Below are positions 1 to 64,000 of a stretch of 64,000 nucleotides of DNA, piece by piece. Position numbers and translations under genes: made by a program. The notes below the pieces were generated by a model. That model saw nothing but the letters and a program-made list of their open reading frames with translations, was not told where the DNA came from and did no database searches. Each line of letters opens with the position of its first letter. Within the stretch, counting starts at the first letter, position 1. Source of the DNA: Streptomyces durmitorensis (lineage in GTDB: Bacteria; Actinomycetota; Actinomycetes; Streptomycetales; Streptomycetaceae); NCBI RefSeq assembly GCF_023498005.1, contig NZ_CP097289.1, positions 5,580,001-5,644,000 of the forward strand, in the 5' to 3' direction.

Positions 1-288
1 CTGGCCCGCCTGGAGATCACCCGGACCCTGTATCGCGCGGGCGTCGACCATCAGCGCGTCCCCTTCTTTGTGGGGCAGGCCGTACGCGGTGTCTATCTCG
101 CCGACGTCACCACCACGGTCATGGCGCGGGCCGCCGCCTATCGGACTCAGCGGCTCGGCACGCTCGACGCCATCCACCTGGCGAGTGCGGACCCCTTCCG
201 GCAGGACATCACGGAGTTCGTCACCTACGGCCAGGAACTAGCCCGCGCGGCCGAGGAGCTCGGCTTTCCGGTGAGCTCCCCGGCGTAA
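1..288 (+). CDS. PIN-domain ribonuclease toxin (VapC-like), 5' end missing
   Basis: The reading frame is open from the first base and ends at a TAA, so only the C-terminal 95 residues are in the window. The visible part contains the motif TLDAIHLASA, typical of the third acidic motif of PIN-domain VapC toxins, followed by a short C-terminal strand region (ITEFVTYGQELARAAEELGF). PIN toxins are Mg2+-dependent endoribonucleases, usually encoded just after a small antitoxin, which would lie outside the window. The next gene starts 46 bases downstream. The family assignment rests on this one motif and on the overall C-terminal pattern, since the N-terminal catalytic Asp cannot be seen. A second, complete PIN gene occurs at 36961. 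Confidence 0.75.
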   Translation: MARLEITRTLYRAGVDHQRVPFFVGQAVRGVYLADVTTTVMARAAAYRTQRLGTLDAIHLASADPFRQDITEFVTYGQELARAAEELGFPVSSPA

Positions 289-334
289 CGGACCAGCGGC
301 GCGGGGGCGCGGGGAGCCGGATACCGTCAGGGTC

Positions 335-1702
335 ATGCAAGACCAGCCGCCCGCCCCCGCAGAGCCGTCCCCCACAGAGGCCACCCCCGCGGCCTGCCCC
401 GCAGGGGCCCCGCCCGAGGCCCAGGGGTCAGACGAGGCCCAGGGGCCAGAGCTCTTCACGTGGGAGTTCGCCACCGACCCCTACCCCGCCTATGCCTGGC
501 TCCGCGAGCACGCCCCCGTGCACAGGACCCGGCTGCCCAGCGGTGTGGAGGCCTGGCTGGTCACCCGGTACGTCGACGCCAAGCAGGCGCTCGCCGACCA
601 GCGGCTCAGCAAGAACCCCGCCCATCACGGCGAGCCCGCGCACGCGAAGAGCAAGACCGGCATCCCGGGCGAACGCAGCGCGAACCTGATGACGCACCTG
701 CTCAACATCGACCCGCCGGACCACACCCGCCTGCGCCGCCTCGTCTCCAAGGCCTTCACGCCCCGCCGTATCGCCGAATTCGCGCCCCGCGTCCAGGAGT
801 TGACCGACCGGCTCATCGACCAGTTCGCGGAGAAGGGGGAAGCCGACCTCATCCACGACTTCGCCTTCCCCCTCCCCATCTACGCCATCTGCGACCTGCT
901 CGGCGTGCCCCGCGAGGACCAGGACGACTTCCGTGACTGGGCGGGGATGATGATCCGCCACGGCGGAGGGCCCAGGGGCGGTGTCGCCCGGTCGGTGAAG
1001 AAGATGCGCGGGTACCTCGCCGAGCTGATCCACCGCAAGCGCCTCGAACCCGGCGACGACCTCATCTCCGGGCTCATCCGCGCCTCGGACCACGGTGAGC
1101 ACCTCACCGAGAACGAGGCCGCCGCGATGGCCTTCATCCTTCTCTTCGCCGGGTTCGAGACCACCGTCAATCTCATCGGCAACGGCACCTACGCCCTCCT
1201 CACCCACCCCGAGCAGCGCGAGCGGCTCCAGGGCTCCCTCAGGGACGGCGACACCGGCCTCCTGGAGACCGGTCTTGAGGAGCTCCTCCGCTTCGACGGT
1301 CCCGTCGAACTCGCCACGTGGCGGTTCGCCACCGAGCCGCTGACCATCGGAGGGGAGGACATCGCCGCCGGCGACCCCGTCCTCGTCGTCCTCGCCGCCG
1401 CCGATCGTGACCCCGAACGCTTCGACCGGCCGGACACGCTCGACCTCTCCCGGCGCGACAACCAACACCTCGGCTACGGCCATGGCATTCATTACTGTCT
1501 CGGTGCGCCGCTCGCCCGGCTCGAAGGGCAGGCCGCCCTCGCGACTCTTCTGCGGCGCCTCCCTGACCTGCGACTCGCGGTGGAACCTGGTGATTTGAGA
1601 TGGCGCGGCGGGCTCATCATGCGCGGACTCCGCACGCTGCCCGTGGAGTTCACACCCGCACAGCAGAGCAAAGATTCGACCCCGGAAACGACGTTTAGCT
1701 GA
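335..1702 (+). CDS. Cytochrome P450 (CYP107-like)
   Basis: A 455-residue soluble bacterial P450. The heme-ligand loop HLGYGHGIHYCLG places the axial Cys near residue 388. The I-helix oxygen-activation motif FAGFETT lies near residue 271, and the K-helix ExxR is seen as EELLRFDGP. The N-terminal 40 residues are Pro/Ala/Glu-rich and probably disordered. No ferredoxin or ferredoxin reductase gene is adjacent, so redox partners must come from elsewhere. In S. coelicolor a P450 (CYP107U1, from memory) sits beside the same rpf genes, which supports orthology, but the substrate cannot be read from the sequence. The start ATG has only a weak upstream GTCAGGG. Confidence 0.93.
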   Translation: MQDQPPAPAEPSPTEATPAACPAGAPPEAQGSDEAQGPELFTWEFATDPYPAYAWLREHAPVHRTRLPSGVEAWLVTRYVDAKQALADQRLSKNPAHHGEPAHAKSKTGIPGERSANLMTHLLNIDPPDHTRLRRLVSKAFTPRRIAEFAPRVQELTDRLIDQFAEKGEADLIHDFAFPLPIYAICDLLGVPREDQDDFRDWAGMMIRHGGGPRGGVARSVKKMRGYLAELIHRKRLEPGDDLISGLIRASDHGEHLTENEAAAMAFILLFAGFETTVNLIGNGTYALLTHPEQRERLQGSLRDGDTGLLETGLEELLRFDGPVELATWRFATEPLTIGGEDIAAGDPVLVVLAAADRDPERFDRPDTLDLSRRDNQHLGYGHGIHYCLGAPLARLEGQAALATLLRRLPDLRLAVEPGDLRWRGGLIMRGLRTLPVEFTPAQQSKDSTPETTFS

Positions 1703-1838
1703 CGGACCGTCAAGACTGTGACTTTCACGTGATCTCCGCTGCATCGACTTGTGACAAGCGTTCGACTGCCGCTACGTTCACCGACGACTCGGCATCCCGT
1801 GCCGCAGTCGTCGCTCCAGTCACGCGAAAGGCAACCGC

Positions 1839-2831
1839 ATGATCTCCGGCAATGGTCGTCACCGACGCCCCCGCCAGGCCCCGGCCCTGATCGTCGCGGC
1901 AGGAGTCGCAGGATCGGCCATCGCCATCCCGCTGCTCGGCGCCACCAGTGCGAGCGCGGCGGACACCGCCACGTGGGACAAGCTCGCGGAGTGCGAGAGC
2001 GGCGGATCCTGGAGCGCGGACGCCGGCAACGGCTACTACGGCGGGCTCCAGCTCTCGCAGCAGGTCTGGGAGGAGTACGGCGGCCTCGACTTCGCGCCGA
2101 GCGCCGACCAGGCCAGCCGTTCGCAGCAGATCTCCGTCGCCGAGAAGGTTCTTGACGACCAGGGGATCAGCGCCTGGCCCAGCTGCGCGCCGATCGCCGG
2201 TCTCACCCAGGACGGCGCCGCCGCCGACGTCGACCCCGGCGCCCCGATCACCACGGTGCCGTCGGACGAGCCGTCGGAGTCGACCGAGCCCGGTGACGGT
2301 GAGTCGGCCGAGACGGGCGAGCCGAGTGCGTCGCCGAGCGAGTCGGCCGATCCCTCGGACGACACCAAGTCTTCGGACAAGCCCTCGGCGAAGCCTTCCG
2401 AGAAGCCCGACGCCGACGACGAGACGCGAGACAAGAATCACGACGAGTCGGGTGAGCCGGGCAAGTCGGGTGAGTCGGATGAGTCCGGCGACTCGGGCAA
2501 GTCCGGTCAGAACGACGAGGCTTCACCCGCCCCCGGCACCCCCGCCGGTGAGGGTGAGGGCCGCCACCGCGGCGGCAGCGCGGACGACAAGGCCTCCGAC
2601 GGCGCCACCCGCGAGGGTTCGGGCCGGCACGCGTCCCGTGGCGACGAGCGTCAGAAGGACGGCTCCGACGGGACGTACACGGTCCGCTCCGGAGACAGCC
2701 TCTGGGGCATCGCGGACGACCTCGACGTGAAGGGCGGGTGGGCCGAGCTGTACGAGGAGAACGAGAAGTCGGTCGGCTCCGACCCCGATCTCATCCTTCC
2801 CGGTCAGAGCCTCGATTTGGGCGAAAAGTAG
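1839..2831 (+). CDS. Resuscitation-promoting factor-like muralytic enzyme with LysM (RpfC-like)
   Basis: A 330-residue secreted cell-wall hydrolase. An N-terminal signal peptide (basic start, then ALIVAAGVAGSAIAIPLLGA, cut after SASA) precedes an Rpf/transglycosylase-like domain at about residues 42-120. That domain contains WDKLAECESGGSW, whose Glu is the presumed catalytic acid, and GGLQLSQQVW. A long Ser/Asp/Glu/Lys-rich linker of about 150 residues follows, then a C-terminal LysM domain (GTYTVRSGDSLWGIAD to ILPGQSLDL) that binds peptidoglycan. Rpf proteins cleave peptidoglycan during spore germination. The start ATG follows GAAAGG at good spacing. It is tandem with a second Rpf gene at 3208; in S. 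coelicolor the matching pair is rpfC-rpfA (from memory). No riboswitch core was seen in the 136-base leader. Confidence 0.92.
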   Translation: MISGNGRHRRPRQAPALIVAAGVAGSAIAIPLLGATSASAADTATWDKLAECESGGSWSADAGNGYYGGLQLSQQVWEEYGGLDFAPSADQASRSQQISVAEKVLDDQGISAWPSCAPIAGLTQDGAAADVDPGAPITTVPSDEPSESTEPGDGESAETGEPSASPSESADPSDDTKSSDKPSAKPSEKPDADDETRDKNHDESGEPGKSGESDESGDSGKSGQNDEASPAPGTPAGEGEGRHRGGSADDKASDGATREGSGRHASRGDERQKDGSDGTYTVRSGDSLWGIADDLDVKGGWAELYEENEKSVGSDPDLILPGQSLDLGEK

Positions 2832-2976
2832 GGGTAGTTGGCGAGTCGCTTTGCGCTTGATGTCCCAATTGGCGCAAGTGAGAGATGGGTCTCAGAAGCC
2901 CTGATCGTCTTTGAGTTTCGGCCGATCGCATGTCTACGGTCGTGACCGCTCGCCACAGCGGGCCCCGCCGGTCGGT

Positions 2977-3190
2977 ACGCCGAGTCCTGCCAACGGCCGT
3001 TCGGGAACAGTCGTCGCGTAAGCGCCGTAGGCAGGAGCGGGGGAACCAAGGTTTCCGCCGGGCCCGGCCGTTCAGCATCGCGAGAGCGATGCGAAGAGAC
3101 GGACGGGAACGGCTAGGGGTTAAGCCGCGCTCAGGAAGCGCGGCCGGGCAACTTCATCGGCCCGAACCCGACAGCTCACCTCGCAGGCGT
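2977..3190 (+). ncRNA. Cyclic di-AMP riboswitch (ydaO-yuaA type)
   Basis: The 5' leader of the second rpf gene carries the ydaO-class signature blocks in order: a cctgcc/ggcagg stem (2986-2991 with 3031-3036), the block gcgggggaaccaa, the block ggctaggggttaagccgc, and the 3' block gaacccgacagctcacctcg. The closing P1 helix is acgcc (2977-2981) with ggcgt (3186-3190). The Shine-Dalgarno sequence of the downstream gene follows within 10 bases. Riboswitches of this class upstream of Streptomyces rpfA turn expression off when c-di-AMP is high. That behaviour is known for the family and inferred here. Confidence 0.93.
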
Positions 3191-3207
3191 CGGTGAGGGG
3201 ATCACTC

Positions 3208-3918
3208 ATGCTGTTTTCCAGCAAGGGCAAGCACCGCCGCCCGTCCAAGGCCACCCGTGTCGCCACGCTCGCCGGCGTCACCGGTGTAGCGGTCGCCGCC
3301 CCGCTGATGGCGGCCGGCTCGGCCTCCGCCGCGACCAACTCCGAGTGGGACGCCGTCGCCCAGTGCGAGTCGGGCGGCAACTGGTCCATCAACACCGGCA
3401 ACGGCTACACGGGCGGACTGCAGTTCTCGTCCTCCACCTGGGCCGCGTACGGCGGTACGAAGTACGCGCCCACCGCCGACAAGGCCTCCAAGGCCCAGCA
3501 GATCGAGATCGGCGAGAAGGTCCTCGCGGGTCAGGGCAAGGGTGCCTGGCCGAGCTGCGGCGTCGGCCTCTCGGGCGCCTCCAACGAGGGTGGCGGTGCG
3601 CAGGAGAGCGCCCCGCAGCAGACCCAGCCCCAGGAGCAGCCGAAGAGCCAGCCCAGCGCCCAGACCGAGCAGCCGCAGCAGGCCGCTCCGAAGGCCGAGG
3701 CCCCCAAGACCGAGTCCAAGAAGACCGTCGAGACCCCGACCGGCAAGAAGGTCAAGAAGGGCGACGGCGAGTACAAGGTCAAGAAGGGTGACACCCTCTC
3801 CAAGATCGCCGAGGCGAAGGACGTCAAGGGCGGCTGGCACAAGGTGTACAAGCTCAACGGCGACATCATCGACAACGCCGACATGATCTACCCGGGCCAG
3901 CAGCTCCACCTCAGCTAA
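3208..3918 (+). CDS. rpfA: Resuscitation-promoting factor RpfA
   Basis: A 236-residue secreted Rpf with the layout signal peptide, Rpf domain, flexible linker and C-terminal LysM. The Rpf domain holds WDAVAQCESGGNW (catalytic Glu in CESGG) and GGLQFSSSTW. The linker is rich in Gln, Pro, Glu and Lys, unlike the acidic linker of the neighbouring paralog. LysM runs from GEYKVKKGDTLSKIAEA to IYPGQQLHLS at the very end. ATG 3208 is chosen because GAGGGG lies seven bases before it; an in-frame GTG at 3193 would place the start within the Shine-Dalgarno region next to the riboswitch. Expression should be controlled by the upstream c-di-AMP riboswitch and end at the hairpin near 3986. The role is peptidoglycan remodelling during germination. 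Confidence 0.93.
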   Translation: MLFSSKGKHRRPSKATRVATLAGVTGVAVAAPLMAAGSASAATNSEWDAVAQCESGGNWSINTGNGYTGGLQFSSSTWAAYGGTKYAPTADKASKAQQIEIGEKVLAGQGKGAWPSCGVGLSGASNEGGGAQESAPQQTQPQEQPKSQPSAQTEQPQQAAPKAEAPKTESKKTVETPTGKKVKKGDGEYKVKKGDTLSKIAEAKDVKGGWHKVYKLNGDIIDNADMIYPGQQLHLS

Positions 3919-3985
3919 GCGCTGAGAGCTGAGCGGCGGCGCTTCGGCGGAGGCGCCGCCCGCCCACCCCCGTCCCCACGGGTCC

Positions 3986-4038
3986 ACCCCGTCCCGGTGC
4001 GCGTATCCCCCGTACGCACCGGGGCGGGGTTCTTTTTT
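3986..4038 (+). terminator. Rho-independent terminator after rpfA
   Basis: A 16-bp GC-rich stem pairs accccgtcccggtgcg (3986-4001) with cgcaccggggcggggt (4015-4030) with one G-U pair. It is followed by tcttttttg, an unusually clear U-tract for this genome. It separates rpfA from eno. A smaller ggcggcgc/gcgccgcc hairpin at 3935-3960 precedes it. Confidence 0.85.
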
Positions 4039-4130
4039 GTCCGCACCGCTTTGTTCCGTTCGGAAACTTTTTGCTCTCGGTTTGTCCACAGGACGGTCGC
4101 TCGGCTGGCTGTTGCCCGGGAGCCGGTTAG

Positions 4131-5477
<1,347 letters not shown>

Positions 5478-5517
5478 TAGGCACAGCAAGGGCTGAGCCG
5501 TAGCCACGCTGTAGTTA

Positions 5518-5562
5518 CGTACGTCCCCGTACTCGGTCCCGTACCGTGTGCGGGGACGTACG
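5518..5562 (+). terminator. Inverted repeat between eno and divIC
   Basis: A 12-bp perfect stem (5518-5529 with 5551-5562, cgtacgtccccg/cggggacgtacg) encloses a 21-base loop. It could terminate or attenuate eno transcription. No T-run follows and it lies only 25 bases before the next start codon. Confidence 0.45.
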
Positions 5563-5586
5563 CGCGTGTGAACGGGAGGCGGGGAC

Positions 5587-6069
5587 ATGGCCGTGAAGGA
5601 CCGGGACCGGTTCTCCACCGCGACCAGGCTGCGGCTGCTCGGCGAACAGACCGCGGAGCGTGTCTACCGCTCCCAGACCAAGCGCCAGGCCCGCCGCTCC
5701 CGGCTCACGGGACGCGCCGCGCTCCTGGCGCTCGTGCTCTGCTCGCTGGTCGTCGCGCTCGCCTACCCGATAAGGCAGTACGTCTCCCAGCGCGCGGAGA
5801 TCGCCGATCAGCGCAAGGAGCAGGCCGAGCGCCGCGAGAACGTCGAGAAGCTGCGGGACGAGAAGGCCCGCTGGCGGGACGACGAGTACGCGGAGCAGCG
5901 CATCCGGGACCGGCTGCACTATGTGATGCCGGGCGAGACCGGCTTCACGGTGGTCGACCCCGAGGCGGCGAAGAAGCAGCACACCGACCAGGGGGCGGCC
6001 GCCAGGCCCTGGTACTCGAACGTCTGGGACGGCGTCGACAAGGCCGACCGCCCGGACGACGACGACTGA
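5587..6069 (+). CDS. divIC: Septum formation initiator family protein (DivIC/FtsB-like)
   Basis: A 160-residue bitopic membrane protein. A basic cytoplasmic N-terminus of about 40 residues is followed by one transmembrane helix (ALLALVLCSLVVALAYPI). A periplasmic-side coiled coil rich in Glu, Arg and Gln comes next (QRAEIADQRKEQAERRENVEKLRDEKARW), then the family motif around QRIRDRLHYVMPGET. DivIC/FtsB proteins bridge FtsL and the septal synthase in the divisome. In Streptomyces they matter most for sporulation septa. The gene follows eno and precedes the DUF501 and ppx genes, the order conserved across actinobacteria. The start ATG has GGGAGGCGGGG upstream. Confidence 0.92.
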   Translation: MAVKDRDRFSTATRLRLLGEQTAERVYRSQTKRQARRSRLTGRAALLALVLCSLVVALAYPIRQYVSQRAEIADQRKEQAERRENVEKLRDEKARWRDDEYAEQRIRDRLHYVMPGETGFTVVDPEAAKKQHTDQGAAARPWYSNVWDGVDKADRPDDDD

Positions 6070-6140
6070 GCGACATCAGAACCTCTGACATCCGAGTCCG
6101 AGCCCCACAGAACTTCTACGGAACCGATCGAAAGACAGGC

Positions 6141-6662
6141 ATGGAAACGCCCCCGCCGACCACCCCGCGCACCGAGCCCACCGACGCCGACGTCGAGGCC
6201 TTCAAGCAGCAGCTCGGCCGCCCGCCGCGCGGCCTGCGGGCCATCGCCCACCGCTGCCCGTGCGGGCAGCCGGACGTCGTCGAGACGGCGCCGCGCCTTC
6301 CGGACGGGACGCCGTTCCCGACGACGTACTACCTGACGTGCCCCCGCGCGGCCTCCGCGATCGGCACGCTGGAGGCGAACGGCGTCATGAAGGAGATGAC
6401 CGAGCGCCTCGCGACGGACCCGGAGCTCGCCGCCGCGTACCGCGCGGCGCACGAGGACTACATCGCGCGCCGCGACGCGATCGAGGTCCTGGAGGGCTTC
6501 CCGAGTGCGGGCGGCATGCCGGACCGCGTGAAGTGCCTGCACGTCCTGGTCGGCCACTCCCTGGCCGCGGGCCCCGGAGTGAACCCCCTGGGCGACGAGG
6601 CGATCGCGATGCTCCCGGAGTGGTGGCGCAAGGGCGCGTGCGTGTCCCTGCCGGAGGAGTAG
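6141..6662 (+). CDS. DUF501 domain-containing protein
   Basis: A 173-residue soluble protein of the actinobacterial DUF501 family, whose biochemical function is unknown. Visible features are the opening LGRPPRGLRAIAHRCPCGQPDVVETAPRL, with a CPC motif, a TYYLTCPRA segment, and the C-terminal DRVKCLHVLVGHSLAAG with conserved Cys and His residues that could bind metal. The order divIC, DUF501, ppx/gppA is widely conserved in actinobacteria and suggests co-transcription: 71 bases separate it from divIC and 64 from the phosphatase gene. ATG 6141 is the start, because the protein begins just before the conserved domain. The same frame is open further upstream only because it overlaps divIC out of phase. 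Confidence 0.9.
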   Translation: METPPPTTPRTEPTDADVEAFKQQLGRPPRGLRAIAHRCPCGQPDVVETAPRLPDGTPFPTTYYLTCPRAASAIGTLEANGVMKEMTERLATDPELAAAYRAAHEDYIARRDAIEVLEGFPSAGGMPDRVKCLHVLVGHSLAAGPGVNPLGDEAIAMLPEWWRKGACVSLPEE

Positions 6663-6726
6663 GTCGGCGTCCTCGTTGCCGAGCTGCCGAGCTGCCGAGT
6701 ACCGATTCAACTGAGGAGCCCCCAGA

Positions 6727-7653
6727 GTGACCCGCGTAGCTGCCATCGACTGCGGCACGAACTCGATCCGCCTGCTCGTGGCAGACGCGGACCCGCAGAC
6801 AGGCGAACTCGTCGACCTGGACCGCAGGATGACCATCGTCCGCCTCGGCCAAGGCGTCGACAAGACGGGCCGTCTGGCTCCGGAGGCCCTGGAACGCACC
6901 TTCGCGGCCTGCCGCGAGTACGCCGAGGTCATCAAGTCCCACGGCGCCGAACGCCTCCGCTTCGTGGCGACCTCCGCCTCCCGTGACGCCGAGAACCGCG
7001 ACGACTTCGTACGCGGCGTCCTGGACATCCTCGGCGTCGAGCCGGAGGTCATCAGCGGTGACCAGGAGGCCGAGTTCTCCTTCACGGGCGCGACGAAGGA
7101 GCTGGCGGGCAGCGACCACCTCGCCAAGCCCTACCTCGTCGTGGACATCGGCGGCGGCTCCACGGAGTTCGTCGTCGGCGAGGACCACGTCCGTGCCGCC
7201 CGCTCCGTCGACATCGGCTGCGTGCGCCTCACGGAGCGGCACATCCGCACCGACCCGCCCGCTCCCGCCGAACTGGACGCCGTACGCGCCGACATCGAGG
7301 CCGCGCTCGACCTCGCGGAGGAGACCGTGCCGATCCGCGAGGCGCGGACCCTGGTCGGCCTCGCGGGCTCGGTGACCACCGTGTCCGCCGTCGCGCTCGG
7401 CCTCGACGCGTACGACTCCGAGGCGATCCACCACTCCCGTGTCTCGTACGAGCGGGTCAGCGAGATCGTCGGACGCCTGAGCCGGGCCACGCACGACGAG
7501 CGCGCCGCGATCCCGGTGATGCATCCGGGGCGCGTGGACGTCATCGTCTCGGGCGCGCTCGTGCTTCTTTCGATCATGGAAAGGACCGGGGCCCGGGAGG
7601 TCGTCGTCAGCGAGCACGACATCCTCGACGGCATCGGCTGGTCGATCGCCTGA
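6727..7653 (+). CDS. Ppx/GppA family exopolyphosphatase
   Basis: A 308-residue short actinobacterial member of the Ppx/GppA family in the ASKHA fold. Motifs seen are DCGTNSIRLLVAD (phosphate 1), ATSASRDAENRDDF, ISGDQEAEFSFTGA, VVDIGGGSTEFVVG (phosphate 2) and GLAGSVTTVSA. The C-terminal regulatory domain of E. coli Ppx (about 500 residues) is absent, as usual in this clade. Proteins of this type hydrolyse inorganic polyphosphate or pppGpp; which one applies here cannot be read from sequence. The start is GTG following a GGAG-containing leader. It is the last gene of the eno-divIC-DUF501 group before a 398-base gap. Confidence 0.92.
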   Translation: MTRVAAIDCGTNSIRLLVADADPQTGELVDLDRRMTIVRLGQGVDKTGRLAPEALERTFAACREYAEVIKSHGAERLRFVATSASRDAENRDDFVRGVLDILGVEPEVISGDQEAEFSFTGATKELAGSDHLAKPYLVVDIGGGSTEFVVGEDHVRAARSVDIGCVRLTERHIRTDPPAPAELDAVRADIEAALDLAEETVPIREARTLVGLAGSVTTVSAVALGLDAYDSEAIHHSRVSYERVSEIVGRLSRATHDERAAIPVMHPGRVDVIVSGALVLLSIMERTGAREVVVSEHDILDGIGWSIA

Positions 7654-7725
7654 GCGCGTCATGTAGCGTCTGAGCGGCCGTCGAGGGGGTCGAAAGGCCC
7701 CGCGGCGACACGCCGTCGGGAAACT

Positions 7726-7743
7726 TCGTGAAGTTCTTCACAA
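7726..7743 (+). promoter_or_regulatory. Candidate Rex (redox) operator upstream of ndh
   Basis: The 18-mer tcgtgaagttcttcacaa matches the Rex consensus TTGTGAA-N4-TTCACAA with one mismatch. Rex senses NADH/NAD+ and represses respiratory genes in Streptomyces. The site lies 309 bases before the NADH dehydrogenase start, inside a 398-base gene-free stretch (7654-8051). That stretch also has a small hairpin at 7771-7787 (aggggt/acccct) and otherwise shows nothing recognisable. Confidence 0.6.
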
Positions 7744-8051
7744 GGAAATCGGCTCGGTTGGACGATGTTCAGGGGTTCCGGACCCCTAAAAGTGATCCCA
7801 GAGGGCCTCGCGACCCGCGATGGTGAAGGTTCGCGAGTGGGCCCGGAGCGTGGGCCGGGGGAGTGGTTCACTGGGCCCCGGAGGCCAGAGCGGCAGCTCA
7901 CAAGGGGTGCACAACGTCTCGGGTCATCCCGTGGTTCCCCTGGGGCGTCATGACCTGCGTCACGTGGGCGGCGAAGTGTAGCAGAGGGCCTACCCATGCT
8001 TGTGAAGGGGCGCACGAGCGACCCCCCTCGGGCGGGTGGATACTCGATGGC

Positions 8052-9482
8052 ATGAGCACCACGGAGCGTCCCAGGATCCTCGTAGTAGGCGGTGGGTACG
8101 TAGGCCTGTACGCAGCTCGGCGCATCCTCAAGAAGATGCGCTACGGAGAGGCGACCGTCACGGTCGTCGACCCCCGGTCGTACATGACCTACCAGCCCTT
8201 CCTCCCCGAAGCCGCAGCCGGCAGCATTTCGCCTCGGCACGTCGTCGTCCCGCTGCGACGCGTGCTGCCCAAGGCGGAAGTTCTGACCGGCCGGGTCACC
8301 ACCATCGATCAGGACCGCAAGGTCGCGACGATCGCCCCCCTCGTGGGCGAGGCGTACGAGCTGCCTTTCGACTACCTGGTCATCGCGATGGGCGCGGTCT
8401 CCCGCACCTTCCCGATCCCCGGCCTCGCCGAGCAGGGCATCGGCATGAAGGGCATCGAGGAGGCCATCGGCCTGCGCAACCACGTCCTCGAGCAGCTGGA
8501 CAAGGCTGACTCCACGACGGACGAGGACGTCCGCCGCAAGGCGCTGACCTTCGTCTTCGTCGGCGGTGGCTTCGCGGGTGCGGAGACCATCGGTGAGGTC
8601 GAGGACATGGCCCGCGACGCGGCCAAGTACTACAACAACGTGAAGCGCGAGGACATGCGCTTCGTGCTCGTCGACGTCGCGGACAAGATCCTCCCCGAGG
8701 TCGGCCCGAAGCTCGGCCAGTACGGCAAGGAGCACCTCGAGGGCCGCGGTGTCGAGGTCTACCTCAAGACCGGCATGGACTCCTGCGTGGACGGCCACGT
8801 GGTGCTCAACAACGGCCTTGAGGTCGACTCCAGCACCATCGTGTGGACCGCCGGCGTCAAGCCGAACCCGGCGCTCGCCCGCTTCGGTCTGCCGCTCGGC
8901 CCCCGTGGCCACGTCGACACCCAGACGACCCTCCAGGTCCAGGGCACCGACTACATCTGGGCCGCGGGCGACAACGCCCAGGTGCCGGACATGGTCGGCC
9001 GCAAGGCCGGCAACGAGAACGCCTGGTGCCCGCCGAACGCCCAGCACGCGCTGCGGCAGGCCAAGGTCCTCGGCGACAACGTGATCTCCGGCATGCGGGG
9101 CTTCCCGCAGAAGGAGTACAGCCACGCCAACAAGGGTGCGGTCGCCGGTCTGGGCCTGCACAAGGGCGTCGCGATGATCGTCATGGGCAAGATGAAGATC
9201 AAGCTCAAGGGCCGTCTGGCCTGGTACATGCACCGCGCGTACCACGGCATGGCGATGCCGACGTTCAACCGCAAGATCCGTGTCTTCGCCGACTGGACGC
9301 TCGCGGTCTTCCTCAAGCGTGAGGTCGTCTCGCTGGGCGCCATGGAGACGCCGCGCGAGGAGTTCTACGAGGCCGCCAAGCCCGCGCCGAAGCCCGCCGC
9401 GGCCAAGGCCGAGCCGGTCGCCGCCGGGTCCGCCGGGTCCGCCGGGTCCGCCGGGTCCGAGGAGAAGGCCAAGGCCTCCTGA
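8052..9482 (+). CDS. ndh: Type II NADH dehydrogenase (NAD(P)/FAD-dependent oxidoreductase)
   Basis: A 476-residue non-proton-pumping NADH:quinone oxidoreductase at the inner face of the membrane. The FAD-binding Rossmann motif is RILVVGGGYVGLYAARRI at the N-terminus. The NADH-binding one is FVFVGGGFAGAETIGE near residue 170. The second FAD contact is YIWAAGDNAQVPD near residue 300. The C-terminal 100 residues are basic and amphipathic (RIRVFADWTLAVFLKREVVSLG), fitting monotopic membrane attachment. The extreme C-terminus ends in a run of Ala-Gly-Ser triplets encoded by a 9-bp tandem repeat. ATG 8052 is chosen because the flavin fold starts eight residues later. The likely Rex operator upstream and the strong terminator after it indicate a single-gene unit. 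Confidence 0.95.
   Translation: MSTTERPRILVVGGGYVGLYAARRILKKMRYGEATVTVVDPRSYMTYQPFLPEAAAGSISPRHVVVPLRRVLPKAEVLTGRVTTIDQDRKVATIAPLVGEAYELPFDYLVIAMGAVSRTFPIPGLAEQGIGMKGIEEAIGLRNHVLEQLDKADSTTDEDVRRKALTFVFVGGGFAGAETIGEVEDMARDAAKYYNNVKREDMRFVLVDVADKILPEVGPKLGQYGKEHLEGRGVEVYLKTGMDSCVDGHVVLNNGLEVDSSTIVWTAGVKPNPALARFGLPLGPRGHVDTQTTLQVQGTDYIWAAGDNAQVPDMVGRKAGNENAWCPPNAQHALRQAKVLGDNVISGMRGFPQKEYSHANKGAVAGLGLHKGVAMIVMGKMKIKLKGRLAWYMHRAYHGMAMPTFNRKIRVFADWTLAVFLKREVVSLGAMETPREEFYEAAKPAPKPAAAKAEPVAAGSAGSAGSAGSEEKAKAS
9423..9458 (+). repeat. Four exact 9-bp tandem repeats in the ndh 3' end
   Basis: gccgggtcc is repeated four times without change, encoding a low-complexity Ala-Gly-Ser tail. An array of this kind is likely to vary in copy number between strains. 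Confidence 0.95.
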
Positions 9483-9501
9483 CCTCCGGTCGTTGAACAG
9501 C

Positions 9502-9552
9502 CCCGAAGGGGCCGTCCGCCATCCGTGGTGCGGGCGGCCCCTTCGGGTTTTT
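9502..9552 (+). terminator. Strong Rho-independent terminator after ndh
   Basis: An 18-bp stem (9502-9519 with 9530-9547, cccgaaggggccgtccgc/gcgggcggccccttcggg, one G-U pair) has a 10-base loop and is followed by ttttt. Confidence 0.92.
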
Positions 9553-9655
9553 CCGGCCCTTTATACGTGTTGGCTACATGTATTTTGCCGATCCGTGACG
9601 CGGCAACGGGACTGCGGGAGCGCCCGGTTGGTGTTTACGTGGTGTTGAACCTATC

Positions 9656-9667
9656 CGGGATATCCCG
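9656..9667 (+). promoter_or_regulatory. 12-bp palindrome in the cfa leader
   Basis: cgggatatcccg is a perfect palindrome 19 bases before the start codon of the cyclopropane synthase. TTGAAC at 9645-9650 lies 5 bases upstream and might be a -35 element. The palindrome could be an operator; no regulator is identified. Confidence 0.35.
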
Positions 9668-9686
9668 AATCACGGAGGTGTGCACC

Positions 9687-10982
9687 ATGCCCGATGCCGC
9701 ACGGCGGCTGAAGAGCCTTGCCGAACAACTGCTGGGAGCCCCGCTCCCCGTACGTATTCGTGCCTGGGACGGTTCCGAAGCAGGCCCGCCGGGCGCCCCC
9801 ACCCTCGTCGTACGCAACCGCCGCGCCCTGCGCCGCCTCATGTGGAAGCCCGGCGAGCTGGGCCTCGCCCGTGCCTGGGTGGCCGGGGACCTGGACGTCG
9901 AGGGCGATCTGTACGCCGCGCTCGACCGGCTCGCCGGTTTCATCTGGCAGCGCGAGGAGGACGCACGGACCCTCAGGGAGTCCCTGCGCGACCCCGAGTT
10001 CCGCTCCGCCGCCCGCTCCCTGATCGGCCTCGCCGCGCCGTTCCTGCCGCCGTCCCCGCCGCAGGAGGAGATGCGCAGGCGTGGCACCCTCCATCTGCAC
10101 ACCAAGGGCAGCGACCGCCAGGCCATCAGCCACCACTACGACGTGGGCAACGACTTCTACGAGCTGGTGCTCGGCCCCTCGATGGTCTACTCGTGCGCCT
10201 ACTGGGAGTCAGAGGACTCCACCCTCGAGAACGCCCAGCGCGACAAGCTGGAGCTCATCTCCCGCAAGCTCGACCTGAAGCCCGGCATGCGGCTGCTCGA
10301 CGTCGGCTGCGGCTGGGGCTCCATGGCCATCCACGCGGCGCGCGAGCACGGCGTCACCGTCGTCGGCGTCACGCTCTCCCAGGAGCAGGCCGCGTACGGC
10401 AGGAAGCGCATCGCGGAGGAGGGCCTGACCGACCGGATCGAGATCCGCGTCCAGGACTACCGCGACGTGCGCGACGGTCCGTACGACGCGATCTCCTCCA
10501 TCGGTATGGCCGAACACGTCGGCGCCGAGCGGTACTTGGAGTACGCACACGACCTGCACGCCCTTCTCAAACCCGGTGGGCGCCTCCTCAACCACCAGAT
10601 CGCGCGCAGGCCGCAGGCCGACGAGTCGTCGTACACGGTGGACGACTTCATCGACGCCTATGTCTTCCCCGGCGGTGAGCTCGCCCCCGTGGGGTCCACC
10701 GTCGGGCTCCTGGAGCGCGCCGGGTTCGAGGTGCGCGACGTCGAGGCGATCCGCGAGCACTACGCCCTCACGCTGCGCCGCTGGGTCGCCAACCTGGAGG
10801 CCCACTGGAAGGAGGGCCAGCGGCTCACGTCACCGGGCCGCGCCCGCATCTGGCGCCTGTACATGGCGGCGTCCGCGCTCGCCTTCGAGCACAACCACAT
10901 CGGCGTCAACCAGGTCCTCGCGGTGAAGACCTCCGAGGTGGGCGCCTCGGGGATGCCGCTGCGGGCCCGCGACTGGAACTAG
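9687..10982 (+). CDS. cfa: Cyclopropane-fatty-acyl-phospholipid synthase family protein
   Basis: A 431-residue S-adenosylmethionine-dependent methyltransferase of the CFA/MMA-synthase family. It would add a methylene bridge to double bonds of membrane phospholipid acyl chains. The SAM-binding motif is LLDVGCGWGSMAIHAAREHGV near residue 210. The family motif SHHYDVGNDFYELVLGPSMVYSCAYW sits just before it. The N-terminal 150 residues form the lipid-binding region (RNRRALRRLMWKPGELGLARAWVAGDL). GGAGG lies before ATG 9687. It faces the ABC exporter operon and ends at a 26-bp hairpin. The exact lipid product, cyclopropane or methyl-branched, cannot be settled from the sequence. Confidence 0.93.
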   Translation: MPDAARRLKSLAEQLLGAPLPVRIRAWDGSEAGPPGAPTLVVRNRRALRRLMWKPGELGLARAWVAGDLDVEGDLYAALDRLAGFIWQREEDARTLRESLRDPEFRSAARSLIGLAAPFLPPSPPQEEMRRRGTLHLHTKGSDRQAISHHYDVGNDFYELVLGPSMVYSCAYWESEDSTLENAQRDKLELISRKLDLKPGMRLLDVGCGWGSMAIHAAREHGVTVVGVTLSQEQAAYGRKRIAEEGLTDRIEIRVQDYRDVRDGPYDAISSIGMAEHVGAERYLEYAHDLHALLKPGGRLLNHQIARRPQADESSYTVDDFIDAYVFPGGELAPVGSTVGLLERAGFEVRDVEAIREHYALTLRRWVANLEAHWKEGQRLTSPGRARIWRLYMAASALAFEHNHIGVNQVLAVKTSEVGASGMPLRARDWN

Positions 10983-11000
10983 GCGGCACGAGGCGGTGCG

Positions 11001-11057
11001 TACGTGAACGAGTGGGGCCCCGGGCGGCGATCGCCCGGGGCCCCACTCGTTCACGTA
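11001..11057. terminator. Bidirectional terminator with a 26-bp perfect stem
   Basis: A perfect 26-bp inverted repeat (11001-11026 with 11032-11057) has a 5-base loop. It sits between the convergent cfa gene and ABC permease gene, ending 10 bases from the permease stop codon, so it probably stops transcription from both sides. Confidence 0.92.
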
Positions 11058-11067
11058 ACGGCCGGTG

Positions 11068-13575
11068 CTACTCGGCCTTGATCGCCATCAGCGGGTTCAG
11101 CTTGGCCGCGCTGCGGGCCGGCCACATCGCCGCGAGGACACCGACGAGGCCCGCGATGCAGAGGAAGATCGCGATACGGCCGAGCGGGATCTCCATGGAG
11201 TACGTCTTCACCGTGCCGGAGATGCTGTTGCCCGCGACCCAGCCCATGAAGAGGCCGAGGCCGATGCCGAGCACCGCGCCGAACAGGGAGATGATGACCG
11301 CCTCCAGGCGCACCATCTGCTTGACCTTCGCGCGGTCGAGGCCGATGGCCCGCAACATGCCGATCTCGTGCTTCCGCTCGAAGACCGACATGGCCAGGGT
11401 GTTGATGACGCCGAGCACCGCGATCAGGATGGCCATCGCCAGGAGGCCGTAGAGCATGTTCAGCATCATGTTGATCGCGCCACCGATCTCGTTGCTGATC
11501 GCGTCCTTGTCCTGGATCTTCAGGGCGGGGTTGTCACCGAGCGCCTTGACGATGGAGTCCTCGGCCTTGTCGGAGGTGCCGCCCGCCATCTTCACCAGGA
11601 CCTGCTGGTCGGTGATCTTGGACATGTGCGCGTCGACCACGGAGAGCGGCGTGAACAGGCCGTTGATCATCTCGTTCTGCTCGTAGATGCCGGCGATCTT
11701 CAGCTTGACCGTCTTGTCGTCGTCGAACTTCACCGGGACGGTGTCGCCGGTCCTGAGGCCCTTCTTGTCCGCGGTCTTCTTGTCCAGGAGCGTGGAGTCG
11801 CCCTTCAGGCCCGCGAGCGAGCCGCTGGTGAAGTCCAGGCTCGCGACCTTGCCGAAGTCCTTCTCGTCGACGCCGGTGACCTGGTTGTACGAGCCGTCCA
11901 GCTCGCCGTAGGCCGTGCGCAGCGGGCTGCTCGCCTCGACGTCGGGGAGCTTGTCCAGCTTCTCGCGGACCTCGGGGGTCAGCGGCTCGTAGTTGGCCAT
12001 GGAGACGGTGTAGTCGGCCTTCAGGGAGCCCGCGGCCATCTTGTTGATGGCGCTGCTCATGGAGGTCGCGACGACCGTCATCGCCGTGATGAGGGTCAGG
12101 CCGATCATCAGCGCCGCGGCGGTGGACGCCGTACGGCGCGGGTTGCGCACCGAGTTGAGCCGGGACAGCTTTCCCGGGACGCCGAACGGCTTCAGGAGCG
12201 GGGCCGACGCGGCGATGAAGGGGCGCGACAGGAGCGGCGTGAGGACGATGACGCCGACGAGGATGGTCGCGGCGCCCCCGGCCATCACGTAGTTGTCGTC
12301 CATGAACATCATGACCGTGCCGATGGCGACGATGACCGAGCCGATGGTGTTGCGGACGACCAGGCCACGTGCGGTCGGCGTCGCGTGGACGCTGTTCATC
12401 GCGGCGACCGGCGGGATCCGCGCGGCGCGGCGGCCCGGCAGCCAGGCGGCCAGCATGGTCACGACCACGCCGATGATCAGGGCGACGACGATCGTGAGCG
12501 GGGCGATGACGAGCGGCCCGTCGGGCAGCGAGGCGCCCGCGGAGTTCATCAGGGACTCCAGGCCGACGGCCACGCCGATGCCGAGCGCGAAGCCGGTCAC
12601 GGCGGCCACCAGGCCCACCAGGAACGCCTCGATGAGCACGGAGCGCGTCACCTGACGGCGGGAGGCGCCGACGGCGCGCATCAGGGCCAGTTCCTTGGTG
12701 CGCTGGGCGACCAGCATGGTGAAGGTGTTGGCGATGATGAAGATGCCGACGAAGAGCGCGATGCCGGCGAAGATCAGCAGGACCTGGCTCATCGAGCTGG
12801 TCTGCTGCTCGATCATGCGGTCCTGGTCGGACTTGAGCTCGGCGCCGGTGACGGCGTCCGTGTCCTTCGGCAGGATCTTGTCGACCGAGCTCTTCAGCGC
12901 CGTCTCGGAGGTGCCCGCCGCGGCCTTCACGTCGATCTCGTCGTACTCGGTCTTGCCGAGGGCCGTGCGCGCGGTGTCGTTGTCGAACACCACCAGGCTG
13001 CCGCCCGCGAGGACGCTGCCGTCCTCGGTGTCGAAGACGCCGCTGACCTTGGCCTGCTTCACCGGTCCGTCGGTGGAGTAGCGGACGGTGTCGCCGACCT
13101 TGTAGCCGGTGCGCGCGGCGGTGCGGGAGTCGAGGGCGATGTCACCGGCGGACTTCGGGGCGGCGCCCTTGGTGAAGTCGTAGCGCGGGTCCTTGCCGTC
13201 CTTGCCCGGGAAGTAGTTGGCGCCGGAGGTGCCCCACTCGCCGCCCACCAGCTTGCCGTCCTTGTCGGCGAGCGCGGTGAAGCCGGAGACACCGGCGATC
13301 GCGGAGTCGGCGCCGGGCAGGCTGCCCGCCTTCTTCACGAGGGAGTCGGTCAGGCGCGGCTTCTGCTTGGTCTCGTCGTCCTCGCCGCCGAACTGCTGGA
13401 TGGCGACGGAGACATGGTCGAAGCTCTTCGCCGACTTGTTCTTGTAGGCGTTGCCGAAGGTGTCGGTGAAGACCAGGGTGCCGGAGACGAAGGCGACGCC
13501 GAGCATGACGGCGAGCACGGTCATCAACAGCCTGGCCTTGTGCGCGAGCACGTTGCGCAGGGCGGTACGGAACAT
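11068..13575 (-). CDS. ABC transporter permease, MacB/FtsX type
   Basis: An 835-residue permease with two FtsX-type membrane modules. The layout from the N-terminus is one transmembrane helix (LLMTVLAVMLGVAFVSGTLVF) and a large extracytoplasmic MacB_PCD domain of about 200 residues. Three helices follow (MSQVLLIFAGIALFVGIFIIANTFTML), then a middle block of helices, a second extracytoplasmic domain, and three C-terminal helices (MLYGLLAMAILIAVLGVINTLAMSVFERKHEIGMLRAIG). The repeated coupling motif xxELALMRAVGAS / HEIGMLRAIGLD is typical of FtsX-like exporters. ATG 13575 is preferred to an upstream TTG because AGGAC is well placed. It pairs with the ATPase gene upstream across a dispersed repeat. 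The substrate is unknown; lipoprotein, peptide or drug export are all possible. Confidence 0.92.
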   Translation of the reverse strand: MFRTALRNVLAHKARLLMTVLAVMLGVAFVSGTLVFTDTFGNAYKNKSAKSFDHVSVAIQQFGGEDDETKQKPRLTDSLVKKAGSLPGADSAIAGVSGFTALADKDGKLVGGEWGTSGANYFPGKDGKDPRYDFTKGAAPKSAGDIALDSRTAARTGYKVGDTVRYSTDGPVKQAKVSGVFDTEDGSVLAGGSLVVFDNDTARTALGKTEYDEIDVKAAAGTSETALKSSVDKILPKDTDAVTGAELKSDQDRMIEQQTSSMSQVLLIFAGIALFVGIFIIANTFTMLVAQRTKELALMRAVGASRRQVTRSVLIEAFLVGLVAAVTGFALGIGVAVGLESLMNSAGASLPDGPLVIAPLTIVVALIIGVVVTMLAAWLPGRRAARIPPVAAMNSVHATPTARGLVVRNTIGSVIVAIGTVMMFMDDNYVMAGGAATILVGVIVLTPLLSRPFIAASAPLLKPFGVPGKLSRLNSVRNPRRTASTAAALMIGLTLITAMTVVATSMSSAINKMAAGSLKADYTVSMANYEPLTPEVREKLDKLPDVEASSPLRTAYGELDGSYNQVTGVDEKDFGKVASLDFTSGSLAGLKGDSTLLDKKTADKKGLRTGDTVPVKFDDDKTVKLKIAGIYEQNEMINGLFTPLSVVDAHMSKITDQQVLVKMAGGTSDKAEDSIVKALGDNPALKIQDKDAISNEIGGAINMMLNMLYGLLAMAILIAVLGVINTLAMSVFERKHEIGMLRAIGLDRAKVKQMVRLEAVIISLFGAVLGIGLGLFMGWVAGNSISGTVKTYSMEIPLGRIAIFLCIAGLVGVLAAMWPARSAAKLNPLMAIKAE

Positions 13576-13606
13576 GGGAGTCAAGTCCTGGTGGGAGAGA
13601 AGAGGA

Positions 13607-13678
13607 GCGCCCCAAAGGGGCGCGGGGAACTGCGCGACCAGCCACGACGTACGCGCAGGCGGCGAACCTGCGGACGTG
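13607..13678. repeat. Dispersed repeat family B, single-arm copy
   Basis: The sequence gcgccccaaaggggcgcgg, then ggaactgcgcgaccagccac, matches the left arm of the copies at 57948 and 61795. It is followed by a local hairpin (ccacg...cgtgg). This copy lies between the ATPase and permease genes of one operon, where it may fold in the mRNA. Confidence 0.85.
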
Positions 13679-13686
13679 GCACGGCG

Positions 13687-14457
13687 CTAGCTCGTTCGTC
13701 CCTTGGCGTCGAAGGCCTTCATCCGGTCGAGCACGCCGTCGGCGGACGGATCGACCATCTCGTCGACGATGCGCCCGTCGGCCAGGAAGATCACGCGATC
13801 CGCGTACGCCGCGGCCACCGGGTCGTGGGTGACCATCACGACGGTCTGGCCCAGTTCGCGTACGGAGTTGCGCAGGAAGCCGAGGACCTCGGCGCCCGAG
13901 CGGGAGTCCAGGTTTCCCGTGGGCTCATCGCCGAAGATGATGTCCGGCTGAGAGGCCAACGCACGGGCCACGGCGACACGCTGCTGCTGCCCGCCGGACA
14001 GCTCGGTGGGCCGGTGCTTGAGCCGCCCGGCCAGGCCGACCATGGCGATGACCTGCTCAAGCCACGCAGTGTCCGGCTTGCGGCCCGCGATGTCCATCGG
14101 CAGCGTGATGTTCTCCAGGGCCGTCAGCGTCGGGAGGAGGTTGAAGGCCTGGAAGATGAAGCCGATCTTGTCCCGGCGGAGCTTGGTGAGCTGCTTGTCC
14201 TTGAGGGTGGACAGCTCGGTCTCGCCGATCCGCACGGAGCCGCCGCTGAAGCTGTCGAGCCCGGCGACGCAGTGCATCAGGGTCGACTTGCCGGAGCCCG
14301 ACGGGCCCATGATCGCGGTGAACTCGCCCTGCCGGAAGTCGACGGAGACATGGTCCAGGGCGACCACCTGGGTCTCGCCCTGGCCGTACACCTTGGAGAG
14401 GTCCGTGGCGCGCGCGGCCACTGCGGTGGTGCGGGCGGCGAAGGGGGTGGTGGTCAC
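13687..14457 (-). CDS. ABC transporter ATP-binding protein, MacB/LolD type
   Basis: A 256-residue ATPase that powers the adjacent FtsX-type permease. Walker A is GPSGSGKST, the signature is LSGGQQQRVAVARAL, Walker B is IIFGDEPTGNLDS and the H-loop is VMVTHDP. The sequence GNLDSRSGAEVLGFLRNSV after Walker B is typical of the MacB/LolD exporter clade. GTG 14457 is chosen because AGGAG lies nine bases upstream and the ABC fold starts soon after; the frame stays open further upstream to 14586. The gene is transcribed away from the bldA tRNA, and the permease lies 111 bases downstream. The operon has no accessory membrane-fusion gene, as usual in Gram-positives. Confidence 0.93.
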   Translation of the reverse strand: MTTTPFAARTTAVAARATDLSKVYGQGETQVVALDHVSVDFRQGEFTAIMGPSGSGKSTLMHCVAGLDSFSGGSVRIGETELSTLKDKQLTKLRRDKIGFIFQAFNLLPTLTALENITLPMDIAGRKPDTAWLEQVIAMVGLAGRLKHRPTELSGGQQQRVAVARALASQPDIIFGDEPTGNLDSRSGAEVLGFLRNSVRELGQTVVMVTHDPVAAAYADRVIFLADGRIVDEMVDPSADGVLDRMKAFDAKGRTS

Positions 14458-14787
14458 GGGGCGGTGCTCCTGTCGGGACGACGAGTGGGGACGTACTCCA
14501 TCGTGCTTGCGGATCCGCGCCGTGTAGTCAGCCGCTGTTCCGGTTCCGAGGGCCCTCTCCAGTCGGACTCGAGGCGCTTGTGTCATACCTGGGGATGACC
14601 TCGGCCCCTGACACGGGTAGCACCTGCCAGTGACCCGGGGACATTCCGGAAGCGGCTAAATTCCGTCATTCCGTACCGGAGGGCGCACAGCGGTGGAAGG
14701 GCCTGCGGCATGTACCGATGGGCTGTACCGGTGGCTGATGCACCCTCAGACGTCAATAAAATAAGACAACATCGGGCTGTTGTTCCG

Positions 14788-14815
14788 CTGTTCGGGGGAC
14801 GCCTCCCGATAGGGT
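14788..14815 (+). promoter_or_regulatory. Candidate bldA promoter
   Basis: TAGGGT at 14810-14815 is a good Streptomyces -10 hexamer. CTGTTC at 14788-14793, 16 bases before it, is the best-placed -35. Transcription would start some 20 bases before the tRNA. The rest of the 387-base gap 14458-14844 contains the exporter leader and no recognisable gene. Confidence 0.5.
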
Positions 14816-14844
14816 CGAATCACTTGATGCGGAGCCCATGGCCT

Positions 14845-14927
14845 GCCCGGATGGTGGAATGCAGACACGGCGAGCTTAAACCTCGCTGCCCCTAGCGGGC
14901 GTGCCGGTTCAAGTCCGGCTCCGGGCA
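14845..14927 (+). tRNA. bldA: tRNA-Leu (anticodon UAA), bldA
   Basis: An 83-base class II tRNA folds fully. The acceptor stem is gcccgga/tccgggc, the D-arm is closed by gtg/cac, and the anticodon stem is gcgag/ctcgc with loop cttaaac, giving anticodon UAA. There is a long variable arm of 16 bases, and the T-arm is gccgg/ccggc with loop ttcaagt. CCA is not encoded. In Streptomyces the only tRNA reading UUA is the bldA product. Because TTA codons are very rare at this GC content, bldA works as a translational switch for aerial growth and antibiotic genes. It lies between the ABC exporter operon and the pobA regulator gene. Confidence 0.96.
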
Positions 14928-14955
14928 CCTCCACCAAGCCGTCGGCGCTATGGCG

Positions 14956-16614
14956 CTACGGCATCAGTACGCCGTTGAAGCGGGCCGCCGTGTGCAGGTC
15001 CGCCTCGATCGCCGCCGCCGTCTCGCGCAGCGCGGGAAGCAGCGCCTCGATGGTCTCCTCCAGCGGGGCGGTGCCCGCGTGCTGGGCCACGTTCAGGGCG
15101 GCGACCACGCGTCCTGCCGCGTCCCTGAGCGGTACGGCGACCGAGCGCAGGCCCTCCTCCAGCTCCTCGTCCGCGGTGGCGTGGCCGTCGGCGGCGGCCC
15201 GGTCGAGGATGCGGTGCAGGGCGGCCGGGTCGGTGACGGTGCGCCGGGTGAGGGGCTTGGGCGGGGCCGCCTCCAGGAGGCGCGCGCGCTCCGCCTCCGG
15301 CAGCCCGGCGAGCAGGACGCGGCCCATGGCCGTGGGGTAGGCGGGGAAGCGCGTGCCGAGCGTGATGTGGACGCTCATCACGCGGACCGTCGCGGCCCGC
15401 GCCACGTACAGGATGTCCGTGCCGTCGAGCACTGTCACCGAGGCCGACTGGTGGACGCGGCCCGTCAGTTGACGCAAGTGCGGCTCGGCGATGTCGGCGA
15501 AGCCGAGGCGGGAGAGGCGGGCGTAGCCGAGCTCCATGATGCGGGGGAGCGGGCGGTAGAGGCGGCCGTCGTGCGCCGCGTACCCCTCGGCCTCCAGGGT
15601 GTGCAGACAGCGGCGTGCGGTGGCCCGTGGCAGGCCCGTGGCCGCGGCGACGGCGGTGAGCGGGAGGCCGTCGCCGCGGGCCCGGCCCAGGGCGCGCAGG
15701 ACGGTGAGGCCGCGGGCGAGCGACTGGAGGAAGCCGGGACCCAGTTCGGCCTTGGCGTCCGCCGTGGCGGATTCCTGAACCTCCGTCAATTCAGGCTCCG
15801 CGTACGTGGCTTGTGCGGTCGGCAGGGACTCCAGGAGCGCCGCTTCCGCGCGCAGCCTCGGCAGCACAAGATCCGCCAGGCCCTGTGCCGTGTGCCTGCT
15901 GGTGTGGCTCACCGCGGACAGGGCGTACCGGGCGCGGCCCGTCGCGTCGCGCACCGGGACCGCCGTCGCGATCAGGCCCGGCTCGATCAACTGGTCGTCC
16001 AGGGCCCAGCCCGTCACGCGCGAGCGCTCCACGCGGTCCGTGAGGTCCGGGGGTGTGGACGCGGGGCCCGGCGGCAGCGCGGGGAAGGCGCGCCCCTCGG
16101 GGTCGGCGGCCACCCGGGCCCGCCACGCCGCCCACGCGGCCTCGTCCCACTCGGCGGCGAACAGCGCGCCCGGCGCGCACCGTTCGGCGGGGAGCAGATC
16201 GCCGATGCGGAACGCCACCGACATGGCGCGGCGCCGCGCGGCCTGCGTCACGAAGCGGACGCCGTCGCCGTCCGGCACCGCGAGGGACACCGACTCGTCA
16301 AGCTCGTCCGCGAGCCGTGCGGTGCGCGCCGCGACCTCGCCGCTGAGCCCGCTCGCCGCGAGGTAGGCGTTGCCGAGCTCCATCAGGCGGGGCGTGAGGT
16401 GGAGTTCCTGGCCCTGTTCGCGTACGTACCCGATGCGGGCCAGGGTCGCCACGACCCGGTCCACCGTCGAGCGGGCCAGGCCGGTGGCGCGGACGAGGTC
16501 GCCCGCCCTGGCCTGGTCGGCGACCGCGAGGGCGCGAAGGACCGCGAGGCCGCGCTCCAGGGGGCGTACGGACTCTTCGCGTACGGACTTTTCGCGTACG
16601 GACTCTTCTGGCAT
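14956..16614 (-). CDS. Tandem-fused IclR-family transcriptional regulator (PobR/PcaR-like)
   Basis: A 552-residue protein made of two complete IclR units, while a usual IclR regulator has about 250 residues. Unit 1 starts at SVRPLERGLAVLRAL with a winged helix (AGDLVRATGLARSTVDRVVATLARIGYV) and an effector domain through about residue 270. Unit 2 restarts at LARGLTVLRALGRARG with its own winged helix (LTAVAAATGLPRATARRCLHTLEAEGYA) and ends with a full effector domain (LRSVAVPLRDAAGRVVAALNVAQ). It is divergent from pobA and so probably controls 4-hydroxybenzoate catabolism. ATG 16614 has GGAG upstream. Residues 2-16 come from a 15-bp tandem repeat. The effector is inferred to be 4-hydroxybenzoate or protocatechuate. 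Confidence 0.9.
   Translation of the reverse strand: MPEESVREKSVREESVRPLERGLAVLRALAVADQARAGDLVRATGLARSTVDRVVATLARIGYVREQGQELHLTPRLMELGNAYLAASGLSGEVAARTARLADELDESVSLAVPDGDGVRFVTQAARRRAMSVAFRIGDLLPAERCAPGALFAAEWDEAAWAAWRARVAADPEGRAFPALPPGPASTPPDLTDRVERSRVTGWALDDQLIEPGLIATAVPVRDATGRARYALSAVSHTSRHTAQGLADLVLPRLRAEAALLESLPTAQATYAEPELTEVQESATADAKAELGPGFLQSLARGLTVLRALGRARGDGLPLTAVAAATGLPRATARRCLHTLEAEGYAAHDGRLYRPLPRIMELGYARLSRLGFADIAEPHLRQLTGRVHQSASVTVLDGTDILYVARAATVRVMSVHITLGTRFPAYPTAMGRVLLAGLPEAERARLLEAAPPKPLTRRTVTDPAALHRILDRAAADGHATADEELEEGLRSVAVPLRDAAGRVVAALNVAQHAGTAPLEETIEALLPALRETAAAIEADLHTAARFNGVLMP
16566..16610 (-). repeat. Three 15-bp tandem repeats at the IclR N-terminus
   Basis: gtacggactcttcgc occurs three times with one or two base changes, encoding SVREE/SVREK/SVREE immediately after the start codon. 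The units keep frame, so a copy-number change would only vary the length of the N-terminal tail. Confidence 0.9.
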
Positions 16615-16718
16615 GGCGCCGCTCCTCGCGCGGGGGTGGAACCGGGCGCACCGAAAGTGGCTGCCCCGCAACCGTTGACAGCCGCTGGGTCCGGTCGGAG
16701 ACTCCCGTCAGCACATTA

Positions 16719-16732
16719 TGAACGAAAGTTCA
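16719..16732. promoter_or_regulatory. Candidate IclR operator in the pobR-pobA intergenic region
   Basis: tgaacgaaagttca is a palindrome with perfect 5-bp arms around gaaa, 28 bases before the pobA start. TTGACA at 16675-16680 is a likely -35 element of the same promoter region. IclR proteins typically bind short AT-rich palindromes of this kind. Confidence 0.5.
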
Positions 16733-16760
16733 CCAGACGAACAAGTGGAGGGGTCGGCCG

Positions 16761-17939
16761 ATGCGCACCACCGTCGGAATCATCGGAGCCGGACCGGCGG
16801 GCCTGCTCCTCGCCCGCCTGCTGCACAACGCCGGCATCGATTCCGTCGTCCTGGAGACCCGGGACCGCGCCTACGTCGAGCAGCGCCAGCGCGCCGGGAT
16901 CCTGGAGCAGGGCACCGTCGACGTCCTGCGCGAGGCGGGCGCCGCCGCCCGCATGGACCGCGAGGGCATCGGGCACGACGGCATCGAGCTGCGCTTCGAC
17001 CGCCGCAGGCACCGCGTCGACTTCCCCGCGCTCACGGGCGGCCGGTCCGTGATGGTCTACGCCCAGACCGAGGTCTGCAAGGACCTCATAGCCCTCCAGC
17101 TCGCCGCCGGCGGCCCGCTGCTCTTCGAGGCCGAGGCGCTCGCCGTCGAGGGCGCCGAGACCCAGAGCCCGCGCGTCCGCTTCCGCCACCAGGGCCGCGA
17201 GGACGTCCTCGCATGCGACTACGTGGTGGGCTGCGACGGCTCCTGGGGCGTGGCCCGCAAGGCCGTGCCCGCCGATGTCTCACGGGTCTTCGAGCGGACG
17301 TACCCCTTCGGCTGGCTCGGCATCCTCGCCGACGTGCCGCCCTCGCACGACGAACTGGTCTACGCCCGCCACGACCGCGGCTTCGCCCTCCTGTCCATGC
17401 GCTCGCCCACCGTCACGCGCGCCTACCTCCAGGTCCCCGCGGGCACGGACGCCGCCGACTGGGGCGACGAGGAGATCTGGGACGAGCTCGACCGCCGCCT
17501 GGAGACGGACGACCCCGCCTGGACGCTGAAGCGCGGACCCATCACCTCCAAGTCCGTCACCCCCATGCGCAGCCACGTCCACGAGCCGATGCGCCACGGA
17601 CGCGTCTTCCTCGCCGGGGACGCCGCCCACATCGTCCCGCCCACCGGCGCCAAGGGCCTCAACCTCGCCGTCGGCGACGTCGTCACCTTCGCCCGCGCCC
17701 TCGCCGAGTACCGCGAGACCGGCTCCGACGCCCGCCTGGAGGCGTACTCGGAGACCTGCCTGCGCCGCGTCTGGCAGGCCGAGCGCTTCTCGTACGCGAT
17801 GACCACGATGCTGCACCGCGCCCCCGAAGCCACCCCCTTCGACGACCGCATCCAGCTCGCCCAGCTGGACCGCATCGCCTCGTCGCGCTCGGCCGATGCC
17901 GACCTCGCGGAGAGCTACACCGGATTCCCGCTCGACTGA
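16761..17939 (+). CDS. pobA: 4-hydroxybenzoate 3-monooxygenase
   Basis: A 392-residue flavoprotein hydroxylase, matching the usual 394-residue length. It converts 4-hydroxybenzoate to protocatechuate using NAD(P)H and O2. Motifs: the FAD dinucleotide fold GIIGAGPAGLLLARLL at residues 5-20, the DG motif YVVGCDGSWG near residue 155, and the GD motif RVFLAGDAAHIVPPTGAKGLNLAVGD near residue 285. The QRAGILEQGTVDVL segment is typical of the PobA clade. GGAGGGG lies nine bases before the ATG. It is divergent from the tandem IclR regulator and 45 bases ahead of a matching aromatic-acid transporter. Downstream ring-cleavage (pca) genes are not in the window. Confidence 0.95.
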   Translation: MRTTVGIIGAGPAGLLLARLLHNAGIDSVVLETRDRAYVEQRQRAGILEQGTVDVLREAGAAARMDREGIGHDGIELRFDRRRHRVDFPALTGGRSVMVYAQTEVCKDLIALQLAAGGPLLFEAEALAVEGAETQSPRVRFRHQGREDVLACDYVVGCDGSWGVARKAVPADVSRVFERTYPFGWLGILADVPPSHDELVYARHDRGFALLSMRSPTVTRAYLQVPAGTDAADWGDEEIWDELDRRLETDDPAWTLKRGPITSKSVTPMRSHVHEPMRHGRVFLAGDAAHIVPPTGAKGLNLAVGDVVTFARALAEYRETGSDARLEAYSETCLRRVWQAERFSYAMTTMLHRAPEATPFDDRIQLAQLDRIASSRSADADLAESYTGFPLD

Positions 17940-17984
17940 ACGCATCCCCGTCCCCACCAGGTCCCACAAAGAAGTGAGAACCCC

Positions 17985-19382
17985 GTGACCGCTCCCCAAG
18001 GCGCCGCTCCCGAGCGCACCTTCAGATCAGTGGCCCCCGTCATAGCCCTGTGCTGGCTCGTCGTCTTCTTCGACGGCATGGACGTCAACATCTACGGCGC
18101 CGTGATGCCGCACCTCATCGACGACAAGGGCTTCGGCTTCACCGCGTCGACCGCGGGCACCATCGGCTCCTGGACCACCTTCGGCATGCTCATCGGCGCC
18201 CTCGGCTGCGGCACGCTCACCGACTGGGTCGGCCGCAAGCCGATGGTGACGGGGAGCGTCGCGCTCTTCTCCCTCGGCTCCGCGGTCTGCGCGCTCGCGC
18301 CCACCGCCGCCGTCTTCGGCGGCGGACGGTTCATCGCCGGGCTCGGGCTCGGCGGCCTGATGCCGATCAGCCTCGCGATCGTCGCCGAGTTCGCGCCGCG
18401 GCGCAGGGCCGCGCTGGCCACCGGCCTGATGATGACCTCGTACCACGCGGGCGGCATGGCGGCCACGGGCCTCGGACTCTGGCTCGGGCCCGACCACGGC
18501 TGGCGCGTCGTCTTCTGGGCCGGCGTGATCCCCGCCGTCGTCGCCATCCCCCTCGTACTGAAGTGGCTGCCCGAATCGCCGGGCGTGCTCCTCGCCAAGG
18601 GCCGCGCGAGCGAGGCCGAGGCCGTCGCCGCCCGGTACCTGCTGCCGTCCCCGACGCTCGCCGAAGCCCCCGAGGCGGGCGCCAAGGGCCGCTTCGCCGC
18701 CGTCGCCTCGCTCTTCGGCCCCGGCCAGCGGTTCGCGACCCCGCTCCTGTGGCTCGCGTCCTTCGCCGGTCTGCTCCTCGTGTACGGGGTCTCCACCTGG
18801 CTCCCCGAGCTGATGCGTGCCTCCGGCTACTCGCTCTCCTCCTCCGTGACCTTCCTCATGGTGATCAACGCGGGCGGCATCGTGGGCATGCTGGTCGCGG
18901 GGCGGGCCGCCGACAAGTTCGGCGCCGTGCGGATCTCCGCGATCTGGTTCCTGCTCACCGCCTGCGGCACGTTCCTGCTCAGGGCGGAGCTGCCGCTCGG
19001 CGTCGCGTACGTGATCGTCTTCATGACCGGCATCTGGCTCTTCTCGGCGCAGGTGATGGTCTACGCCTCCGCCCCTTCCGTCTACACGCCCGCTCAGCGC
19101 GCCACGGGGCTCGGCTGGATCACCGGCGTCGGGCGCACCGGCGCGGTCGTCGGGCCGTGGCTGGGAGGCGCCGTCGTCTCCGGCGGAAACGCGTCACTCG
19201 GATTCACCACGTTCGCCGTGGCCGCCGTGCTCGGAGCCGTCGCGATCTCGCTGGTGCCACTCGTCCGGCGCAGCCGACGGACCCCGGCCGACGAGGGTGT
19301 ATCCACCGCCTCACCGGGAACAGAGAGCACCGGGCCCGTCGTTCTTGGTCACAAGGAGGGAAAGATCCTCCCCAAGCACTAG
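17985..19382 (+). CDS. Aromatic acid:H+ symporter, MFS (PcaK-like)
   Basis: A 465-residue, 12-helix major facilitator of the aromatic acid symporter family. The family motif DGMDVNIYGAVMPHLI lies in helix 1, corresponding to the charged DGxD motif required in PcaK. The loop 2-3 motif GTLTDWVGRKPMV is present, as is a duplicate around ADKFGAVRISA in the second half. It probably imports 4-hydroxybenzoate or protocatechuate for PobA, just upstream in the same direction. The start GTG has GAAGTGAGAAC upstream. A long cytoplasmic tail after RRSRRTP is low-complexity. Confidence 0.9.
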   Translation: MTAPQGAAPERTFRSVAPVIALCWLVVFFDGMDVNIYGAVMPHLIDDKGFGFTASTAGTIGSWTTFGMLIGALGCGTLTDWVGRKPMVTGSVALFSLGSAVCALAPTAAVFGGGRFIAGLGLGGLMPISLAIVAEFAPRRRAALATGLMMTSYHAGGMAATGLGLWLGPDHGWRVVFWAGVIPAVVAIPLVLKWLPESPGVLLAKGRASEAEAVAARYLLPSPTLAEAPEAGAKGRFAAVASLFGPGQRFATPLLWLASFAGLLLVYGVSTWLPELMRASGYSLSSSVTFLMVINAGGIVGMLVAGRAADKFGAVRISAIWFLLTACGTFLLRAELPLGVAYVIVFMTGIWLFSAQVMVYASAPSVYTPAQRATGLGWITGVGRTGAVVGPWLGGAVVSGGNASLGFTTFAVAAVLGAVAISLVPLVRRSRRTPADEGVSTASPGTESTGPVVLGHKEGKILPKH

Positions 19383-19448
19383 GGTCTTCCTTTTGCCTAC
19401 GCATTACTCTTGAGCCAAAGCCACGCCCGGTGGCCATGGAGGAGTGAA

Positions 19449-20363
19449 ATGAGGAGCAGCAACCCGGTCTTCTCGCGACGGGGGTTCAGCCGCGACAACG
19501 GCTACGCGGGCTTCGGCACGCAGCCGCAGGCCGGGGGACCCGCGGGCGGGACACAGACCCAGCAGGGCAATCCGTACGCGACCGCGGGCCAGCAGGCCCC
19601 GGCCAATCCGTACGCGACGAACCCGTACGCCCAGCAGGACCTGCAGCACGGCGCGCCCCAGGCGCCCGTAACCACCGCAGGACGCATGACGATGGACGAC
19701 GTCGTCATGCGCACCGCCACCACGCTCGGCACGCTCGTGGTCACGGCCGCGCTCGCCTGGGCGCTGCTGCCGGTGGACGACGCCAACATCAGCAAGTCGT
19801 TCGGCATCGCGATCGGCGCAGGCCTCGTCGCGATGGTGCTCGGCCTGGTGCAGGCCTTCAAGCGCAAGGCCTCGCCGCCGCTGATCCTGGCGTACGCCGC
19901 CCTGGAAGGTGTCTTCCTCGGCGTCGTCTCCAGCGTCGTCGACAACCGCATCGCGGACGGCGCGGCCATGCAGGCCGTGCTCGGCACGATGGCCGTCTTC
20001 GTCGGCGTCCTGATCGCCTACAAGGCGGGCTGGATCCGCGTCAACCGTCGCTTCTACGGCTTCGTGATGGCCGCGGCGATGGGCTTCCTGCTGCTGACCG
20101 CCGTGAACCTGCTGTTCGCGGTCTTCGGCGGCGGCGACGGCCTCGGCTTCCGCAGCGGCGGCCTCGGCATCGTCTTCGGCATCGTCGGCATCCTGCTCGG
20201 TGCGTGCTTCCTGGCCCTTGACTTCAAGCAGGTCGAGGACGGCATCGCGTACGGAGCGCCGAAGGAAGAGGCCTGGCTCGCGGCGTTCGGTCTGACGATG
20301 ACGCTCGTCTGGATCTACCTCGAGTTCCTGCGTCTGATCGCCATCTTGCAGGGCAACGACTGA
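19449..20363 (+). CDS. Bax inhibitor-1/YccA family membrane protein
   Basis: A 304-residue protein. A cytoplasmic N-terminal tail of about 75 residues is rich in Gln, Gly, Pro and Tyr (QQGNPYATAGQQ...NPYATNPYAQQD). It is followed by seven predicted transmembrane helices, from TLGTLVVTAALAWALLPV to MTLVWIYLEFLRLIAIL. Conserved BI-1 features include the acidic pair near the C-terminus (ALDFKQVEDGIAYGAPKEEAW). The family includes the pH-sensitive Ca2+ leak channel BsYetJ; a physiological role in Streptomyces is not established. The Shine-Dalgarno sequence GGAGGAG lies just before ATG 19449. The gene is followed by a 15-bp hairpin terminator. Confidence 0.92.
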   Translation: MRSSNPVFSRRGFSRDNGYAGFGTQPQAGGPAGGTQTQQGNPYATAGQQAPANPYATNPYAQQDLQHGAPQAPVTTAGRMTMDDVVMRTATTLGTLVVTAALAWALLPVDDANISKSFGIAIGAGLVAMVLGLVQAFKRKASPPLILAYAALEGVFLGVVSSVVDNRIADGAAMQAVLGTMAVFVGVLIAYKAGWIRVNRRFYGFVMAAAMGFLLLTAVNLLFAVFGGGDGLGFRSGGLGIVFGIVGILLGACFLALDFKQVEDGIAYGAPKEEAWLAAFGLTMTLVWIYLEFLRLIAILQGND

Positions 20364-20380
20364 CGCGTCTGACGCACCGG

Positions 20381-20414
20381 AGGGCCCCGCGGAACATGCG
20401 TTCCGCGGGGCCCT
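20381..20414 (+). terminator. GC-rich hairpin terminator
   Basis: A 15-bp perfect stem (agggccccgcggaac/gttccgcggggccct) around loop atgc lies 17 bases after the BI-1 stop. No long U-tract follows, as usual in this genome. Confidence 0.8.
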
Positions 20415-20467
20415 TCGCCGTGTGTGTGGGTGGGTGTGAGTGAGTGAGGGTGAGGGGGACAGGGGAG

Positions 20468-20698
20468 TCAGAGCAGCTTGCGCGCGGCCCGCCGCAAGTC
20501 GTACTCGTGAATGATTGCCTTGGCGTGCCCGTACGCCAGATTGTGTTCCGCGCGGAGCCAGCTGACCTTCTCTTCGAAGCGGAAGAGCGAAGGGCCTTCG
20601 TCTACGGCGCGAAGCCAGTCGGAGATCTCACGACCGGTGCAGTGGGGGATGCGGGCGATCAGATTGCGGTGGGTCTCCTCGGAGAAGACTTGGGACAT
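20468..20698 (-). CDS. DUF4287 domain-containing protein
   Basis: A 76-residue protein matching the small DUF4287 family: SEETHRNLIARIPHCTGREISDWLRAV, then SWLRAEHNLAYGHAKAIIHEYDLRRA. It is predicted to be helical, without membrane segments or catalytic motif. Its function is unknown. It converges on the BI-1 gene and faces away from the hypothetical gene at 20801, with a 102-base divergent region between. The ATG start is the first in a closed frame. Confidence 0.8.
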   Translation of the reverse strand: MSQVFSEETHRNLIARIPHCTGREISDWLRAVDEGPSLFRFEEKVSWLRAEHNLAYGHAKAIIHEYDLRRAARKLL

Positions 20699-20800
20699 CG
20701 GCGCCTCCGGACGCGTCGCGATGTGTTCCGTCCTTCACGACACCGTGCCTGAGCGTTGGGACGTTGGCAACAGTCCCGCCCAGGCGCATAAGGTCGCCGG

Positions 20801-21112
20801 GTGCTTGATACGACGCCTTTGACGGCCGCAGTGGACCAATTCGCCGACCGATTGCGGGCCGCCCCGCAGAGTCGCCTGCAGCGGGGGGCGGCGACCGAGG
20901 CGCTCGCTCTGGCCAGGGAACTGGCGGCGTGGGCGCAGCGGATCGAGGTACCGGACGCGGAGCCGCGGGAGATGCCGGACGCCGGGATGTTCGCGGCGGC
21001 CGACCAAATCACGGTCGCGGGGCGGGATTTGGCCCTTGTGCTCGAGGATTCCGGCCAGTTGGCCGAGGCACTGACACTCGTGGAGAAGGCGCAGAAGCGC
21101 GCCGGGGTGTGA
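20801..21112 (+). CDS. Hypothetical protein
   Basis: A 103-residue acidic, largely helical protein (LTAAVDQFADRLRAAPQSRLQRGAATEALALARELAAWAQRIEV). It has no recognised domain, signal peptide or transmembrane segment. The start is GTG. Coding status is supported by the strong third-position GC bias and by a bidirectional hairpin right after the stop. I cannot assign a function. Confidence 0.7.
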   Translation: MLDTTPLTAAVDQFADRLRAAPQSRLQRGAATEALALARELAAWAQRIEVPDAEPREMPDAGMFAAADQITVAGRDLALVLEDSGQLAEALTLVEKAQKRAGV

Positions 21113-21117
21113 CGCGT

Positions 21118-21139
21118 GACCCCGGCGTGTGCCGGGGTC
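21118..21139. terminator. Bidirectional hairpin between convergent genes
   Basis: A 9-bp perfect stem gaccccggc/gccggggtc with loop gtgt sits between the hypothetical genes ending at 21112 and 21147. Confidence 0.75.
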
Positions 21140-21146
21140 GCTTCGG

Positions 21147-21974
21147 TCAGACGGAGGCGATGACGCGGTCCGCCAGGATGTAGACGTTCTCGGTGCCGCA
21201 CTCGAAGGTCAGGGCGTAGGCGCCGGAGACTCCGGAGCCGCCGAGCAGGACCGGGGTGTGGCCGTCGCGCAGGGCGTCGGACAGGAGCTCCGCGGTCTCG
21301 CGGTGGCCCGGGGTCATGCAGAGCGTCGTGCCGTCCGCGAAGACGTAGACGTCCAGCGTGCCGAGCGGGCCCGGGCGGACGTCGGCGAGCGCCGTGCGGG
21401 CGTCGGCCAGTTCCTCAAGACAGGCGACAGTGCGCTCGTGGTCGCCGTTGACGGGCGACTGCACCGGGACGAAATCCGGGTGCGAGGGGTGGCGGCGACG
21501 GGCTGCGGCCAGCTCCGGGGAGTCTCCCGCGAACTCGTCGGCCGGATCGCCGTACGGCTCGATGACCGGCTCCAGGCTGTCCGCCTCCAGGCCCGAGAAG
21601 TCCGCCTGGCGGGGCAGGAACAGCTCGTCGGCCATGTCGGAGAGTCCGGGCAGGCCGCTCAGGAGCGAGGGCGCGTCCGAGGCGTCACGGGCTTCCTGGG
21701 CGGCCCAGAAGGCCCGGGCCTCGGCCAGCTCGCGCTCCCGTTCCTCGGCGAGTGCCTCGGCGACAGCCGTGCGTATCTCGTCGGTGTCCGGAGTGGTGCG
21801 GGCGGCGGGCACCGCGGCGTGTGCGGTCGCCGAGTGGCTCTGGGCCAGCTCGGTTCGCAGGGCGGTAATTTCTGCGAGCTGCTTCCGAAGCCCGTGCACG
21901 GCGTGCAGGGCGGCGGCACTCACGGCCGTGGCAGCGGCCGTGGAGAGCAGCAAGGCAAGAGGCAAAGCGCTCAC
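21147..21974 (-). CDS. Hypothetical membrane-anchored protein
   Basis: A 275-residue protein. A hydrophobic N-terminus (LPLALLLSTAAATAVSAAAL) could be a signal anchor. An Ala/Glu-rich coiled-coil stretch follows (residues about 25-100, including EALAEERERELAEARAFWAAQEA). The globular C-terminal domain of about 100 residues contains LGTLDVYVFADGTTLCMTPGHRETAELLSDAL and AYALTFECGTENVYILADRVIASV. I do not recognise the family. It is transcribed towards the hypothetical gene at 20801 and separated from it by a hairpin. A GTG start is used. Confidence 0.75.
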   Translation of the reverse strand: MSALPLALLLSTAAATAVSAAALHAVHGLRKQLAEITALRTELAQSHSATAHAAVPAARTTPDTDEIRTAVAEALAEERERELAEARAFWAAQEARDASDAPSLLSGLPGLSDMADELFLPRQADFSGLEADSLEPVIEPYGDPADEFAGDSPELAAARRRHPSHPDFVPVQSPVNGDHERTVACLEELADARTALADVRPGPLGTLDVYVFADGTTLCMTPGHRETAELLSDALRDGHTPVLLGGSGVSGAYALTFECGTENVYILADRVIASV

Positions 21975-22122
21975 TGACGTACTCCCGGTTTCAAGTCGAC
22001 CCCCGACTTCCTACATCAGCTTGAAGCCTGCACGATCCACCTGTCAGTGCATTACGTCACGAATTGGACAGGTCTTTCGGCCCGGTGTTTATCCACAGAC
22101 ATGCTCTGACCTGGGCATATGC

Positions 22123-22159
22123 ATCTCCCCCAGGAGATAGGTCACATCCTGGGGGAGAT
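22123..22159. terminator. Hairpin downstream of the thiolase gene
   Basis: A 13-bp perfect stem (atctcccccagga/tcctgggggagat) with an 11-base loop lies about 50 bases past the thiolase stop codon on the minus strand. It is the likely terminator of that gene. Confidence 0.75.
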
Positions 22160-22208
22160 TGAGTCACGAATCAATGGAGAGGCGGGGGTTCCGCAGGGGG
22201 CCGGAGGG

Positions 22209-23429
22209 TCAGCTGAGGCGCTCGATGACCATCGCCATGCCCTGTCCGCCGCCGACGCACATGGTCTCCAGACCGAACTGCTTGTCGTGGAACTGGAGGG
22301 AGTTGATGAGCGTGCCGGTGATGCGGGCGCCCGTCATGCCGAAGGGGTGGCCGACGGCGATGGCGCCGCCGTTGACGTTCAGCTTGTCGATCGGGATGTT
22401 CAGGTCGCGGTAGGAGGGGATCACCTGGGCGGCGAAGGCCTCGTTGATCTCGAAGAGGTCGATGTCGTCGACGGTGAGACCGGCGCGGGACAGGGCCTGC
22501 TTCGACGCCTCGACCGGGCCGAGGCCCATGATCTCGGGGGAGAGGCCGGTGACGCCGGTGGAGACGATGCGGGCCAGCGGGGTCAGGCCCAGCTCGCGGG
22601 CCTTGGTGTCGCTCATGATCACGAGGGCGGCGGCGCCGTCGTTGAGCGGGCAGCAGTTGGCGGCGGTGACGCGGCCGTCGGGGCGGAAGACGGGCTTGAG
22701 GCCCTGGACGCCTTCGAGGGTGACGCCGGCGCGGGGCCCGTCGTCCTTGCTGACGACGGTGCCGTCGGGGGTCGTCACCGGGGTGATCTCGCGCTCCCAG
22801 AAGCCGTTCTTGAGGGCTTCCTCGGCGAGGTTCTGGGACCGGACACCGAACTCGTCCATGTCCTGGCGGGTGACGCCCTTGGCGCGGGCCAGGTTCTCGG
22901 CGGTCTGGCCCATCGCGATGTACGCGTCCGGGATCAGGCCGTCCTGACGGGGGTCGTGCCAGGTGGAGCCCTCGCTCTTGGACACGGCCTCGGTGCGGGC
23001 CTCGGCGTCGGCGAAGAGGGGGTTGTGGGTGTCGGGGAGCCCGTCGCTCGACCCCTTCACGCTGCGGGACACCATCTCGACGCCCGCGGAGATGAAGACG
23101 TCGCCCTCGCCCGCCTTGATGGCGTGCAGGGCCATGCGGCTCGTCTGCAGGGAGGAGGAGCAGTAGCGGGTGATGGTGCAGCCCGGCAGGTGGTCCATGC
23201 CCATCTGTACGGCGACGATGCGGCCGAGGTTGTGCCCCTGCTCGCCGCCCGGCAGACCACAGCCGAGCATCAGGTCGTCGATGTCCCTCGGGTCGAGACC
23301 CGGCACCTTGGCGAGGGCGGCCTCGATGATCGTGGCGGTCAGGTCGTCGGGGCGCAGATCCTTCAGGGAGCCCTTGAAGGCGCGACCGATCGGGGTGCGG
23401 GCGGCGGAGACGATCACGGCTTCGGGCAT
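22209..23429 (-). CDS. Acetyl-CoA C-acetyltransferase (thiolase)
   Basis: A 406-residue degradative/biosynthetic thiolase of standard length. The nucleophilic Cys lies in TRYCSSSLQTSRMALHAIKAGE near residue 90. The active-site His is in AIAVGHPFGMTGAR and the general-base Cys in ETMCVGGGQGMAMVIE near the C-terminus. The opening PEAVIVSAARTPIGRAFKGSL is typical of acyl-CoA thiolases. It could act in fatty-acid beta-oxidation or in acetoacetyl-CoA formation; no partner beta-oxidation gene is adjacent. ATG 23429 has GGAG six bases upstream. A TetR-type palindrome 100 bases before the start suggests repression by a fatty-acid-responsive regulator. Confidence 0.95.
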   Translation of the reverse strand: MPEAVIVSAARTPIGRAFKGSLKDLRPDDLTATIIEAALAKVPGLDPRDIDDLMLGCGLPGGEQGHNLGRIVAVQMGMDHLPGCTITRYCSSSLQTSRMALHAIKAGEGDVFISAGVEMVSRSVKGSSDGLPDTHNPLFADAEARTEAVSKSEGSTWHDPRQDGLIPDAYIAMGQTAENLARAKGVTRQDMDEFGVRSQNLAEEALKNGFWEREITPVTTPDGTVVSKDDGPRAGVTLEGVQGLKPVFRPDGRVTAANCCPLNDGAAALVIMSDTKARELGLTPLARIVSTGVTGLSPEIMGLGPVEASKQALSRAGLTVDDIDLFEINEAFAAQVIPSYRDLNIPIDKLNVNGGAIAVGHPFGMTGARITGTLINSLQFHDKQFGLETMCVGGGQGMAMVIERLS

Positions 23430-23528
23430 GTGGGGCTCCATTGGCGAGGGGGCAGGACTCCCTGGGAAGTTACCTGCACGTATCGCGATCAGTCATCGGG
23501 CGGGGACTGTGATGCGGGCCGCATTTTT

Positions 23529-23544
23529 CTAAGCGCTTGCTCAG
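23529..23544. promoter_or_regulatory. Candidate TetR-type operator upstream of the thiolase gene
   Basis: ctaagcgcttgctcag fits the palindromic pattern CTnAGC-N4-GCTnAG common for TetR-family regulators of acyl-CoA metabolism. It lies 100 bases upstream of the thiolase ATG on the minus strand. Confidence 0.5.
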
Positions 23545-23622
23545 TCTGGCGGGGGCGCCTTGGGGGGCCTGTGGTGCCGCCGGGGGTCCCACCTGCCGTG
23601 GTGGCTCCTACCTCGGTGGGCC

Positions 23623-23990
23623 TGTCCCGCCGCTGCGCGGCGAATGTCCCCCACCCACCCACCCGATTGCCCGGCGGGTCTTACCTGCTCCCGCCTGCTT
23701 CTGCGGCTCTTCCTGTCCCGCCGCTGCGCGGCGGATGTTCCCCGCCCGCCCACCCGATTGCCCGGCAGGTGTCTTACCTGCTCCCGCCTGTCTCTGCGGT
23801 TCTTCTTGTCCCGCCGCTGCGCGGCGGATGTTCCCCGCCCGCCCGCCCGATTGCCCGGCAGGTGTCTTACCTGCTTCCGTCTGCTTCTGCGGTGCTTCTT
23901 GTCCTGCCGCTGCGCGGCGGATGTTCCCCGCCCGCCCGCCCGATTGCCCGGCAGGTGTCTCACCCGCTCCCGCCCGCCTGTTCCCCCCTG
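23623..23990 (+). repeat. Tandem array of four 91-93-bp units (dispersed repeat family A)
   Basis: Units begin at 23623, 23714, 23807 and 23900 with tgtcc(c/t)gccgctgcgcgg. Each continues with a C-rich tract containing acccgattgcccggc or gcccgattgcccggc and then a pyrimidine-rich cttacctgctcccgcctg-like segment. Each unit holds a ccgccg/cggcgg-type hairpin. The array fills most of the 748-base gene-free stretch 23430-24177 and has no convincing coding potential in any frame. Spacing is too uniform and the units too homogeneous for a CRISPR. Confidence 0.9.
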
Positions 23991-24015
23991 CAGCTGCTCT
24001 TGGCGACGATCTCGC

Positions 24016-24066
24016 TCCGGGGTAAACGGGTGGGTGGGAGGGAGACATCCGGCGCGAAGCGGCGGG
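24016..24066 (-). repeat. Inverted copy of repeat family A
   Basis: Reading the minus strand gives cgccgcttcgcgccggatgt, then a C-rich tract and cacccacccg, the same order as the tandem array but in opposite orientation. Opposed copies flanking 23990-24016 could form a long hairpin. Confidence 0.8.
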
Positions 24067-24177
24067 CCAGTGTGTGGCGACCCGCAGACACCCACCGGCG
24101 TGGCGGGGCGAGCGCCCCGCAGGCCCGCCCCGGCGGCATCGCCGGGCCAGCAATCCCCCCCAGCCCCCCCCGCAGGG

Positions 24178-25227
24178 CTACTGCGGCAGCGGTGAAGGGT
24201 CCGGCGCGTGGTGGATGCGCCGGCGGCGGCGGCGCTTGAGCAGGGCCCAGGGGCCGCGGGGCCCCGTGGGCATCGCCGCGGCCACCTCCGTGCCACCCTC
24301 CGACGCGGCCTGCGCAGCCGCACGGGCCACCGGCAGGAACCCTTCGCGCCGCGACACGTCGGGGCGCTCCTCCTCCGGCCACAGCCCCAGCGCAGCGCAC
24401 AGCGTCGGCAGCACCGCCATCGCCGCCGTCGCGTACCCCTCCGCGGAGGGGTGGTAGTTGTCGGGACCGAACAGCTCCCGCGGATTCGCCAGGAACTCGG
24501 GGCCAAGCAGGTCCCCGAGCGACACCGTCCGCCCGCCCTGCTCGACCACGCCGATCGTCTGCGCGGCGGCCAGCTGCCGCGACACCCGCCGCGCCATCCA
24601 CCGCAGGGGTTGGTACACGTTCTCGACCGTCCCCAGGTCCGGGCACGTCCCGACCACCACCTCCGCCCCGGCCGTACGCAGCCTGCGCACCGCCGCCGCC
24701 AGATGGCGCACGGAGCGCGTCGCCGGCATCCGGTGCGTCACGTCGTTCGCGCCGATCATCACGACGCAGACGTCGGGGACCCAGGACGAGGGGTCGGACA
24801 GGATCAGCGTGACCTGGCGGTCCAAGTCGTCCGACTGGGCGCCGGGAAGCGCCACGTTCCGCAGCTCCACCGGCCGCTCGGCCACCGCGGCGAGCCCCGC
24901 CGCGAGCAGCGCGGCGGGAGTCTGCCGGGCCCGGTGCACCCCCTGGCCCGCGGCGGTCGAATCGCCGAGCATCGCGAACCGCAAGGGCTCCGCGCCCTCG
25001 GGCCCGTCCGCGAACCCCCAGCCGTAGCGTCCGTCCGCCCGCGGTGGAGCCGGATGCTCCCCGCTGTTCCCGACGGACCGCTTCGCCAGCTGCACCTCGG
25101 CGAGGACCACTCCCACGGTCGCCGCCCCGAGCAGCCCGATACCTCCGCCGCCGTAAGCCGCGCCCGCAGCAATCCGCCGCGCCACCCTCGCCCTCGACAT
25201 GCCCTGCAGCCACCTCCTCGTAGCCAT
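24178..25227 (-). CDS. SGNH/GDSL-type hydrolase
   Basis: A 349-residue esterase/lipase-like protein. An N-terminal helix (AYGGGGIGLLGAATVGVVLAEV) anchors or exports it. The SGNH blocks are all visible: block I LRFAMLGDSTAAGQGV (nucleophile Ser), block III VMIGANDVTHRM, and block V PDNYHPSAEGYATAA (catalytic Asp and His). The C-terminal 60 residues form a basic low-complexity tail ending in KRRRRRRIHHAP. The enzyme probably hydrolyses an ester at the cell surface; the substrate is unknown. A second possible start is ATG 25200. It is divergent from the cystathionine synthase gene. Confidence 0.9.
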   Translation of the reverse strand: MATRRWLQGMSRARVARRIAAGAAYGGGGIGLLGAATVGVVLAEVQLAKRSVGNSGEHPAPPRADGRYGWGFADGPEGAEPLRFAMLGDSTAAGQGVHRARQTPAALLAAGLAAVAERPVELRNVALPGAQSDDLDRQVTLILSDPSSWVPDVCVVMIGANDVTHRMPATRSVRHLAAAVRRLRTAGAEVVVGTCPDLGTVENVYQPLRWMARRVSRQLAAAQTIGVVEQGGRTVSLGDLLGPEFLANPRELFGPDNYHPSAEGYATAAMAVLPTLCAALGLWPEEERPDVSRREGFLPVARAAAQAASEGGTEVAAAMPTGPRGPWALLKRRRRRRIHHAPDPSPLPQ

Positions 25228-25366
25228 ACCGCCCTACATCAACTCATTGCCCCGTAAGGACGGTCGGCCAATCGCGGGTGAAGGTGAACGACTGAACGGG
25301 AACTGAACGGGACCCTTAGTCTGACGACACCCATTCGTCGCACTACATCGCAGCCCGGAGACAACG

Positions 25367-26758
25367 GTGCAATTCCACGACTCGATGATCAGTCTCGTCG
25401 GCAACACCCCGCTGGTGAGGCTCAACAACGTGACCACGGGCATTCAGGCGACCGTCCTGGCCAAGGTCGAGTACTTCAACCCCGGCGGTTCCGTGAAGGA
25501 CCGCATCGCGCTGCGCATGATCGAGGCGGCCGAGCAGAGCGGGGAGCTCAAGCCCGGCGGCACGATCGTCGAGCCGACGTCCGGCAACACCGGGGTCGGG
25601 CTCGCCATCGTGGCCCAGCAGAAGGGCTACAAGTGCATCTTCGTCTGCCCGGACAAGGTTTCCCTGGACAAGATCAATGTGCTGCGGGCCTACGGCGCCG
25701 ACGTCGTCGTCTGCCCCACGGCGGTTGATCCCGAGCACCCGGACTCGTACTACAACGTCTCCGACCGCCTCGTGCGCGAGACCCCCGGTGCCTGGAAGCC
25801 CGACCAGTACAGCAACCCGAACAACCCCCTCTCCCACTACCACTCCACCGGCCCTGAGCTGTGGGAGCAGACGGAAGGGAAGATCACCCACTTTGTGACC
25901 GGCATCGGGACCGGCGGCACCATTTCCGGGACCGGTGGGTATCTCAAGGAGATCTCGAAGGGTGCGGTCACCGTCGTCGGTGCCGACCCCGAGGGGTCCG
26001 TGTACTCCGGCGGCTCCGGGCGGCCCTACCTCGTCGAGGGCGTCGGTGAGGACTTCTGGCCGACGGCGTACGACCGGAACGTGACCGACGAGATCATCGC
26101 GGTGTCCGACAAGGACTCCTTCCAGATGACGCGGCGGCTCGCGAAGGAGGAGGGGCTGCTCGTCGGCGGGTCCTGCGGGATGGCCGTCGTGGCCGCGCTG
26201 CGGGTCGCCGAGCGGCTCGGTCCCGATGATGTCGTCGTCGTGCTCCTGCCCGATTCCGGGCGCGGCTACATGAGCAAGATCTTCAGCGATGAGTGGATGA
26301 ACGACTACGGGTTCCTGGAGCAGGCAGGCGACGCGCCTCGCGTCGGTGACGTACTGCGCCGCAAGGAGGGTGGCGAGCTGCCCTCACTCGTCCACATGCA
26401 CCCGGAGGAGACGGTCGGCGAGGCCATCGACGTACTGCGTGAGTACGGCGTCTCGCAGATGCCCATCGTGAAGCCGGGCGCGGGCCACCCGGACGTGATG
26501 GCGGCCGAGGTCATCGGCTCCGTCGTCGAACGCGAGCTCCTGGACGCGCTGTTCACGCAGCGGGCCTCGCTCTCCGACCCGCTGGAGAAGCACATGTCGG
26601 ACCCGCTGCCGCAGGTCGGCTCCGGTGAGCCGGTCGCCGACCTGATGTCGGTGCTCGGCGGGGCCGACGCGGCGATCGTCCTGGTCGAGGGCAAGCCGAC
26701 CGGTGTGGTGAGCCGTCAGGACCTGCTGGCCTTCCTCGCGGAGCAGCAGGGGCAGTAG
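25367..26758 (+). CDS. cbs: Cystathionine beta-synthase
   Basis: A 463-residue PLP enzyme condensing serine and homocysteine to cystathionine in reverse transsulfuration. The N-terminal fold-type II catalytic domain (about 1-320) has the PLP lysine in NPGGSVKDRIALRM. The phosphate loop is GIGTGGTISGTGGYLKE and the substrate loop is EPTSGNTGVGLA. The C-terminal part (about 340-460) is a pair of CBS domains (VHMHPEETVGEAIDVLREYGVSQMPIVK and KPTGVVSRQDLLAFLAE), which in related enzymes bind an adenosyl regulator. There is no N-terminal heme domain. Direct repeats of ctgaacggga lie before a possible -10 TAGTCT. It ends before a large compound hairpin. Confidence 0.95.
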   Translation: MQFHDSMISLVGNTPLVRLNNVTTGIQATVLAKVEYFNPGGSVKDRIALRMIEAAEQSGELKPGGTIVEPTSGNTGVGLAIVAQQKGYKCIFVCPDKVSLDKINVLRAYGADVVVCPTAVDPEHPDSYYNVSDRLVRETPGAWKPDQYSNPNNPLSHYHSTGPELWEQTEGKITHFVTGIGTGGTISGTGGYLKEISKGAVTVVGADPEGSVYSGGSGRPYLVEGVGEDFWPTAYDRNVTDEIIAVSDKDSFQMTRRLAKEEGLLVGGSCGMAVVAALRVAERLGPDDVVVVLLPDSGRGYMSKIFSDEWMNDYGFLEQAGDAPRVGDVLRRKEGGELPSLVHMHPEETVGEAIDVLREYGVSQMPIVKPGAGHPDVMAAEVIGSVVERELLDALFTQRASLSDPLEKHMSDPLPQVGSGEPVADLMSVLGGADAAIVLVEGKPTGVVSRQDLLAFLAEQQGQ

Positions 26759-26974
26759 CCGCCGGGTTCGCCGGGAGCCGTGTGTGGTGAGCCGTGGGGC
26801 GTGGGACGTGGGGCGAACTTCGCGGAAGTGGTACGAGCGCGTCACGTCCGCGCAGCACCCGCTTAACACGGCTCCGGCACATTGGTTGTTGTCGGCGTAC
26901 AGGAACTCCGGAGCGGCTCCCGGACCTCTGAACGCCTGGACGCGAGGCCCGGTCCTGACCCGGCACGCGTCCCT

Positions 26975-27031
26975 CGCGGGGACCGCCGTCGTCCCGCCCC
27001 CTGGGAAACCGGGGGTGCGGCGGTCCCCGCG
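26975..27031. terminator. Compound hairpin between convergent cbs and SDR genes
   Basis: A 14-bp perfect outer stem (26975-26988 with 27018-27031, cgcggggaccgccg/cggcggtccccgcg) encloses an inner ccccc/ggggg stem. It lies in the 367-base gap 26759-27125, which contains no credible gene. Confidence 0.75.
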
Positions 27032-27046
27032 CATGAACTTCGTATA

Positions 27047-27088
27047 CGTCTGCCGGAACGCGTCTGCCGGAACGCGTCTGCGGAACAC
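27047..27088 (+). repeat. 14-bp tandem repeats
   Basis: cgtctgccggaacg occurs twice exactly and a third time with a one-base deletion, just downstream of the compound hairpin and past the SDR stop codon. No function is apparent. Confidence 0.85.
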
Positions 27089-27125
27089 CTGCGTACGTCC
27101 GAGCGGCGCGTGATGTCCCGTCAGT

Positions 27126-27734
27126 TCAGCTCGTCGCGGGCACTCCGGGTTCCACCACCAGGCCCCGCCCCGTCCCCTCGATCAGCTCGACGTACGCGCG
27201 GACCACCTCGGCCACCGGCGTCCCCTGCGCCCCGTCGCGCCCCATCTTCTCCAGGGTCTCGGCGACCCACCCCGGGCTGACGGAGTTCAGCCGGATCCCG
27301 CGCGGCATCTCGGCCGCCGCGGTCGGCACGAAGTGGCCGAGGCCTCCGTTGACCAGGGCGGCGAACGAGAGGCCGGGCTCGGAGAACGTCGAGATGCCGT
27401 TGGTGAGGGTGAGCGAGCCGCCGTCGGCGATGCGGTGCGCCGCACGGCGTGTGAGGTGGATCTGGCCCAGCATCTTGCCTTCGAGGCCCCGGAAGTAGTC
27501 CTCGTCGGACGAGGCGTCGATCCGCGCGATCTGCCCGCTCCCGGCGACCGCGACCACCGCGTCGACGGTCCCGACCGCGTCGAACATCTCGTCGATCGAC
27601 TCCGGCCGCGCCAGATCCACCACGACAGGACCGCGCCGCGACGCCCGGACGACCTCGTGGCCGCCGCTCGCCTCAAGGGTCTCGGAGAGCGCGGATCCGA
27701 TGGTGCCGCTTGCACCGATGACGACGATCTTCAT
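27126..27734 (-). CDS. Short SDR-family oxidoreductase lacking YxxxK
   Basis: A 202-residue Rossmann-fold protein. The NAD(P)-binding motif IVVIGASGTIGSALSETL is at the N-terminus, SRRGPVVVDLARPESI continues the cofactor-binding region, and VVAVAGSG replaces the usual NNAG. At the position of the catalytic Tyr and Lys the sequence is FSEPGLSFAALVNGGLGHFV, so the canonical YxxxK is absent. This matches a subgroup of short SDRs of unknown catalysis seen in many bacteria. The C-terminus has the usual RLNSVSPGWVAETL segment. Its function is therefore uncertain. The gene is monocistronic and faces cbs. Confidence 0.87.
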   Translation of the reverse strand: MKIVVIGASGTIGSALSETLEASGGHEVVRASRRGPVVVDLARPESIDEMFDAVGTVDAVVAVAGSGQIARIDASSDEDYFRGLEGKMLGQIHLTRRAAHRIADGGSLTLTNGISTFSEPGLSFAALVNGGLGHFVPTAAAEMPRGIRLNSVSPGWVAETLEKMGRDGAQGTPVAEVVRAYVELIEGTGRGLVVEPGVPATS

Positions 27735-27891
27735 GGGGTCCCGTCTCCTGGGCGTTGAGCAGTACTGAGTTGAGCAGCACTGAGGTGCTGAACTGGTCTT
27801 CGTTCAGGTTCGGGGGAGCGCGTCACCGCGTCCAATACCTGTCGTCATAACCACGGGGGATGACCTTCGGCGCGGGCCTCGGTGTGGGCTT

Positions 27892-28680
27892 TCAGTACCC
27901 CTGGATCTTCGCCGCCGCATGGCTCACCGCCACCGTGTGCGTGACCCAGCCGCCCGTGGTCGTCCGGAGGTGGAGCTGGAAGGCCGTCGGCTCGGGTGCG
28001 TAGCCCATGGTGTCGTCCGTGCTCAGCGCGAGGGCGCTCTGGAGGTACGTCGACGGGGCGGTCGACAGGGTCGTGCCCGCGTAGCCGCCGGTGATCGGGC
28101 GGTGGACGTGGCCCGCGAGGACCCGGACCACGTGGGGGTGGCGGGCCACCACCTCCGTTAGGGCGTCGCCGTCCGTGAGGCGCATGCCGTCCAGGTACGG
28201 GATGCCGATGGCCGTCGGCGGGTGATGTACGCAGACCAGGGCGGGGATCTCGGGACGGGCCGTCAACTGTTCGTCCAGCCAGGTGAGTTGGGCCTCGCCC
28301 AGGTGGCCGTGTCCGGCGCCGGGGACGTTCGAGTCCAGGGCTATCAGCGTCAGGTCGTCGTACTCGACTGTGTAGTGCGTGGCGTGTGTTCCGCCGAGGT
28401 GTGCCGTGCCGCCGAACGTCTTGGCCAGGGCCGCCGGGTCGTCGTGGTTGCCGGTCGTCAGGTGCAGGGGCAGCGGGAAGCCCGCGATGAGTTCGCGCAG
28501 CTGCTCGTACTCGTCGGGGTGGCCGTGTTCCGTCAGGTCGCCGGTGAGCACCACGCAGGTGGGCCGGGGTTCCAGGGCGAGGACGCGGGCGAGCGCGCGG
28601 CGCAGGCCGGCCGCCGGTTCGGCGGCCAGCGGGCCGGTGGTGAGGTGCAGGTCACTGAGGTGTGCGACAGAGGTGGTCAT
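27892..28680 (-). CDS. Calcineurin-like metallophosphoesterase (CpdA-like)
   Basis: A 262-residue dimetal phosphoesterase. Metal-ligand motifs appear in order: [36 protein letters not shown] and VLAGHVHRP. This set is typical of class III cyclic nucleotide phosphodiesterases and related metallophosphoesterases. It has no signal peptide and should be cytosolic. cAMP signalling in Streptomyces affects germination, but cAMP as substrate is an inference from family only. The gene lies 89 bases downstream of the small membrane protein gene at 28770 on the same strand. Confidence 0.9.
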
Positions 28681-28769
28681 GAGGGCACGGTCCGCCCTGA
28701 GCGGCGGGTCGCGCCACCGGTCCTGCTGACAGCAGAACCCCGGCCGTCAGTGACCCGGGGGGCAGAACC

Positions 28770-29195
28770 TCAGTCGTCCCACTCCGACTTCCGCTCGCGC
28801 TCCCTGCGGCCGCGCCCGAAGTTCATGCCCCGCATCGAATGCACCGCGTTCACGCCGACGATGCCGCCCCAGGTGACGAAGAGGCCGGGCAGGTCGGCGT
28901 TGACCACGCCGATCGCCGAGAGCGGGATCGCGAGGATCAGCGAGACGATGCCGAAGCCGAAGCGCTCGCCCCAGGAGTCCACGGCGCCGTTCGGTGCGCG
29001 GGAGCCGCGGGCGACGACCATCTGCTGCTCGGCCATGTGCCGGCGCATCCGCCGGTCGATGGTGCCGTCCAGGCGCTGCTCGACCTTTCCGAGGAAAGAG
29101 TCGACCAGCGCGGACTCATACTCTTCGCCTAGCTCTCTGCGGGCGTGCAGAGTGGCGTCGAGTTCTTTTTTGAGTTCGGCGTCACGGGCTTCCAT
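28770..29195 (-). CDS. Small two-helix membrane protein of unknown function
   Basis: A 141-residue protein. The N-terminal half (about 70 residues) is highly charged and helical (AELKKELDATLHARRELGEEYESALVDSFLGKVEQRLDGTIDRRMRRHM). It is followed by two hydrophobic segments (FGFGIVSLILAIPLSAIGVV and LPGLFVTWGGIVGVNAV) and a basic tail. Similar proteins are found in many actinobacteria beside stress or cell-envelope genes, with no assigned function. It ends 89 bases before the metallophosphoesterase and begins just after the stop of the NCS1 permease, so the three may be one transcript. Confidence 0.8.
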   Translation of the reverse strand: MEARDAELKKELDATLHARRELGEEYESALVDSFLGKVEQRLDGTIDRRMRRHMAEQQMVVARGSRAPNGAVDSWGERFGFGIVSLILAIPLSAIGVVNADLPGLFVTWGGIVGVNAVHSMRGMNFGRGRRERERKSEWDD

Positions 29196-29206
29196 AGTCT
29201 TTTACG

Positions 29207-30625
29207 TTACGCAGCCGACGCGGGCGTGACAGTGGGGCTATCCCCCCTTTCTGGCTCCGCCGGGATGTGCGACGTGTCGCGGCGGGCCAGGAGCCAGTAC
29301 AGGGCCGCGGGGACCACCAGACCCACGATCCACGAGATGTCCGCGCCGCCAAGGGGCTCCACCAGCGGGCCGGTGTAGAAGTGCGTCACCAGGAAGGGGA
29401 GCTGGGCGAGCAGCCCCACTCCGTAGACCGTCAGCGCGTCCCAGCGCCAGGCTCCGTAGCGGCCGTGGGGGTCGGAGAGCGCCGGGATGTCGTAGCGCTC
29501 CTTGGAGATCAGGTAGTAGTCGACCAGGTTGATCGCCGACCACGGTGTGAAGAACGTCAGCAGGAACAGCAGGAAGTCCTTGAAGGACGTCAGGAAGCTG
29601 TCCTTGCCGAGCAGCGCCACCACCGTGCCCGCCACCATGATCAGCGCGATGTACGCCGCCCTGCCGCGCGGCGAGAGCGTCTTCTGGCCGCGGAATCCGC
29701 TGATGCTGGTCACCATCGACATGAAGCCGCCGTAGGTGTTGAGCACGTTGATCGTCAGCTTGCCCAGCGCGATCACGAAGTAGAGGAAGGACGCGATGAG
29801 GCCCGCGCCGCCCAGGCCGACCACGTATCCGACCTGGTTGGCGAGGAACGCGTCGCCCGCGGTCGCCGCCACGAGCACGCCGAAGGTCATCGACCACTGG
29901 GAGCCGAGCGCGGAGCCGGACAGGGTCCACCAGAACGTGGCCCGCCCCGATGTCGTACGCGGCAGATAGCGCGAGTAGTCCGCGACGTACGGTCCGAAGG
30001 CGAGCTGCCAGGACGCCGAGAGGGAGACCGCGAGCAGGAACATCGGCAGGTCGAAGTGCGCGTCGCCGAGCAGTGCCGATATGTCCACGCGGTCCAGGAG
30101 GCGGATGCCCAGGTAGATGAAGGCGAGCGCGCAGATCACGCTCGCCACCCGGCCAAGGACGTGGATCACGCGGTAGCCGACCGCCGCCACCACCGCGGTG
30201 ATCACCGCGAAGATGATGATGCCGGTGGTGTCGTTCGTGTGCGTGAGCTGGGCCGTGGCCTGTCCGGCGAGGACGCTGCCGCTGGCGAAGAAGCCGACGT
30301 ACATGAGGATGACGAGCAGGAGCGGCACGACCGCGCCGCGCACCCCGAACTGGGCGCGGGACTGGATCATCTGGGGCAGGCCCAGCTTCGGTCCCTGGGC
30401 CGAGTGCAGGGCCATGACCGCGCCGCCGAGCAGATTGCCGAGCAGCAGGCCGATCACCGACCACACCACATCGCCCCCGAAGACGACGGCGAGCGCGCCC
30501 GTGACGACCGCGGTGATCTGCAGGTTGGCACCGAGCCAGAGGGTGAACTGGCTGAACGCCGTGCCGTGCCGTTCGTCGTCGGGGACGACGTCGATGGAGC
30601 GCCGCTCCACGAGAGTGTCTGCCAT
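29207..30625 (-). CDS. NCS1-family purine/cytosine permease
   Basis: A 472-residue, 12-helix transporter of the nucleobase:cation symporter-1 family (CodB/PucI type). Characteristic segments are FTLWLGANLQITAVVTGALAVVFGG in the first helix, SRAQFGVRGAVVPLLL in helix 3, and FGPYVADYSRYLPRT before helix 6. Substrates in this family include cytosine, allantoin, hydantoins and vitamins; the exact substrate is not readable. It lies 61 bases after the OpuC-type binding-protein gene on the same strand, so it may be co-expressed with the ABC importer. Confidence 0.9.
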   Translation of the reverse strand: MADTLVERRSIDVVPDDERHGTAFSQFTLWLGANLQITAVVTGALAVVFGGDVVWSVIGLLLGNLLGGAVMALHSAQGPKLGLPQMIQSRAQFGVRGAVVPLLLVILMYVGFFASGSVLAGQATAQLTHTNDTTGIIIFAVITAVVAAVGYRVIHVLGRVASVICALAFIYLGIRLLDRVDISALLGDAHFDLPMFLLAVSLSASWQLAFGPYVADYSRYLPRTTSGRATFWWTLSGSALGSQWSMTFGVLVAATAGDAFLANQVGYVVGLGGAGLIASFLYFVIALGKLTINVLNTYGGFMSMVTSISGFRGQKTLSPRGRAAYIALIMVAGTVVALLGKDSFLTSFKDFLLFLLTFFTPWSAINLVDYYLISKERYDIPALSDPHGRYGAWRWDALTVYGVGLLAQLPFLVTHFYTGPLVEPLGGADISWIVGLVVPAALYWLLARRDTSHIPAEPERGDSPTVTPASAA

Positions 30626-30686
30626 GATCCGGTGAACTCCCTGCTGCTGTACGAACTGCCTTTGGTCGGCTGCTTGTTGCTGTCGG

Positions 30687-31631
30687 CTACTTCTTGCTGA
30701 TCCCGTGCCGCGCCGCCCAGTCGTTCGCGACGTCCTCCGGGTCCTTCTTGTCCTTGTCCACCAGGCGGTTGAGCTCGGTGAGGTCCTTGGTCGTCAGCGC
30801 GTTGCCGAGGCGGCCGAGCGCCGCACGGACCGTCGAGTCGGCCTTGCGGTCGGCGATGAGCGGGACGACGTGCTGGCCGGGGATCAGGTTCTTGGGGTCG
30901 GTGAGCACGACCCACTTCTCGGCGACGATGTCGGTGTCGGTGGTGAAGAGGTTCGCGACGTCGACGTCGCCCTTCTTCAGGGCGCCCTTCACCAGCGGAC
31001 CCGAGGAGTCGAGGGACTTGAACTCCTTGAACTCGACTCCGTAGACGTCCTTGAGGCCGACCGAGCCGACCGTGCGCTTCTTGACCTCGGGCGCGGCGCC
31101 GATGACGAGCTTGCCGTTGTGCTTCGCGAGGTCCGCGAGGGACTTGAGGCCGTACTCCTCGGCGGTCTCGCGGGTGACGACGAAGGCGTCGGAGTCCTCG
31201 GCCTTGCCGTAGGGCAGGATCTGCAGGCCGCGGGGCAGGACCATGGCGAGTGCGTTCTGCATCTCGCCCTCCTCCGTGGCCTTCGCCTTGGCGTCGAGGT
31301 AGTGCAGGAGCGCGCCCTGGTACTCGGGCAGGAGGTCGATGTCGCCGCCCTTGAGGGCGGGGATGAGGATCTCGCGGGTGCCGAGGTTGGGGCGGACGGT
31401 CGTCTTCACGCCTTCCGCTTCGAGCGCGGCGGCGTAGAGGTAGCCGAGGACCTGGTTCTCGGTGAAGTTGGCGGTGCCGATGGTGACGCCGTTCTTGCTG
31501 GAGCCACCGCCTGTGCCGCCGGAGCCCTGCCCGTCGAGGGAGGTGATGCCGCCGCTGCAGGCGGCGAGCGCGGGGACGGACGCGGCGGCGAAGAGTCCGC
31601 CGAGGAGTGTCCTGCGGTTCATGGGGGCCAT
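30687..31631 (-). CDS. Quaternary-ammonium ABC transporter, substrate-binding lipoprotein (OpuC/ProX family)
   Basis: A 314-residue lipoprotein. The signal NRRTLLGGLFAAASVPALAAC has a twin-arginine-like start and the lipobox LAAC, so lipidation falls on that Cys. The mature part is an OpuAC/ProX-type clamshell: TIGTANFTENQVLGYLYAAALEAEG opens it and REILIPALKGGDIDLLPEYQGALL follows. Family members bind glycine betaine, choline, carnitine, proline betaine or, in some Firmicutes, ergothioneine. ATG 31631 has AGGAG eight bases upstream. It is the last gene of a four-gene unit: ATPase, permease, permease, binding protein. Confidence 0.92.
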   Translation of the reverse strand: MAPMNRRTLLGGLFAAASVPALAACSGGITSLDGQGSGGTGGGSSKNGVTIGTANFTENQVLGYLYAAALEAEGVKTTVRPNLGTREILIPALKGGDIDLLPEYQGALLHYLDAKAKATEEGEMQNALAMVLPRGLQILPYGKAEDSDAFVVTRETAEEYGLKSLADLAKHNGKLVIGAAPEVKKRTVGSVGLKDVYGVEFKEFKSLDSSGPLVKGALKKGDVDVANLFTTDTDIVAEKWVVLTDPKNLIPGQHVVPLIADRKADSTVRAALGRLGNALTTKDLTELNRLVDKDKKDPEDVANDWAARHGISKK

Positions 31632-31642
31632 CTGGTGTGCTC

Positions 31643-32314
31643 CTAGGCCGACTTGGCGGGGCGGTGGCGGAAGAGGGCGCGCTGCAGTCCGGAGAGCGCG
31701 AGGTCGAGTACGACGGCGACGAGCGCCACGAGGACCGCGCCGCCGAGCACCTGTACGAGGTCGCGCTGGGCGAGCCCGTCGAAGACGTACCTGCCGAGCC
31801 CGCCGAAGGAGACGTACGCGGCGATGGTGGCGGTCGCGACGACCTGGATGAGCGCGAGCCTCAGCCCGGTCATGATCAGGGGGAGCGCGAGGGGCAGTTC
31901 GACCTGGAAGAGGACCTGGTGCCAGCGCATGCCCTGGCCGCGCGCGGCGTCCCGCACCTCCGGGTCGACGGCGGTCATCCCGGCGTACGTGTTGGTCACG
32001 ATGGACGGCACCGCGAGGGCGACGAGCGCGATGTAGACGGGCCACATCGACAGGCCGCTGGCGAGGAAGACCAGCACGACGAGGCCGACCGTGGGCAGCG
32101 CGCGCCCGAAGCTGGAGAGGTTGATGGCGAGGAAGGCGCCGCGCCCGGTGTGCCCGATGAGCAGGCCGACCGGAAGGGCGATGGCGGCGGCGATGAGGGT
32201 CGCGAGCAGCGAGTACTGGAGGTGCTCGGCGAGGCGGGTCCCGATGCCGTCGGACCCGGCCCACTGCTCGCCGTTGACCAGCCAGGCGCCGAGGTCCTTG
32301 AAGAGTTCGTACAT
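31643..32314 (-). CDS. ABC transporter permease (OpuC/ProW type), second
   Basis: A 223-residue permease with about six helices. The EAA-type coupling loop is DPEVRDAARGQGMRWHQVLFQVELPLALPLIMTGLRLAL, and the C-terminus ends with FGGLGRYVFDGLAQRDLVQVLGGAVLVALVAVVLDL. It starts one base after the stop of the first permease gene, so the two are translationally linked, and both belong to the same importer. Its length fits the split-permease OpuC architecture, not the fused ProW. Confidence 0.92.
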   Translation of the reverse strand: MYELFKDLGAWLVNGEQWAGSDGIGTRLAEHLQYSLLATLIAAAIALPVGLLIGHTGRGAFLAINLSSFGRALPTVGLVVLVFLASGLSMWPVYIALVALAVPSIVTNTYAGMTAVDPEVRDAARGQGMRWHQVLFQVELPLALPLIMTGLRLALIQVVATATIAAYVSFGGLGRYVFDGLAQRDLVQVLGGAVLVALVAVVLDLALSGLQRALFRHRPAKSA

Positions 32315-32315
32315 G

Positions 32316-32963
32316 TCACGCGCTCCTCTTGCGGCGGGTCCAGGGCGTCAGGACGTACTGGAGGGTGACGAGCAGCGCGTCCGCGACGAGCGCGAGGAGC
32401 AGGGTCAGGACGACGCCGACGATGACGGGGGTGGGGAAGTTGCGCTGAAACCCGTCCGTGAAGAGCTGTCCGAGGCCGCCGTCGCCGATGTAGGTCGCGA
32501 CGGAGACGAGGGAGATCGCCATGACCGTCGCGATCCGTACGCCCGCCATGATCACCGGGAGCGCGAGGGGGAGCTCGACGGTGAGGAGGGTGCGCAGGGG
32601 CCGGGTGCCCATGGCCTTCGCGGCTTCCTTGGTCTTGGCGGGGACGGAGTCCAGGCCCTCGACGGTGTTCCGCAGGAGCACGACGAGCGTGTAGATCGTC
32701 AGGCCGATGACGGTGGTGGTGCGGGTGAGCCCGCTGACCGGCAGGAGCAGCACGAAGACGGCGATGGACGGGATGGTGAAGAGGATGTTCGACAGGCCGA
32801 GGAGCAGTCCGCGCAGGGGGCGCACGCGGTGGGCGACGACGGCCAGGGGGAGCGAGATGAGCAGGCCGAGGAGTACGGCGGTGAGGGCGGCCTGGAGGTG
32901 GGAGAGGGTGAGGGTGGTGAGGTCGTCGGTGTGGTCGGATATCCACGACCAGTCGACGCTCAC
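32316..32963 (-). CDS. ABC transporter permease (OpuC/ProW type), first
   Basis: A 215-residue permease paralogous to its neighbour, again with about six helices. Its coupling loop is VPAKTKEAAKAMGTRPLRTLLTVELPLALPVIMAGVRIA and the tail is DGGLGQLFTDGFQRNFPTPVIVGVVLTLLLALVADALLV. The GTG start overlaps the ATPase stop codon by four bases (GTGA), a translational coupling device. The upstream frame is open but the family alignment starts here. Confidence 0.9.
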   Translation of the reverse strand: MSVDWSWISDHTDDLTTLTLSHLQAALTAVLLGLLISLPLAVVAHRVRPLRGLLLGLSNILFTIPSIAVFVLLLPVSGLTRTTTVIGLTIYTLVVLLRNTVEGLDSVPAKTKEAAKAMGTRPLRTLLTVELPLALPVIMAGVRIATVMAISLVSVATYIGDGGLGQLFTDGFQRNFPTPVIVGVVLTLLLALVADALLVTLQYVLTPWTRRKRSA

Positions 32964-34099
32964 GTTGTGCGCTTTGCGGTAGCGGGTGCAGGGGTGGTTT
33001 CCGTGGGTTCTCCGTCGGGACCGCCGTCCTGGGTTGCTCGCGCAGTTCCCACCGGCCCGCAGACTGCCCGACCCCTCTCGTGCGCCGCGCCCGCCCGGTC
33101 GTGGATGTCCTCCCGCGACGTCACCCCGGTCAGGCTGCCCGTCTCGTCGACCCGGGCCACCAGGCCGGTCGGGGCGGACAGGGACTCGTTGAGGGCGGCC
33201 AGCAGCGAGTCCGTGTCGCGCAGGGGGCGTACGGGGACGTCCGTCGCGGCGCCGTCCTTGTGCCGCCAGGCGACCGGCGCCCCAGCCGAGTCCAGCCGCA
33301 GCGTCCAGGCGCCGCCCTCCGGAGCCGGGGCCTGCGGGACCTCGGCAAGTGTCGTCAGGGAGAGCAGCTTGAGGCCGCGCTCCGCGCCCAGGAAGTCCGC
33401 GACGAAGTCGTCCGCCGGGCGGGCCAGGAGCTCGGCGGGGCTCGCGCACTGGACGAGGTGGCCGCCGGTGCGGAAGACGGCTATGCGGTCGCCGAGCCTG
33501 ACCGCCTCGTCGATGTCGTGCGTGACGAAGACGATGGTCTTGTTCAACTCCCGCTGGAGGCGCAGGAGTTCGTCCTGGAGCTGGGTGCGGACCACGGGGT
33601 CGACCGCGCCGAACGGCTCGTCCATCAGGAGCACCGGCGGGTCGGCGGCCAGTGCGCGGGCCACGCCGACGCGCTGCTGCTGGCCGCCGGAGAGCTGGTG
33701 CGGGTAGCGCTTCCCGGCGTCGGCGGCGAGGCCGACCGTGTCCAGGAGCTCCGCCGCCCGCGCCCTCGCCTTCTTGCGGCCCCAGCCGAGCAGCAGCGGC
33801 ACGGTGGCGATGTTGTCCAGGACGGTGCGGTGCGGGAAGAGCCCCGACTGCTGGATCACGTACCCGATGGAGCGGCGCAGCTCGGCGGCGTCCTGCTCCA
33901 GGACGTCCTTGCCGCCCACCCTGATCGTCCCGGAGGTCGGATCGACCATCCGGTTGATCATGCGGAGCGTCGTCGTCTTGCCGCAACCGGAAGATCCGAC
34001 GAGGACGGTCACGCCCCCTTCCGGCATCTCAAGTGTGAGGTCGTCGACCGCGGTTGTGCCGTTCGGGAAGCGCTTGTGGACCGTATCGAATTGGATCAT
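32960..34099 (-). CDS. ABC transporter ATP-binding protein (OpuC/ProV type)
   Basis: A 379-residue importer ATPase. Walker A is GSSGCGKTTT, the Q-loop is IGYVIQQSGLFPH, the signature is LSGGQQQRVGVARAL, Walker B is VLLMDEPFGAVDP and the switch His is FVTHDIDEA. After the ATPase core (about residue 240) comes a regulatory region with only weak resemblance to CBS domains. The last 40 residues (AAHERGRAVCGPVGTARATQDGG and onwards) are low-complexity and overlap a fragment of dispersed repeat family B. It opens a four-gene operon and is divergent from the HAL-like lyase gene. Confidence 0.92.
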   Translation of the reverse strand: MIQFDTVHKRFPNGTTAVDDLTLEMPEGGVTVLVGSSGCGKTTTLRMINRMVDPTSGTIRVGGKDVLEQDAAELRRSIGYVIQQSGLFPHRTVLDNIATVPLLLGWGRKKARARAAELLDTVGLAADAGKRYPHQLSGGQQQRVGVARALAADPPVLLMDEPFGAVDPVVRTQLQDELLRLQRELNKTIVFVTHDIDEAVRLGDRIAVFRTGGHLVQCASPAELLARPADDFVADFLGAERGLKLLSLTTLAEVPQAPAPEGGAWTLRLDSAGAPVAWRHKDGAATDVPVRPLRDTDSLLAALNESLSAPTGLVARVDETGSLTGVTSREDIHDRAGAAHERGRAVCGPVGTARATQDGGPDGEPTETTPAPATAKRTT

Positions 34100-34143
34100 G
34101 AGGAGTCCCTTGCCCGGCTGTATATCGTCATGCAGAGTTCTCG

Positions 34144-34163
34144 TTGACTGAATAGATTGTCAA
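34144..34163. promoter_or_regulatory. Candidate operator in the ABC importer/lyase divergent region
   Basis: TTGAC-N10-GTCAA (34144-34163) is an AT-rich imperfect palindrome in an otherwise GC-rich region. It lies between the importer start (34099) and the lyase start (34249). The RpiR-type regulator encoded after the lyase is one candidate for binding here. Confidence 0.35.
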
Positions 34164-34248
34164 TAGCTTGTCCACGCCCCGGCGTAAATCACTGGTTACG
34201 AGTGGCCGCAGGGCAAGACGGAGCGTCCGGGTTGAGGAGGAATTACGA

Positions 34249-35823
34249 GTGATGTCGTCTCGTATCGCGGACAGGGCGACCGGCAGGGCACCTGACGACA
34301 GCGGCTCGGTCGTCGTCCTGGACGGCCGCGGACTGATGGTCGCAGATGTCGTACGTATGGCCGAATCCACCGCAAAGCCCGTTCCGGGGACGGACGGCAT
34401 GAAGCGCGTCGAGGCTTCCTGGGACGCGGCGCGGGAGATCGCTTCCTGGGGTCGCGTCTACGGCCGCTCCACCGGCGTGGGCGCCAACCGGAATGAGTCC
34501 GTGCCGACCGAGGCGGCCTCCGACCACGGCCTGCGCCTGCTGCGCAGCCACGCCGGAGCGATCGGCGAGGAGCTGCCCGCGCGGCAGGTGCGCGCGATGC
34601 TCGCGGTCCGCGCCAACCAGCTCCTCGCGGGCGGCGCGGGCCTGCGCCCGACCGTCGTCACGGCGCTCTGCGAGGCCCTGGAGACGGGCGCGTACCCGAA
34701 GGTCAACGAATTCGGCTCGGTCGGCACCGGCGACATCGCCGCGCTCGCGCAGATGGGCCTCGCCCTCGCGGGCGAGCACCCCTGGCAGGGCGCGGGCGCC
34801 GCCCCCGCCCCGCAGCCCCTCGACAACAACGACGCCCTCGCCCTGATCAGCAGCAACGCCCTCACGCTCGGCCAGTCCGCGCTCGCCCTGCACGAGCTGC
34901 GCGGGCTCGTCGCGGCCACGCAGGTGGTGGCGGCGCTGACCCTGATGGCGGTCGACGGTTCCTACGAGGCGTACGCGCTGCCCGTGCACGAGGCGCGGCG
35001 CCACGCGGGCTCGTACGCGGTCGCCGAACGGATGCGGCAGATCCTGGGCGCTCCGGATCGCCCCACGCCGCCGCTCGGCCGGATCCAGGACCCGTACGGC
35101 CTGCGCTGCGTGCCGCAGATCCACGGCCCCGCGCACGACGCGGCGGACGCGCTCGAAAACGTCCTGACGGTCGAGATCAACGCGGCCGCCGAGAACCCGC
35201 TGATCTCGGCGGAGGATATGGCGGCGTACCACCACGGCGGCTTCTACATGGCCCAACTCGCCCTGTCGCTCGACCACTTCAGGCTGGCGGTGACGCAGGC
35301 GGCACGCCTGTCGACCTCGCGCCTCTCGACCCTGAACGAACCGGGCTTCACCCGCCTGCGCCCCTTCCTCGCGGACGGCGAACCGGCGTCGTCCGGCGTG
35401 ATGATCCTGGAGTACGCGGCCGGCGCGGCCCTCGGTGACCTGCGCGCCTTCTCCGCCCCGGCGTCCCTCGGCCACGCGGTGCTCTCCCGCGGCGTGGAGG
35501 AACAGGCCAGCTTCGCCTCGCTCGCGGCGCGGCAGACGCTGCGGGCGTGCGACGCGTACCGCCTGGTGGTCGGCTGTGAACTGGTCGCGGCAGTAAGGGC
35601 GTTGAGGCAGCGGGACATGCGGCTCGACCCGGAGCTGCCCGTCGGGCGGGCCTTCGCGCTCGCGGACTCGGTGCTCGACGCGGAGCTGGCCGACCGGCCG
35701 TTGACGGATGATGTGACGGCGGCGGCCGGGCTGCTCGACCGGTTCACCGAGCTGTGGCTGGACCTCGGGTCCGTGGGCGGAACGGCCTTTGAGAGTCAGG
35801 GTGTTGTGAGGGGAACGGTATGA
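34249..35823 (+). CDS. HAL/PAL-family aromatic amino acid lyase-like protein with altered MIO triad
   Basis: A 524-residue protein aligned end to end with histidine/phenylalanine ammonia-lyases. Family segments are VYGRSTGVGANRNESV (equivalent to YGxNTGxG, catalytic Tyr), LISSNALTLGQ (equivalent to LINGT), YGLRCVPQIHGPAHDA, EINAAAENPLIS and NEPGFTRLRP. The Ala-Ser-Gly triad that cyclises to the MIO cofactor is replaced: GSVGASGDLAPL of the family reads GSVGTGDIAAL here, one residue shorter and without ASG. Activity is therefore uncertain. GTG 34249 is chosen because GAGGAGG lies eight bases upstream; ATG 34252 is equally possible. The stop overlaps the start of an RpiR regulator. It is divergent from the OpuC-type importer. 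Confidence 0.85.
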   Translation: MMSSRIADRATGRAPDDSGSVVVLDGRGLMVADVVRMAESTAKPVPGTDGMKRVEASWDAAREIASWGRVYGRSTGVGANRNESVPTEAASDHGLRLLRSHAGAIGEELPARQVRAMLAVRANQLLAGGAGLRPTVVTALCEALETGAYPKVNEFGSVGTGDIAALAQMGLALAGEHPWQGAGAAPAPQPLDNNDALALISSNALTLGQSALALHELRGLVAATQVVAALTLMAVDGSYEAYALPVHEARRHAGSYAVAERMRQILGAPDRPTPPLGRIQDPYGLRCVPQIHGPAHDAADALENVLTVEINAAAENPLISAEDMAAYHHGGFYMAQLALSLDHFRLAVTQAARLSTSRLSTLNEPGFTRLRPFLADGEPASSGVMILEYAAGAALGDLRAFSAPASLGHAVLSRGVEEQASFASLAARQTLRACDAYRLVVGCELVAAVRALRQRDMRLDPELPVGRAFALADSVLDAELADRPLTDDVTAAAGLLDRFTELWLDLGSVGGTAFESQGVVRGTV

Positions 35824-36653
35824 GTGACAGTCCTGCGGCGCGGCTGCAAGTGCTCTTCGAGGGGCACCGCCTCACGCCCACGCAGCGGCGCATCGCGCAC
35901 TGCATGGTGCGGCGGGCGGCGGACGTCCCCTTCCTCTCCAGCGTCGAGCTGGCGGAGCTCGCCGGGGTGAGCCAGCCATCGGTGACCCGTTTCGCGGTGG
36001 CGCTCGGCTTCGACGGCTATCCGGCGCTGCGGCGGCACCTGCGGGAGCTGGCGCCCGCGGAGGCGGCGGGCGAGGCCTCCCTCAACGAGTACCAGCAGGC
36101 GGTCGAGGCGGAGATCGCGAACCTCCGGAACCTGGCGGAGGTGCTCGCCGACCCGGCGCCGGTGGAGCGTGCGGGGCGGATCCTCGCCTCCTCGCGCCCG
36201 CTGCCCGTCCTCGGCCTGCGGGCCGCCGCGTCCCAGGCGTACGGCTTCTCGTACTTCGCGGCGAAGGTCCACCCCGACGTACGCCTCCTCGACGCGGGCG
36301 GCACGATGCTGGCCGACCGGATCGACGCGGCGGTACGGGCCGGGGCCTCGGCCCTCCTCTGCTTCGCGCTGCCCCGCCACCCGCGGGAGGTGGTGGACGC
36401 GCTGGCCTACGCGCAGGGGGCGGGCCTCTCGGTGGTCACGGTGGCCGACTCGGCGTTCGCCCCCGTGGCGGCACACTCCGACCTCCTGCTCCCGGCAGCG
36501 GTCGGAACGGGCCTCGCCTTCGACACGGCGTGCGCGCCGATGCTCCTCGGCCGGGTGCTCCTGGAGGCGATGTGCGACGGCCTTCCGGACGCGCAGGCGC
36601 GCCTTGAGGAGTTCGACGCGGGGGCGGCGGCGCGGGGGTTGTTCGTGGAGTGA
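35820..36653 (+). CDS. MurR/RpiR-family transcriptional regulator
   Basis: A 277-residue regulator. The N-terminal helix-turn-helix of the RpiR type covers about residues 10-80 (LTPTQRRIAHCMVRRAADVPFLSSVELAELAGVSQPSVTRFAVALGFDGYPALRRHLRELA). The C-terminal SIS domain covers about residues 120-250 (LPVLGLRAAASQAYGFSYFAAKVHPDVRLLDAG), the ligand-binding part for sugar phosphates in relatives. Its ATG overlaps the lyase stop codon by four bases (ATGA), so the two genes form one operon. It probably controls this operon or the divergent importer; the effector is unknown. Confidence 0.9.
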   Translation: MSDSPAARLQVLFEGHRLTPTQRRIAHCMVRRAADVPFLSSVELAELAGVSQPSVTRFAVALGFDGYPALRRHLRELAPAEAAGEASLNEYQQAVEAEIANLRNLAEVLADPAPVERAGRILASSRPLPVLGLRAAASQAYGFSYFAAKVHPDVRLLDAGGTMLADRIDAAVRAGASALLCFALPRHPREVVDALAYAQGAGLSVVTVADSAFAPVAAHSDLLLPAAVGTGLAFDTACAPMLLGRVLLEAMCDGLPDAQARLEEFDAGAAARGLFVE

Positions 36654-36721
36654 GCAGCACTTCTGGGTGAACGGACCGCGTTCCGTGCCGGTGGCTGGTA
36701 CTGCGACGTACCCTCGATGGT

Positions 36722-36964
36722 ATGACCGCAGCAGAGGATTACGATCACCTCCGGCACGTGCTCGACGCGCTGCCGCCGGCCACGCTCCGGCACCTCCGCG
36801 TCATTGTCGACACCGACCCGCAGACCGCGCCTTACGCGGAGGAGGCCGGAGCCGAGCCGCCAGCGCGGCGTCTGTCCTTCGCGGGCGTCGGGGATTCGGG
36901 CCGTTCCGACCTCTCGGAACGCCACCGTGAGTTGGTCCAGGACGGAATCGAGCTCGATCGGTGA
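36722..36964 (+). CDS. Putative type II antitoxin (VapB-like)
   Basis: An 80-residue acidic protein encoded immediately before a PIN-domain toxin gene, with a four-base stop/start overlap (GTGA). The sequence YDHLRHVLDALPPATLRHLRVIVDTDP is helical. The C-terminal half (RRLSFAGVGDSGRSDLSERHRELVQDGIELDR) resembles toxin-binding tails of VapB proteins. No clear DNA-binding fold is visible, so the assignment rests mainly on position and size. Confidence 0.75.
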   Translation: MTAAEDYDHLRHVLDALPPATLRHLRVIVDTDPQTAPYAEEAGAEPPARRLSFAGVGDSGRSDLSERHRELVQDGIELDR

Positions 36965-37377
36965 AGGAAATCCTGGTCGACACAGGCGTGCTGATCGCGA
37001 TCGCGGACCGAAGGGACGCACACCACGCGGCTTGCGTGACCTTCGCCGAAGGCTTTCAAGGGCGGCTCATGGTGCTGCCGACCGTGGTGACCGAGACAGC
37101 CTGGATGCTGGAGCGGTACTTGTCTCCGGAAGCCGAGGCAAGTTTTCTGGACTCGGTTGCGGCAGGTCAGCTGGAACTGGTCGGGCTGGAGCCGCGGGAT
37201 CTGGCCCGTACGGCCGATTTGGTCCGCAAGTACGCCGACTTCCCCCTCGGCACCGTGGACGCCTCCGTCGTCGCCGTGGCCGAGCGCCTGCGTCTCGCCG
37301 AAGTGGCGACGCTCGACCGCCGGCACTTCTCCGCCGTCCGGCCACAGCACGTGCAGGGCTTCACGATCCTGCCCTGA
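36961..37377 (+). CDS. vapC: PIN-domain toxin (VapC)
   Basis: A 138-residue PIN-domain ribonuclease of full length. The acidic active-site residues are in ILVDTGVLIAIADRRD (first Asp), VTETAWMLERYL (Glu), FPLGTVDASVVAVAERL (Asp) and VATLDRRHFSAV (last Asp). PIN toxins cut tRNA or rRNA when the antitoxin is lost. The GTG start overlaps the antitoxin gene. This operon stands alone between the RpiR regulator and a membrane-protein gene. It is the second PIN gene in the window, after the partial one at position 1. Confidence 0.9.
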   Translation: MKEILVDTGVLIAIADRRDAHHAACVTFAEGFQGRLMVLPTVVTETAWMLERYLSPEAEASFLDSVAAGQLELVGLEPRDLARTADLVRKYADFPLGTVDASVVAVAERLRLAEVATLDRRHFSAVRPQHVQGFTILP

Positions 37378-37466
37378 GGCGCCGCCCCTCAGGCTCTCAC
37401 CGTCCCCTCAGATTTCCCCGTTAACCTCCTGCGCCACAGCAGCGGCAGACAGCCAGGGAGGGCGAC

Positions 37467-38054
37467 GTGGGGCGCGGAGGGCAAGGGCTCGGCAGGGTTT
37501 CGGTGGTCGTGCGGGCGGGGGCCCTGCCCCTGTGGTGGGCGGGGGTGCTCGCCGCAGGAGTAGGGACGCTGCCGCCGGGGCTCACCGGGCGGCGCATCGG
37601 TGTTCTCGCGGGGGCCGCCCTGTTCATCGTGGTGGCCGTCGCCGTCACGTACTCCCGGCGCAAGCGCTACACCGCCCTCACCGGTGAGGCCACCCGCGCC
37701 GCCAAGCAGGACATCCTCCAGGACCGCGCCGTCACCGTACGCAACTGGCGCCGCGCCCACCGCTGGTGGATCGCCGCGGGGTTCCTCGCGGCCCTGGGGA
37801 GTGCCTTCGTGATTCCCGCCGCCGGTGGAATGGCCATGGCCGGGGCGGGCGTCGGGCTCTGGGGCAGGGCCGCCTGGCTCGGGCGGCGCGAGCGGGAGCT
37901 CGACGCGCTCCTGTGGGTGCGCGTCGACTGGCTCAGCCGTCGTGCCGGAGCTCCCGCGGGCAAGGGCGTGAAGGGCTACCGCTCCACCGGCCTCTTGGCG
38001 GGGGACGCCGCCCCGGGCGGCGCCCGTCGCCGCCCGCAGCGCGTGAGCGTCTGA
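37467..38054 (+). CDS. Hypothetical membrane protein
   Basis: A 195-residue protein with two hydrophobic hairpins. The first is ALPLWWAGVLAAGVGTLPPG with RIGVLAGAALFIVVAVAVTY; the second is WWIAAGFLAALGSAFVIPAAGGMAMAGAGVGLW. A basic cytoplasmic loop (YTALTGEATRAAKQDILQDRAVTVRNWRRAHR) separates them. The C-terminal 50 residues are basic and Gly/Arg-rich. I do not recognise the family. The GTG start follows AGGGAGGGCGAC. It converges on the APC permease gene with 24 bases between stops. Confidence 0.75.
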   Translation: MGRGGQGLGRVSVVVRAGALPLWWAGVLAAGVGTLPPGLTGRRIGVLAGAALFIVVAVAVTYSRRKRYTALTGEATRAAKQDILQDRAVTVRNWRRAHRWWIAAGFLAALGSAFVIPAAGGMAMAGAGVGLWGRAAWLGRRERELDALLWVRVDWLSRRAGAPAGKGVKGYRSTGLLAGDAAPGGARRRPQRVSV

Positions 38055-38078
38055 GCGCCCCTTCCAACAGTCCTGCCG

Positions 38079-39449
38079 TCAGGCCTCGCCCTGCGTCTTC
38101 ATCACCACCTTGTTGACCGCCCACAGGACGATGCCGATGGCCACGAGCACCCCTGCCCGGATGTAGACCTCCGCGGGCCGGTCCGCCAGGGGGCTCGCCA
38201 GGACCAGGGCGGTGATCGCGCCGAGCACGGGCAGCACCGTCGGCGTACGGAAGTGCTCGTGGTCCACGCGGTCCTTGCGCAGGACCAGGACCGCGATGTT
38301 GACCACCGCGAACACGCACAGGAGCAGGAACGCCGTTGTGTCGCCGAGGCCTTCGATCTCGCCCGTCGACACCAGGCCGATGGCCAGGACGGAGACGAAG
38401 ATGATGCCCACCACCGGCGTGCGGCGGCTGGGCAGGACCCGGCCCATCGCACGCGGCAGGATGCGCTCGTTGGCCATGCCGTAACAGAGCCGCGAGGCCA
38501 TCATGATGTTGATCAGCGCCGAGTTGGTGACCGCGAACAGGGCGATCAGCGCGAAGAGCTTGTGCGGGAAGTCGATGCCGCCCGCCTTCACGACCTCAAG
38601 GAGGGGGCCGCTCGATCCCTCCAACACCTTGTAGTCCACGAGCAGGGACGACACCAGCGCCACCAGGACGTAGATCGTGCCCGTCACCGCGACCCCGATG
38701 AAGATCGCCCGCGGGAACGTACGCGTCGGGTCCTTCGTCTCCTCGGCCATGTTCACCGAGTCCTCGAAGCCGACGAACGCGAAGAAGCCGAGCGCGGTCG
38801 CGCCGAGCACGCCCGTCATCAGGGCGTAGGCCGTGCCGTCGCCCCCGGCCTCGAAGTCCGTCAGGCGGGACGGTTCACCGTCCCCGCTCAGGACCGCGTA
38901 CGCGCCGATGGCGAGGATGATGGCCAGGCCCGTCAGCTCGACGAGCGTGAGCACCACGTTCGTCTTCACCGACTCGGCCACGCCCCGCAGGTTCAGCGCC
39001 GCGAGCGCGAGGATGAACAGGATCGCGACGAGCGTCGGCGGGAGCGCGTCGCTCGTCAGCTCCCCGAGGTAGTCGCCGCTGAAGGCGCGGGCCGCGGCGC
39101 TCGCCGACGACAGGCCCGAGCACATCACCATGAAGGCGATGATGAAGGTGAGGAACGGGACCTTGAAGGCCTTCTGCGTGTAGAGGGCGGCGCCCGCCGC
39201 CTTCGGATACTTCCCGACCAGCTCGACGTACGACGCCGCCGTCAGGATCGCCACGACGAAGCCGATCGCGAACGGCAGCCACAGCGCGCCGCCGACCTTG
39301 CCCGCGACCTTGCCGGTGGTGGCGTAGATGCCGGTGCCGAGGATGTCGCCGATGACGAAGAGGATCAGGAGCTTGGGGCCGATCGCGCGCTTCAGCCCGG
39401 GTTCTTCCGCGGGTGGTGGGGTGGTGGTGGGTGTGTCGGACGTCGTCAC
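38079..39449 (-). CDS. APC-superfamily amino acid permease
   Basis: A 456-residue permease with about 12 helices. The first-helix motif IGPKLLILFVIGDILGTGIYATTGKVAGKVGGALWLPF carries the unwound GTGIY typical of APC symporters. FFAFVGFEDSVNMAEETKDPTRTFPRAI matches the helix 6-7 consensus. The substrate, a cationic or small neutral amino acid, cannot be fixed from the sequence. It lies downstream of the PLP decarboxylase-like gene on the same strand, 113 bases away, so it could supply that enzyme's amino acid. Confidence 0.9.
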   Translation of the reverse strand: MTTSDTPTTTPPPAEEPGLKRAIGPKLLILFVIGDILGTGIYATTGKVAGKVGGALWLPFAIGFVVAILTAASYVELVGKYPKAAGAALYTQKAFKVPFLTFIIAFMVMCSGLSSASAAARAFSGDYLGELTSDALPPTLVAILFILALAALNLRGVAESVKTNVVLTLVELTGLAIILAIGAYAVLSGDGEPSRLTDFEAGGDGTAYALMTGVLGATALGFFAFVGFEDSVNMAEETKDPTRTFPRAIFIGVAVTGTIYVLVALVSSLLVDYKVLEGSSGPLLEVVKAGGIDFPHKLFALIALFAVTNSALINIMMASRLCYGMANERILPRAMGRVLPSRRTPVVGIIFVSVLAIGLVSTGEIEGLGDTTAFLLLCVFAVVNIAVLVLRKDRVDHEHFRTPTVLPVLGAITALVLASPLADRPAEVYIRAGVLVAIGIVLWAVNKVVMKTQGEA

Positions 39450-39562
39450 AGGATCATCTCCCCCGAGGGTGTGCCTGGAGGGATCATCTGCCCCGGAAGT
39501 GCGGCAACGATGCGGGAGTTGAGGAACCTCAGAGGAACTTCAGGGCGAGGCCCGGAGCGCAC

Positions 39563-41032
39563 TCAGAGGTCGCGCAGCGCGTCCCGCCGCGCGCCCCCCG
39601 ACTCGGCGACGATCTCCTCCAGGGTCTGCGGCTCCCGCACGGTGGCGAAGGTGACCGGCTCGGACGTGCCCGCCGCGAAGCCGTAGATCCCGGGCCTGGC
39701 AAGGCTGTTGTACGAGTAGTGGTGCGCGAAGTAGTACGCGCCCGTGTCGAGCACCGCCGCGTAGTCGCCCTGTTCGAGCAGCGGCAGCGGGCGGTTCTCG
39801 GCGAGCAGGTCGCCCGCGAAACAGGCCGGGCCCGCGATGTCCTGGCCGACGGGCGGTCCGCTCTTGGGGCGGCCCTTCGCGTCGAACGCGGCGATCCGCA
39901 GCGGCCAGGACGCGGGCGCGTACACCGTGCGCGCCGCCACCTGGACGCCCGCGTGCGTCACCGCGATGGGCCGGGTGCCCGCCGACTTGGCGTACTCGAC
40001 GCGGGCCAGGATCGTGCCGTGCTTGGCGAGCAGCGAGCGGCCGAACTCGGTGACCAGGCCGTAGCGCCCGTCGAGCAGGCCGGGGACGCGGGACTTCAGG
40101 CGGCGCGCGTACTGCGCGTGCGTCGGGCTCTCCTCGTCCGAGCCGAAGTTGACGGGCAGGCCGCCGCCGATGTCGATGGTGTCGATCTGCTGCCTGCCGG
40201 CCCGTTCGTTGATCTCCTCGGCCAGTTCGTACGTCGCCGAGACGCCCCGCACCATCAGCTCCAGCGGCATGCCCTGCGACCCGGAGTGGGCGTGCAGGCG
40301 CGTCAGCCAGGGGCGGTCCAGGTAGGCCTGGACGATCCACTCGCGGGCGCCCTCGTCGCGCAGCGCGACGCCGAACTTGGAGGTCGCCGTCGCGGTGGAC
40401 AGGGCGCCGATGGAGCCGCCGCCGATCTGCGGGTTCACGCGCAGGCCGATGGGGGAGCGGGTGGGCGCGGAGCGGGTCATCGCGTCGATGCGGGCGAGCT
40501 CCTGCGGGTTGTCCGCGTTCACGGCGATGCCGAGCGCGAGGGCCTCGCGCAGCTCGGCCGGGGTCTTCGCGGGCGAGTCGAGGACGGTGTGCGTGGGCGG
40601 CACACCGGCGGCCCGCGCGAGGGCGAGCTCTCCGGGGCTGGCCACCTCGGCGCCGATGCCCTCGTCGCGCAGCAGCCGCAGGACCGGGACCAGGGGCGAG
40701 GCCTTCACCGCGAAGGCGTGCAGGACGGGCGTGCCGGGGGGCGTGACCGCCTCGAAGGCGGCGCGCAGGGCTGCGGCGGACGCGCGGATGCCGGTGACGT
40801 CCAGGAGGCCGACGATGGGGGACGCGGGGTCGAGGAGGCCCTGCTCGACGGCGGCGCGGACGGCCTGGTCGCGCCGGGCCGCGGAATCCGCCATCGAAGC
40901 AGCGGCCGCGTCTGCCGAGGGAGCCGCCGGTGGACCCGCCGCCGTAAGGCGTCGCGTGGCGGCTTCCGGGTCCGTGCCCGCCTGGGATGCCGCCTCGGAT
41001 GCGTGTGCGGTCTCCGCGCCCTGATCGCTCAT
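39563..41032 (-). CDS. Diaminopimelate/ornithine decarboxylase-family PLP enzyme
   Basis: A 489-residue fold-type III PLP enzyme. The PLP lysine is in VLHAFAVKASPLVPVLRLL, a region typical of LysA-like decarboxylases. HAHSGSQGMPLELMVRGV and IDTIDIGGGLPVNFG form the phosphate-binding glycine loop, and the C-terminal GPACFAGDLLAENRPL carries the Cys contacted in dimers. The Ala/Thr-rich N-terminal 50 residues are low-complexity. ATG 41032 is preferred to the TTG at 41077. It is divergent from hutU, and its true substrate is uncertain since no lysine-pathway gene is near. Confidence 0.88.
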   Translation of the reverse strand: MSDQGAETAHASEAASQAGTDPEAATRRLTAAGPPAAPSADAAAASMADSAARRDQAVRAAVEQGLLDPASPIVGLLDVTGIRASAAALRAAFEAVTPPGTPVLHAFAVKASPLVPVLRLLRDEGIGAEVASPGELALARAAGVPPTHTVLDSPAKTPAELREALALGIAVNADNPQELARIDAMTRSAPTRSPIGLRVNPQIGGGSIGALSTATATSKFGVALRDEGAREWIVQAYLDRPWLTRLHAHSGSQGMPLELMVRGVSATYELAEEINERAGRQQIDTIDIGGGLPVNFGSDEESPTHAQYARRLKSRVPGLLDGRYGLVTEFGRSLLAKHGTILARVEYAKSAGTRPIAVTHAGVQVAARTVYAPASWPLRIAAFDAKGRPKSGPPVGQDIAGPACFAGDLLAENRPLPLLEQGDYAAVLDTGAYYFAHHYSYNSLARPGIYGFAAGTSEPVTFATVREPQTLEEIVAESGGARRDALRDL

Positions 41033-41081
41033 GCGTTCCAGCCAATCATCCGTGACGCGCTCCCGCTGCCCCGTCAACGTA

Positions 41082-41117
41082 TTGACTAGCTCTATTCAAC
41101 ATCGCAGGATGTGAATA
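41082..41117 (+). promoter_or_regulatory. hutU promoter with overlapping inverted repeat
   Basis: TTGACT (41082-41087) and CAGGAT (41105-41110) are spaced by 17 bases, a good vegetative promoter. The inverted repeat tattcaacatc-gcag-gatgtgaata (41093-41117, one extra base) overlaps it and could be the operator of a hut repressor. The start codon of hutU is at 41155 after GGAGGAGG. Confidence 0.55.
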
Positions 41118-41154
41118 ACAAGGTCACAGCAGTCCAGCAGGAGGAGGCATCGCC

Positions 41155-42819
41155 ATGTCAGGACCCCGCCCCGTACGGGCACCGCGCGGCAGTGAACTGA
41201 GCGCCCTGGGATGGCAGCAGGAAGCCGCCCTCCGGATGCTCCAGAACAACCTCGACCCCGAGGTCGCCGAGCACCCCGACAAGCTCGTCGTCTACGGCGG
41301 CACGGGCAAGGCGGCCCGCGACTGGCGCTCCTTCGACGCGATGGTGCGCACGCTCAAGACCCTCAAGCAGGACGAGACGATGCTCGTCCAGTCCGGCCGC
41401 CCCGTCGGCGTCATGCAGACCCACGAGTGGGCCCCGCGCGTCCTGATCGCCAACTCGAACCTCGTGGGCGACTGGGCGAACTGGGAGGAGTTCCGGCGCC
41501 TGGAGCAGCTCGGACTCACCATGTACGGCCAGATGACGGCCGGTTCGTGGATCTACATCGGCACGCAGGGCATCCTCCAGGGCACGTACGAGACCTTCGC
41601 CGCCGTCGCCGCGAAGAAGTTCAACGGGACCCTCGCGGGCACGATCACCCTCACCGCCGGGCTCGGTGGCATGGGTGGCGCCCAGCCGCTGGCCGTCACG
41701 ATGAACGACGGCGTCGCCATCTGTATCGACGTCGACCCGCGCGCCATCGGGCGCCGCATCGAGCACAAGTACCTGGACGTGAAGGCCGACTCCCTGGAGC
41801 ACGCGCTCCAACTGGCCGTCGAGGCGCGCGACGCCCGCCGTCCGCTCTCCATCGGCCTGCTCGGCAACGCGGCGGAGCTGCTTCCGCGGATGCTGGCCGA
41901 GGGCGCCCCGATCGACATCGTCACGGACCAGACCTCGGCCCACGACCCGCTCGCCTACCTCCCCGTCGGCGTCGACTTCGACGACATGGCGGCGTCCGCG
42001 GCGAAGGACCCGGCGGGCTTCACCACCCGCGCGCGCGAGTCGATGGCCCAGCACGTCGAGGCCATGGTCGGCTTCATGGACGCGGGCGCCGAGGTCTTCG
42101 ACTACGGCAACTCGATCCGCGGTGAGGCCCAACTCGCGGGCTACGACCGTGCGTTCGCCTTCCCCGGCTTCGTCCCCGCCTACATCCGCCCCCTCTTCTG
42201 CGAGGGCAAGGGCCCGTTCCGCTGGGCCGCGCTCTCCGGCGAGGCCTCGGACATCCACAAGACGGACAAGGCGCTCCTGGACCTCTTCCCCGAGAACGAG
42301 TCGCTGCACCGCTGGATCAAGATGGCGGGCGAGCGGGTCCACTTCCAGGGCCTCCCGGCGCGCATCTGCTGGCTCGGCCAGGGCGAGCGCGACAAGGCGG
42401 GCGACATGTTCAACGACATGGTCGGCAACGGCACCCTCGCCGCCCCGCTCGCGATCGGCCGCGACCACCTGGACTGCGGCTCGGTGGCGTCCCCGTACCG
42501 CGAGACGGAGGCCATGCTCGACGGCTCCGACGCGATCGCCGACTGGCCGCTCCTGAACGCCATGGTGAACGTCGCGTCCGGCGCCTCCTGGGTCTCCATC
42601 CACCACGGCGGCGGCGTCGGCATGGGCCGCTCCATCCACGCGGGCCAGGTCTCGGTCGCCGACGGCACGAAGCTGGCGGGCGAGAAGATCCGCCGCGTCC
42701 TGACCAACGACCCCGGCATGGGCGTCATCCGGCACGTGGACGCGGGCTACGACATCGCGGAGTCGGTGGCGGACGAGAAGGGCGTACGGATCCCGATGCG
42801 CGAGGACGGCACCGCGTGA
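41155..42819 (+). CDS. hutU: Urocanate hydratase
   Basis: A 554-residue urocanase, standard length, converting urocanate to imidazolone-propionate with bound NAD+. Conserved segments: [36 protein letters not shown] at the start, [33 protein letters not shown] (NAD+-binding), and [52 protein letters not shown] (catalytic region). It is the first gene of a hut unit, with the next gene overlapping by four bases. Histidine ammonia-lyase itself is not encoded nearby unless the altered lyase at 34249 serves. Confidence 0.97.
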
Positions 42820-44033
42820 GCGACACGTTCCACGCCATGTGGCGCTCGCTGCGGCCCATCGGCCGCAGCGAAGCCTCCGGCGGCTACCGCCGCTCCGCAT
42901 GGACCGGCGCCGACGCCGAGTGCCGCCTGTGGTTCCAGGCGCAGGCCGAGGCACGAGGCCTCGACTACGAGGTCGACCGCAACGGCAACCAGTGGGCCTG
43001 GCTCGGCGACCCGTCCCGGGGCGACGCGGTCGTTACCGGCTCCCACCTGGACTCCGTCCCGGACGGCGGCGCCTTCGACGGCCCGCTCGGGGTGGTCTCC
43101 TCCTTCGCGGCCCTGGACGAACTCCGCGCACGGAAGGTGTCGTTCAACCGCCCCCTCGCCATCACCAACTTCGGCGACGAGGAGGGTGCCCGCTTCGGTC
43201 TTGCCTGCGTGGGCTCACGCCTGACCGCGGGCAAGCTCACGCGCGAGAAGGCGTACGAGCTGACCGACGCGGACGGGATCACGCTGCCGCGGGCGATGGA
43301 GGCGGCGGGGTACGACCCCGCGGCCATCGGCCCCGACCCCGAACGACTCGCCCGCATCGGCGCGTTCGTCGAGCTCCACGTGGAACAGGGCCGGGCCCTC
43401 GACCTCTCCGGCGACCCGGTCGGCATCGCGTCCGCGATCTGGCCGCACGGCCGCTGGCGCTTCGACTTCAGGGGCGAGGCCAACCACGCGGGCACCACCC
43501 GCCTGGTGGACCGCCGCGACCCGATGCTGACGTACGCGGAGACGGTCCTCGCGGCCCGCAGGGAGGCCGAACTGGCGGGGGCGGTGGCGACCTTCGGCAA
43601 GATCTCCGTCGAGCCGAACGGCGTCAACGCCATCCCGTCCCTGGTCAGGGGCTGGCTGGATTCACGGGCTGCCGACCAGTCCACCCTCGACACGGTCGTG
43701 ACGGGGATCGAGAAGGCGGCCCGCGAGTACGCGGACCGGCACGGCATCGACCTGGATGTCGTACGTGAGTCCTTCACGCCGGTGGTCGAGTTCGAGCACG
43801 CCCTGCGGGACGAGCTCGGCACGATCCTGGGCGGGGAGCGGGCGATCCCCGTCCTCGGCACGGGCGCCGGACACGACGCGGGCATTTTGTCCGAATCGAT
43901 CCCCACCGCCATGCTGTTCGTACGGAACCCCACGGGCATCTCGCACTCCCCGGCCGAGTTCGCCGCCGAGGACGACTGCCTGACCGGGGTGACCGCACTG
44001 GCCGACGTACTGGAAGGGCTGGCGTGCAGGTGA
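42816..44033 (+). CDS. M20-family amidohydrolase (allantoate amidohydrolase-like), probably in histidine catabolism
   Basis: A 405-residue metallopeptidase-fold hydrolase. Metal-binding segments: [21 protein letters not shown] (His, Asp), [13 protein letters not shown] (Glu pair), [11 protein letters not shown] and [14 protein letters not shown] (His). Closest families are allantoate amidohydrolase and N-carbamoyl-L-amino acid hydrolase. Translational coupling with hutU (GTGA overlap) and its place before hutF suggest it may hydrolyse N-formylglutamate to glutamate and formate, the step that would complete this branch of the pathway. That is inference. A purine-catabolic role remains possible. 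Confidence 0.87.
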
Positions 44034-45382
44034 CGACTCAGACGTACTGGCTGGAGCAGGCCTGGCTCGACCCGACGGTGGAGCCGGGCGTGGCGGTGGA
44101 GGTCACGGGCGACCGGATCACGGCCGTCCGCAGGGGTGTCGACGCGCCGCCGTCCGGCGCGACGGTCTTGCGCGGCCTGACGCTCCCTGGTCTCGCGAAC
44201 GCCCATTCGCACGCCTTCCACCGGGCGCTGCGCGGCACGGTCCAGGTGGGCTCGGGCACGTTCTGGACGTGGCGCGAGGTCATGTACTCGGTGGCGGACC
44301 GCCTGACGCCGGAGACGTACCACGCGCTGGCCAGGGCGGTGTACGCGGAGATGGCCCTGGCGGGCATCACCACGGTCGGCGAGTTCCACTACCTGCACCA
44401 CGGGCCGGGCGGCGTCGCCTACTCCGACCCGAACGCGATGGGCGAGGCGCTGATCCAGGCGGCGGCGGACGCGGGCATCCGCATCACGCTCCTGGACACG
44501 GCGTACGTGGCGTCCGGGCTCCTGACGGAGTCACGGGGCGAGCCCCCGAACCGCCACCAGCTGCGCTTCTCCGACGGCACGACGGAGGCGTGGGCGCAGC
44601 GGGCGTCGGCGCTCAAGGATCGCGACCACGCACGCATCGGTGCGGCGATCCACTCCGTACGGGCAGTGCCCGCACGGCAGTTGGGAGTGGTGGCGGAATG
44701 GGCCACCGCCCGCCTGGCCCCCCTCCACGTGCACCTCTCCGAACAGACGGCGGAGAACGAGGCGTGCCTGGCGGTGCACGGCCGCACGCCGACGCGGTTG
44801 CTGGCGGACCACGGGGTGCTGGGCCCTCGTACGACGGGCGTGCACAACACGCACCTCACGGACGAGGACATCGCGCTCCTCGGCCGCACGACGACGGGCA
44901 CGTGCATGTGCCCCACGACGGAGCGCGACCTGGCGGACGGCATCGGCCCCGCGGTACGCCTGCAACGCGCGGGCAGCCCGCTCTCCCTGGGCAGCGACAG
45001 CCACGCGGTGATCGACATCCTCGAAGAGGCGCGGGCCATGGAGCTGAACGAGCGCCTGCGCTCGCACACGCGGGGCCACTGGACGGCGGCGGCGCTCCTG
45101 CGGGCGGCGACGGCCGAGGGGCATGCGGCGCTCGGCTGGTCGGATGCGGGCGTGATCGAGACGGGCGCGCTCGCCGACTTCGCCACGATCGCGCTCGACT
45201 CGGTCCGCACGGCGGGCCCGCTGCCGCGCCTGGCGGCGGAGACGGCGGTGTTCGCGGCGTCCGCCGCGGATGTGCGCCATACCGTGGCCGGGGGCCGTCA
45301 TGTCGTACGGGACGGTGTCCATACCCTGGTCGACGACGTGCCGGGGGCGCTGGCGGAGGCGGTGTCGGCGCTGCGAGATTGA
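44024..45382 (+). CDS. hutF: Formimidoylglutamate deiminase
   Basis: A 452-residue amidohydrolase-superfamily deiminase that would convert N-formimidoyl-L-glutamate to N-formyl-L-glutamate and ammonia. The metal-ligand set is visible: GLANAHSHAFHRALRG (HxH), LHVHLSEQTAENEACL (His), GVHNTHLTDEDIALLG and LGSDSHAVIDILEEARAMEL (Asp). WTWREVMYSVADRLTPE is a clade-specific segment. GTG 44024 has GAAGGG upstream at five-base spacing; the gene overlaps the M20 hydrolase gene by 10 bases. hutI follows after a 246-base repeat-rich gap. Confidence 0.93.
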   Translation: MQVTTQTYWLEQAWLDPTVEPGVAVEVTGDRITAVRRGVDAPPSGATVLRGLTLPGLANAHSHAFHRALRGTVQVGSGTFWTWREVMYSVADRLTPETYHALARAVYAEMALAGITTVGEFHYLHHGPGGVAYSDPNAMGEALIQAAADAGIRITLLDTAYVASGLLTESRGEPPNRHQLRFSDGTTEAWAQRASALKDRDHARIGAAIHSVRAVPARQLGVVAEWATARLAPLHVHLSEQTAENEACLAVHGRTPTRLLADHGVLGPRTTGVHNTHLTDEDIALLGRTTTGTCMCPTTERDLADGIGPAVRLQRAGSPLSLGSDSHAVIDILEEARAMELNERLRSHTRGHWTAAALLRAATAEGHAALGWSDAGVIETGALADFATIALDSVRTAGPLPRLAAETAVFAASAADVRHTVAGGRHVVRDGVHTLVDDVPGALAEAVSALRD

Positions 45383-45394
45383 CGCCGGACCGAA

Positions 45395-45600
45395 CCGCCG
45401 CTTCGCGGCGGATGTTTCCCGCCCGCCCACCCGATACCCCGCGGTTGCCCGCCCATCCCGTCGGCAGGTTCCCAGCCCGGCCGTACGTCTTTCAGCCTGT
45501 CCGGCGTTTGAGGACGAACTCGGCGGAGCCGGTGATGACGGCAACCAAGGCCCCCGCGCCAGCGGGTTTTCGGGAAGGGGCGGGGTTGGGGAAAAACCTG
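45395..45600 (+). repeat. Composite of dispersed repeats (families A and C) between hutF and hutI
   Basis: 45395-45440 is a family A copy (ccgccgcttcgcggcggatg, then a C-rich tract). 45496-45514 carries cctgtccggcgtttgagga, the core of family C, which I know from many Streptomyces intergenic regions. It is followed by a ccgcgccagcgg-type hairpin and a G-rich segment up to 45595. No gene is present in 45383-45628. Confidence 0.75.
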
Positions 45601-45628
45601 TCCAAACCTCACCCCCCCGGAGCCAGCC

Positions 45629-46801
45629 ATGCCCACCACCCTCATCACCAACATCGCCAGCCTCGTGACCAACGACCCCTCGCAAGGGGACGGCACCCCC
45701 CTCGGCCTCCTCACCGACGCAGCCGTCGTCCTCGACGGCGAGACCATCGCCTGGGTGGGCCCCGCCGCCAAGGCCCCCGCAGCGGACACCACCCACGACG
45801 CCCAGAACCGCGCCGCCATCCCCGGCTTCGTCGACTCCCACTCCCACCTGGTCTTCGCGGGCGACCGCACCCAGGAGTTCAACGCCCGCATGTCGGGCCG
45901 CGCGTACTCCGCCGGAGGCATCCGCACGACGGTGGCGGCGACCCGAGCGGCCACGGACGCCGCGCTGGAGGCGAACCTCACGCACTACCTCCGAGAGGCT
46001 CTACGCCAGGGCACGACGACGTTCGAGACGAAGTCGGGCTACGGCCTCAACACCGAGGACGAGGCCCGCGCACTGAAGATCGCGGCCCGCCACACGGACG
46101 AAGTCACGTTCATGGGCGCCCACATCGTCTCCCCGGACTACGCGGAGGACCCGGCCGCGTACGTCGAACTCGTCACCGGCGAGATGCTGGAGGCCTGCGC
46201 CCCGCACGCCCGCTGGATCGACGTCTTCTGCGAGAAGGGCGCCTTCGACGGCGACCAGGCCCGCGCGATCCTGACCGCGGGCAGGGCGAAGGGCCTGCAC
46301 CCCCGCATCCACGCCAACCAGCTCTCCTACGGCCCCGGCGTCCAGCTGGCGGTCGAACTGGACGCGGCGAGCGCAGACCACTGCACGCACCTCACGGACG
46401 CGGACGTGGACGCCCTGGCGAACAGCGACACGGTGGCGACACTGCTCCCGGGTGCGGAGTTCTCCACCCGCGCCGAGTGGCCGGACGCCCGCCGCATCCT
46501 GGACGCGGGCGCGACGGTCGCCCTCTCCACGGACTGCAACCCGGGCTCGTCCTTCACGTCTTCAGTGCCCTTCTGCATCGCCCTCGCCGTACGGGACATG
46601 GGCATGACCCCGGACGAGGCGATCTGGTCCGCCACGGCGGGCGGCGCGGCGGCCCTGCGCCGCACGGACATCGGAGTCGTACGCGAAGGCGCCCGCGCCG
46701 ACCTCGCACTCCTCGACGCTCCGAGCCATGTCCACCTGGCCTACCGTCCCGGCGTTCCACTGGTCGGCGAGGTGTGGCAGCGGGGCATCCGCACCAGCTG
46801 A
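45629..46801 (+). CDS. hutI: Imidazolonepropionase
   Basis: A 390-residue amidohydrolase opening the imidazolone ring to N-formimidoyl-L-glutamate. Motifs: [20 protein letters not shown] (HxH metal site), [67 protein letters not shown] and [19 protein letters not shown] (Asp). The start ATG has GGAG upstream. The gene ends 10 bases from the stop of the minus-strand gene at 46812, with no terminator between. Confidence 0.96.
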
Positions 46802-46811
46802 CGCGCGTGGC

Positions 46812-48842
46812 TCACAGGCCGGTGGGCCCTTCGAGGGCCTGCAGCGTCCCCGCGGGCAGCCGGTCGTTGCCCCAGCTGCGCTCGATGTAGCCGATGATCC
46901 GCGCGATGTCTTCGGCGGGCACCCGCTCCGGTTCGCCGTGTTCGAGCGGGTCGGCGTGGAAGATGTAGAGCCGCGAGGCGAACTGGTCGAACGGCAGGGA
47001 GGCCTCGCCGAACCGCTCGCCGTTGCCCGCGGTGGAGACGACGACGCCGTCGCCCCAGTCCTGGCCGCTGTCGTTGTTCGGGTTGAAGAAATACACCCGC
47101 ATGACGTCCTGCGGATCCGGCGCGGTCCGCAGGATCGTGATCGCGTGCCAGCCGACGTAGCGGGCCGCGCTGTCGGTGACGGCGACGCCGGCCGGCTGCG
47201 GATGGATCAGCGGCTGCTCGCCGTTGTAGGACGGGTGGTAGCTGGTGTGGAACTGCCGCAGGAACTCGTCGAGATCGACCAGGTTGCCGGTCGCGACGTC
47301 GACGTTGATGTGGAAGCCACGGGCCGACCACCAGCCGTGGAACTCGGGGTTGATCCACCGGTGCGGGTCCCCCGGCCGCGCGGCGCAGCGCCGCCCCATC
47401 TCGGCGTAGATCCGGTCCAGGTGGGGCACCACGAGCAGCGATACGGGATCCAGGTCCATCGGCAGCGTGCTCGCGACTCCGCTCTCGCTGTCCTTCGACG
47501 AGATCGGCTGACCCTCGAAGTGCATGAGGACCTCGTCGTCGCGGGCCGCCCAGACCACCATTTGCAGCAGGTAGTCCGGGTCGTTGTACGACCACATCGA
47601 AAGGGCGCGGGCCGACTGGCAGGTGGGGTTGTCGCCCTGGCCGACGCCGAGCGGCTGGCCCAGCATCGAGAGCACCCCGGCGACCAGCCGCGCCCGAGGC
47701 CCCGGCACCTCGCCGAAGACCGTCGTCAACCGCTCCCGCGCGACCGGGGAGAGCTCAAGGGAAAGCTGGCGCCACAGCGCGGGCACGACCGGCGGCTCGT
47801 AGAGGATGCCGCGGTCGAGCAGCAGCGCGAGGCCGTAGATGCTCTGCGCGGTCTGCGGGTGCACGGCCACCTCGATCAGCCGGTGCACCAGTTGGCTGTA
47901 GCGCAGCAGGCAGTTCCGGCCCGTGTCGGAGAGACCGAGCGCCTCACCGACGAGGTAGTCGCTCTCGCGCAGCAGGAACCGGAGCAGTTCCGCGTGGTAC
48001 GGCGACACCAGGCCGGTGTCGTGCATCGCCCGCGCGAACCCCGTCGCCTCGTACTGCAGGCCGCCGGTGTCCATCGCCTCGAGGCGGGAGCGGAAGACGT
48101 CGATGCCCGGGTCGTCCCGGCACGCCTCGGTGGTCCCGAACAGGCTCGTGATGAGCCGGTCGATGCCCTGCCCCGACGACACGCCGAGAGCGACGTCCGG
48201 GTCGTCGCGGTAGACCGCGATCCGGGTGATCAGGGACTGCACCGTCTCGACCTGGATCGGACGCTGGCGCAGGATCCGCCAGATCTCGTCGACCAGGTTG
48301 TCCAGGACGCTGTCGTAACCGATCTCGTCGGCGAGGTGGCGGAACAGGTCCCGGACGAGCTGTGCGGTGCGGCCCTGCTGGATGCGTTCGGCCTCGCTGG
48401 GCGCGCCGAACAGCAGCTCCAGGTTGGTCGCCAGTACCTGGGAGAGGAACTGGCGGGCGTCTTCGGCGGGCAAGGTCGGGTGCGCGAAGTCGCCGCGGGC
48501 GACGGCGAGCATGCGCAGCTCGCTGGCCGCCTCCATGACGACGGTGTCCGCGTTCGTGCTGTGCAGGCTCGGGCCGACCAGCGCCGGGACGAGGATCTCC
48601 GGTGACGCCCAGTCCGTCTCGTGGAAGAGCCCGGCTTCCTCGAGGGCCTGCGCCCTGGCCTGGACCGCCGCGGCGCCGCCCGGCTGCATGAGCACCCGCC
48701 GCAGTGCTTCCAGGACCCGCCGCAGCTTCGTGTGCTTGCCGAACTCGCGGGTCTCGGCCATGGCCTGGATGGCGTCGTCGAGCGAGGCCACGCGCTTGTC
48801 CAGCGTCGTGGCCTCACTGTTGACGTCGACGGTCGGTTTCAA
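46812..48842 (-). CDS. Unrecognised 676-residue protein with a papain-like Cys/His/Asn pattern, paired with an ATP-grasp enzyme
   Basis: I recognise no named family. The N-terminal 400 residues are predicted helical with Arg/Leu-rich repeats. The C-terminal 280 residues carry a sequence arrangement typical of papain- or transglutaminase-like folds: GDNPTCQSARALSMWSYNDP with Cys near residue 408, YVGWHAITILRTAP with His near residue 566, and VYFFNPNNDSGQDWGDG with Asn/Asp near residues 587-592. No signal peptide or transmembrane segment is seen, so it should be cytosolic. The start is TTG preceded by GAGGG; no closer ATG exists before residue 28. It begins 40 bases after the ATP-grasp gene on the same strand, so the two form an operon. 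Confidence 0.75.
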   Translation of the reverse strand: MKPTVDVNSEATTLDKRVASLDDAIQAMAETREFGKHTKLRRVLEALRRVLMQPGGAAAVQARAQALEEAGLFHETDWASPEILVPALVGPSLHSTNADTVVMEAASELRMLAVARGDFAHPTLPAEDARQFLSQVLATNLELLFGAPSEAERIQQGRTAQLVRDLFRHLADEIGYDSVLDNLVDEIWRILRQRPIQVETVQSLITRIAVYRDDPDVALGVSSGQGIDRLITSLFGTTEACRDDPGIDVFRSRLEAMDTGGLQYEATGFARAMHDTGLVSPYHAELLRFLLRESDYLVGEALGLSDTGRNCLLRYSQLVHRLIEVAVHPQTAQSIYGLALLLDRGILYEPPVVPALWRQLSLELSPVARERLTTVFGEVPGPRARLVAGVLSMLGQPLGVGQGDNPTCQSARALSMWSYNDPDYLLQMVVWAARDDEVLMHFEGQPISSKDSESGVASTLPMDLDPVSLLVVPHLDRIYAEMGRRCAARPGDPHRWINPEFHGWWSARGFHINVDVATGNLVDLDEFLRQFHTSYHPSYNGEQPLIHPQPAGVAVTDSAARYVGWHAITILRTAPDPQDVMRVYFFNPNNDSGQDWGDGVVVSTAGNGERFGEASLPFDQFASRLYIFHADPLEHGEPERVPAEDIARIIGYIERSWGNDRLPAGTLQALEGPTGL

Positions 48843-48882
48843 AGCGTTTCCCTCGGGTTGGCCTCCTGCGTCGACGGGGCCG

Positions 48883-50124
48883 TCAGACGTAGAAGTCGAG
48901 CTCTTCCTGCTTCTTCAACAGGTCGCGCATCCGGTAAGGGTCATCACCGAAGAAGTACACCAGACCCCAGTGGGTGCCGAACGCGGTCCTCTTGGTGACA
49001 GTCTCCTCTAGCGGGGTCGAAAGGTCGTGCGACTCGTAGTAGTCGTCGTCCTCGGTCTCCTCCGGGATCTCCAGGTCGCTGACGACGCGACGGCGCGGGT
49101 ACACACCGAAGCAGCCTGCGATCCCGGACGCGTCGACGACCTCGCGCGGGAAGAAGGCGTCTATCTCCTCCTCGGTCGTCTTCGGGTCGAAGGCCAGCAC
49201 AAGACCCTGGTACGCGTTGAACCCGTATGCCCGTTCCAGCAGCTCGAACACCTTGAAGCCCGGCGGCCGGTAGGCGACCTCGCCGAAGTACATCTCGCCG
49301 TCACTGGTGACGAAATACTCCGGGTGCACGAAGCCGAATTCGATGTCGAACGTCTTGATGAGCTTCTCGATCTGCGCAGTGATCTGCGGGCGGTACCGCT
49401 CCAGTTCGGGGGTCGCCGGCACGAACACCGAATATCCCAGCGTGACGTATTCGGAGATGTTGAGGAACTTGATCTTCCCGTTGTGCACCCACGCCTCGAC
49501 CGCGAACTCCCAGCCGTCGAGATGGGATTCCATGAGAAACGGGAACTCCTCGTCCGGAATCGTGTCGACCTCGTCCGGAGTGCGGATGACACGGTGCCCG
49601 AGGCATCCCGCCTTGTCGAACGCCTTGAGATGGATCGGGTCGTTCGGGTCGCCGTCCAGCTTGAGCAGGGTCTGATTGACGCGCTTGAGGAAGCGGGTCA
49701 CGTCGTCCCGGTCGTGGGCCTCCTCGAAGATTCCGACCCGGATGCCGCCGAGTTGTGCGCGGCGCTTCATCAGCGCCTTGTCCCGCAGCAGCATGGCCTG
49801 ACCGTACAGACGCGGGTTGTCGAGGAGGACGGAGTTGATCGCCCCGGCCCATTCGACGGTTTCCTCGTACAGCGGGATCGCGACGTCGACGCCCTCGCTC
49901 TGAAGGGTCTCGGCGATCTCCATGGAGCGGTCGTTGAGCCGTTCGAAATTCCACGGTACGAAGGGGATGCCGTGGTCGACGCAGTATTCCTCGGCCCACT
50001 CCGGCGCCACGACGACGTATCTCCGGTCGAACCGGTCGAGGGCTTCCACCGCGTTGAGACTCCAGCCGAGAAGCGCTACGTAGCCTTTGTCAGGGTTCTT
50101 GGTGGCCGGTTCGCCCTTTGTCAT
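48883..50124 (-). CDS. ATP-grasp carboxylate-amine ligase-like protein
   Basis: A 413-residue ATP-grasp protein of the D-Ala ligase/BacD-like type. Visible core segments: KALMKRRAQLGGIRVGIF (central domain start), PIHLKAFDKAGCLGHRVI (glycine loop and Lys), FLMESHLDGWEFAVEAWVHNGKIKF (nucleotide and metal region), and HPEYFVTSDGEMYFGEVAYRPPGFKVFELL (Mg2+ ligands Glu and the terminal Arg-Pro-Pro-Gly). The N-terminal 100 residues form a Rossmann-like preATP-grasp domain (GYVALLGWSLNAVEAL). Such enzymes join a carboxylate to an amine through an acyl phosphate. ATG 50124 has AAGGAGA eight bases upstream. Codon use is slightly less GC-biased than the neighbours'. Substrates are unknown. Confidence 0.88.
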   Translation of the reverse strand: MTKGEPATKNPDKGYVALLGWSLNAVEALDRFDRRYVVVAPEWAEEYCVDHGIPFVPWNFERLNDRSMEIAETLQSEGVDVAIPLYEETVEWAGAINSVLLDNPRLYGQAMLLRDKALMKRRAQLGGIRVGIFEEAHDRDDVTRFLKRVNQTLLKLDGDPNDPIHLKAFDKAGCLGHRVIRTPDEVDTIPDEEFPFLMESHLDGWEFAVEAWVHNGKIKFLNISEYVTLGYSVFVPATPELERYRPQITAQIEKLIKTFDIEFGFVHPEYFVTSDGEMYFGEVAYRPPGFKVFELLERAYGFNAYQGLVLAFDPKTTEEEIDAFFPREVVDASGIAGCFGVYPRRRVVSDLEIPEETEDDDYYESHDLSTPLEETVTKRTAFGTHWGLVYFFGDDPYRMRDLLKKQEELDFYV

Positions 50125-50230
50125 AGACCGTTTCTCCTTCGGCGCTCGCGCGCATCGACGGCGTGGCTGGTACGACCACCGCTGCCCGGCGAACTGCCGC
50201 GCAAACAAGGCCCGGTGCGATCCTGGCCCC

Positions 50231-50917
50231 ATGAAGACCATCGGCCTCATCGGCGGCATGAGCTGGGAGTCCAGCGCCGAGTACTACCGGCTGCTCAACG
50301 AACTCGTACGCGAGCGCCTTGGCGGCCTGCACTCCGCCCGCTGCGTGCTGTACTCCGTCGACTTCGCCGAGATCGAGCAGCTCCAGGTCGCGGGGGAGTG
50401 GGAGCAGGCGGGTGAGGTGCTCGCGCGGGCGGCCAAAGGGGTGGAGGCTGCGGGCGCCGATCTCGTGCTCATCTGCACCAACACCATGCACAAGGTCGCT
50501 GAACAGGTCCAGGAGGCTCTCTCCGTGCCTCTCCTGCACCTCGCGGACGCGACAGCCGACGCGGTGCTGCGCGGCGGCCTGCGGCGCGTGGGGCTGCTCG
50601 GCACCGCGTTCACCATGGAGCAGGACTTCTACCGGGAGCGGCTCGCCGCGCGGGGCCTTGAGGTGCTGGTGCCGGACGCGGAAGGGCGCGCGCTCGTGCA
50701 CCGCGTGATCTACGAGGAGTTGTGCCTCGGGGAGGTGCATGCGCGGTCCCGTGTCGGGTACCAGAACGTCATCGCCGATCTCGTACGAGAGGGAGCCGAG
50801 GGTGTGATTCTCGGATGCACGGAAATCGAGCTGCTCATCGGGCAGGAGCACAGCCCGGTGCCGGTCTTCCCGACGACCAGGCTGCACGCGGAGGCGGCCG
50901 TGGCGGCAGCCTTGTAG
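50231..50917 (+). CDS. Aspartate/glutamate racemase family protein
   Basis: A 228-residue cofactor-independent amino acid racemase of the aspartate racemase type. The opening KTIGLIGGMSWESSAEYYRLLNE is the family signature. The two active-site Cys residues are in LVLICTNTMHKVAEQV and GVILGCTEIELLIGQE. It would interconvert the enantiomers of Asp or Glu or of a related amino acid. The gene is divergent from the ATP-grasp operon with a 106-base shared region, so D-amino acids as ligase substrates are worth considering. Confidence 0.92.
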   Translation: MKTIGLIGGMSWESSAEYYRLLNELVRERLGGLHSARCVLYSVDFAEIEQLQVAGEWEQAGEVLARAAKGVEAAGADLVLICTNTMHKVAEQVQEALSVPLLHLADATADAVLRGGLRRVGLLGTAFTMEQDFYRERLAARGLEVLVPDAEGRALVHRVIYEELCLGEVHARSRVGYQNVIADLVREGAEGVILGCTEIELLIGQEHSPVPVFPTTRLHAEAAVAAAL

Positions 50918-50959
50918 GAAGCCGCGGGTACGAGCGGGCGCAGGCGGACGCAAAAAACA

Positions 50960-51038
50960 ACCCACCCGCCGCCCCTGCGCACATGACGCGGGGCAAACGG
51001 GTGGGTGGGTGGGAGTGATCCGTCGCGAAGCGGCGGTC
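50960..51038. repeat. Family A repeat copy with hairpin, between racemase and sigma genes
   Basis: acccacccg (50960-50968) pairs with cgggtgggt (50999-51007). Reading the minus strand, the family A order cgccgcttcgcgacggat, C-rich tract and acccacccg is found at 50990-51038. It separates the convergent racemase and sigma factor genes and may serve as their terminator. Confidence 0.75.
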
Positions 51039-51073
51039 CAGGAGCCCGTAAAAACGCCGAGCGGCGAGAACCC

Positions 51074-52033
51074 TCACTCGTCGACAGTCAATCCCTTGCG
51101 CAACTTGACGAGAGTCCGCGACAGCAGTCGCGACACATGCATCTGCGAGATGCCGAGCTCTTCGCCTATCTCCGACTGCGTCATGTTGGCGACGAAGCGG
51201 AGCGAGAGGATCTTCCGGTCACGGGACGGGAGTTCGGCGATCAGCGGCTTCAACGACTCGACGTACTCGATGCCTTCGAGTCCGTGGTCCTCGTAGCCGA
51301 TCCGGTCCGCGAGCGCGCCCTCGGAGTCGTCCTCCTCGGGCTGGGCGTCCAGCGAGCTCGCCGTGTAGGCGTTGGACGCCGCCATGCCTTCGACGACCTC
51401 GTCGTTGGAGATGCCCAGGCGCTCGGCGAGCTCGCCCACCGTGGGGGCGCGATCGAATTGCTGGGCGAGTTCGTCGCCCGCCTTGGCGAGGTCCAGTCGG
51501 AGTTCCTGAAGGCGGCGCGGGACGCGCACCGACCAACTCGTGTCGCGGAAGAAGCGCTTGATCTCGCCGACGATGGTCGGCATCGCGAAGGTGGGGAACT
51601 CGACGCCGCGGCTGAGCTCGAAGCGGTCGATCGCCTTGATCAGGCCGATGGTGCCGACCTGGATGATGTCCTCCATCGGCTCGCTGCGGGAGCGGAACCG
51701 GGAGGCGGCGAACTTGACCAGGGCGAGGTTGAGTTCTACCAGGGTGTTGCGCACGTACGCGTACTCGTGCGTGCCTTCCTCGAGCGACTCGAGGCGTTCG
51801 AAGAGGGTCTTGGAAAGAGCCCTCGCATCCAGCGGTCCCACCTCGTCGAACGGCGGGATCTCAGGCAGGTCGGCGAGGCCCTCAAGGGCTTCCGCCTCCG
51901 GTACGGACGTCAGGGCCGGGACGTTGTCCGGCGTGGCTTCCGTGCGGGGACCCGGGATCTCGGTCTCGATACGGTTCGGTGAGAGTGTCGACGTCGCTCG
52001 GTCAGTGCGCGATTCGTCGAGCCGGGGTGACAT
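51074..52033 (-). CDS. RNA polymerase sigma factor, SigB/SigF/SigG family
   Basis: A 319-residue alternative sigma factor. An acidic N-terminal extension of about 80 residues precedes region 2 (LVELNLALVKFAASRFRSRSEPMEDIIQVGTIGLIKAIDRFELSRGVEFPTFAMPTIVGEIKRFFRDTSWSVRVPRRLQELRL). It then has region 3 and region 4 (LPSRDRKILSLRFVANMTQSEIGEELGISQMHVSRLLSRTLVKLRKGL). This is the SigB-type stress/development group, of which S. coelicolor has nine members. ATG 52033 has GGAGG five bases upstream; 52045 and 52057 are alternatives. It is divergent from genes for an antagonist and an anti-sigma kinase, an arrangement like sigI-arsI-prsI (from memory). Confidence 0.93.
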   Translation of the reverse strand: MSPRLDESRTDRATSTLSPNRIETEIPGPRTEATPDNVPALTSVPEAEALEGLADLPEIPPFDEVGPLDARALSKTLFERLESLEEGTHEYAYVRNTLVELNLALVKFAASRFRSRSEPMEDIIQVGTIGLIKAIDRFELSRGVEFPTFAMPTIVGEIKRFFRDTSWSVRVPRRLQELRLDLAKAGDELAQQFDRAPTVGELAERLGISNDEVVEGMAASNAYTASSLDAQPEEDDSEGALADRIGYEDHGLEGIEYVESLKPLIAELPSRDRKILSLRFVANMTQSEIGEELGISQMHVSRLLSRTLVKLRKGLTVDE

Positions 52034-52283
52034 GGTGTCCTCCATCGTTCTCGGCATATGGCTGCCGATGCCAATACGTGCACTGCGGTGTGCGGCGCCT
52101 CCAAAGCCGTCCGTGTTGATTGCTGTCTCTTCTACCCCTACCCGTTTCCACGGCCCGGTCGCAAGTGCGTTCTGAGGCGAAATGTCCGATTCCGGGCGGA
52201 TGTTCGGGTACCCGAGCGCGTGTGGAAGGCGTAATGTTCAGGGGCGTCATCAACAGCCACGACGGTCGGAAGTGAGTGACGGA

Positions 52284-52652
52284 ATGGACCGCGGGACAGT
52301 CGGTAGCGCGCAGGGTGGCCGGCTTCTGGTCGAAGTCCGGGCCGAGGGCCCGAGCGTCGTCGTGACCCCGGCTGGTGAGTTGGATCACCACACGGCCGAT
52401 GTGTTGCGTGAACCACTCGAGGCCTGCCTCGACGACGGCTTCTCGCGGCTCGTCGTCGACTGTTCGCGCCTGGAGTTCATGGATTCCACCGGACTCAATG
52501 TCCTGCTGGGGGCTCGGCTCAAGGCCGAGGCCGCGGGGGGCGGAGTGCATCTGGCCGCGATGCAGCCGGTGGTGGCCCGAGTCTTCGAGATCACTGGAGC
52601 CGAGGCGGTCTTCACTGTCCACGACACGCTCGAAGCGGCGTTGGCCGACTGA
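52284..52652 (+). CDS. Anti-sigma factor antagonist (STAS domain)
   Basis: A 122-residue STAS-domain protein of the SpoIIAA/RsbV type. The phosphorylatable Ser lies in RLEFMDSTGLNVLLGARLKAEA (DST motif). Dephosphorylated antagonists release the sigma factor from its RsbW-like kinase. It is divergent from the sigma gene and 276 bases ahead of the kinase gene on the same strand. ATG 52284 is used; GTG 52272 is another candidate and neither has a strong Shine-Dalgarno sequence. Confidence 0.9.
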   Translation: MDRGTVGSAQGGRLLVEVRAEGPSVVVTPAGELDHHTADVLREPLEACLDDGFSRLVVDCSRLEFMDSTGLNVLLGARLKAEAAGGGVHLAAMQPVVARVFEITGAEAVFTVHDTLEAALAD

Positions 52653-52928
52653 CCGGGCGGCCCGCTGACGGAGCGTACTCAAGAGTTACGCGCCAGTTGT
52701 CTCTATGTGATCACCGCGTTACCAGCGTCACATGGGTTGCGTCGAATAAGTGGGTGTTCTCACGGTTCGGCCGGGCAGGAGACACCCTGGATCCGTCGAC
52801 AGCGGTCCACGCATCAATCGTTGCCAAGTCAACAGCAGGAACGGCCGAGCAGCCGATGATCCTCTTGGAGTCCCGCTACTTGTCCAGTTCCTTGTCCAGA
52901 GTCCTCTTGTCGGTGAGGTGAAGCGCTG

Positions 52929-53447
52929 ATGAGCACCACCCGGCCTTGTTCGCCGGGCGACCGCGGCCCGGAGTACCAGGCCGTCGTCGCGGACGCTCCC
53001 GTGGACCAGGTCGCTCCGGCGGCCACGGGTCGTCAGGGGCGCCAGGTCCGCAGGCTGAGCCTGAGCGGCGCGAGCGGCATCGTGCCGCTCGCCCGGGACT
53101 TCGCGCGTCAGTCGCTCCAGGCGTGGGGCTGGCTGCCCGCGGCGGGCGCCGACCAGCGGGCGGCGGCGGAGGACGTCCTCCTTGTCGTGTCCGAGCTGGT
53201 GACCAACGCGTGCCTGCACGCCGAGGGCCCCGACGAGCTCTGGCTCTCCTCCGACAGCAAGGTGCTGCGGATAGAGGTCTCCGACCGTGGCGCGGGCCAG
53301 CCCGCACCCCGCACCCCGCACCGCGCCGGCCGGCCCGGCGGGCACGGGATGTTCATCGTCCAGCGGCTCTGCCTGGACTGGGGAGTCGTCCGTACCCCGG
53401 GAGTCTCGGGCAAGACGGTGTGGGCAGAGCTGAGCGCGCCCGTGTAG
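52929..53447 (+). CDS. Anti-sigma factor / ATP-binding serine kinase (RsbW-like)
   Basis: A 172-residue HATPase_c-fold protein. The N-box is VVSELVTNACLHAEG, the G1 box is VSDRGAGQPAP and the G2 box is GRPGGHGMFIVQRLC. The N-terminal 40 residues are an Ala/Gly/Pro-rich tail. Proteins of this type bind and silence SigB-class factors and phosphorylate a STAS antagonist, here probably the one at 52284. The start ATG has GGTGAAG upstream. A hairpin with a U-rich tail ends the transcript. Confidence 0.9.
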   Translation: MSTTRPCSPGDRGPEYQAVVADAPVDQVAPAATGRQGRQVRRLSLSGASGIVPLARDFARQSLQAWGWLPAAGADQRAAAEDVLLVVSELVTNACLHAEGPDELWLSSDSKVLRIEVSDRGAGQPAPRTPHRAGRPGGHGMFIVQRLCLDWGVVRTPGVSGKTVWAELSAPV

Positions 53448-53488
53448 GGCCCGCTCAGTTCCCCCTTGGGTTACCCACGGTTCGTATG

Positions 53489-53515
53489 CGCGCCGGATCA
53501 CTGAGATCCGGCGCG
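53489..53515 (+). terminator. Terminator after the anti-sigma kinase gene
   Basis: An 11-bp perfect stem (cgcgccggatc/gatccggcgcg) with loop actga is followed by ttctttgtctt. Confidence 0.85.
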
Positions 53516-53626
53516 TTCTTTGTCTTCCCTCGGCAAGGCCCCGGGCGTACCTTGAGCGCCCAATCTGATGTGCCGTCAGTAAATCCGCACCGCGGCACGC
53601 CACGACCGGCATGAGGGGAACTTGAG

Positions 53627-54355
53627 GTGTCTCACCAGAAACGCAGGGCCGCGCTCGCGCTCGCCACGGCTCTGGCCGGTGGCTCGGCGGTGCTGATGGC
53701 CGCCCCCGCCGCGCAGGCCGAGGTCCAGGACGTCAACTACCAGTGCAAGACGCCCATCGGGAACAAGGGCGCGGTCTCGCCGATCGATATCAAGAGCGTC
53801 AAGAGCGGCAGCGGCTACAAACTCACCATGTCCTTCCAGAAGGGCGTCTCCTCCAGCCCCGTGGAGCTGGGCAAGGGCGCGATGAAGCCGAGCGCGCTCA
53901 TCAAGCTGGGCGGCGCGGAGAGCGGCACCGTGCCGGTCTCCGGGGCGCCCAACGACAAGGCGATCCCCGCCAACACCCCCATCAAGATCAGTGACCTGTC
54001 GGGGACGTACACGCCGAAGAAGAGCGGCAAGGTCACCTTCACCGCCGGTGTCCTGACGATCAAGGCGCTGGGCACGACGACGACGTGCACGCCGTCCAAC
54101 AGCCCCAAGCCCTCGCTCTCGCTCGACGTGAAGGGCTCGGGCGGCGGCGGAACCACGGGAGGCTCCGGCGGATCGAGCGACGACACCGGCTCCGGCGACT
54201 CGGCCAGCGCCCCCTCCGGCGGCGACGAGCTCCCGCAGACCGGCCCCGCGGACTCCGCGATCGCACTCGGCACCCTCGGCGGCACGGTGCTGCTCGCGGG
54301 CGCGGCGGGCGCGCTCTGGCTGACCCGCAGGAACCAGGCGGCACGGTCGCGCTAG
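53627..54355 (+). CDS. Secreted surface protein with C-terminal LPQTG sortase motif
   Basis: A 242-residue exported protein. The signal peptide (RRAALALATALAGGSAVLMAAPAAQA) is followed by one beta-rich domain of about 115 residues (QDVNYQCKTPIGNKG through TIKALGTTTTCTP). A Gly/Ser-rich spacer comes next, then a cell-wall sorting signal: LPQTG, a hydrophobic helix (ALGTLGGTVLLAGAAGALWL) and a basic tail TRRNQAARSR. It should be covalently linked to the cell wall by a sortase. The same domain occurs twice in the fourth gene of this cluster. The start is GTG. No function is known for this domain. The gene opens a four-gene set of surface proteins. Confidence 0.88.
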   Translation: MSHQKRRAALALATALAGGSAVLMAAPAAQAEVQDVNYQCKTPIGNKGAVSPIDIKSVKSGSGYKLTMSFQKGVSSSPVELGKGAMKPSALIKLGGAESGTVPVSGAPNDKAIPANTPIKISDLSGTYTPKKSGKVTFTAGVLTIKALGTTTTCTPSNSPKPSLSLDVKGSGGGGTTGGSGGSSDDTGSGDSASAPSGGDELPQTGPADSAIALGTLGGTVLLAGAAGALWLTRRNQAARSR

Positions 54356-54464
54356 TCGCGGTGCGCGGCGTCGCAGGGACGCGGTGACCGCGCGCGTCCC
54401 TGCCCGACCGCCGCGTACGACGCGTACAAAGCGCACGGAACGTACGAAGACCCAGGAGCCGCCG

Positions 54465-55439
54465 ATGCCGTCGCTGCTGTCCGTTGCACGTGCCCTCACC
54501 GTGGCCGTGGCCTTACTGGTGACGGGCGCGGCGCCGGCGACCTCGGCGTCCGCCGACGAATCGGGAGCGTGGTCCGTCGCGCCCTCCGCGGGAGGAGGGA
54601 CACGGCCCGCGAAGGACGGGCGGCCCTACTTCTACGTGGAGGGCACGCCCGGCTCCGTCCTGGAGGACACGGTGACGGTCACCAATCCGGGGTCGAAGCC
54701 GCGCACGGTGGAGCTGAGCGGCGCGGACGCGGACAACACCCGGGGCGGCGCGTACTCCCTCAAGCGCAGCAAACCGAAGGACACCGGCTCCTGGATCACC
54801 TTCGCCGAGCGCAAGGTGAAGGTGCCGCCGCGCACCCGCGCCGAGGTGCCGTTCAGCGTGAGCGTCCCCGAGGGCGCCGTGCCGGGCGACCACCCCGGGG
54901 CGATCGTCGCGCGGGAGGGCGGCCGTGACGCGGGGGTCCGCGTGCATCTGCGGGTGAGCGGGCCCACGCTGTCCGCGCTGACGGTCGAGCGCGTCAAGGC
55001 CGAGGGCGAGCGCATCTCGTACGACGTCGTCAACCGCGGCAACACGGTCCTGACCCCCCGGCTCACGGTTCGCGCGCAGGGCGTCTTCGGCCCGCTGCTG
55101 GACCGGGGGCCCCGCACGCTTCCGGTGGAGCTGCTCCCCGGCCGCAGGGTCACCCTGACGGAACCGTGGACCGACGCCCCCGCCCTTGACTCCGTCGAGG
55201 TCACCCTCACGGTGAAGGCATCGGGCGGAGCCCACGACGAGGCGACCGCATCGGCCCGCTTCGTGCCGTGGGGAGCGGTGGCGGGGGTGGCGGCCGGGGT
55301 GCTGGGGCTCGCGGTGGCGGGGGTGTGGTTCGTGCGCAGACGCAGGGGCTCCGGGGATCCACCACGGGACGAGCCTGAACAGGGCGGTACGGAGCTGGAG
55401 TTGGCGGGAGCGGGCACGGGAAGGGGCGAGCAACTGTGA
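54465..55439 (+). CDS. Secreted DUF916-like membrane protein with TTA codon
   Basis: A 324-residue exported protein. A signal peptide (ALTVAVALLVTGAAPATSASA) precedes an immunoglobulin-like beta domain of about 240 residues (RPYFYVEGTPGSVLEDTVTVTNPGSKPRTVELSGADA to SVEVTLTVKA). One C-terminal transmembrane helix (GVAAGVLGLAVAGVWFVRRRRG) and an acidic cytoplasmic tail follow. The layout resembles WxL-associated DUF916 proteins. Codon 17 (54513-54515) is TTA, the only in-frame TTA I found in the window, so translation should require the bldA tRNA. AGGAG lies six bases before ATG 54465. The next gene overlaps by four bases. Confidence 0.85.
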   Translation: MPSLLSVARALTVAVALLVTGAAPATSASADESGAWSVAPSAGGGTRPAKDGRPYFYVEGTPGSVLEDTVTVTNPGSKPRTVELSGADADNTRGGAYSLKRSKPKDTGSWITFAERKVKVPPRTRAEVPFSVSVPEGAVPGDHPGAIVAREGGRDAGVRVHLRVSGPTLSALTVERVKAEGERISYDVVNRGNTVLTPRLTVRAQGVFGPLLDRGPRTLPVELLPGRRVTLTEPWTDAPALDSVEVTLTVKASGGAHDEATASARFVPWGAVAGVAAGVLGLAVAGVWFVRRRRGSGDPPRDEPEQGGTELELAGAGTGRGEQL

Positions 55440-56638
55440 ACGGCACCCGACGAGGCGTGATGACATCGATGGCTGCGGCCGCCGTGCTGGCGGTACTCGC
55501 GTTCCTGCTGCTCCCCGCAGGTCGAGCCGCGGCCGCGGAGAAGCCGACCGTCACCCTCTCCAAGGCCGAGGCGGGCAAGGGAGGCGACATCACCGTCAAG
55601 GGCAAGGGCTGGCGGCCGAACGCCCTCCTGATGATGCTCGTCTGCGGCCAGTCCACCCCGGCCAGGGGCGTACCCGGCGGCACGAACTCCTGCGCCAACG
55701 ACACCGGCCGCGCCGTCACCACGGACGCCAAGGGCGCCTTCAGCAAGAAGCTCCCCGTGGCGGAGCCGCCCAAGGCCTGCCCCTGCGTGGTCCACGTGGC
55801 CACGGTCACGGGGGACAAGGCCCAGGCGGACGCCTCCTTCAAGGTCGCGGGCCACCCCGTGGAGCCCCTGCCCAAGCAGCAGGGCGGCGGAAGGCTCTCC
55901 GTCCTCACCGACACCGAGCTCGAAGGTTCGAGCGGCGTACTGACCTGGTTCGGCGCCCCGCCGTCCCGCAAGTTCGTCTTCACCGTGGGCAACGTCGGCT
56001 CGGCCCCCGTCAAGGACCCCGTCTTCCAAGTGGGCACCTCCCACGGCGTGTTCGCCCCGCAGTTCGAGGAACAGCAGTGGCGCGGCACCATCGCCCCCGG
56101 CAAGAAGGCCCAGATCAAGCTCCCGGTCGAGCTCTCGGCCGGAGCGCACGGCAACTACCTCGTCTCCCTGAAGTTCGGCGGCAAGGTGCTCGCCGAGCAG
56201 CCCTGGGGCGTCGGCCGCCCCTGGGGCGTCACCGTCTTCTGGGTCCTGCTCTGCGTCGTCGTGCCGGCCGCCGTCTTCCGCATCGGCATGGCGGTGGTGG
56301 ACAAGCTCCGCCCGAACCGCCGCCGAGGGGGACGCGGCTCCCGCCCCGCGGGACGCCACCGTACCGGCAGGATCGCCGAACTCACCGACCGGCTACCGAA
56401 GTTGAGGCTGCCCCAGGGGGCGGTCGCGGCGGACGAAGCGGCCCGTACGCCACGTACGCCACGTACGAAACCGCCTCGTGGGTCCGGCAAGTCCGGCAAG
56501 TCCACCCAAGATGCCGCCACGAACACGGGCACCCTCCCGTGGTTCACCCCTGACACAGACCCCGGCGCAGGGACCCCACCCGCCGGACAGCTCTCCGCAC
56601 CGCCAGAGAACAGCCCGACGACGAAGGGAAACACGTGA
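55436..56638 (+). CDS. Secreted membrane-anchored protein with neocarzinostatin-like domain
   Basis: A 400-residue exported protein. A signal peptide (VLAVLAFLLLPAGRAAA) is followed by a beta-sandwich region whose first 100 residues look like the neocarzinostatin/chromoprotein apoprotein fold (PTVTLSKAEAGKGGDITVKGKGWRPNALLMMLVCGQ, SCANDTG, VHVATVTGD). A second beta region follows (WFGAPPSRKFVFTVGNVGSAPVKDPVFQVG). One transmembrane helix (VTVFWVLLCVVVPAAVFRI) and a 110-residue basic/Pro-rich cytoplasmic tail end the protein. The GTG start overlaps the previous stop (GTGA), so it is translationally coupled to the TTA-containing gene. The neocarzinostatin resemblance is by pattern only. Confidence 0.8.
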   Translation: MNGTRRGVMTSMAAAAVLAVLAFLLLPAGRAAAAEKPTVTLSKAEAGKGGDITVKGKGWRPNALLMMLVCGQSTPARGVPGGTNSCANDTGRAVTTDAKGAFSKKLPVAEPPKACPCVVHVATVTGDKAQADASFKVAGHPVEPLPKQQGGGRLSVLTDTELEGSSGVLTWFGAPPSRKFVFTVGNVGSAPVKDPVFQVGTSHGVFAPQFEEQQWRGTIAPGKKAQIKLPVELSAGAHGNYLVSLKFGGKVLAEQPWGVGRPWGVTVFWVLLCVVVPAAVFRIGMAVVDKLRPNRRRGGRGSRPAGRHRTGRIAELTDRLPKLRLPQGAVAADEAARTPRTPRTKPPRGSGKSGKSTQDAATNTGTLPWFTPDTDPGAGTPPAGQLSAPPENSPTTKGNT

Positions 56639-57945
56639 TCAGCACACGACGGAGAGCGGGCGCGGCCTCGGTCTCGCTCCTGCTGGGCGGGGCGGGCATC
56701 CTGCTGGGCGCGGGCCCCGCGCAGGCGGCCGATGTGGCGTACAAGACGGAGTGCATACCGCCGTCGATCTCGGGGCTTCCGCCCGTGCAGGGCACCACGA
56801 AGGTGGAGATCACCGCGCCGGCCACCGCGAAGGTGGGCGACGAGGTCGAGGTCGTATGGAAGACGACGGAGGCCGCGTCCAAGAACCCGGACGTGCTCGA
56901 CCTGGACAAGGACACGGTGAAGCCGAGCGGCACCATCAAGCTGGGCGGCGGTCAGACCGGCGACCTGGCGATGGCCGGTGAGCGGGTCAATCCGCCCATC
57001 AAGAAGAACAGCCCCATGATCCTGTCCGACATGAAGGGCAAGCTGAAGCTGACCAAGGCGGGCGAGGTCACGCTCACCCCGGGCGCGTACAACATCAACG
57101 TCAGCAAGCCGGTCTCGACCGACACCAAGTGCACGCCGAAGGAAGAGGTCAAGGCGGGCGCGACCATCAAGGTGACGGAGGGCGGCGGCAGTTCGGGCGG
57201 CAGTTCGTCGGGTGGCAGCACCTCGTCGGGTGGCAGCACCTCGGGTGGTTCTACGTCGGGTGGCTCCACGTCCGGCGGCGGTGGCGACGACGGCGGCAAG
57301 ACCGACTTCCCCGGCAAGGAGGTCCAGACCCCCTACAAGTGCAAGACGCCCATCGGTGACAAGGACGCCACGTCCCCCGTCCAGATCGACGCCAAGAAGG
57401 ACGGCGGGAACTACGCCCTCACGGTGCAGTTCAAGAAGTCGGTCATGGACAGCCCGGCCGACATCCCCGCGGACTCCGTGAAACCGTCGATGGCGGTCAA
57501 GCTGGGCGGCGCGGACAAGGGCACGGTGGCGGTGGAGGGTCCCACCAACAAGGAGCCCATCAAATCGGGCGACCCGATGACGATCCCCGACCTGAAGGGC
57601 ACCTACAAGCCTGGCGCCGACGGCAAGTCGACGCTCTCGCCGGGCGTCCTGACGGTCAAGGCACTGGGTACGACGACGACCTGCACCCCGTCCAAGGCCG
57701 AGGTGTCCCTGGAGATCGATACGGCTGCTCAGCCTGGTGGCGCCGCCGGTGGTTCCGGCGACGGTTCTGCGGGCGGATCCGCAACCGGCGGTGGCTCCGC
57801 CGCGGGCGGTGGTGGCGACCTCGCCGAGACCGGCGCCGACGACAACGGTGCCTTGCGGGCCCTCGGCCTTGTCGCCGGAACGGTGATCCTGCTGGGCGGC
57901 GCGGTCTTCACGTTCCTCCCGAGGCGGAGGAACGGCCTGCGCTGA
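56635..57945 (+). CDS. Secreted surface protein with two repeated domains and LAETG sortase motif
   Basis: A 436-residue exported protein. After the signal peptide (SVSLLLGGAGILLGAGPAQA) come two homologous beta-rich domains, VAYKTECIPPSISG to DTKCTP and TPYKCKTPIGDKDATSP to LGTTTTCTP. They are linked by a Ser/Gly-repeat spacer (GGSSSGGSTSSGGSTSGGST). The second domain is close to that of the gene at 53627. The C-terminus has LAETG followed by a hydrophobic helix (ALGLVAGTVILLGGAVFTFL) and PRRRNGLR. LAxTG is the motif used by Streptomyces class E sortases, as in long chaplins. The GTG overlaps the previous stop. The gene ends just before a dispersed repeat. Confidence 0.87.
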   Translation: MISTRRRAGAASVSLLLGGAGILLGAGPAQAADVAYKTECIPPSISGLPPVQGTTKVEITAPATAKVGDEVEVVWKTTEAASKNPDVLDLDKDTVKPSGTIKLGGGQTGDLAMAGERVNPPIKKNSPMILSDMKGKLKLTKAGEVTLTPGAYNINVSKPVSTDTKCTPKEEVKAGATIKVTEGGGSSGGSSSGGSTSSGGSTSGGSTSGGSTSGGGGDDGGKTDFPGKEVQTPYKCKTPIGDKDATSPVQIDAKKDGGNYALTVQFKKSVMDSPADIPADSVKPSMAVKLGGADKGTVAVEGPTNKEPIKSGDPMTIPDLKGTYKPGADGKSTLSPGVLTVKALGTTTTCTPSKAEVSLEIDTAAQPGGAAGGSGDGSAGGSATGGGSAAGGGGDLAETGADDNGALRALGLVAGTVILLGGAVFTFLPRRRNGLR

Positions 57946-57947
57946 AA

Positions 57948-58105
57948 GCGCCCCGAAGGGGCGCGGGGAACTGCGCGACCAGCCGTCGACGGCCTGTAGA
58001 GGCGTACGGTCCGGACCACGCAGACGCGTCTGCCTCCGGCGGTCTGCCGGCGGGTGCGGGCTCGATGTGCTTGCTCGCGCAGTTCCCCGCGCCCCTGACG
58101 GGGCG
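57948..58105. repeat. Dispersed repeat family B, full element with inverted arms
   Basis: The left arm gcgccccgaaggggcgcggg, then gaactgcgcgacc (57948-57980), is mirrored by the right arm tcgcgcagttccccgcgccc, then ctgacggggcg (58075-58105). The interior holds gcagacgcgtctgc, a 14-bp palindrome also found in the copy at 61795. It lies between the convergent surface-protein operon and hydrolase gene and probably acts as a terminator. Confidence 0.88.
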
Positions 58106-58121
58106 TCCCCTGGACGCCCCG

Positions 58122-58952
58122 TCAAGCGTGCTGCCGCAGCCACCGCAGGACCGCCTGGGCGAAGCCCGGATTCCTCAAGAGCTCGCCCCCGTGCGCCGTG
58201 CCCTGCTCGATGCGCACGGTGGCGTCCCGCAGGCCCGCCACCGTCTGCGCGTGCGCGAGGTCCGTGGAGTGGGCGACCGGCACGAAGTCCGCCGCCGAGT
58301 GCGTGAGGAACAGGGGCGCGTCGTCCTTGCCGGAGGCGTGCGACTTGGCCACCAGGTCGACCCACTTCTTCCAGCACCGCCCGGCGGCCCGGTCCGGCAC
58401 GCACCCCGCGAGCAGCTCCGCCGTCCCCCGCAGCTTGCGCTGCGGGGAAGAGGCGGCGGGCATCCCGCCGTCCTTCCAGGCGCGGTAGGGCGACGCGACA
58501 GGGGAGAGGGCCACCACGCCGCGCACCCGCTTGCGTCCGGCGCCGTACGCTCCCGCGCTGACCGCGAGATGCCCGCCCGCGGACGAGCCGAGCACCAGGG
58601 GCGCGGAGCCCCCGCGCCGCTTCACCCACCGCAGGGCCGCGAGCACGTCGTCGCGCTGCGCGGGCCAGGCGGCGTCGGTGGCGAGGCGGTAGTCGGTGTC
58701 GTACACGGTGAACCCGCGTGCCGCGAACCACCGCGCACGGGCGCTCCAGTCGGTGTCCCGCACCCAGGAGCCGCCGTGCAGGATCATCAGGGCGGGGCGC
58801 GCGGACCGGTCGCCGTACACGGTGATGTTCTGCCGCGCGTGCCCCCCGTACGAGAAGGTCTTGCCCGGCGACGGCTCGGGCGCGGCCTCGACGGCGGCAC
58901 TGGACGACAGCAACGCCACACACAGGGCGAGGACCGGCAATGTACGACGCAT
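58122..58952 (-). CDS. Secreted alpha/beta hydrolase
   Basis: A 276-residue esterase-like protein. Signal peptide TLPVLALCVALLSSSAAVEA. Catalytic features: oxyanion motif ALMILHGGSWVRDTDW, nucleophile elbow VLGSSAGGHLAVSAG (Ser), acid DAPLFLTHSAADFVPVAH (Asp) and base GTAHGGELLR (His). The HGG form groups it with hormone-sensitive-lipase-like or BD-FAE hydrolases. ATG 58952 has GGAG nine bases upstream; GTG 58967 is also in frame. The substrate is unknown. The surface-protein operon converges on it. Confidence 0.9.
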   Translation of the reverse strand: MRRTLPVLALCVALLSSSAAVEAAPEPSPGKTFSYGGHARQNITVYGDRSARPALMILHGGSWVRDTDWSARARWFAARGFTVYDTDYRLATDAAWPAQRDDVLAALRWVKRRGGSAPLVLGSSAGGHLAVSAGAYGAGRKRVRGVVALSPVASPYRAWKDGGMPAASSPQRKLRGTAELLAGCVPDRAAGRCWKKWVDLVAKSHASGKDDAPLFLTHSAADFVPVAHSTDLAHAQTVAGLRDATVRIEQGTAHGGELLRNPGFAQAVLRWLRQHA

Positions 58953-59065
58953 GGCCAGATGCTCCACCGGCGGGCCCCGCCACCGGCACAGAAACGTTCC
59001 GCGTCACCACCACGGGTTAGCGAACGATCCTCTGTTCGCGCGAGGCGAGCCCGTGTGGACGAACG

Positions 59066-59105
59066 GAAAGGGCCGCCGCACCGGTGAGGGTGCGGCGGCC
59101 CTTTC
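59066..59105. terminator. Hairpin downstream of the peptide transporter gene
   Basis: A 17-bp perfect stem (gaaagggccgccgcacc/ggtgcggcggccctttc) with loop ggtgag lies 36 bases beyond the POT transporter stop codon on the minus strand. Confidence 0.85.
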
Positions 59106-59140
59106 GTACGTCTACCGGCCCGCGGGGGGCGCTGCGGACG

Positions 59141-60637
59141 TCAGTTGACGGAACCCATCAGTTCCTTGACCTTCTTGCGGTTCATCCAGATGCCGAAGCC
59201 CGCGATGACCGCGATGACCGCCTCGACGGCGACCGCACCCGAGTTGTTCAGGTCGATCCCGAGCTGCGGGGAGGTCAGCAGGCCGGTGACGGAGTCGCCC
59301 GCGGTGACCGCGAGGAACCAGACACCCATCATCTGGGCGGTGTACTTCGCCGGGGCCATCTTCGTGGTGACCGAGAGGCCGACCGGGGAGAGGCAGAGCT
59401 CGCCGACGGTCTGGATGAAGTAGATCGCCACCAGCCACATCGGGCTGACCTTGCCGCCGTTGTTGGCGGTGTCGATCAGCGGGATGAGGAAGACGAGGAA
59501 GGAGATGCCGATCAGCGTGAGGCTGGAGGCGAACTTGACCGCCGTGCTCGGCTCCTTGCCCCGCTTGTTCAGCCACAGCCAGGCCGACGCGACCACGGGG
59601 GCGAGCGCCATGATGAAGATCGGGTTCAGCGACTGGTACCAGGAGGTCGGGAAGTCGAACCCGAGCAGGTTGTTCGTCGTCGAGTGCTCGCCGAAGATCG
59701 ACAGGGTTGAGCCGTTCTGGTCGTAGATCATCCAGAAGACGGCGGCGACGATGAAGAACCAGACGTAGCCCGAGAGCTTGGACTGCTCCAGGGTCGTCAG
59801 CTCCTTGTCGCGCTTCATGCGGACCAGGACGGTGACCGGGATGACCAGACCGGCGATGGTGAGGGGCATCAGGGCCCAGTCGGCGAAGTTGCCGGTCACA
59901 CCGAGGAACGTGTAGAGCGCGACCGCGACGATCAGCCAGATCAGGCCGTTGCGCAGGGCGGACGCACGCTGCTGCGGCGTCGCGGGCTGCGAGACGACAC
60001 TGCTCTCGGCGCTGAGGTGGCGCGAGCCGAGCATGAACTGACCGAGGCCGAGCGCCATGCCGATCGCGGCGAGCGCGAAGCCGAAGTGCCAGTTGACGTT
60101 CTCGCCCACGGTGCCGATGGTCAGCGGGGCGAGGAAGGCACCCACGTTGATGCCGATGTAGAACAGCGTGAAGCCACCGTCACGGCGCGGGTCCTCCGGG
60201 CCGTCGTAGAGGTGGCCGACCATCGCGGAGATGTTGGCCTTCAGGAGGCCGGAGCCGAGCGCGACGAGGCCGAGACCCGCGAAGAACGTGGCCGAGCTCG
60301 GCAGGGCGAGCGTGATGTGGCCGAGGATGACGACGATGGCGCCGATGGCGACCGTCTTGCGCGGTCCCCAGAACCGGTCGGCCATCCAGCCGCCGGGCAT
60401 GGCGAGCAGGTAGACCATCGACATGTAGACGGAGTAGATCGCCGTCGCCGTCGTGGCGCTCATGTTCATGCCGCCGGGGGCGATGAGATAGAGCGGGAGC
60501 AGTGCTTTCATGCCGTAGAAGCTGTAGCGCTCCCACATCTCGGTCATGAAGAGTGTGGCCAGTCCGCGGGGGTGGCCGAAGAAGGTCTTCTCAGAGCCAG
60601 GGGTACCGGCGGAGTCCTTCGTCAGGCTGGACGCCAT
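59141..60637 (-). CDS. dtpT: POT-family proton:oligopeptide symporter
   Basis: A 498-residue, 14-helix MFS transporter of the PTR2/POT family importing di- and tripeptides. Family motifs: FMTEMWERYSFYGMKALLPLYL (ExxERFxYY-like motif of helix 1), GGWMADRFWGPRKTVAIGA, FYIGINVGAFLAPLTIGTV (the FYxxINxG motif), and FWMIYDQNGST in the second half. ATG 60637 has GAGGA upstream; the frame is open further only through leader sequence. The 476-base gap 60638-61113 holds its promoter region and that of the response regulator; no gene is seen there. Confidence 0.94.
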   Translation of the reverse strand: MASSLTKDSAGTPGSEKTFFGHPRGLATLFMTEMWERYSFYGMKALLPLYLIAPGGMNMSATTATAIYSVYMSMVYLLAMPGGWMADRFWGPRKTVAIGAIVVILGHITLALPSSATFFAGLGLVALGSGLLKANISAMVGHLYDGPEDPRRDGGFTLFYIGINVGAFLAPLTIGTVGENVNWHFGFALAAIGMALGLGQFMLGSRHLSAESSVVSQPATPQQRASALRNGLIWLIVAVALYTFLGVTGNFADWALMPLTIAGLVIPVTVLVRMKRDKELTTLEQSKLSGYVWFFIVAAVFWMIYDQNGSTLSIFGEHSTTNNLLGFDFPTSWYQSLNPIFIMALAPVVASAWLWLNKRGKEPSTAVKFASSLTLIGISFLVFLIPLIDTANNGGKVSPMWLVAIYFIQTVGELCLSPVGLSVTTKMAPAKYTAQMMGVWFLAVTAGDSVTGLLTSPQLGIDLNNSGAVAVEAVIAVIAGFGIWMNRKKVKELMGSVN

Positions 60638-61113
60638 GGGTCGATCCTCGTGGGTTCGGGACGCGCGGCAGGAGCGTGTGCGCGCCCGGTGGGGGGCGGT
60701 CGGCACCGGGGTCGTCCCGTCCACACCCCCACGCCCGGGGGGAGTTTCGCGCTCCGTGTCGAGGAGGGCGCTGGTACGGCGACTCCGGGATCCACGCCCT
60801 GGCGCATCCTCACGCTCAGGGCCCGACCACAGGTCATTCCTTTCAAGGCTGGCAGAAGCCGGCCCGCACATAAAAGAGACCTAAGGCCGCACAGTGGGCC
60901 AAAGGTCCTTGCATAGTGCATCAGGCGTTGGGTCACCATACGCCACGACAGTGCGGCATATGGAAGGACTTGAGAGATGGATCACAGGTTGCGGTGGAAC
61001 CAGCGGCCCACTTTTAAAGGTGATCCTCAGGATCGCACCCCATAGCCGCAGGCTTCGACCATCAGCTGGCGATCACCCCACGGCGGTCGTCCGGCGCGGA
61101 CTACCATCACCCC

Positions 61114-61791
61114 ATGACCCGTGTACTGCTCGCCGAGGACGACGCGTCCATCTCGGAGCCGCTGGCCCGTGCCCTGCGCAGGGAGGGCTACGAGGTAGAA
61201 GTGCGTGAGGACGGCCCGACCGCCCTCGACGCCGGGCTGCAGGGCAGCGTCGACCTCGTCGTACTCGACCTGGGGCTGCCCGGCATGGACGGCCTGGAGG
61301 TGGCCCGCCGCCTCCGTGCCGAGGGGCACACGGCGCCGATCCTGATCCTGACCGCCCGCGCCGACGAGGTGGACACGGTCGTCGGCCTGGACGCGGGAGC
61401 CGACGACTACGTCACCAAGCCCTTCCGCCTCGCCGAACTGCTCGCCCGGGTCCGGGCGCTGCTCCGGCGCGGCGCGGCCGAGCCGCAGCAGGCACCGGCC
61501 ACGCACGGCGTGCGCATCGACGTCGAGTCGCACCGCGCCTGGATGGGCGAGGAGGAGCTCCAGCTCACGGCCAAGGAGTTCGACCTGCTCCGGGTCCTGG
61601 TCCGCGACGCGGGGCGGGTCGTCACCCGCGACCAGCTGATGCGGGAGGTCTGGGACACCACGTGGTGGTCGTCCACCAAGACCCTGGACATGCACATCTC
61701 CTGGCTGCGCAAGAAGCTGGGCGACGATGCGGCGAACCCCCGGTACATCGCCACGGTGCGGGGCGTCGGCTTCCGCTTCGAGAAAAGCTGA
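61114..61791 (+). CDS. OmpR/PhoB-family response regulator
   Basis: A 225-residue two-domain regulator. The receiver domain (about 1-115) has the acidic pocket VLLAEDDASISEP, the phospho-acceptor Asp in LVVLDLGLPGMDG near residue 52, ILTARADEVD and the Lys of YVTKPFRLAEL. The C-terminal winged helix (about 130-225) contains LQLTAKEFDLLRVLVRDAGRVVTRDQLMREVW and TLDMHISWLRKKLG. It pairs with the kinase gene 161 bases downstream, across a dispersed repeat. Together they resemble SCO3063/SCO3062 in position (from memory). Confidence 0.95.
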   Translation: MTRVLLAEDDASISEPLARALRREGYEVEVREDGPTALDAGLQGSVDLVVLDLGLPGMDGLEVARRLRAEGHTAPILILTARADEVDTVVGLDAGADDYVTKPFRLAELLARVRALLRRGAAEPQQAPATHGVRIDVESHRAWMGEEELQLTAKEFDLLRVLVRDAGRVVTRDQLMREVWDTTWWSSTKTLDMHISWLRKKLGDDAANPRYIATVRGVGFRFEKS

Positions 61792-61794
61792 GGA

Positions 61795-61928
61795 GCGCCC
61801 CTTTAGGGGCGCGAGGAACTGCGCGAGCAACCCACGAAGAGCCGCACCCGCCAGGAACCCGTCGCAGGCAGACGCGTCTGCGGGTCGGTGGGGGCCGGCC
61901 GCGCAGTTCCCCGCGCCCCTGAGGGGCG
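61795..61928. repeat. Dispersed repeat family B, full element between regulator and kinase genes
   Basis: Left arm gcgcccctttaggggcgcga, then ggaactgcgcgagcaaccca; right arm gcgcagttccccgcgcccct, then gaggggcg (ending near 61928). The interior has the same 14-bp palindrome gcagacgcgtctgc (61868-61881) as the copy at 57948. It fills the space between the two-component genes, so regulator and kinase output could be uncoupled by the hairpin. Confidence 0.88.
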
Positions 61929-61952
61929 GCTTCGATCGGCGACACTGAGTAG

Positions 61953-63230
61953 ATGCGCCGCCGATTGATCAACAGCACCCTCGCCGTAGTCCTCGTGGTC
62001 ATCGCGGTCTTCGGGGTGAGCCTCGTCATCGTCGAGACGAGGACCATCAGCAGCAGCGCCCAGGAGCGCGTCACCTCCGAGGCGCTCCGCCTGGCCAGCA
62101 TCGTCGACAGCCGGCTCATCAGCGACGAGAAGATCAACTCCGAGATCCTGCGCGACGTGGCCGCGGTCGACACCGACCGCTACGCCCTCATCGAGATCCC
62201 GGGCCGCCCCGCCATCGAGATCGGCAGCCGCCCCACCGGTGACGTCATCCGCGACACGGCCAAGGGCGAGGAGGGCGAGAAGGTCACCGTCGAGGAGCCG
62301 CGCACCGCGGTGACCCAGGAGGTCGGCCGCACCCTGCTGATCATCGGCGCCGTGGCCCTGCTCGCGATCGTCGCCGCCGTGCTCCTCGCCGTACGCCAGG
62401 CCAACCGCCTGGCCTCGCCGCTCACCGACCTCGCGGAGACCGCCGAGCGCCTCGGCTCGGGCGACCCGAGGCCCCGCCACAAGCGCTACGGGGTGCCGGA
62501 GCTGGACCGTGTCGCTGACGTCCTGGACGGCAGCGCCGAGCGGATCGCCCGGATGCTGACCGCCGAGCGCCGGCTGGCCGCCGATGCCTCGCACCAGCTG
62601 CGTACGCCCCTGACGGCCCTCTCCATGCGCCTTGAGGAGATCACCGTCACCGAGGACCTGGACACGGTGAAGGAGGAGGCCACGATCGCGCTCGCGCAGG
62701 TCGAGCGGCTCACCGACGTCGTGCAGCGGCTGCTCACGAACTCGCGCGACCCGCGCACCGGCTCCGCGGTCTCCTTCGACCTGGACGAGGTCATCAAGCA
62801 GCAGCTGGAGGAGTGGCGCCCCGCCTACCGCAGCGCGGGCCGCGCCATCGTCAGCTCGGGCAAGCGGCATCTGCGGGCCGTGGGCACGCCGGGCGCGGTC
62901 GCGCAGGTCCTCGCGGCGCTCATCGAGAACTCGCTCATGCACGGCGGCGGCACCGTGGCCCTGCGGACCCGCGTGACGGGAACCCAGACGGTCGTCGAGG
63001 TCACGGACGACGGTCCCGGCGTCCCCGCCGATCTCGGCGCGCGGATCTTCGAGCGGACCATCAGCGGCCGCAACTCGACCGGCATCGGCCTCGCGGTCGC
63101 CAGGGATCTGGCCGAGGCCGACGGCGGCCGCCTGGAGATGCTGCAGACGAAGCCGCCGGTGTTCGGGCTCTTCCTGTCGCGTACGCCGCCGCAGAAGCGG
63201 GCCCAGGAGCCCGAGGACACGTTGCGCTAG
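61953..63230 (+). CDS. Sensor histidine kinase
   Basis: A 425-residue membrane kinase. Two transmembrane helices (LAVVLVVIAVFGVSLVIV and LLIIGAVALLAIVAAVLLAV) flank an extracytoplasmic sensor of about 90 residues. A HAMP domain follows (ANRLASPLTDLAETAERLGSGD), then the dimerisation domain with the phospho-acceptor His in ADASHQLRTPLTALSMRLEE. The HATPase domain has N-box LIENSLMHGG, G1 VTDDGPGVP and G2 NSTGIGLAVARDLAEADGG. It acts on the response regulator encoded upstream. The stimulus is unknown. The gene converges on the GtrA gene. Confidence 0.95.
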   Translation: MRRRLINSTLAVVLVVIAVFGVSLVIVETRTISSSAQERVTSEALRLASIVDSRLISDEKINSEILRDVAAVDTDRYALIEIPGRPAIEIGSRPTGDVIRDTAKGEEGEKVTVEEPRTAVTQEVGRTLLIIGAVALLAIVAAVLLAVRQANRLASPLTDLAETAERLGSGDPRPRHKRYGVPELDRVADVLDGSAERIARMLTAERRLAADASHQLRTPLTALSMRLEEITVTEDLDTVKEEATIALAQVERLTDVVQRLLTNSRDPRTGSAVSFDLDEVIKQQLEEWRPAYRSAGRAIVSSGKRHLRAVGTPGAVAQVLAALIENSLMHGGGTVALRTRVTGTQTVVEVTDDGPGVPADLGARIFERTISGRNSTGIGLAVARDLAEADGGRLEMLQTKPPVFGLFLSRTPPQKRAQEPEDTLR

Positions 63231-63254
63231 GCCGCCGGGGCCCGGTCGGCAGGG

Positions 63255-63785
63255 CTAGCGGGTGGCCCGCCCGGCGGGGCGCTTCTCGTCCGCTTTCACG
63301 GCCTTGGTCCCGTCCTCCAGGAACGATTCCGCACGGGCGACGGCCTCCCGCGCGGGCAGCGTCTTGAAGACCCAGGTGCGGTAGGACCAGAAGCGGAAGC
63401 AGGTCGCGATGCCGATGCCCACGAACTTGAAGATGTTGCGCTGGAGCGGGCTGTCCCAGTCGAAGCCGTAGATCGCCGCGTACAGGACGCCGTTCTCGAT
63501 CACCAGGCCGACCGCGCTGAACATCAGGAACAGCGTGAGCTCCTTGGTGCGGGAGCTCTTGTCACGGTCCTTGTACGTGAAGTAACGGAAACCCACGTAA
63601 TTGAAGGCGATGGCCACGACCGTGGCGATCACGTTCGCGCGCACGGCCTGGAGGTCCGTCGTGTGCCACAGCAGGTTGGACACGCCGAAATTGACCAGGG
63701 TGCCCAGCGCCCCCACGGCTCCGAACTTGGCCACTTCGCGCGCGAGCTGCTCCATTCGCACCCGTAGTGCGCCACGTTCCGTCAT
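63255..63785 (-). CDS. GtrA-family membrane protein
   Basis: A 176-residue, four-helix protein of the GtrA family (EVAKFGAVGALGTLVNFGVSNLLWHT, VIATVVAIAFNYVGFRYFTYKDR, LFLMFSAVGLVIENGVLYAAI and KFVGIGIATCFRFWSYRTWVFK). GtrA proteins are thought to flip or assist transfer of polyprenyl-linked sugars for cell-surface glycans. The C-terminal tail is charged. ATG 63785 is chosen for family length; ATG 63872 in the same frame is a longer alternative. No glycosyltransferase gene is visible before the window ends. The remaining 215 bases hold only its leader. Confidence 0.9.
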   Translation of the reverse strand: MTERGALRVRMEQLAREVAKFGAVGALGTLVNFGVSNLLWHTTDLQAVRANVIATVVAIAFNYVGFRYFTYKDRDKSSRTKELTLFLMFSAVGLVIENGVLYAAIYGFDWDSPLQRNIFKFVGIGIATCFRFWSYRTWVFKTLPAREAVARAESFLEDGTKAVKADEKRPAGRATR

Positions 63786-64000
63786 GGTGGTCGCCCCAAC
63801 CCCCGTCGTCGATTCGTTCGGTCTCTTCGCCTCGTCGACGTATTGGTGATTCGGTCGCGTCAACCCAGCCATGCTAACCAGCGACCCCCACCGGTCGCGC
63901 GTGGACGCCTCCACACTGTGGCGGCTCTGTGACGACGGAGCCCGTGCGGTGCACGGAAACCGGCCGTTCCCGCTTGGCTGATACAGGCCGATACCCTGGG

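Follow-up and report, generated by a model that had tools for sequence, protein, structure and literature searches.

Organisation of the locus

The window, the whole 64,000-nucleotide stretch of Streptomyces durmitorensis DNA that was analysed, carries at positions 46812..50124 two open reading frames on the minus strand, in the arrangement that the initial annotation had described. According to the ORF list, the gene of a predicted ATP-grasp amide ligase of 413 residues comes first (48883..50124, ATG start, TGA stop) and is followed by the gene of a partner protein of 676 residues (46812..48842, TTG start, TGA stop). The intergenic gap of 40 nucleotides (48843..48882, same strand) contains an AGGAGG ribosome-binding-like site. 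The ligase starts at the ATG at 50124, with AAGGAGAAACGGTCT immediately upstream. A longer ligase ORF reaching to 50259 was ruled out as the gene, because the 45 codons upstream of the ATG are interrupted by an in-frame stop at 47 of 79 loci and their mean identity is 13%. The TTG start of the partner at 48842 has a counterpart at the same position in the 39 loci that align to the first residue, being TTG in 28, GTG in 10 and ATG in one. Upstream of the ligase gene, the hexamer TACGGT occurs in 25 of 107 stretches compared to about 3 in shuffled sequences; where it was viewed, its position is −10-like. The lower GC content that had been attributed to both genes applies to the ligase (third-position GC 0.867) but not to the partner (0.947), the neighbouring genes ranging from 0.752 to 0.962. 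Neither protein has a membrane- or signal-type hydrophobic stretch, with the largest 19-residue hydropathy being 0.96 for the ligase and 1.16 for the partner.

The ATP-grasp ligase

The ligase matches the Pfam model ATP-grasp_4 with an E-value of 1e-05 and 25.6 bits, which is just under the model cut-off of 27. Among solved structures, its profile retrieves 3vot, 4wd3 and 4dim at E 0.0017–0.0046, comprising a phosphoribosylglycinamide synthetase (E 0.0017) and two L-amino acid ligases (E 0.0022 and 0.0046). Twelve positions were picked from what we take to be the nucleotide- and metal-binding motifs of ATP-grasp enzymes, and all of them (D115, K116, K155, K167, E199, E206, E210, H267, E269, E282, R286 and G289) are identical in 26 of 26 ligases. 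The assignment as an ATP-grasp ligase with intact core motifs, made before any database search, is borne out by these conserved Lys, Glu and Arg residues. The mean identity of the ligases is 0.88 within Actinomycetota, 0.81 between the two phyla and 0.80 among the gammaproteobacterial rows. The family is separated from other ATP-grasp proteins by a sharp gap: among 199 Streptomyces genomes, three contain a match at E 2.5e-277 or better, while the next match follows at 1.7e-14.

The partner protein and its papain-like domain

Searches with the partner at E 1 were negative in Pfam, NCBIfam and PADLOC, and the PDB sequences gave no match either. When 23 of its relatives (48–94% identity) were compared with Pfam, scattered weak matches without any peptidase family were obtained, the best one being to a cell-division family (E 0.035). 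The Peptidase_C2 profile of calpain family C2 is likewise unmatched by the partner at E 1 and by the 23 members. Every family library tried, including by profile search, was therefore negative, in agreement with the earlier view that the partner stands outside known families. A literature search retrieved no paper on the ligase-partner pair, which falls short of proving its absence from print.

The protein can be divided into two parts. Residues 1–364 (47751..48842, minus strand) are all-helical in the secondary structure of the full-length model, and fold searches give weak helical matches only. Residues 365–665 (46848..47750, minus strand) form a predicted papain-superfamily domain nearest to calpain protease cores. 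The fold of this domain resembles the calpain protease core over about 212 residues and the first 18 VIA rows are all calpains, the closest matches among those listed being animal calpains; the Foldseek E-values are weak. In an alignment of 23 sequences, 90 of 311 columns are invariant in the C-terminal part versus 57 of 364 in the N-terminal part.

The initial annotation had pointed to Cys408, His566 and an Asn/Asp around positions 587–592 as a papain-like triad, and its numbering agrees with the codons found here, which begin on the minus strand at 47621, 47147 and 47084. Cys408 (47619..47621), the predicted nucleophile, is Cys44 of the domain and starts the core helix 44–56. His566 (47145..47147) lies within domain strand 198–211 and Asn587 (47082..47084) directly follows strand 217–222, resulting in the canonical Cys-His-Asn order. 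Six residues before the cysteine, Gln402 (47637..47639) is a candidate oxyanion-hole residue. All four residues are retained without exception in the 54 domain sequences compared and in 107 of 107 paired full-length proteins, among which the pairwise identity drops to 46%. A cysteine that opens the core helix is named as a criterion of the papain superfamily (clan CA) in PMC10318531. A His and a third polar residue (Asn, Gln, Asp or Glu), in canonical order on the strands that follow, are a further feature of this superfamily that the partner domain shows, as it does the overall clan CA fold. The proposed triad order is found on a papain-like fold. As judged from topology, Cys408, His566 and Asn587 would lie near one another.

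Occurrence and pairing of the two genes

Relatives of the partner are numerous, with at least 2625 found with the window protein as query, at least 2950 with the Oceanimonas protein and at least 2195 with that of Seongchinamella. In the best 120 inspected from each of these sets, they are hypothetical or uncharacterized wherever named, and the hosts include Streptomyces, Amycolatopsis, Saccharopolyspora, Pseudonocardia, Nocardia, Rhodococcus, Halomonas, Marinobacter and Rubinisphaera, as well as metagenome-assembled genomes labelled Acidobacteriota, Phycisphaeraceae and Polyangiaceae. Their distribution is patchy: credible matches occur in two of 197 genomes of the class, and relatives are present in three of 199 Streptomyces, in 11 of 398 genomes of the Oceanimonas phylum and in 34 of 244 genomes of one gammaproteobacterial order. 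A third match in the class sample (E 8.8e-4 over 77 residues) was taken as chance.

Conservation of the pair in other genomes had been set as a test, and the pair is conserved. The ligase gene adjoins the partner gene in 80 of 80 loci, the two being separate ORFs throughout (at L056 the ligase is cut by the contig end and at L093 it is in two frames); these loci are the top-scoring 80 from a set of at least 532 and are therefore dominated by near relatives. Among the 106 of 108 loci in which both genes are long enough to compare, the ligase precedes the partner on one strand in 100, with a gap of −32 to 146 nt, while the genes are on opposite strands in five and in reverse order in one. The two genes also co-occur at the genome level. 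The three Streptomyces with a partner gene are exactly the three whose ligase match reaches E 2.5e-277 or better, and in the phylum sample, which overlaps with but is not identical to the sample searched for the partner, the two genomes whose ligase match reaches E 1e-249 or better are those that carry the partner. In a set of 56 chosen genomes, the ligase is present in all 36 with a partner (best copy at E 1.1e-234 or better) and absent from all 20 without, the latter being the 20 listed of 210. Furthermore, the distances among partners and among ligases correlate with r 0.93. In eight of 36 gammaproteobacterial 20-kb loci, the partner has no ligase gene alongside and the ligase is encoded elsewhere in the genome, which counts against a strict operon. 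Ligase and partner are one evolutionary unit, and a functional link between them is almost certain.

No third gene is conserved with the pair. Among ORFs of at least 90 residues in 81 loci, obtained with a crude caller, ligase and partner each form one family present in 80 loci, whereas the next-largest family is represented in 18 of the 81, with neither position nor strand constant; genes for a carrier protein, a tailoring enzyme or an exporter are not among the conserved neighbours in this set. Small ORFs of at least 20 residues within 1 kb on either side are not shared across lineages in 102 loci, the widest fragment recurring in three other loci, and no precursor-peptide gene of the graspetide kind was found beside the ligase in these flanks. 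In 80 loci, the sigma-factor gene of the window has matches beside the pair in three, and its racemase and hut genes have none. The suggestion that the nearby racemase supplies a D-amino acid is thus unsupported, given that racemase matches beside the pair number 0 of 80.

Additional copies of both genes were observed. At L117:6006-11935 and L170:8989-14006, an ABC transporter operon ends with a second-type partner copy; we read this operon as potABC-like (polyamine uptake), while Pfam assigns generic transporter domains. The second-type copies at L113:7974-12563 and at L119:9947-15763 have genes for a GCS2-type carboxylate-amine ligase and an aspartoacylase/desuccinylase-like protein in their vicinity, with Memo-like and radical-SAM genes on the other side of the copy at L113. 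At L120:8411-11944 the copy comes right after an M17 aminopeptidase-like gene, which is in two overlapping frames. The amide-related genes near these solo copies fit amide metabolism, but they concern a few genomes and are anecdotal. The ligase also has a second form, 435 residues long and about 75% identical, at L114:12207-13514, L116:12938-14245 and L169:11272-12579, where a second-type partner copy is encoded on the opposite strand. One Streptomyces locus has a fragment of a second partner on the other strand (L022:20436-20783, residues 512–627, 89% identical), and in Nocardia testacea (L093:8734-9949) the ligase frame is in two pieces, due to a sequencing error or decay. Extra copies of ligase and partner seem to decay, since remnants of both are present at G936:C45 and G960:C16.

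In a quick partner tree with long branches, a branch with support 98 sets the 78 actinobacterial rows apart, Oceanimonas being their neighbour, and under a midpoint root they fall inside the gammaproteobacterial rows. The mean identity of the partners is 0.60 between the phyla and also 0.60 among the gammaproteobacterial rows. The tree and the equal identities would therefore fit one transfer into Actinomycetota with later spread, as far as sequences sampled by similarity to the window can tell.

Proposed function and alternatives

It is highly probable that the pair combines two enzyme classes, an ATP-grasp ligase and a papain/calpain-like cysteine enzyme. The opposite reading, that the triad pattern is coincidental and the partner no cysteine enzyme, could appeal to the missing sequence family and the weak Foldseek E-values, but is extremely improbable in view of the tetrad that is invariant in 107 of 107 proteins, the helix starting at the cysteine, the canonical strand positions of His and Asn, and the 18 calpain rows.

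That the two enzymes form a self-contained cytosolic amide module, in which they work together to make and process a product, is in our view evenly poised. In such a module, the ligase would activate a carboxylate as an acyl-phosphate with ATP and join it to an amine, like the L-amino acid ligases. Cys408 of the partner would then attack this amide, or one derived from it, yielding an acyl-thioester that could be hydrolysed (amidase) or could give up its acyl group to another amine (transfer). Together, the enzymes would control how much of one amide compound is present or complete its synthesis in two steps. The strict pairing of the genes, the invariant tetrad and the fold of the partner, the conserved ligase residues and the profile matches of the ligase to L-amino acid ligases, the lack of membrane or signal stretches and the lack of a conserved third gene speak for such a module, as do the precedents of glutathionylspermidine synthetase/amidase and BtrH. 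Since the unit operates in hosts as distant as Streptomyces and Halomonas with no third gene conserved, common small molecules, such as amino acids, polyamines or short peptides, are more probable substrates than a protein peculiar to one lineage. More tentatively, the pair may run a previously undescribed make-and-break amide cycle, in which a dedicated ligase and a calpain-like enzyme hold one conjugate at a set level, the conjugate being free or else attached to the partner itself or to a near-universal protein, and the cycle having spread between phyla by transfer while being kept at core-gene-like identity; taken jointly, these propositions are possible and fall short of probable.

Several other explanations have to be weighed. 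Some protein might be tagged by the ligase with an amino acid or a peptide, which the calpain-like partner would take off again, as eukaryotic tubulin tyrosine ligase and vasohibin form a parallel add/remove pair on proteins. Calpain and papain domains mostly cleave peptide bonds, the large helical N-terminal part of the partner could hold a protein target, and the very high ligase conservation (0.88 within Actinomycetota, 0.81 between phyla) favours this protein tagging as well. However, the pair is transferred between phyla without any target gene conserved at its side, and a target would therefore be near-universal or the partner itself, which makes such tagging unlikely. The tight pairing and the calpain protease core as closest fold would also suit a partner that is a protease controlling or maturing the ligase or another protein, with the ligase alone making the product. 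We consider this quite improbable, as the 90 of 311 invariant columns in the C-terminal part, compared to 57 of 364 in the N-terminal part, in our judgement exceed what a protease making a single cut seems to need.

An acyl transfer for an excreted or secondary metabolite, following the BtrJ/BtrH pattern of butirosin, has the precedent of an ATP-grasp enzyme acting with a papain-like acyltransferase and agrees with the patchy spread (three of 199 Streptomyces), but is opposed by the lack of any conserved carrier protein, tailoring enzyme or exporter next to the pair. The conservation is moreover, by our judgement, far above that usual for such clusters, and this reading is likewise quite improbable. 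A patchy, transferable and self-contained pair with a protease effector might furthermore serve in anti-phage defence or conflict. This is very improbable, as all three query proteins match 0 PADLOC families, the pair occurs on one plasmid record only and on no phage record, and its slow evolution is, as we judge it, unlike that of defence genes. The amide module remains the preferred reading.

Comparison with known systems

The partner resembles the calpain core and papain cluster I (clan CA) in the fold of about 212 residues, in the cysteine at the start of the core helix and in His and Asn on the following strands. The glutamine six residues ahead of the cysteine is a further likeness to the papain superfamily, with Gln19 and Cys25 as the papain counterparts. 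However, the partner has no Peptidase_C2, C1 or other Pfam match and carries its own helical N-terminal part, and it has NPN where calpains have the motif NPW. Unlike calpains, it is always accompanied by an ATP-grasp protein in the genomes tested. The ligase, in turn, has the L-amino acid ligases (BL00235 and RizA type) among its best profile matches in solved structures, beside the phosphoribosylglycinamide synthetase, and shares with them the conserved Lys, Glu and Arg, although at E-values of only 0.002–0.005, and it belongs to a closed family with a sharp gap to other ATP-grasp proteins.

Combinations of such enzymes have precedents. Iyer and others reportedly catalogued, in 2009, amidoligase operons mixing amide ligases and peptidases; the present pair would be alike in having an amide ligase and a peptidase-like gene together. 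In butirosin biosynthesis, the ATP-grasp ligase BtrJ acts in the step before BtrH. PMC10318531 gives BtrH as a papain-like acyltransferase, and the succession of an ATP-grasp ligase and such an enzyme is, to this extent, similar; the butirosin steps are however carrier-protein bound and part of a large gene cluster, whereas no such gene is conserved beside the pair. Glutathionylspermidine synthetase/amidase, also mentioned in PMC10318531, likewise joins an amide ligase with a papain-like cysteine amidase. It is one fused protein with a CHAP domain, as placed in that paper, in contrast to the two genes and the calpain-like domain found here.

The core of the interpretation in the initial annotation is supported, its racemase and codon-use arguments are not. 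The pair is an unnamed module of known superfamilies, with a wider spread and a tighter pairing than could be known from the window alone. It is carried by thousands of bacterial genomes and metagenome contigs, as counted by the at least 2625 partner relatives, and its larger protein is nameless in the family libraries tried. With two genes, a sharp boundary, no required neighbour and a mutable nucleophile, the module could reveal a new small molecule or protein modification, and its partner protein adds a bacterial branch near the calpains, the closest listed matches being animal enzymes.
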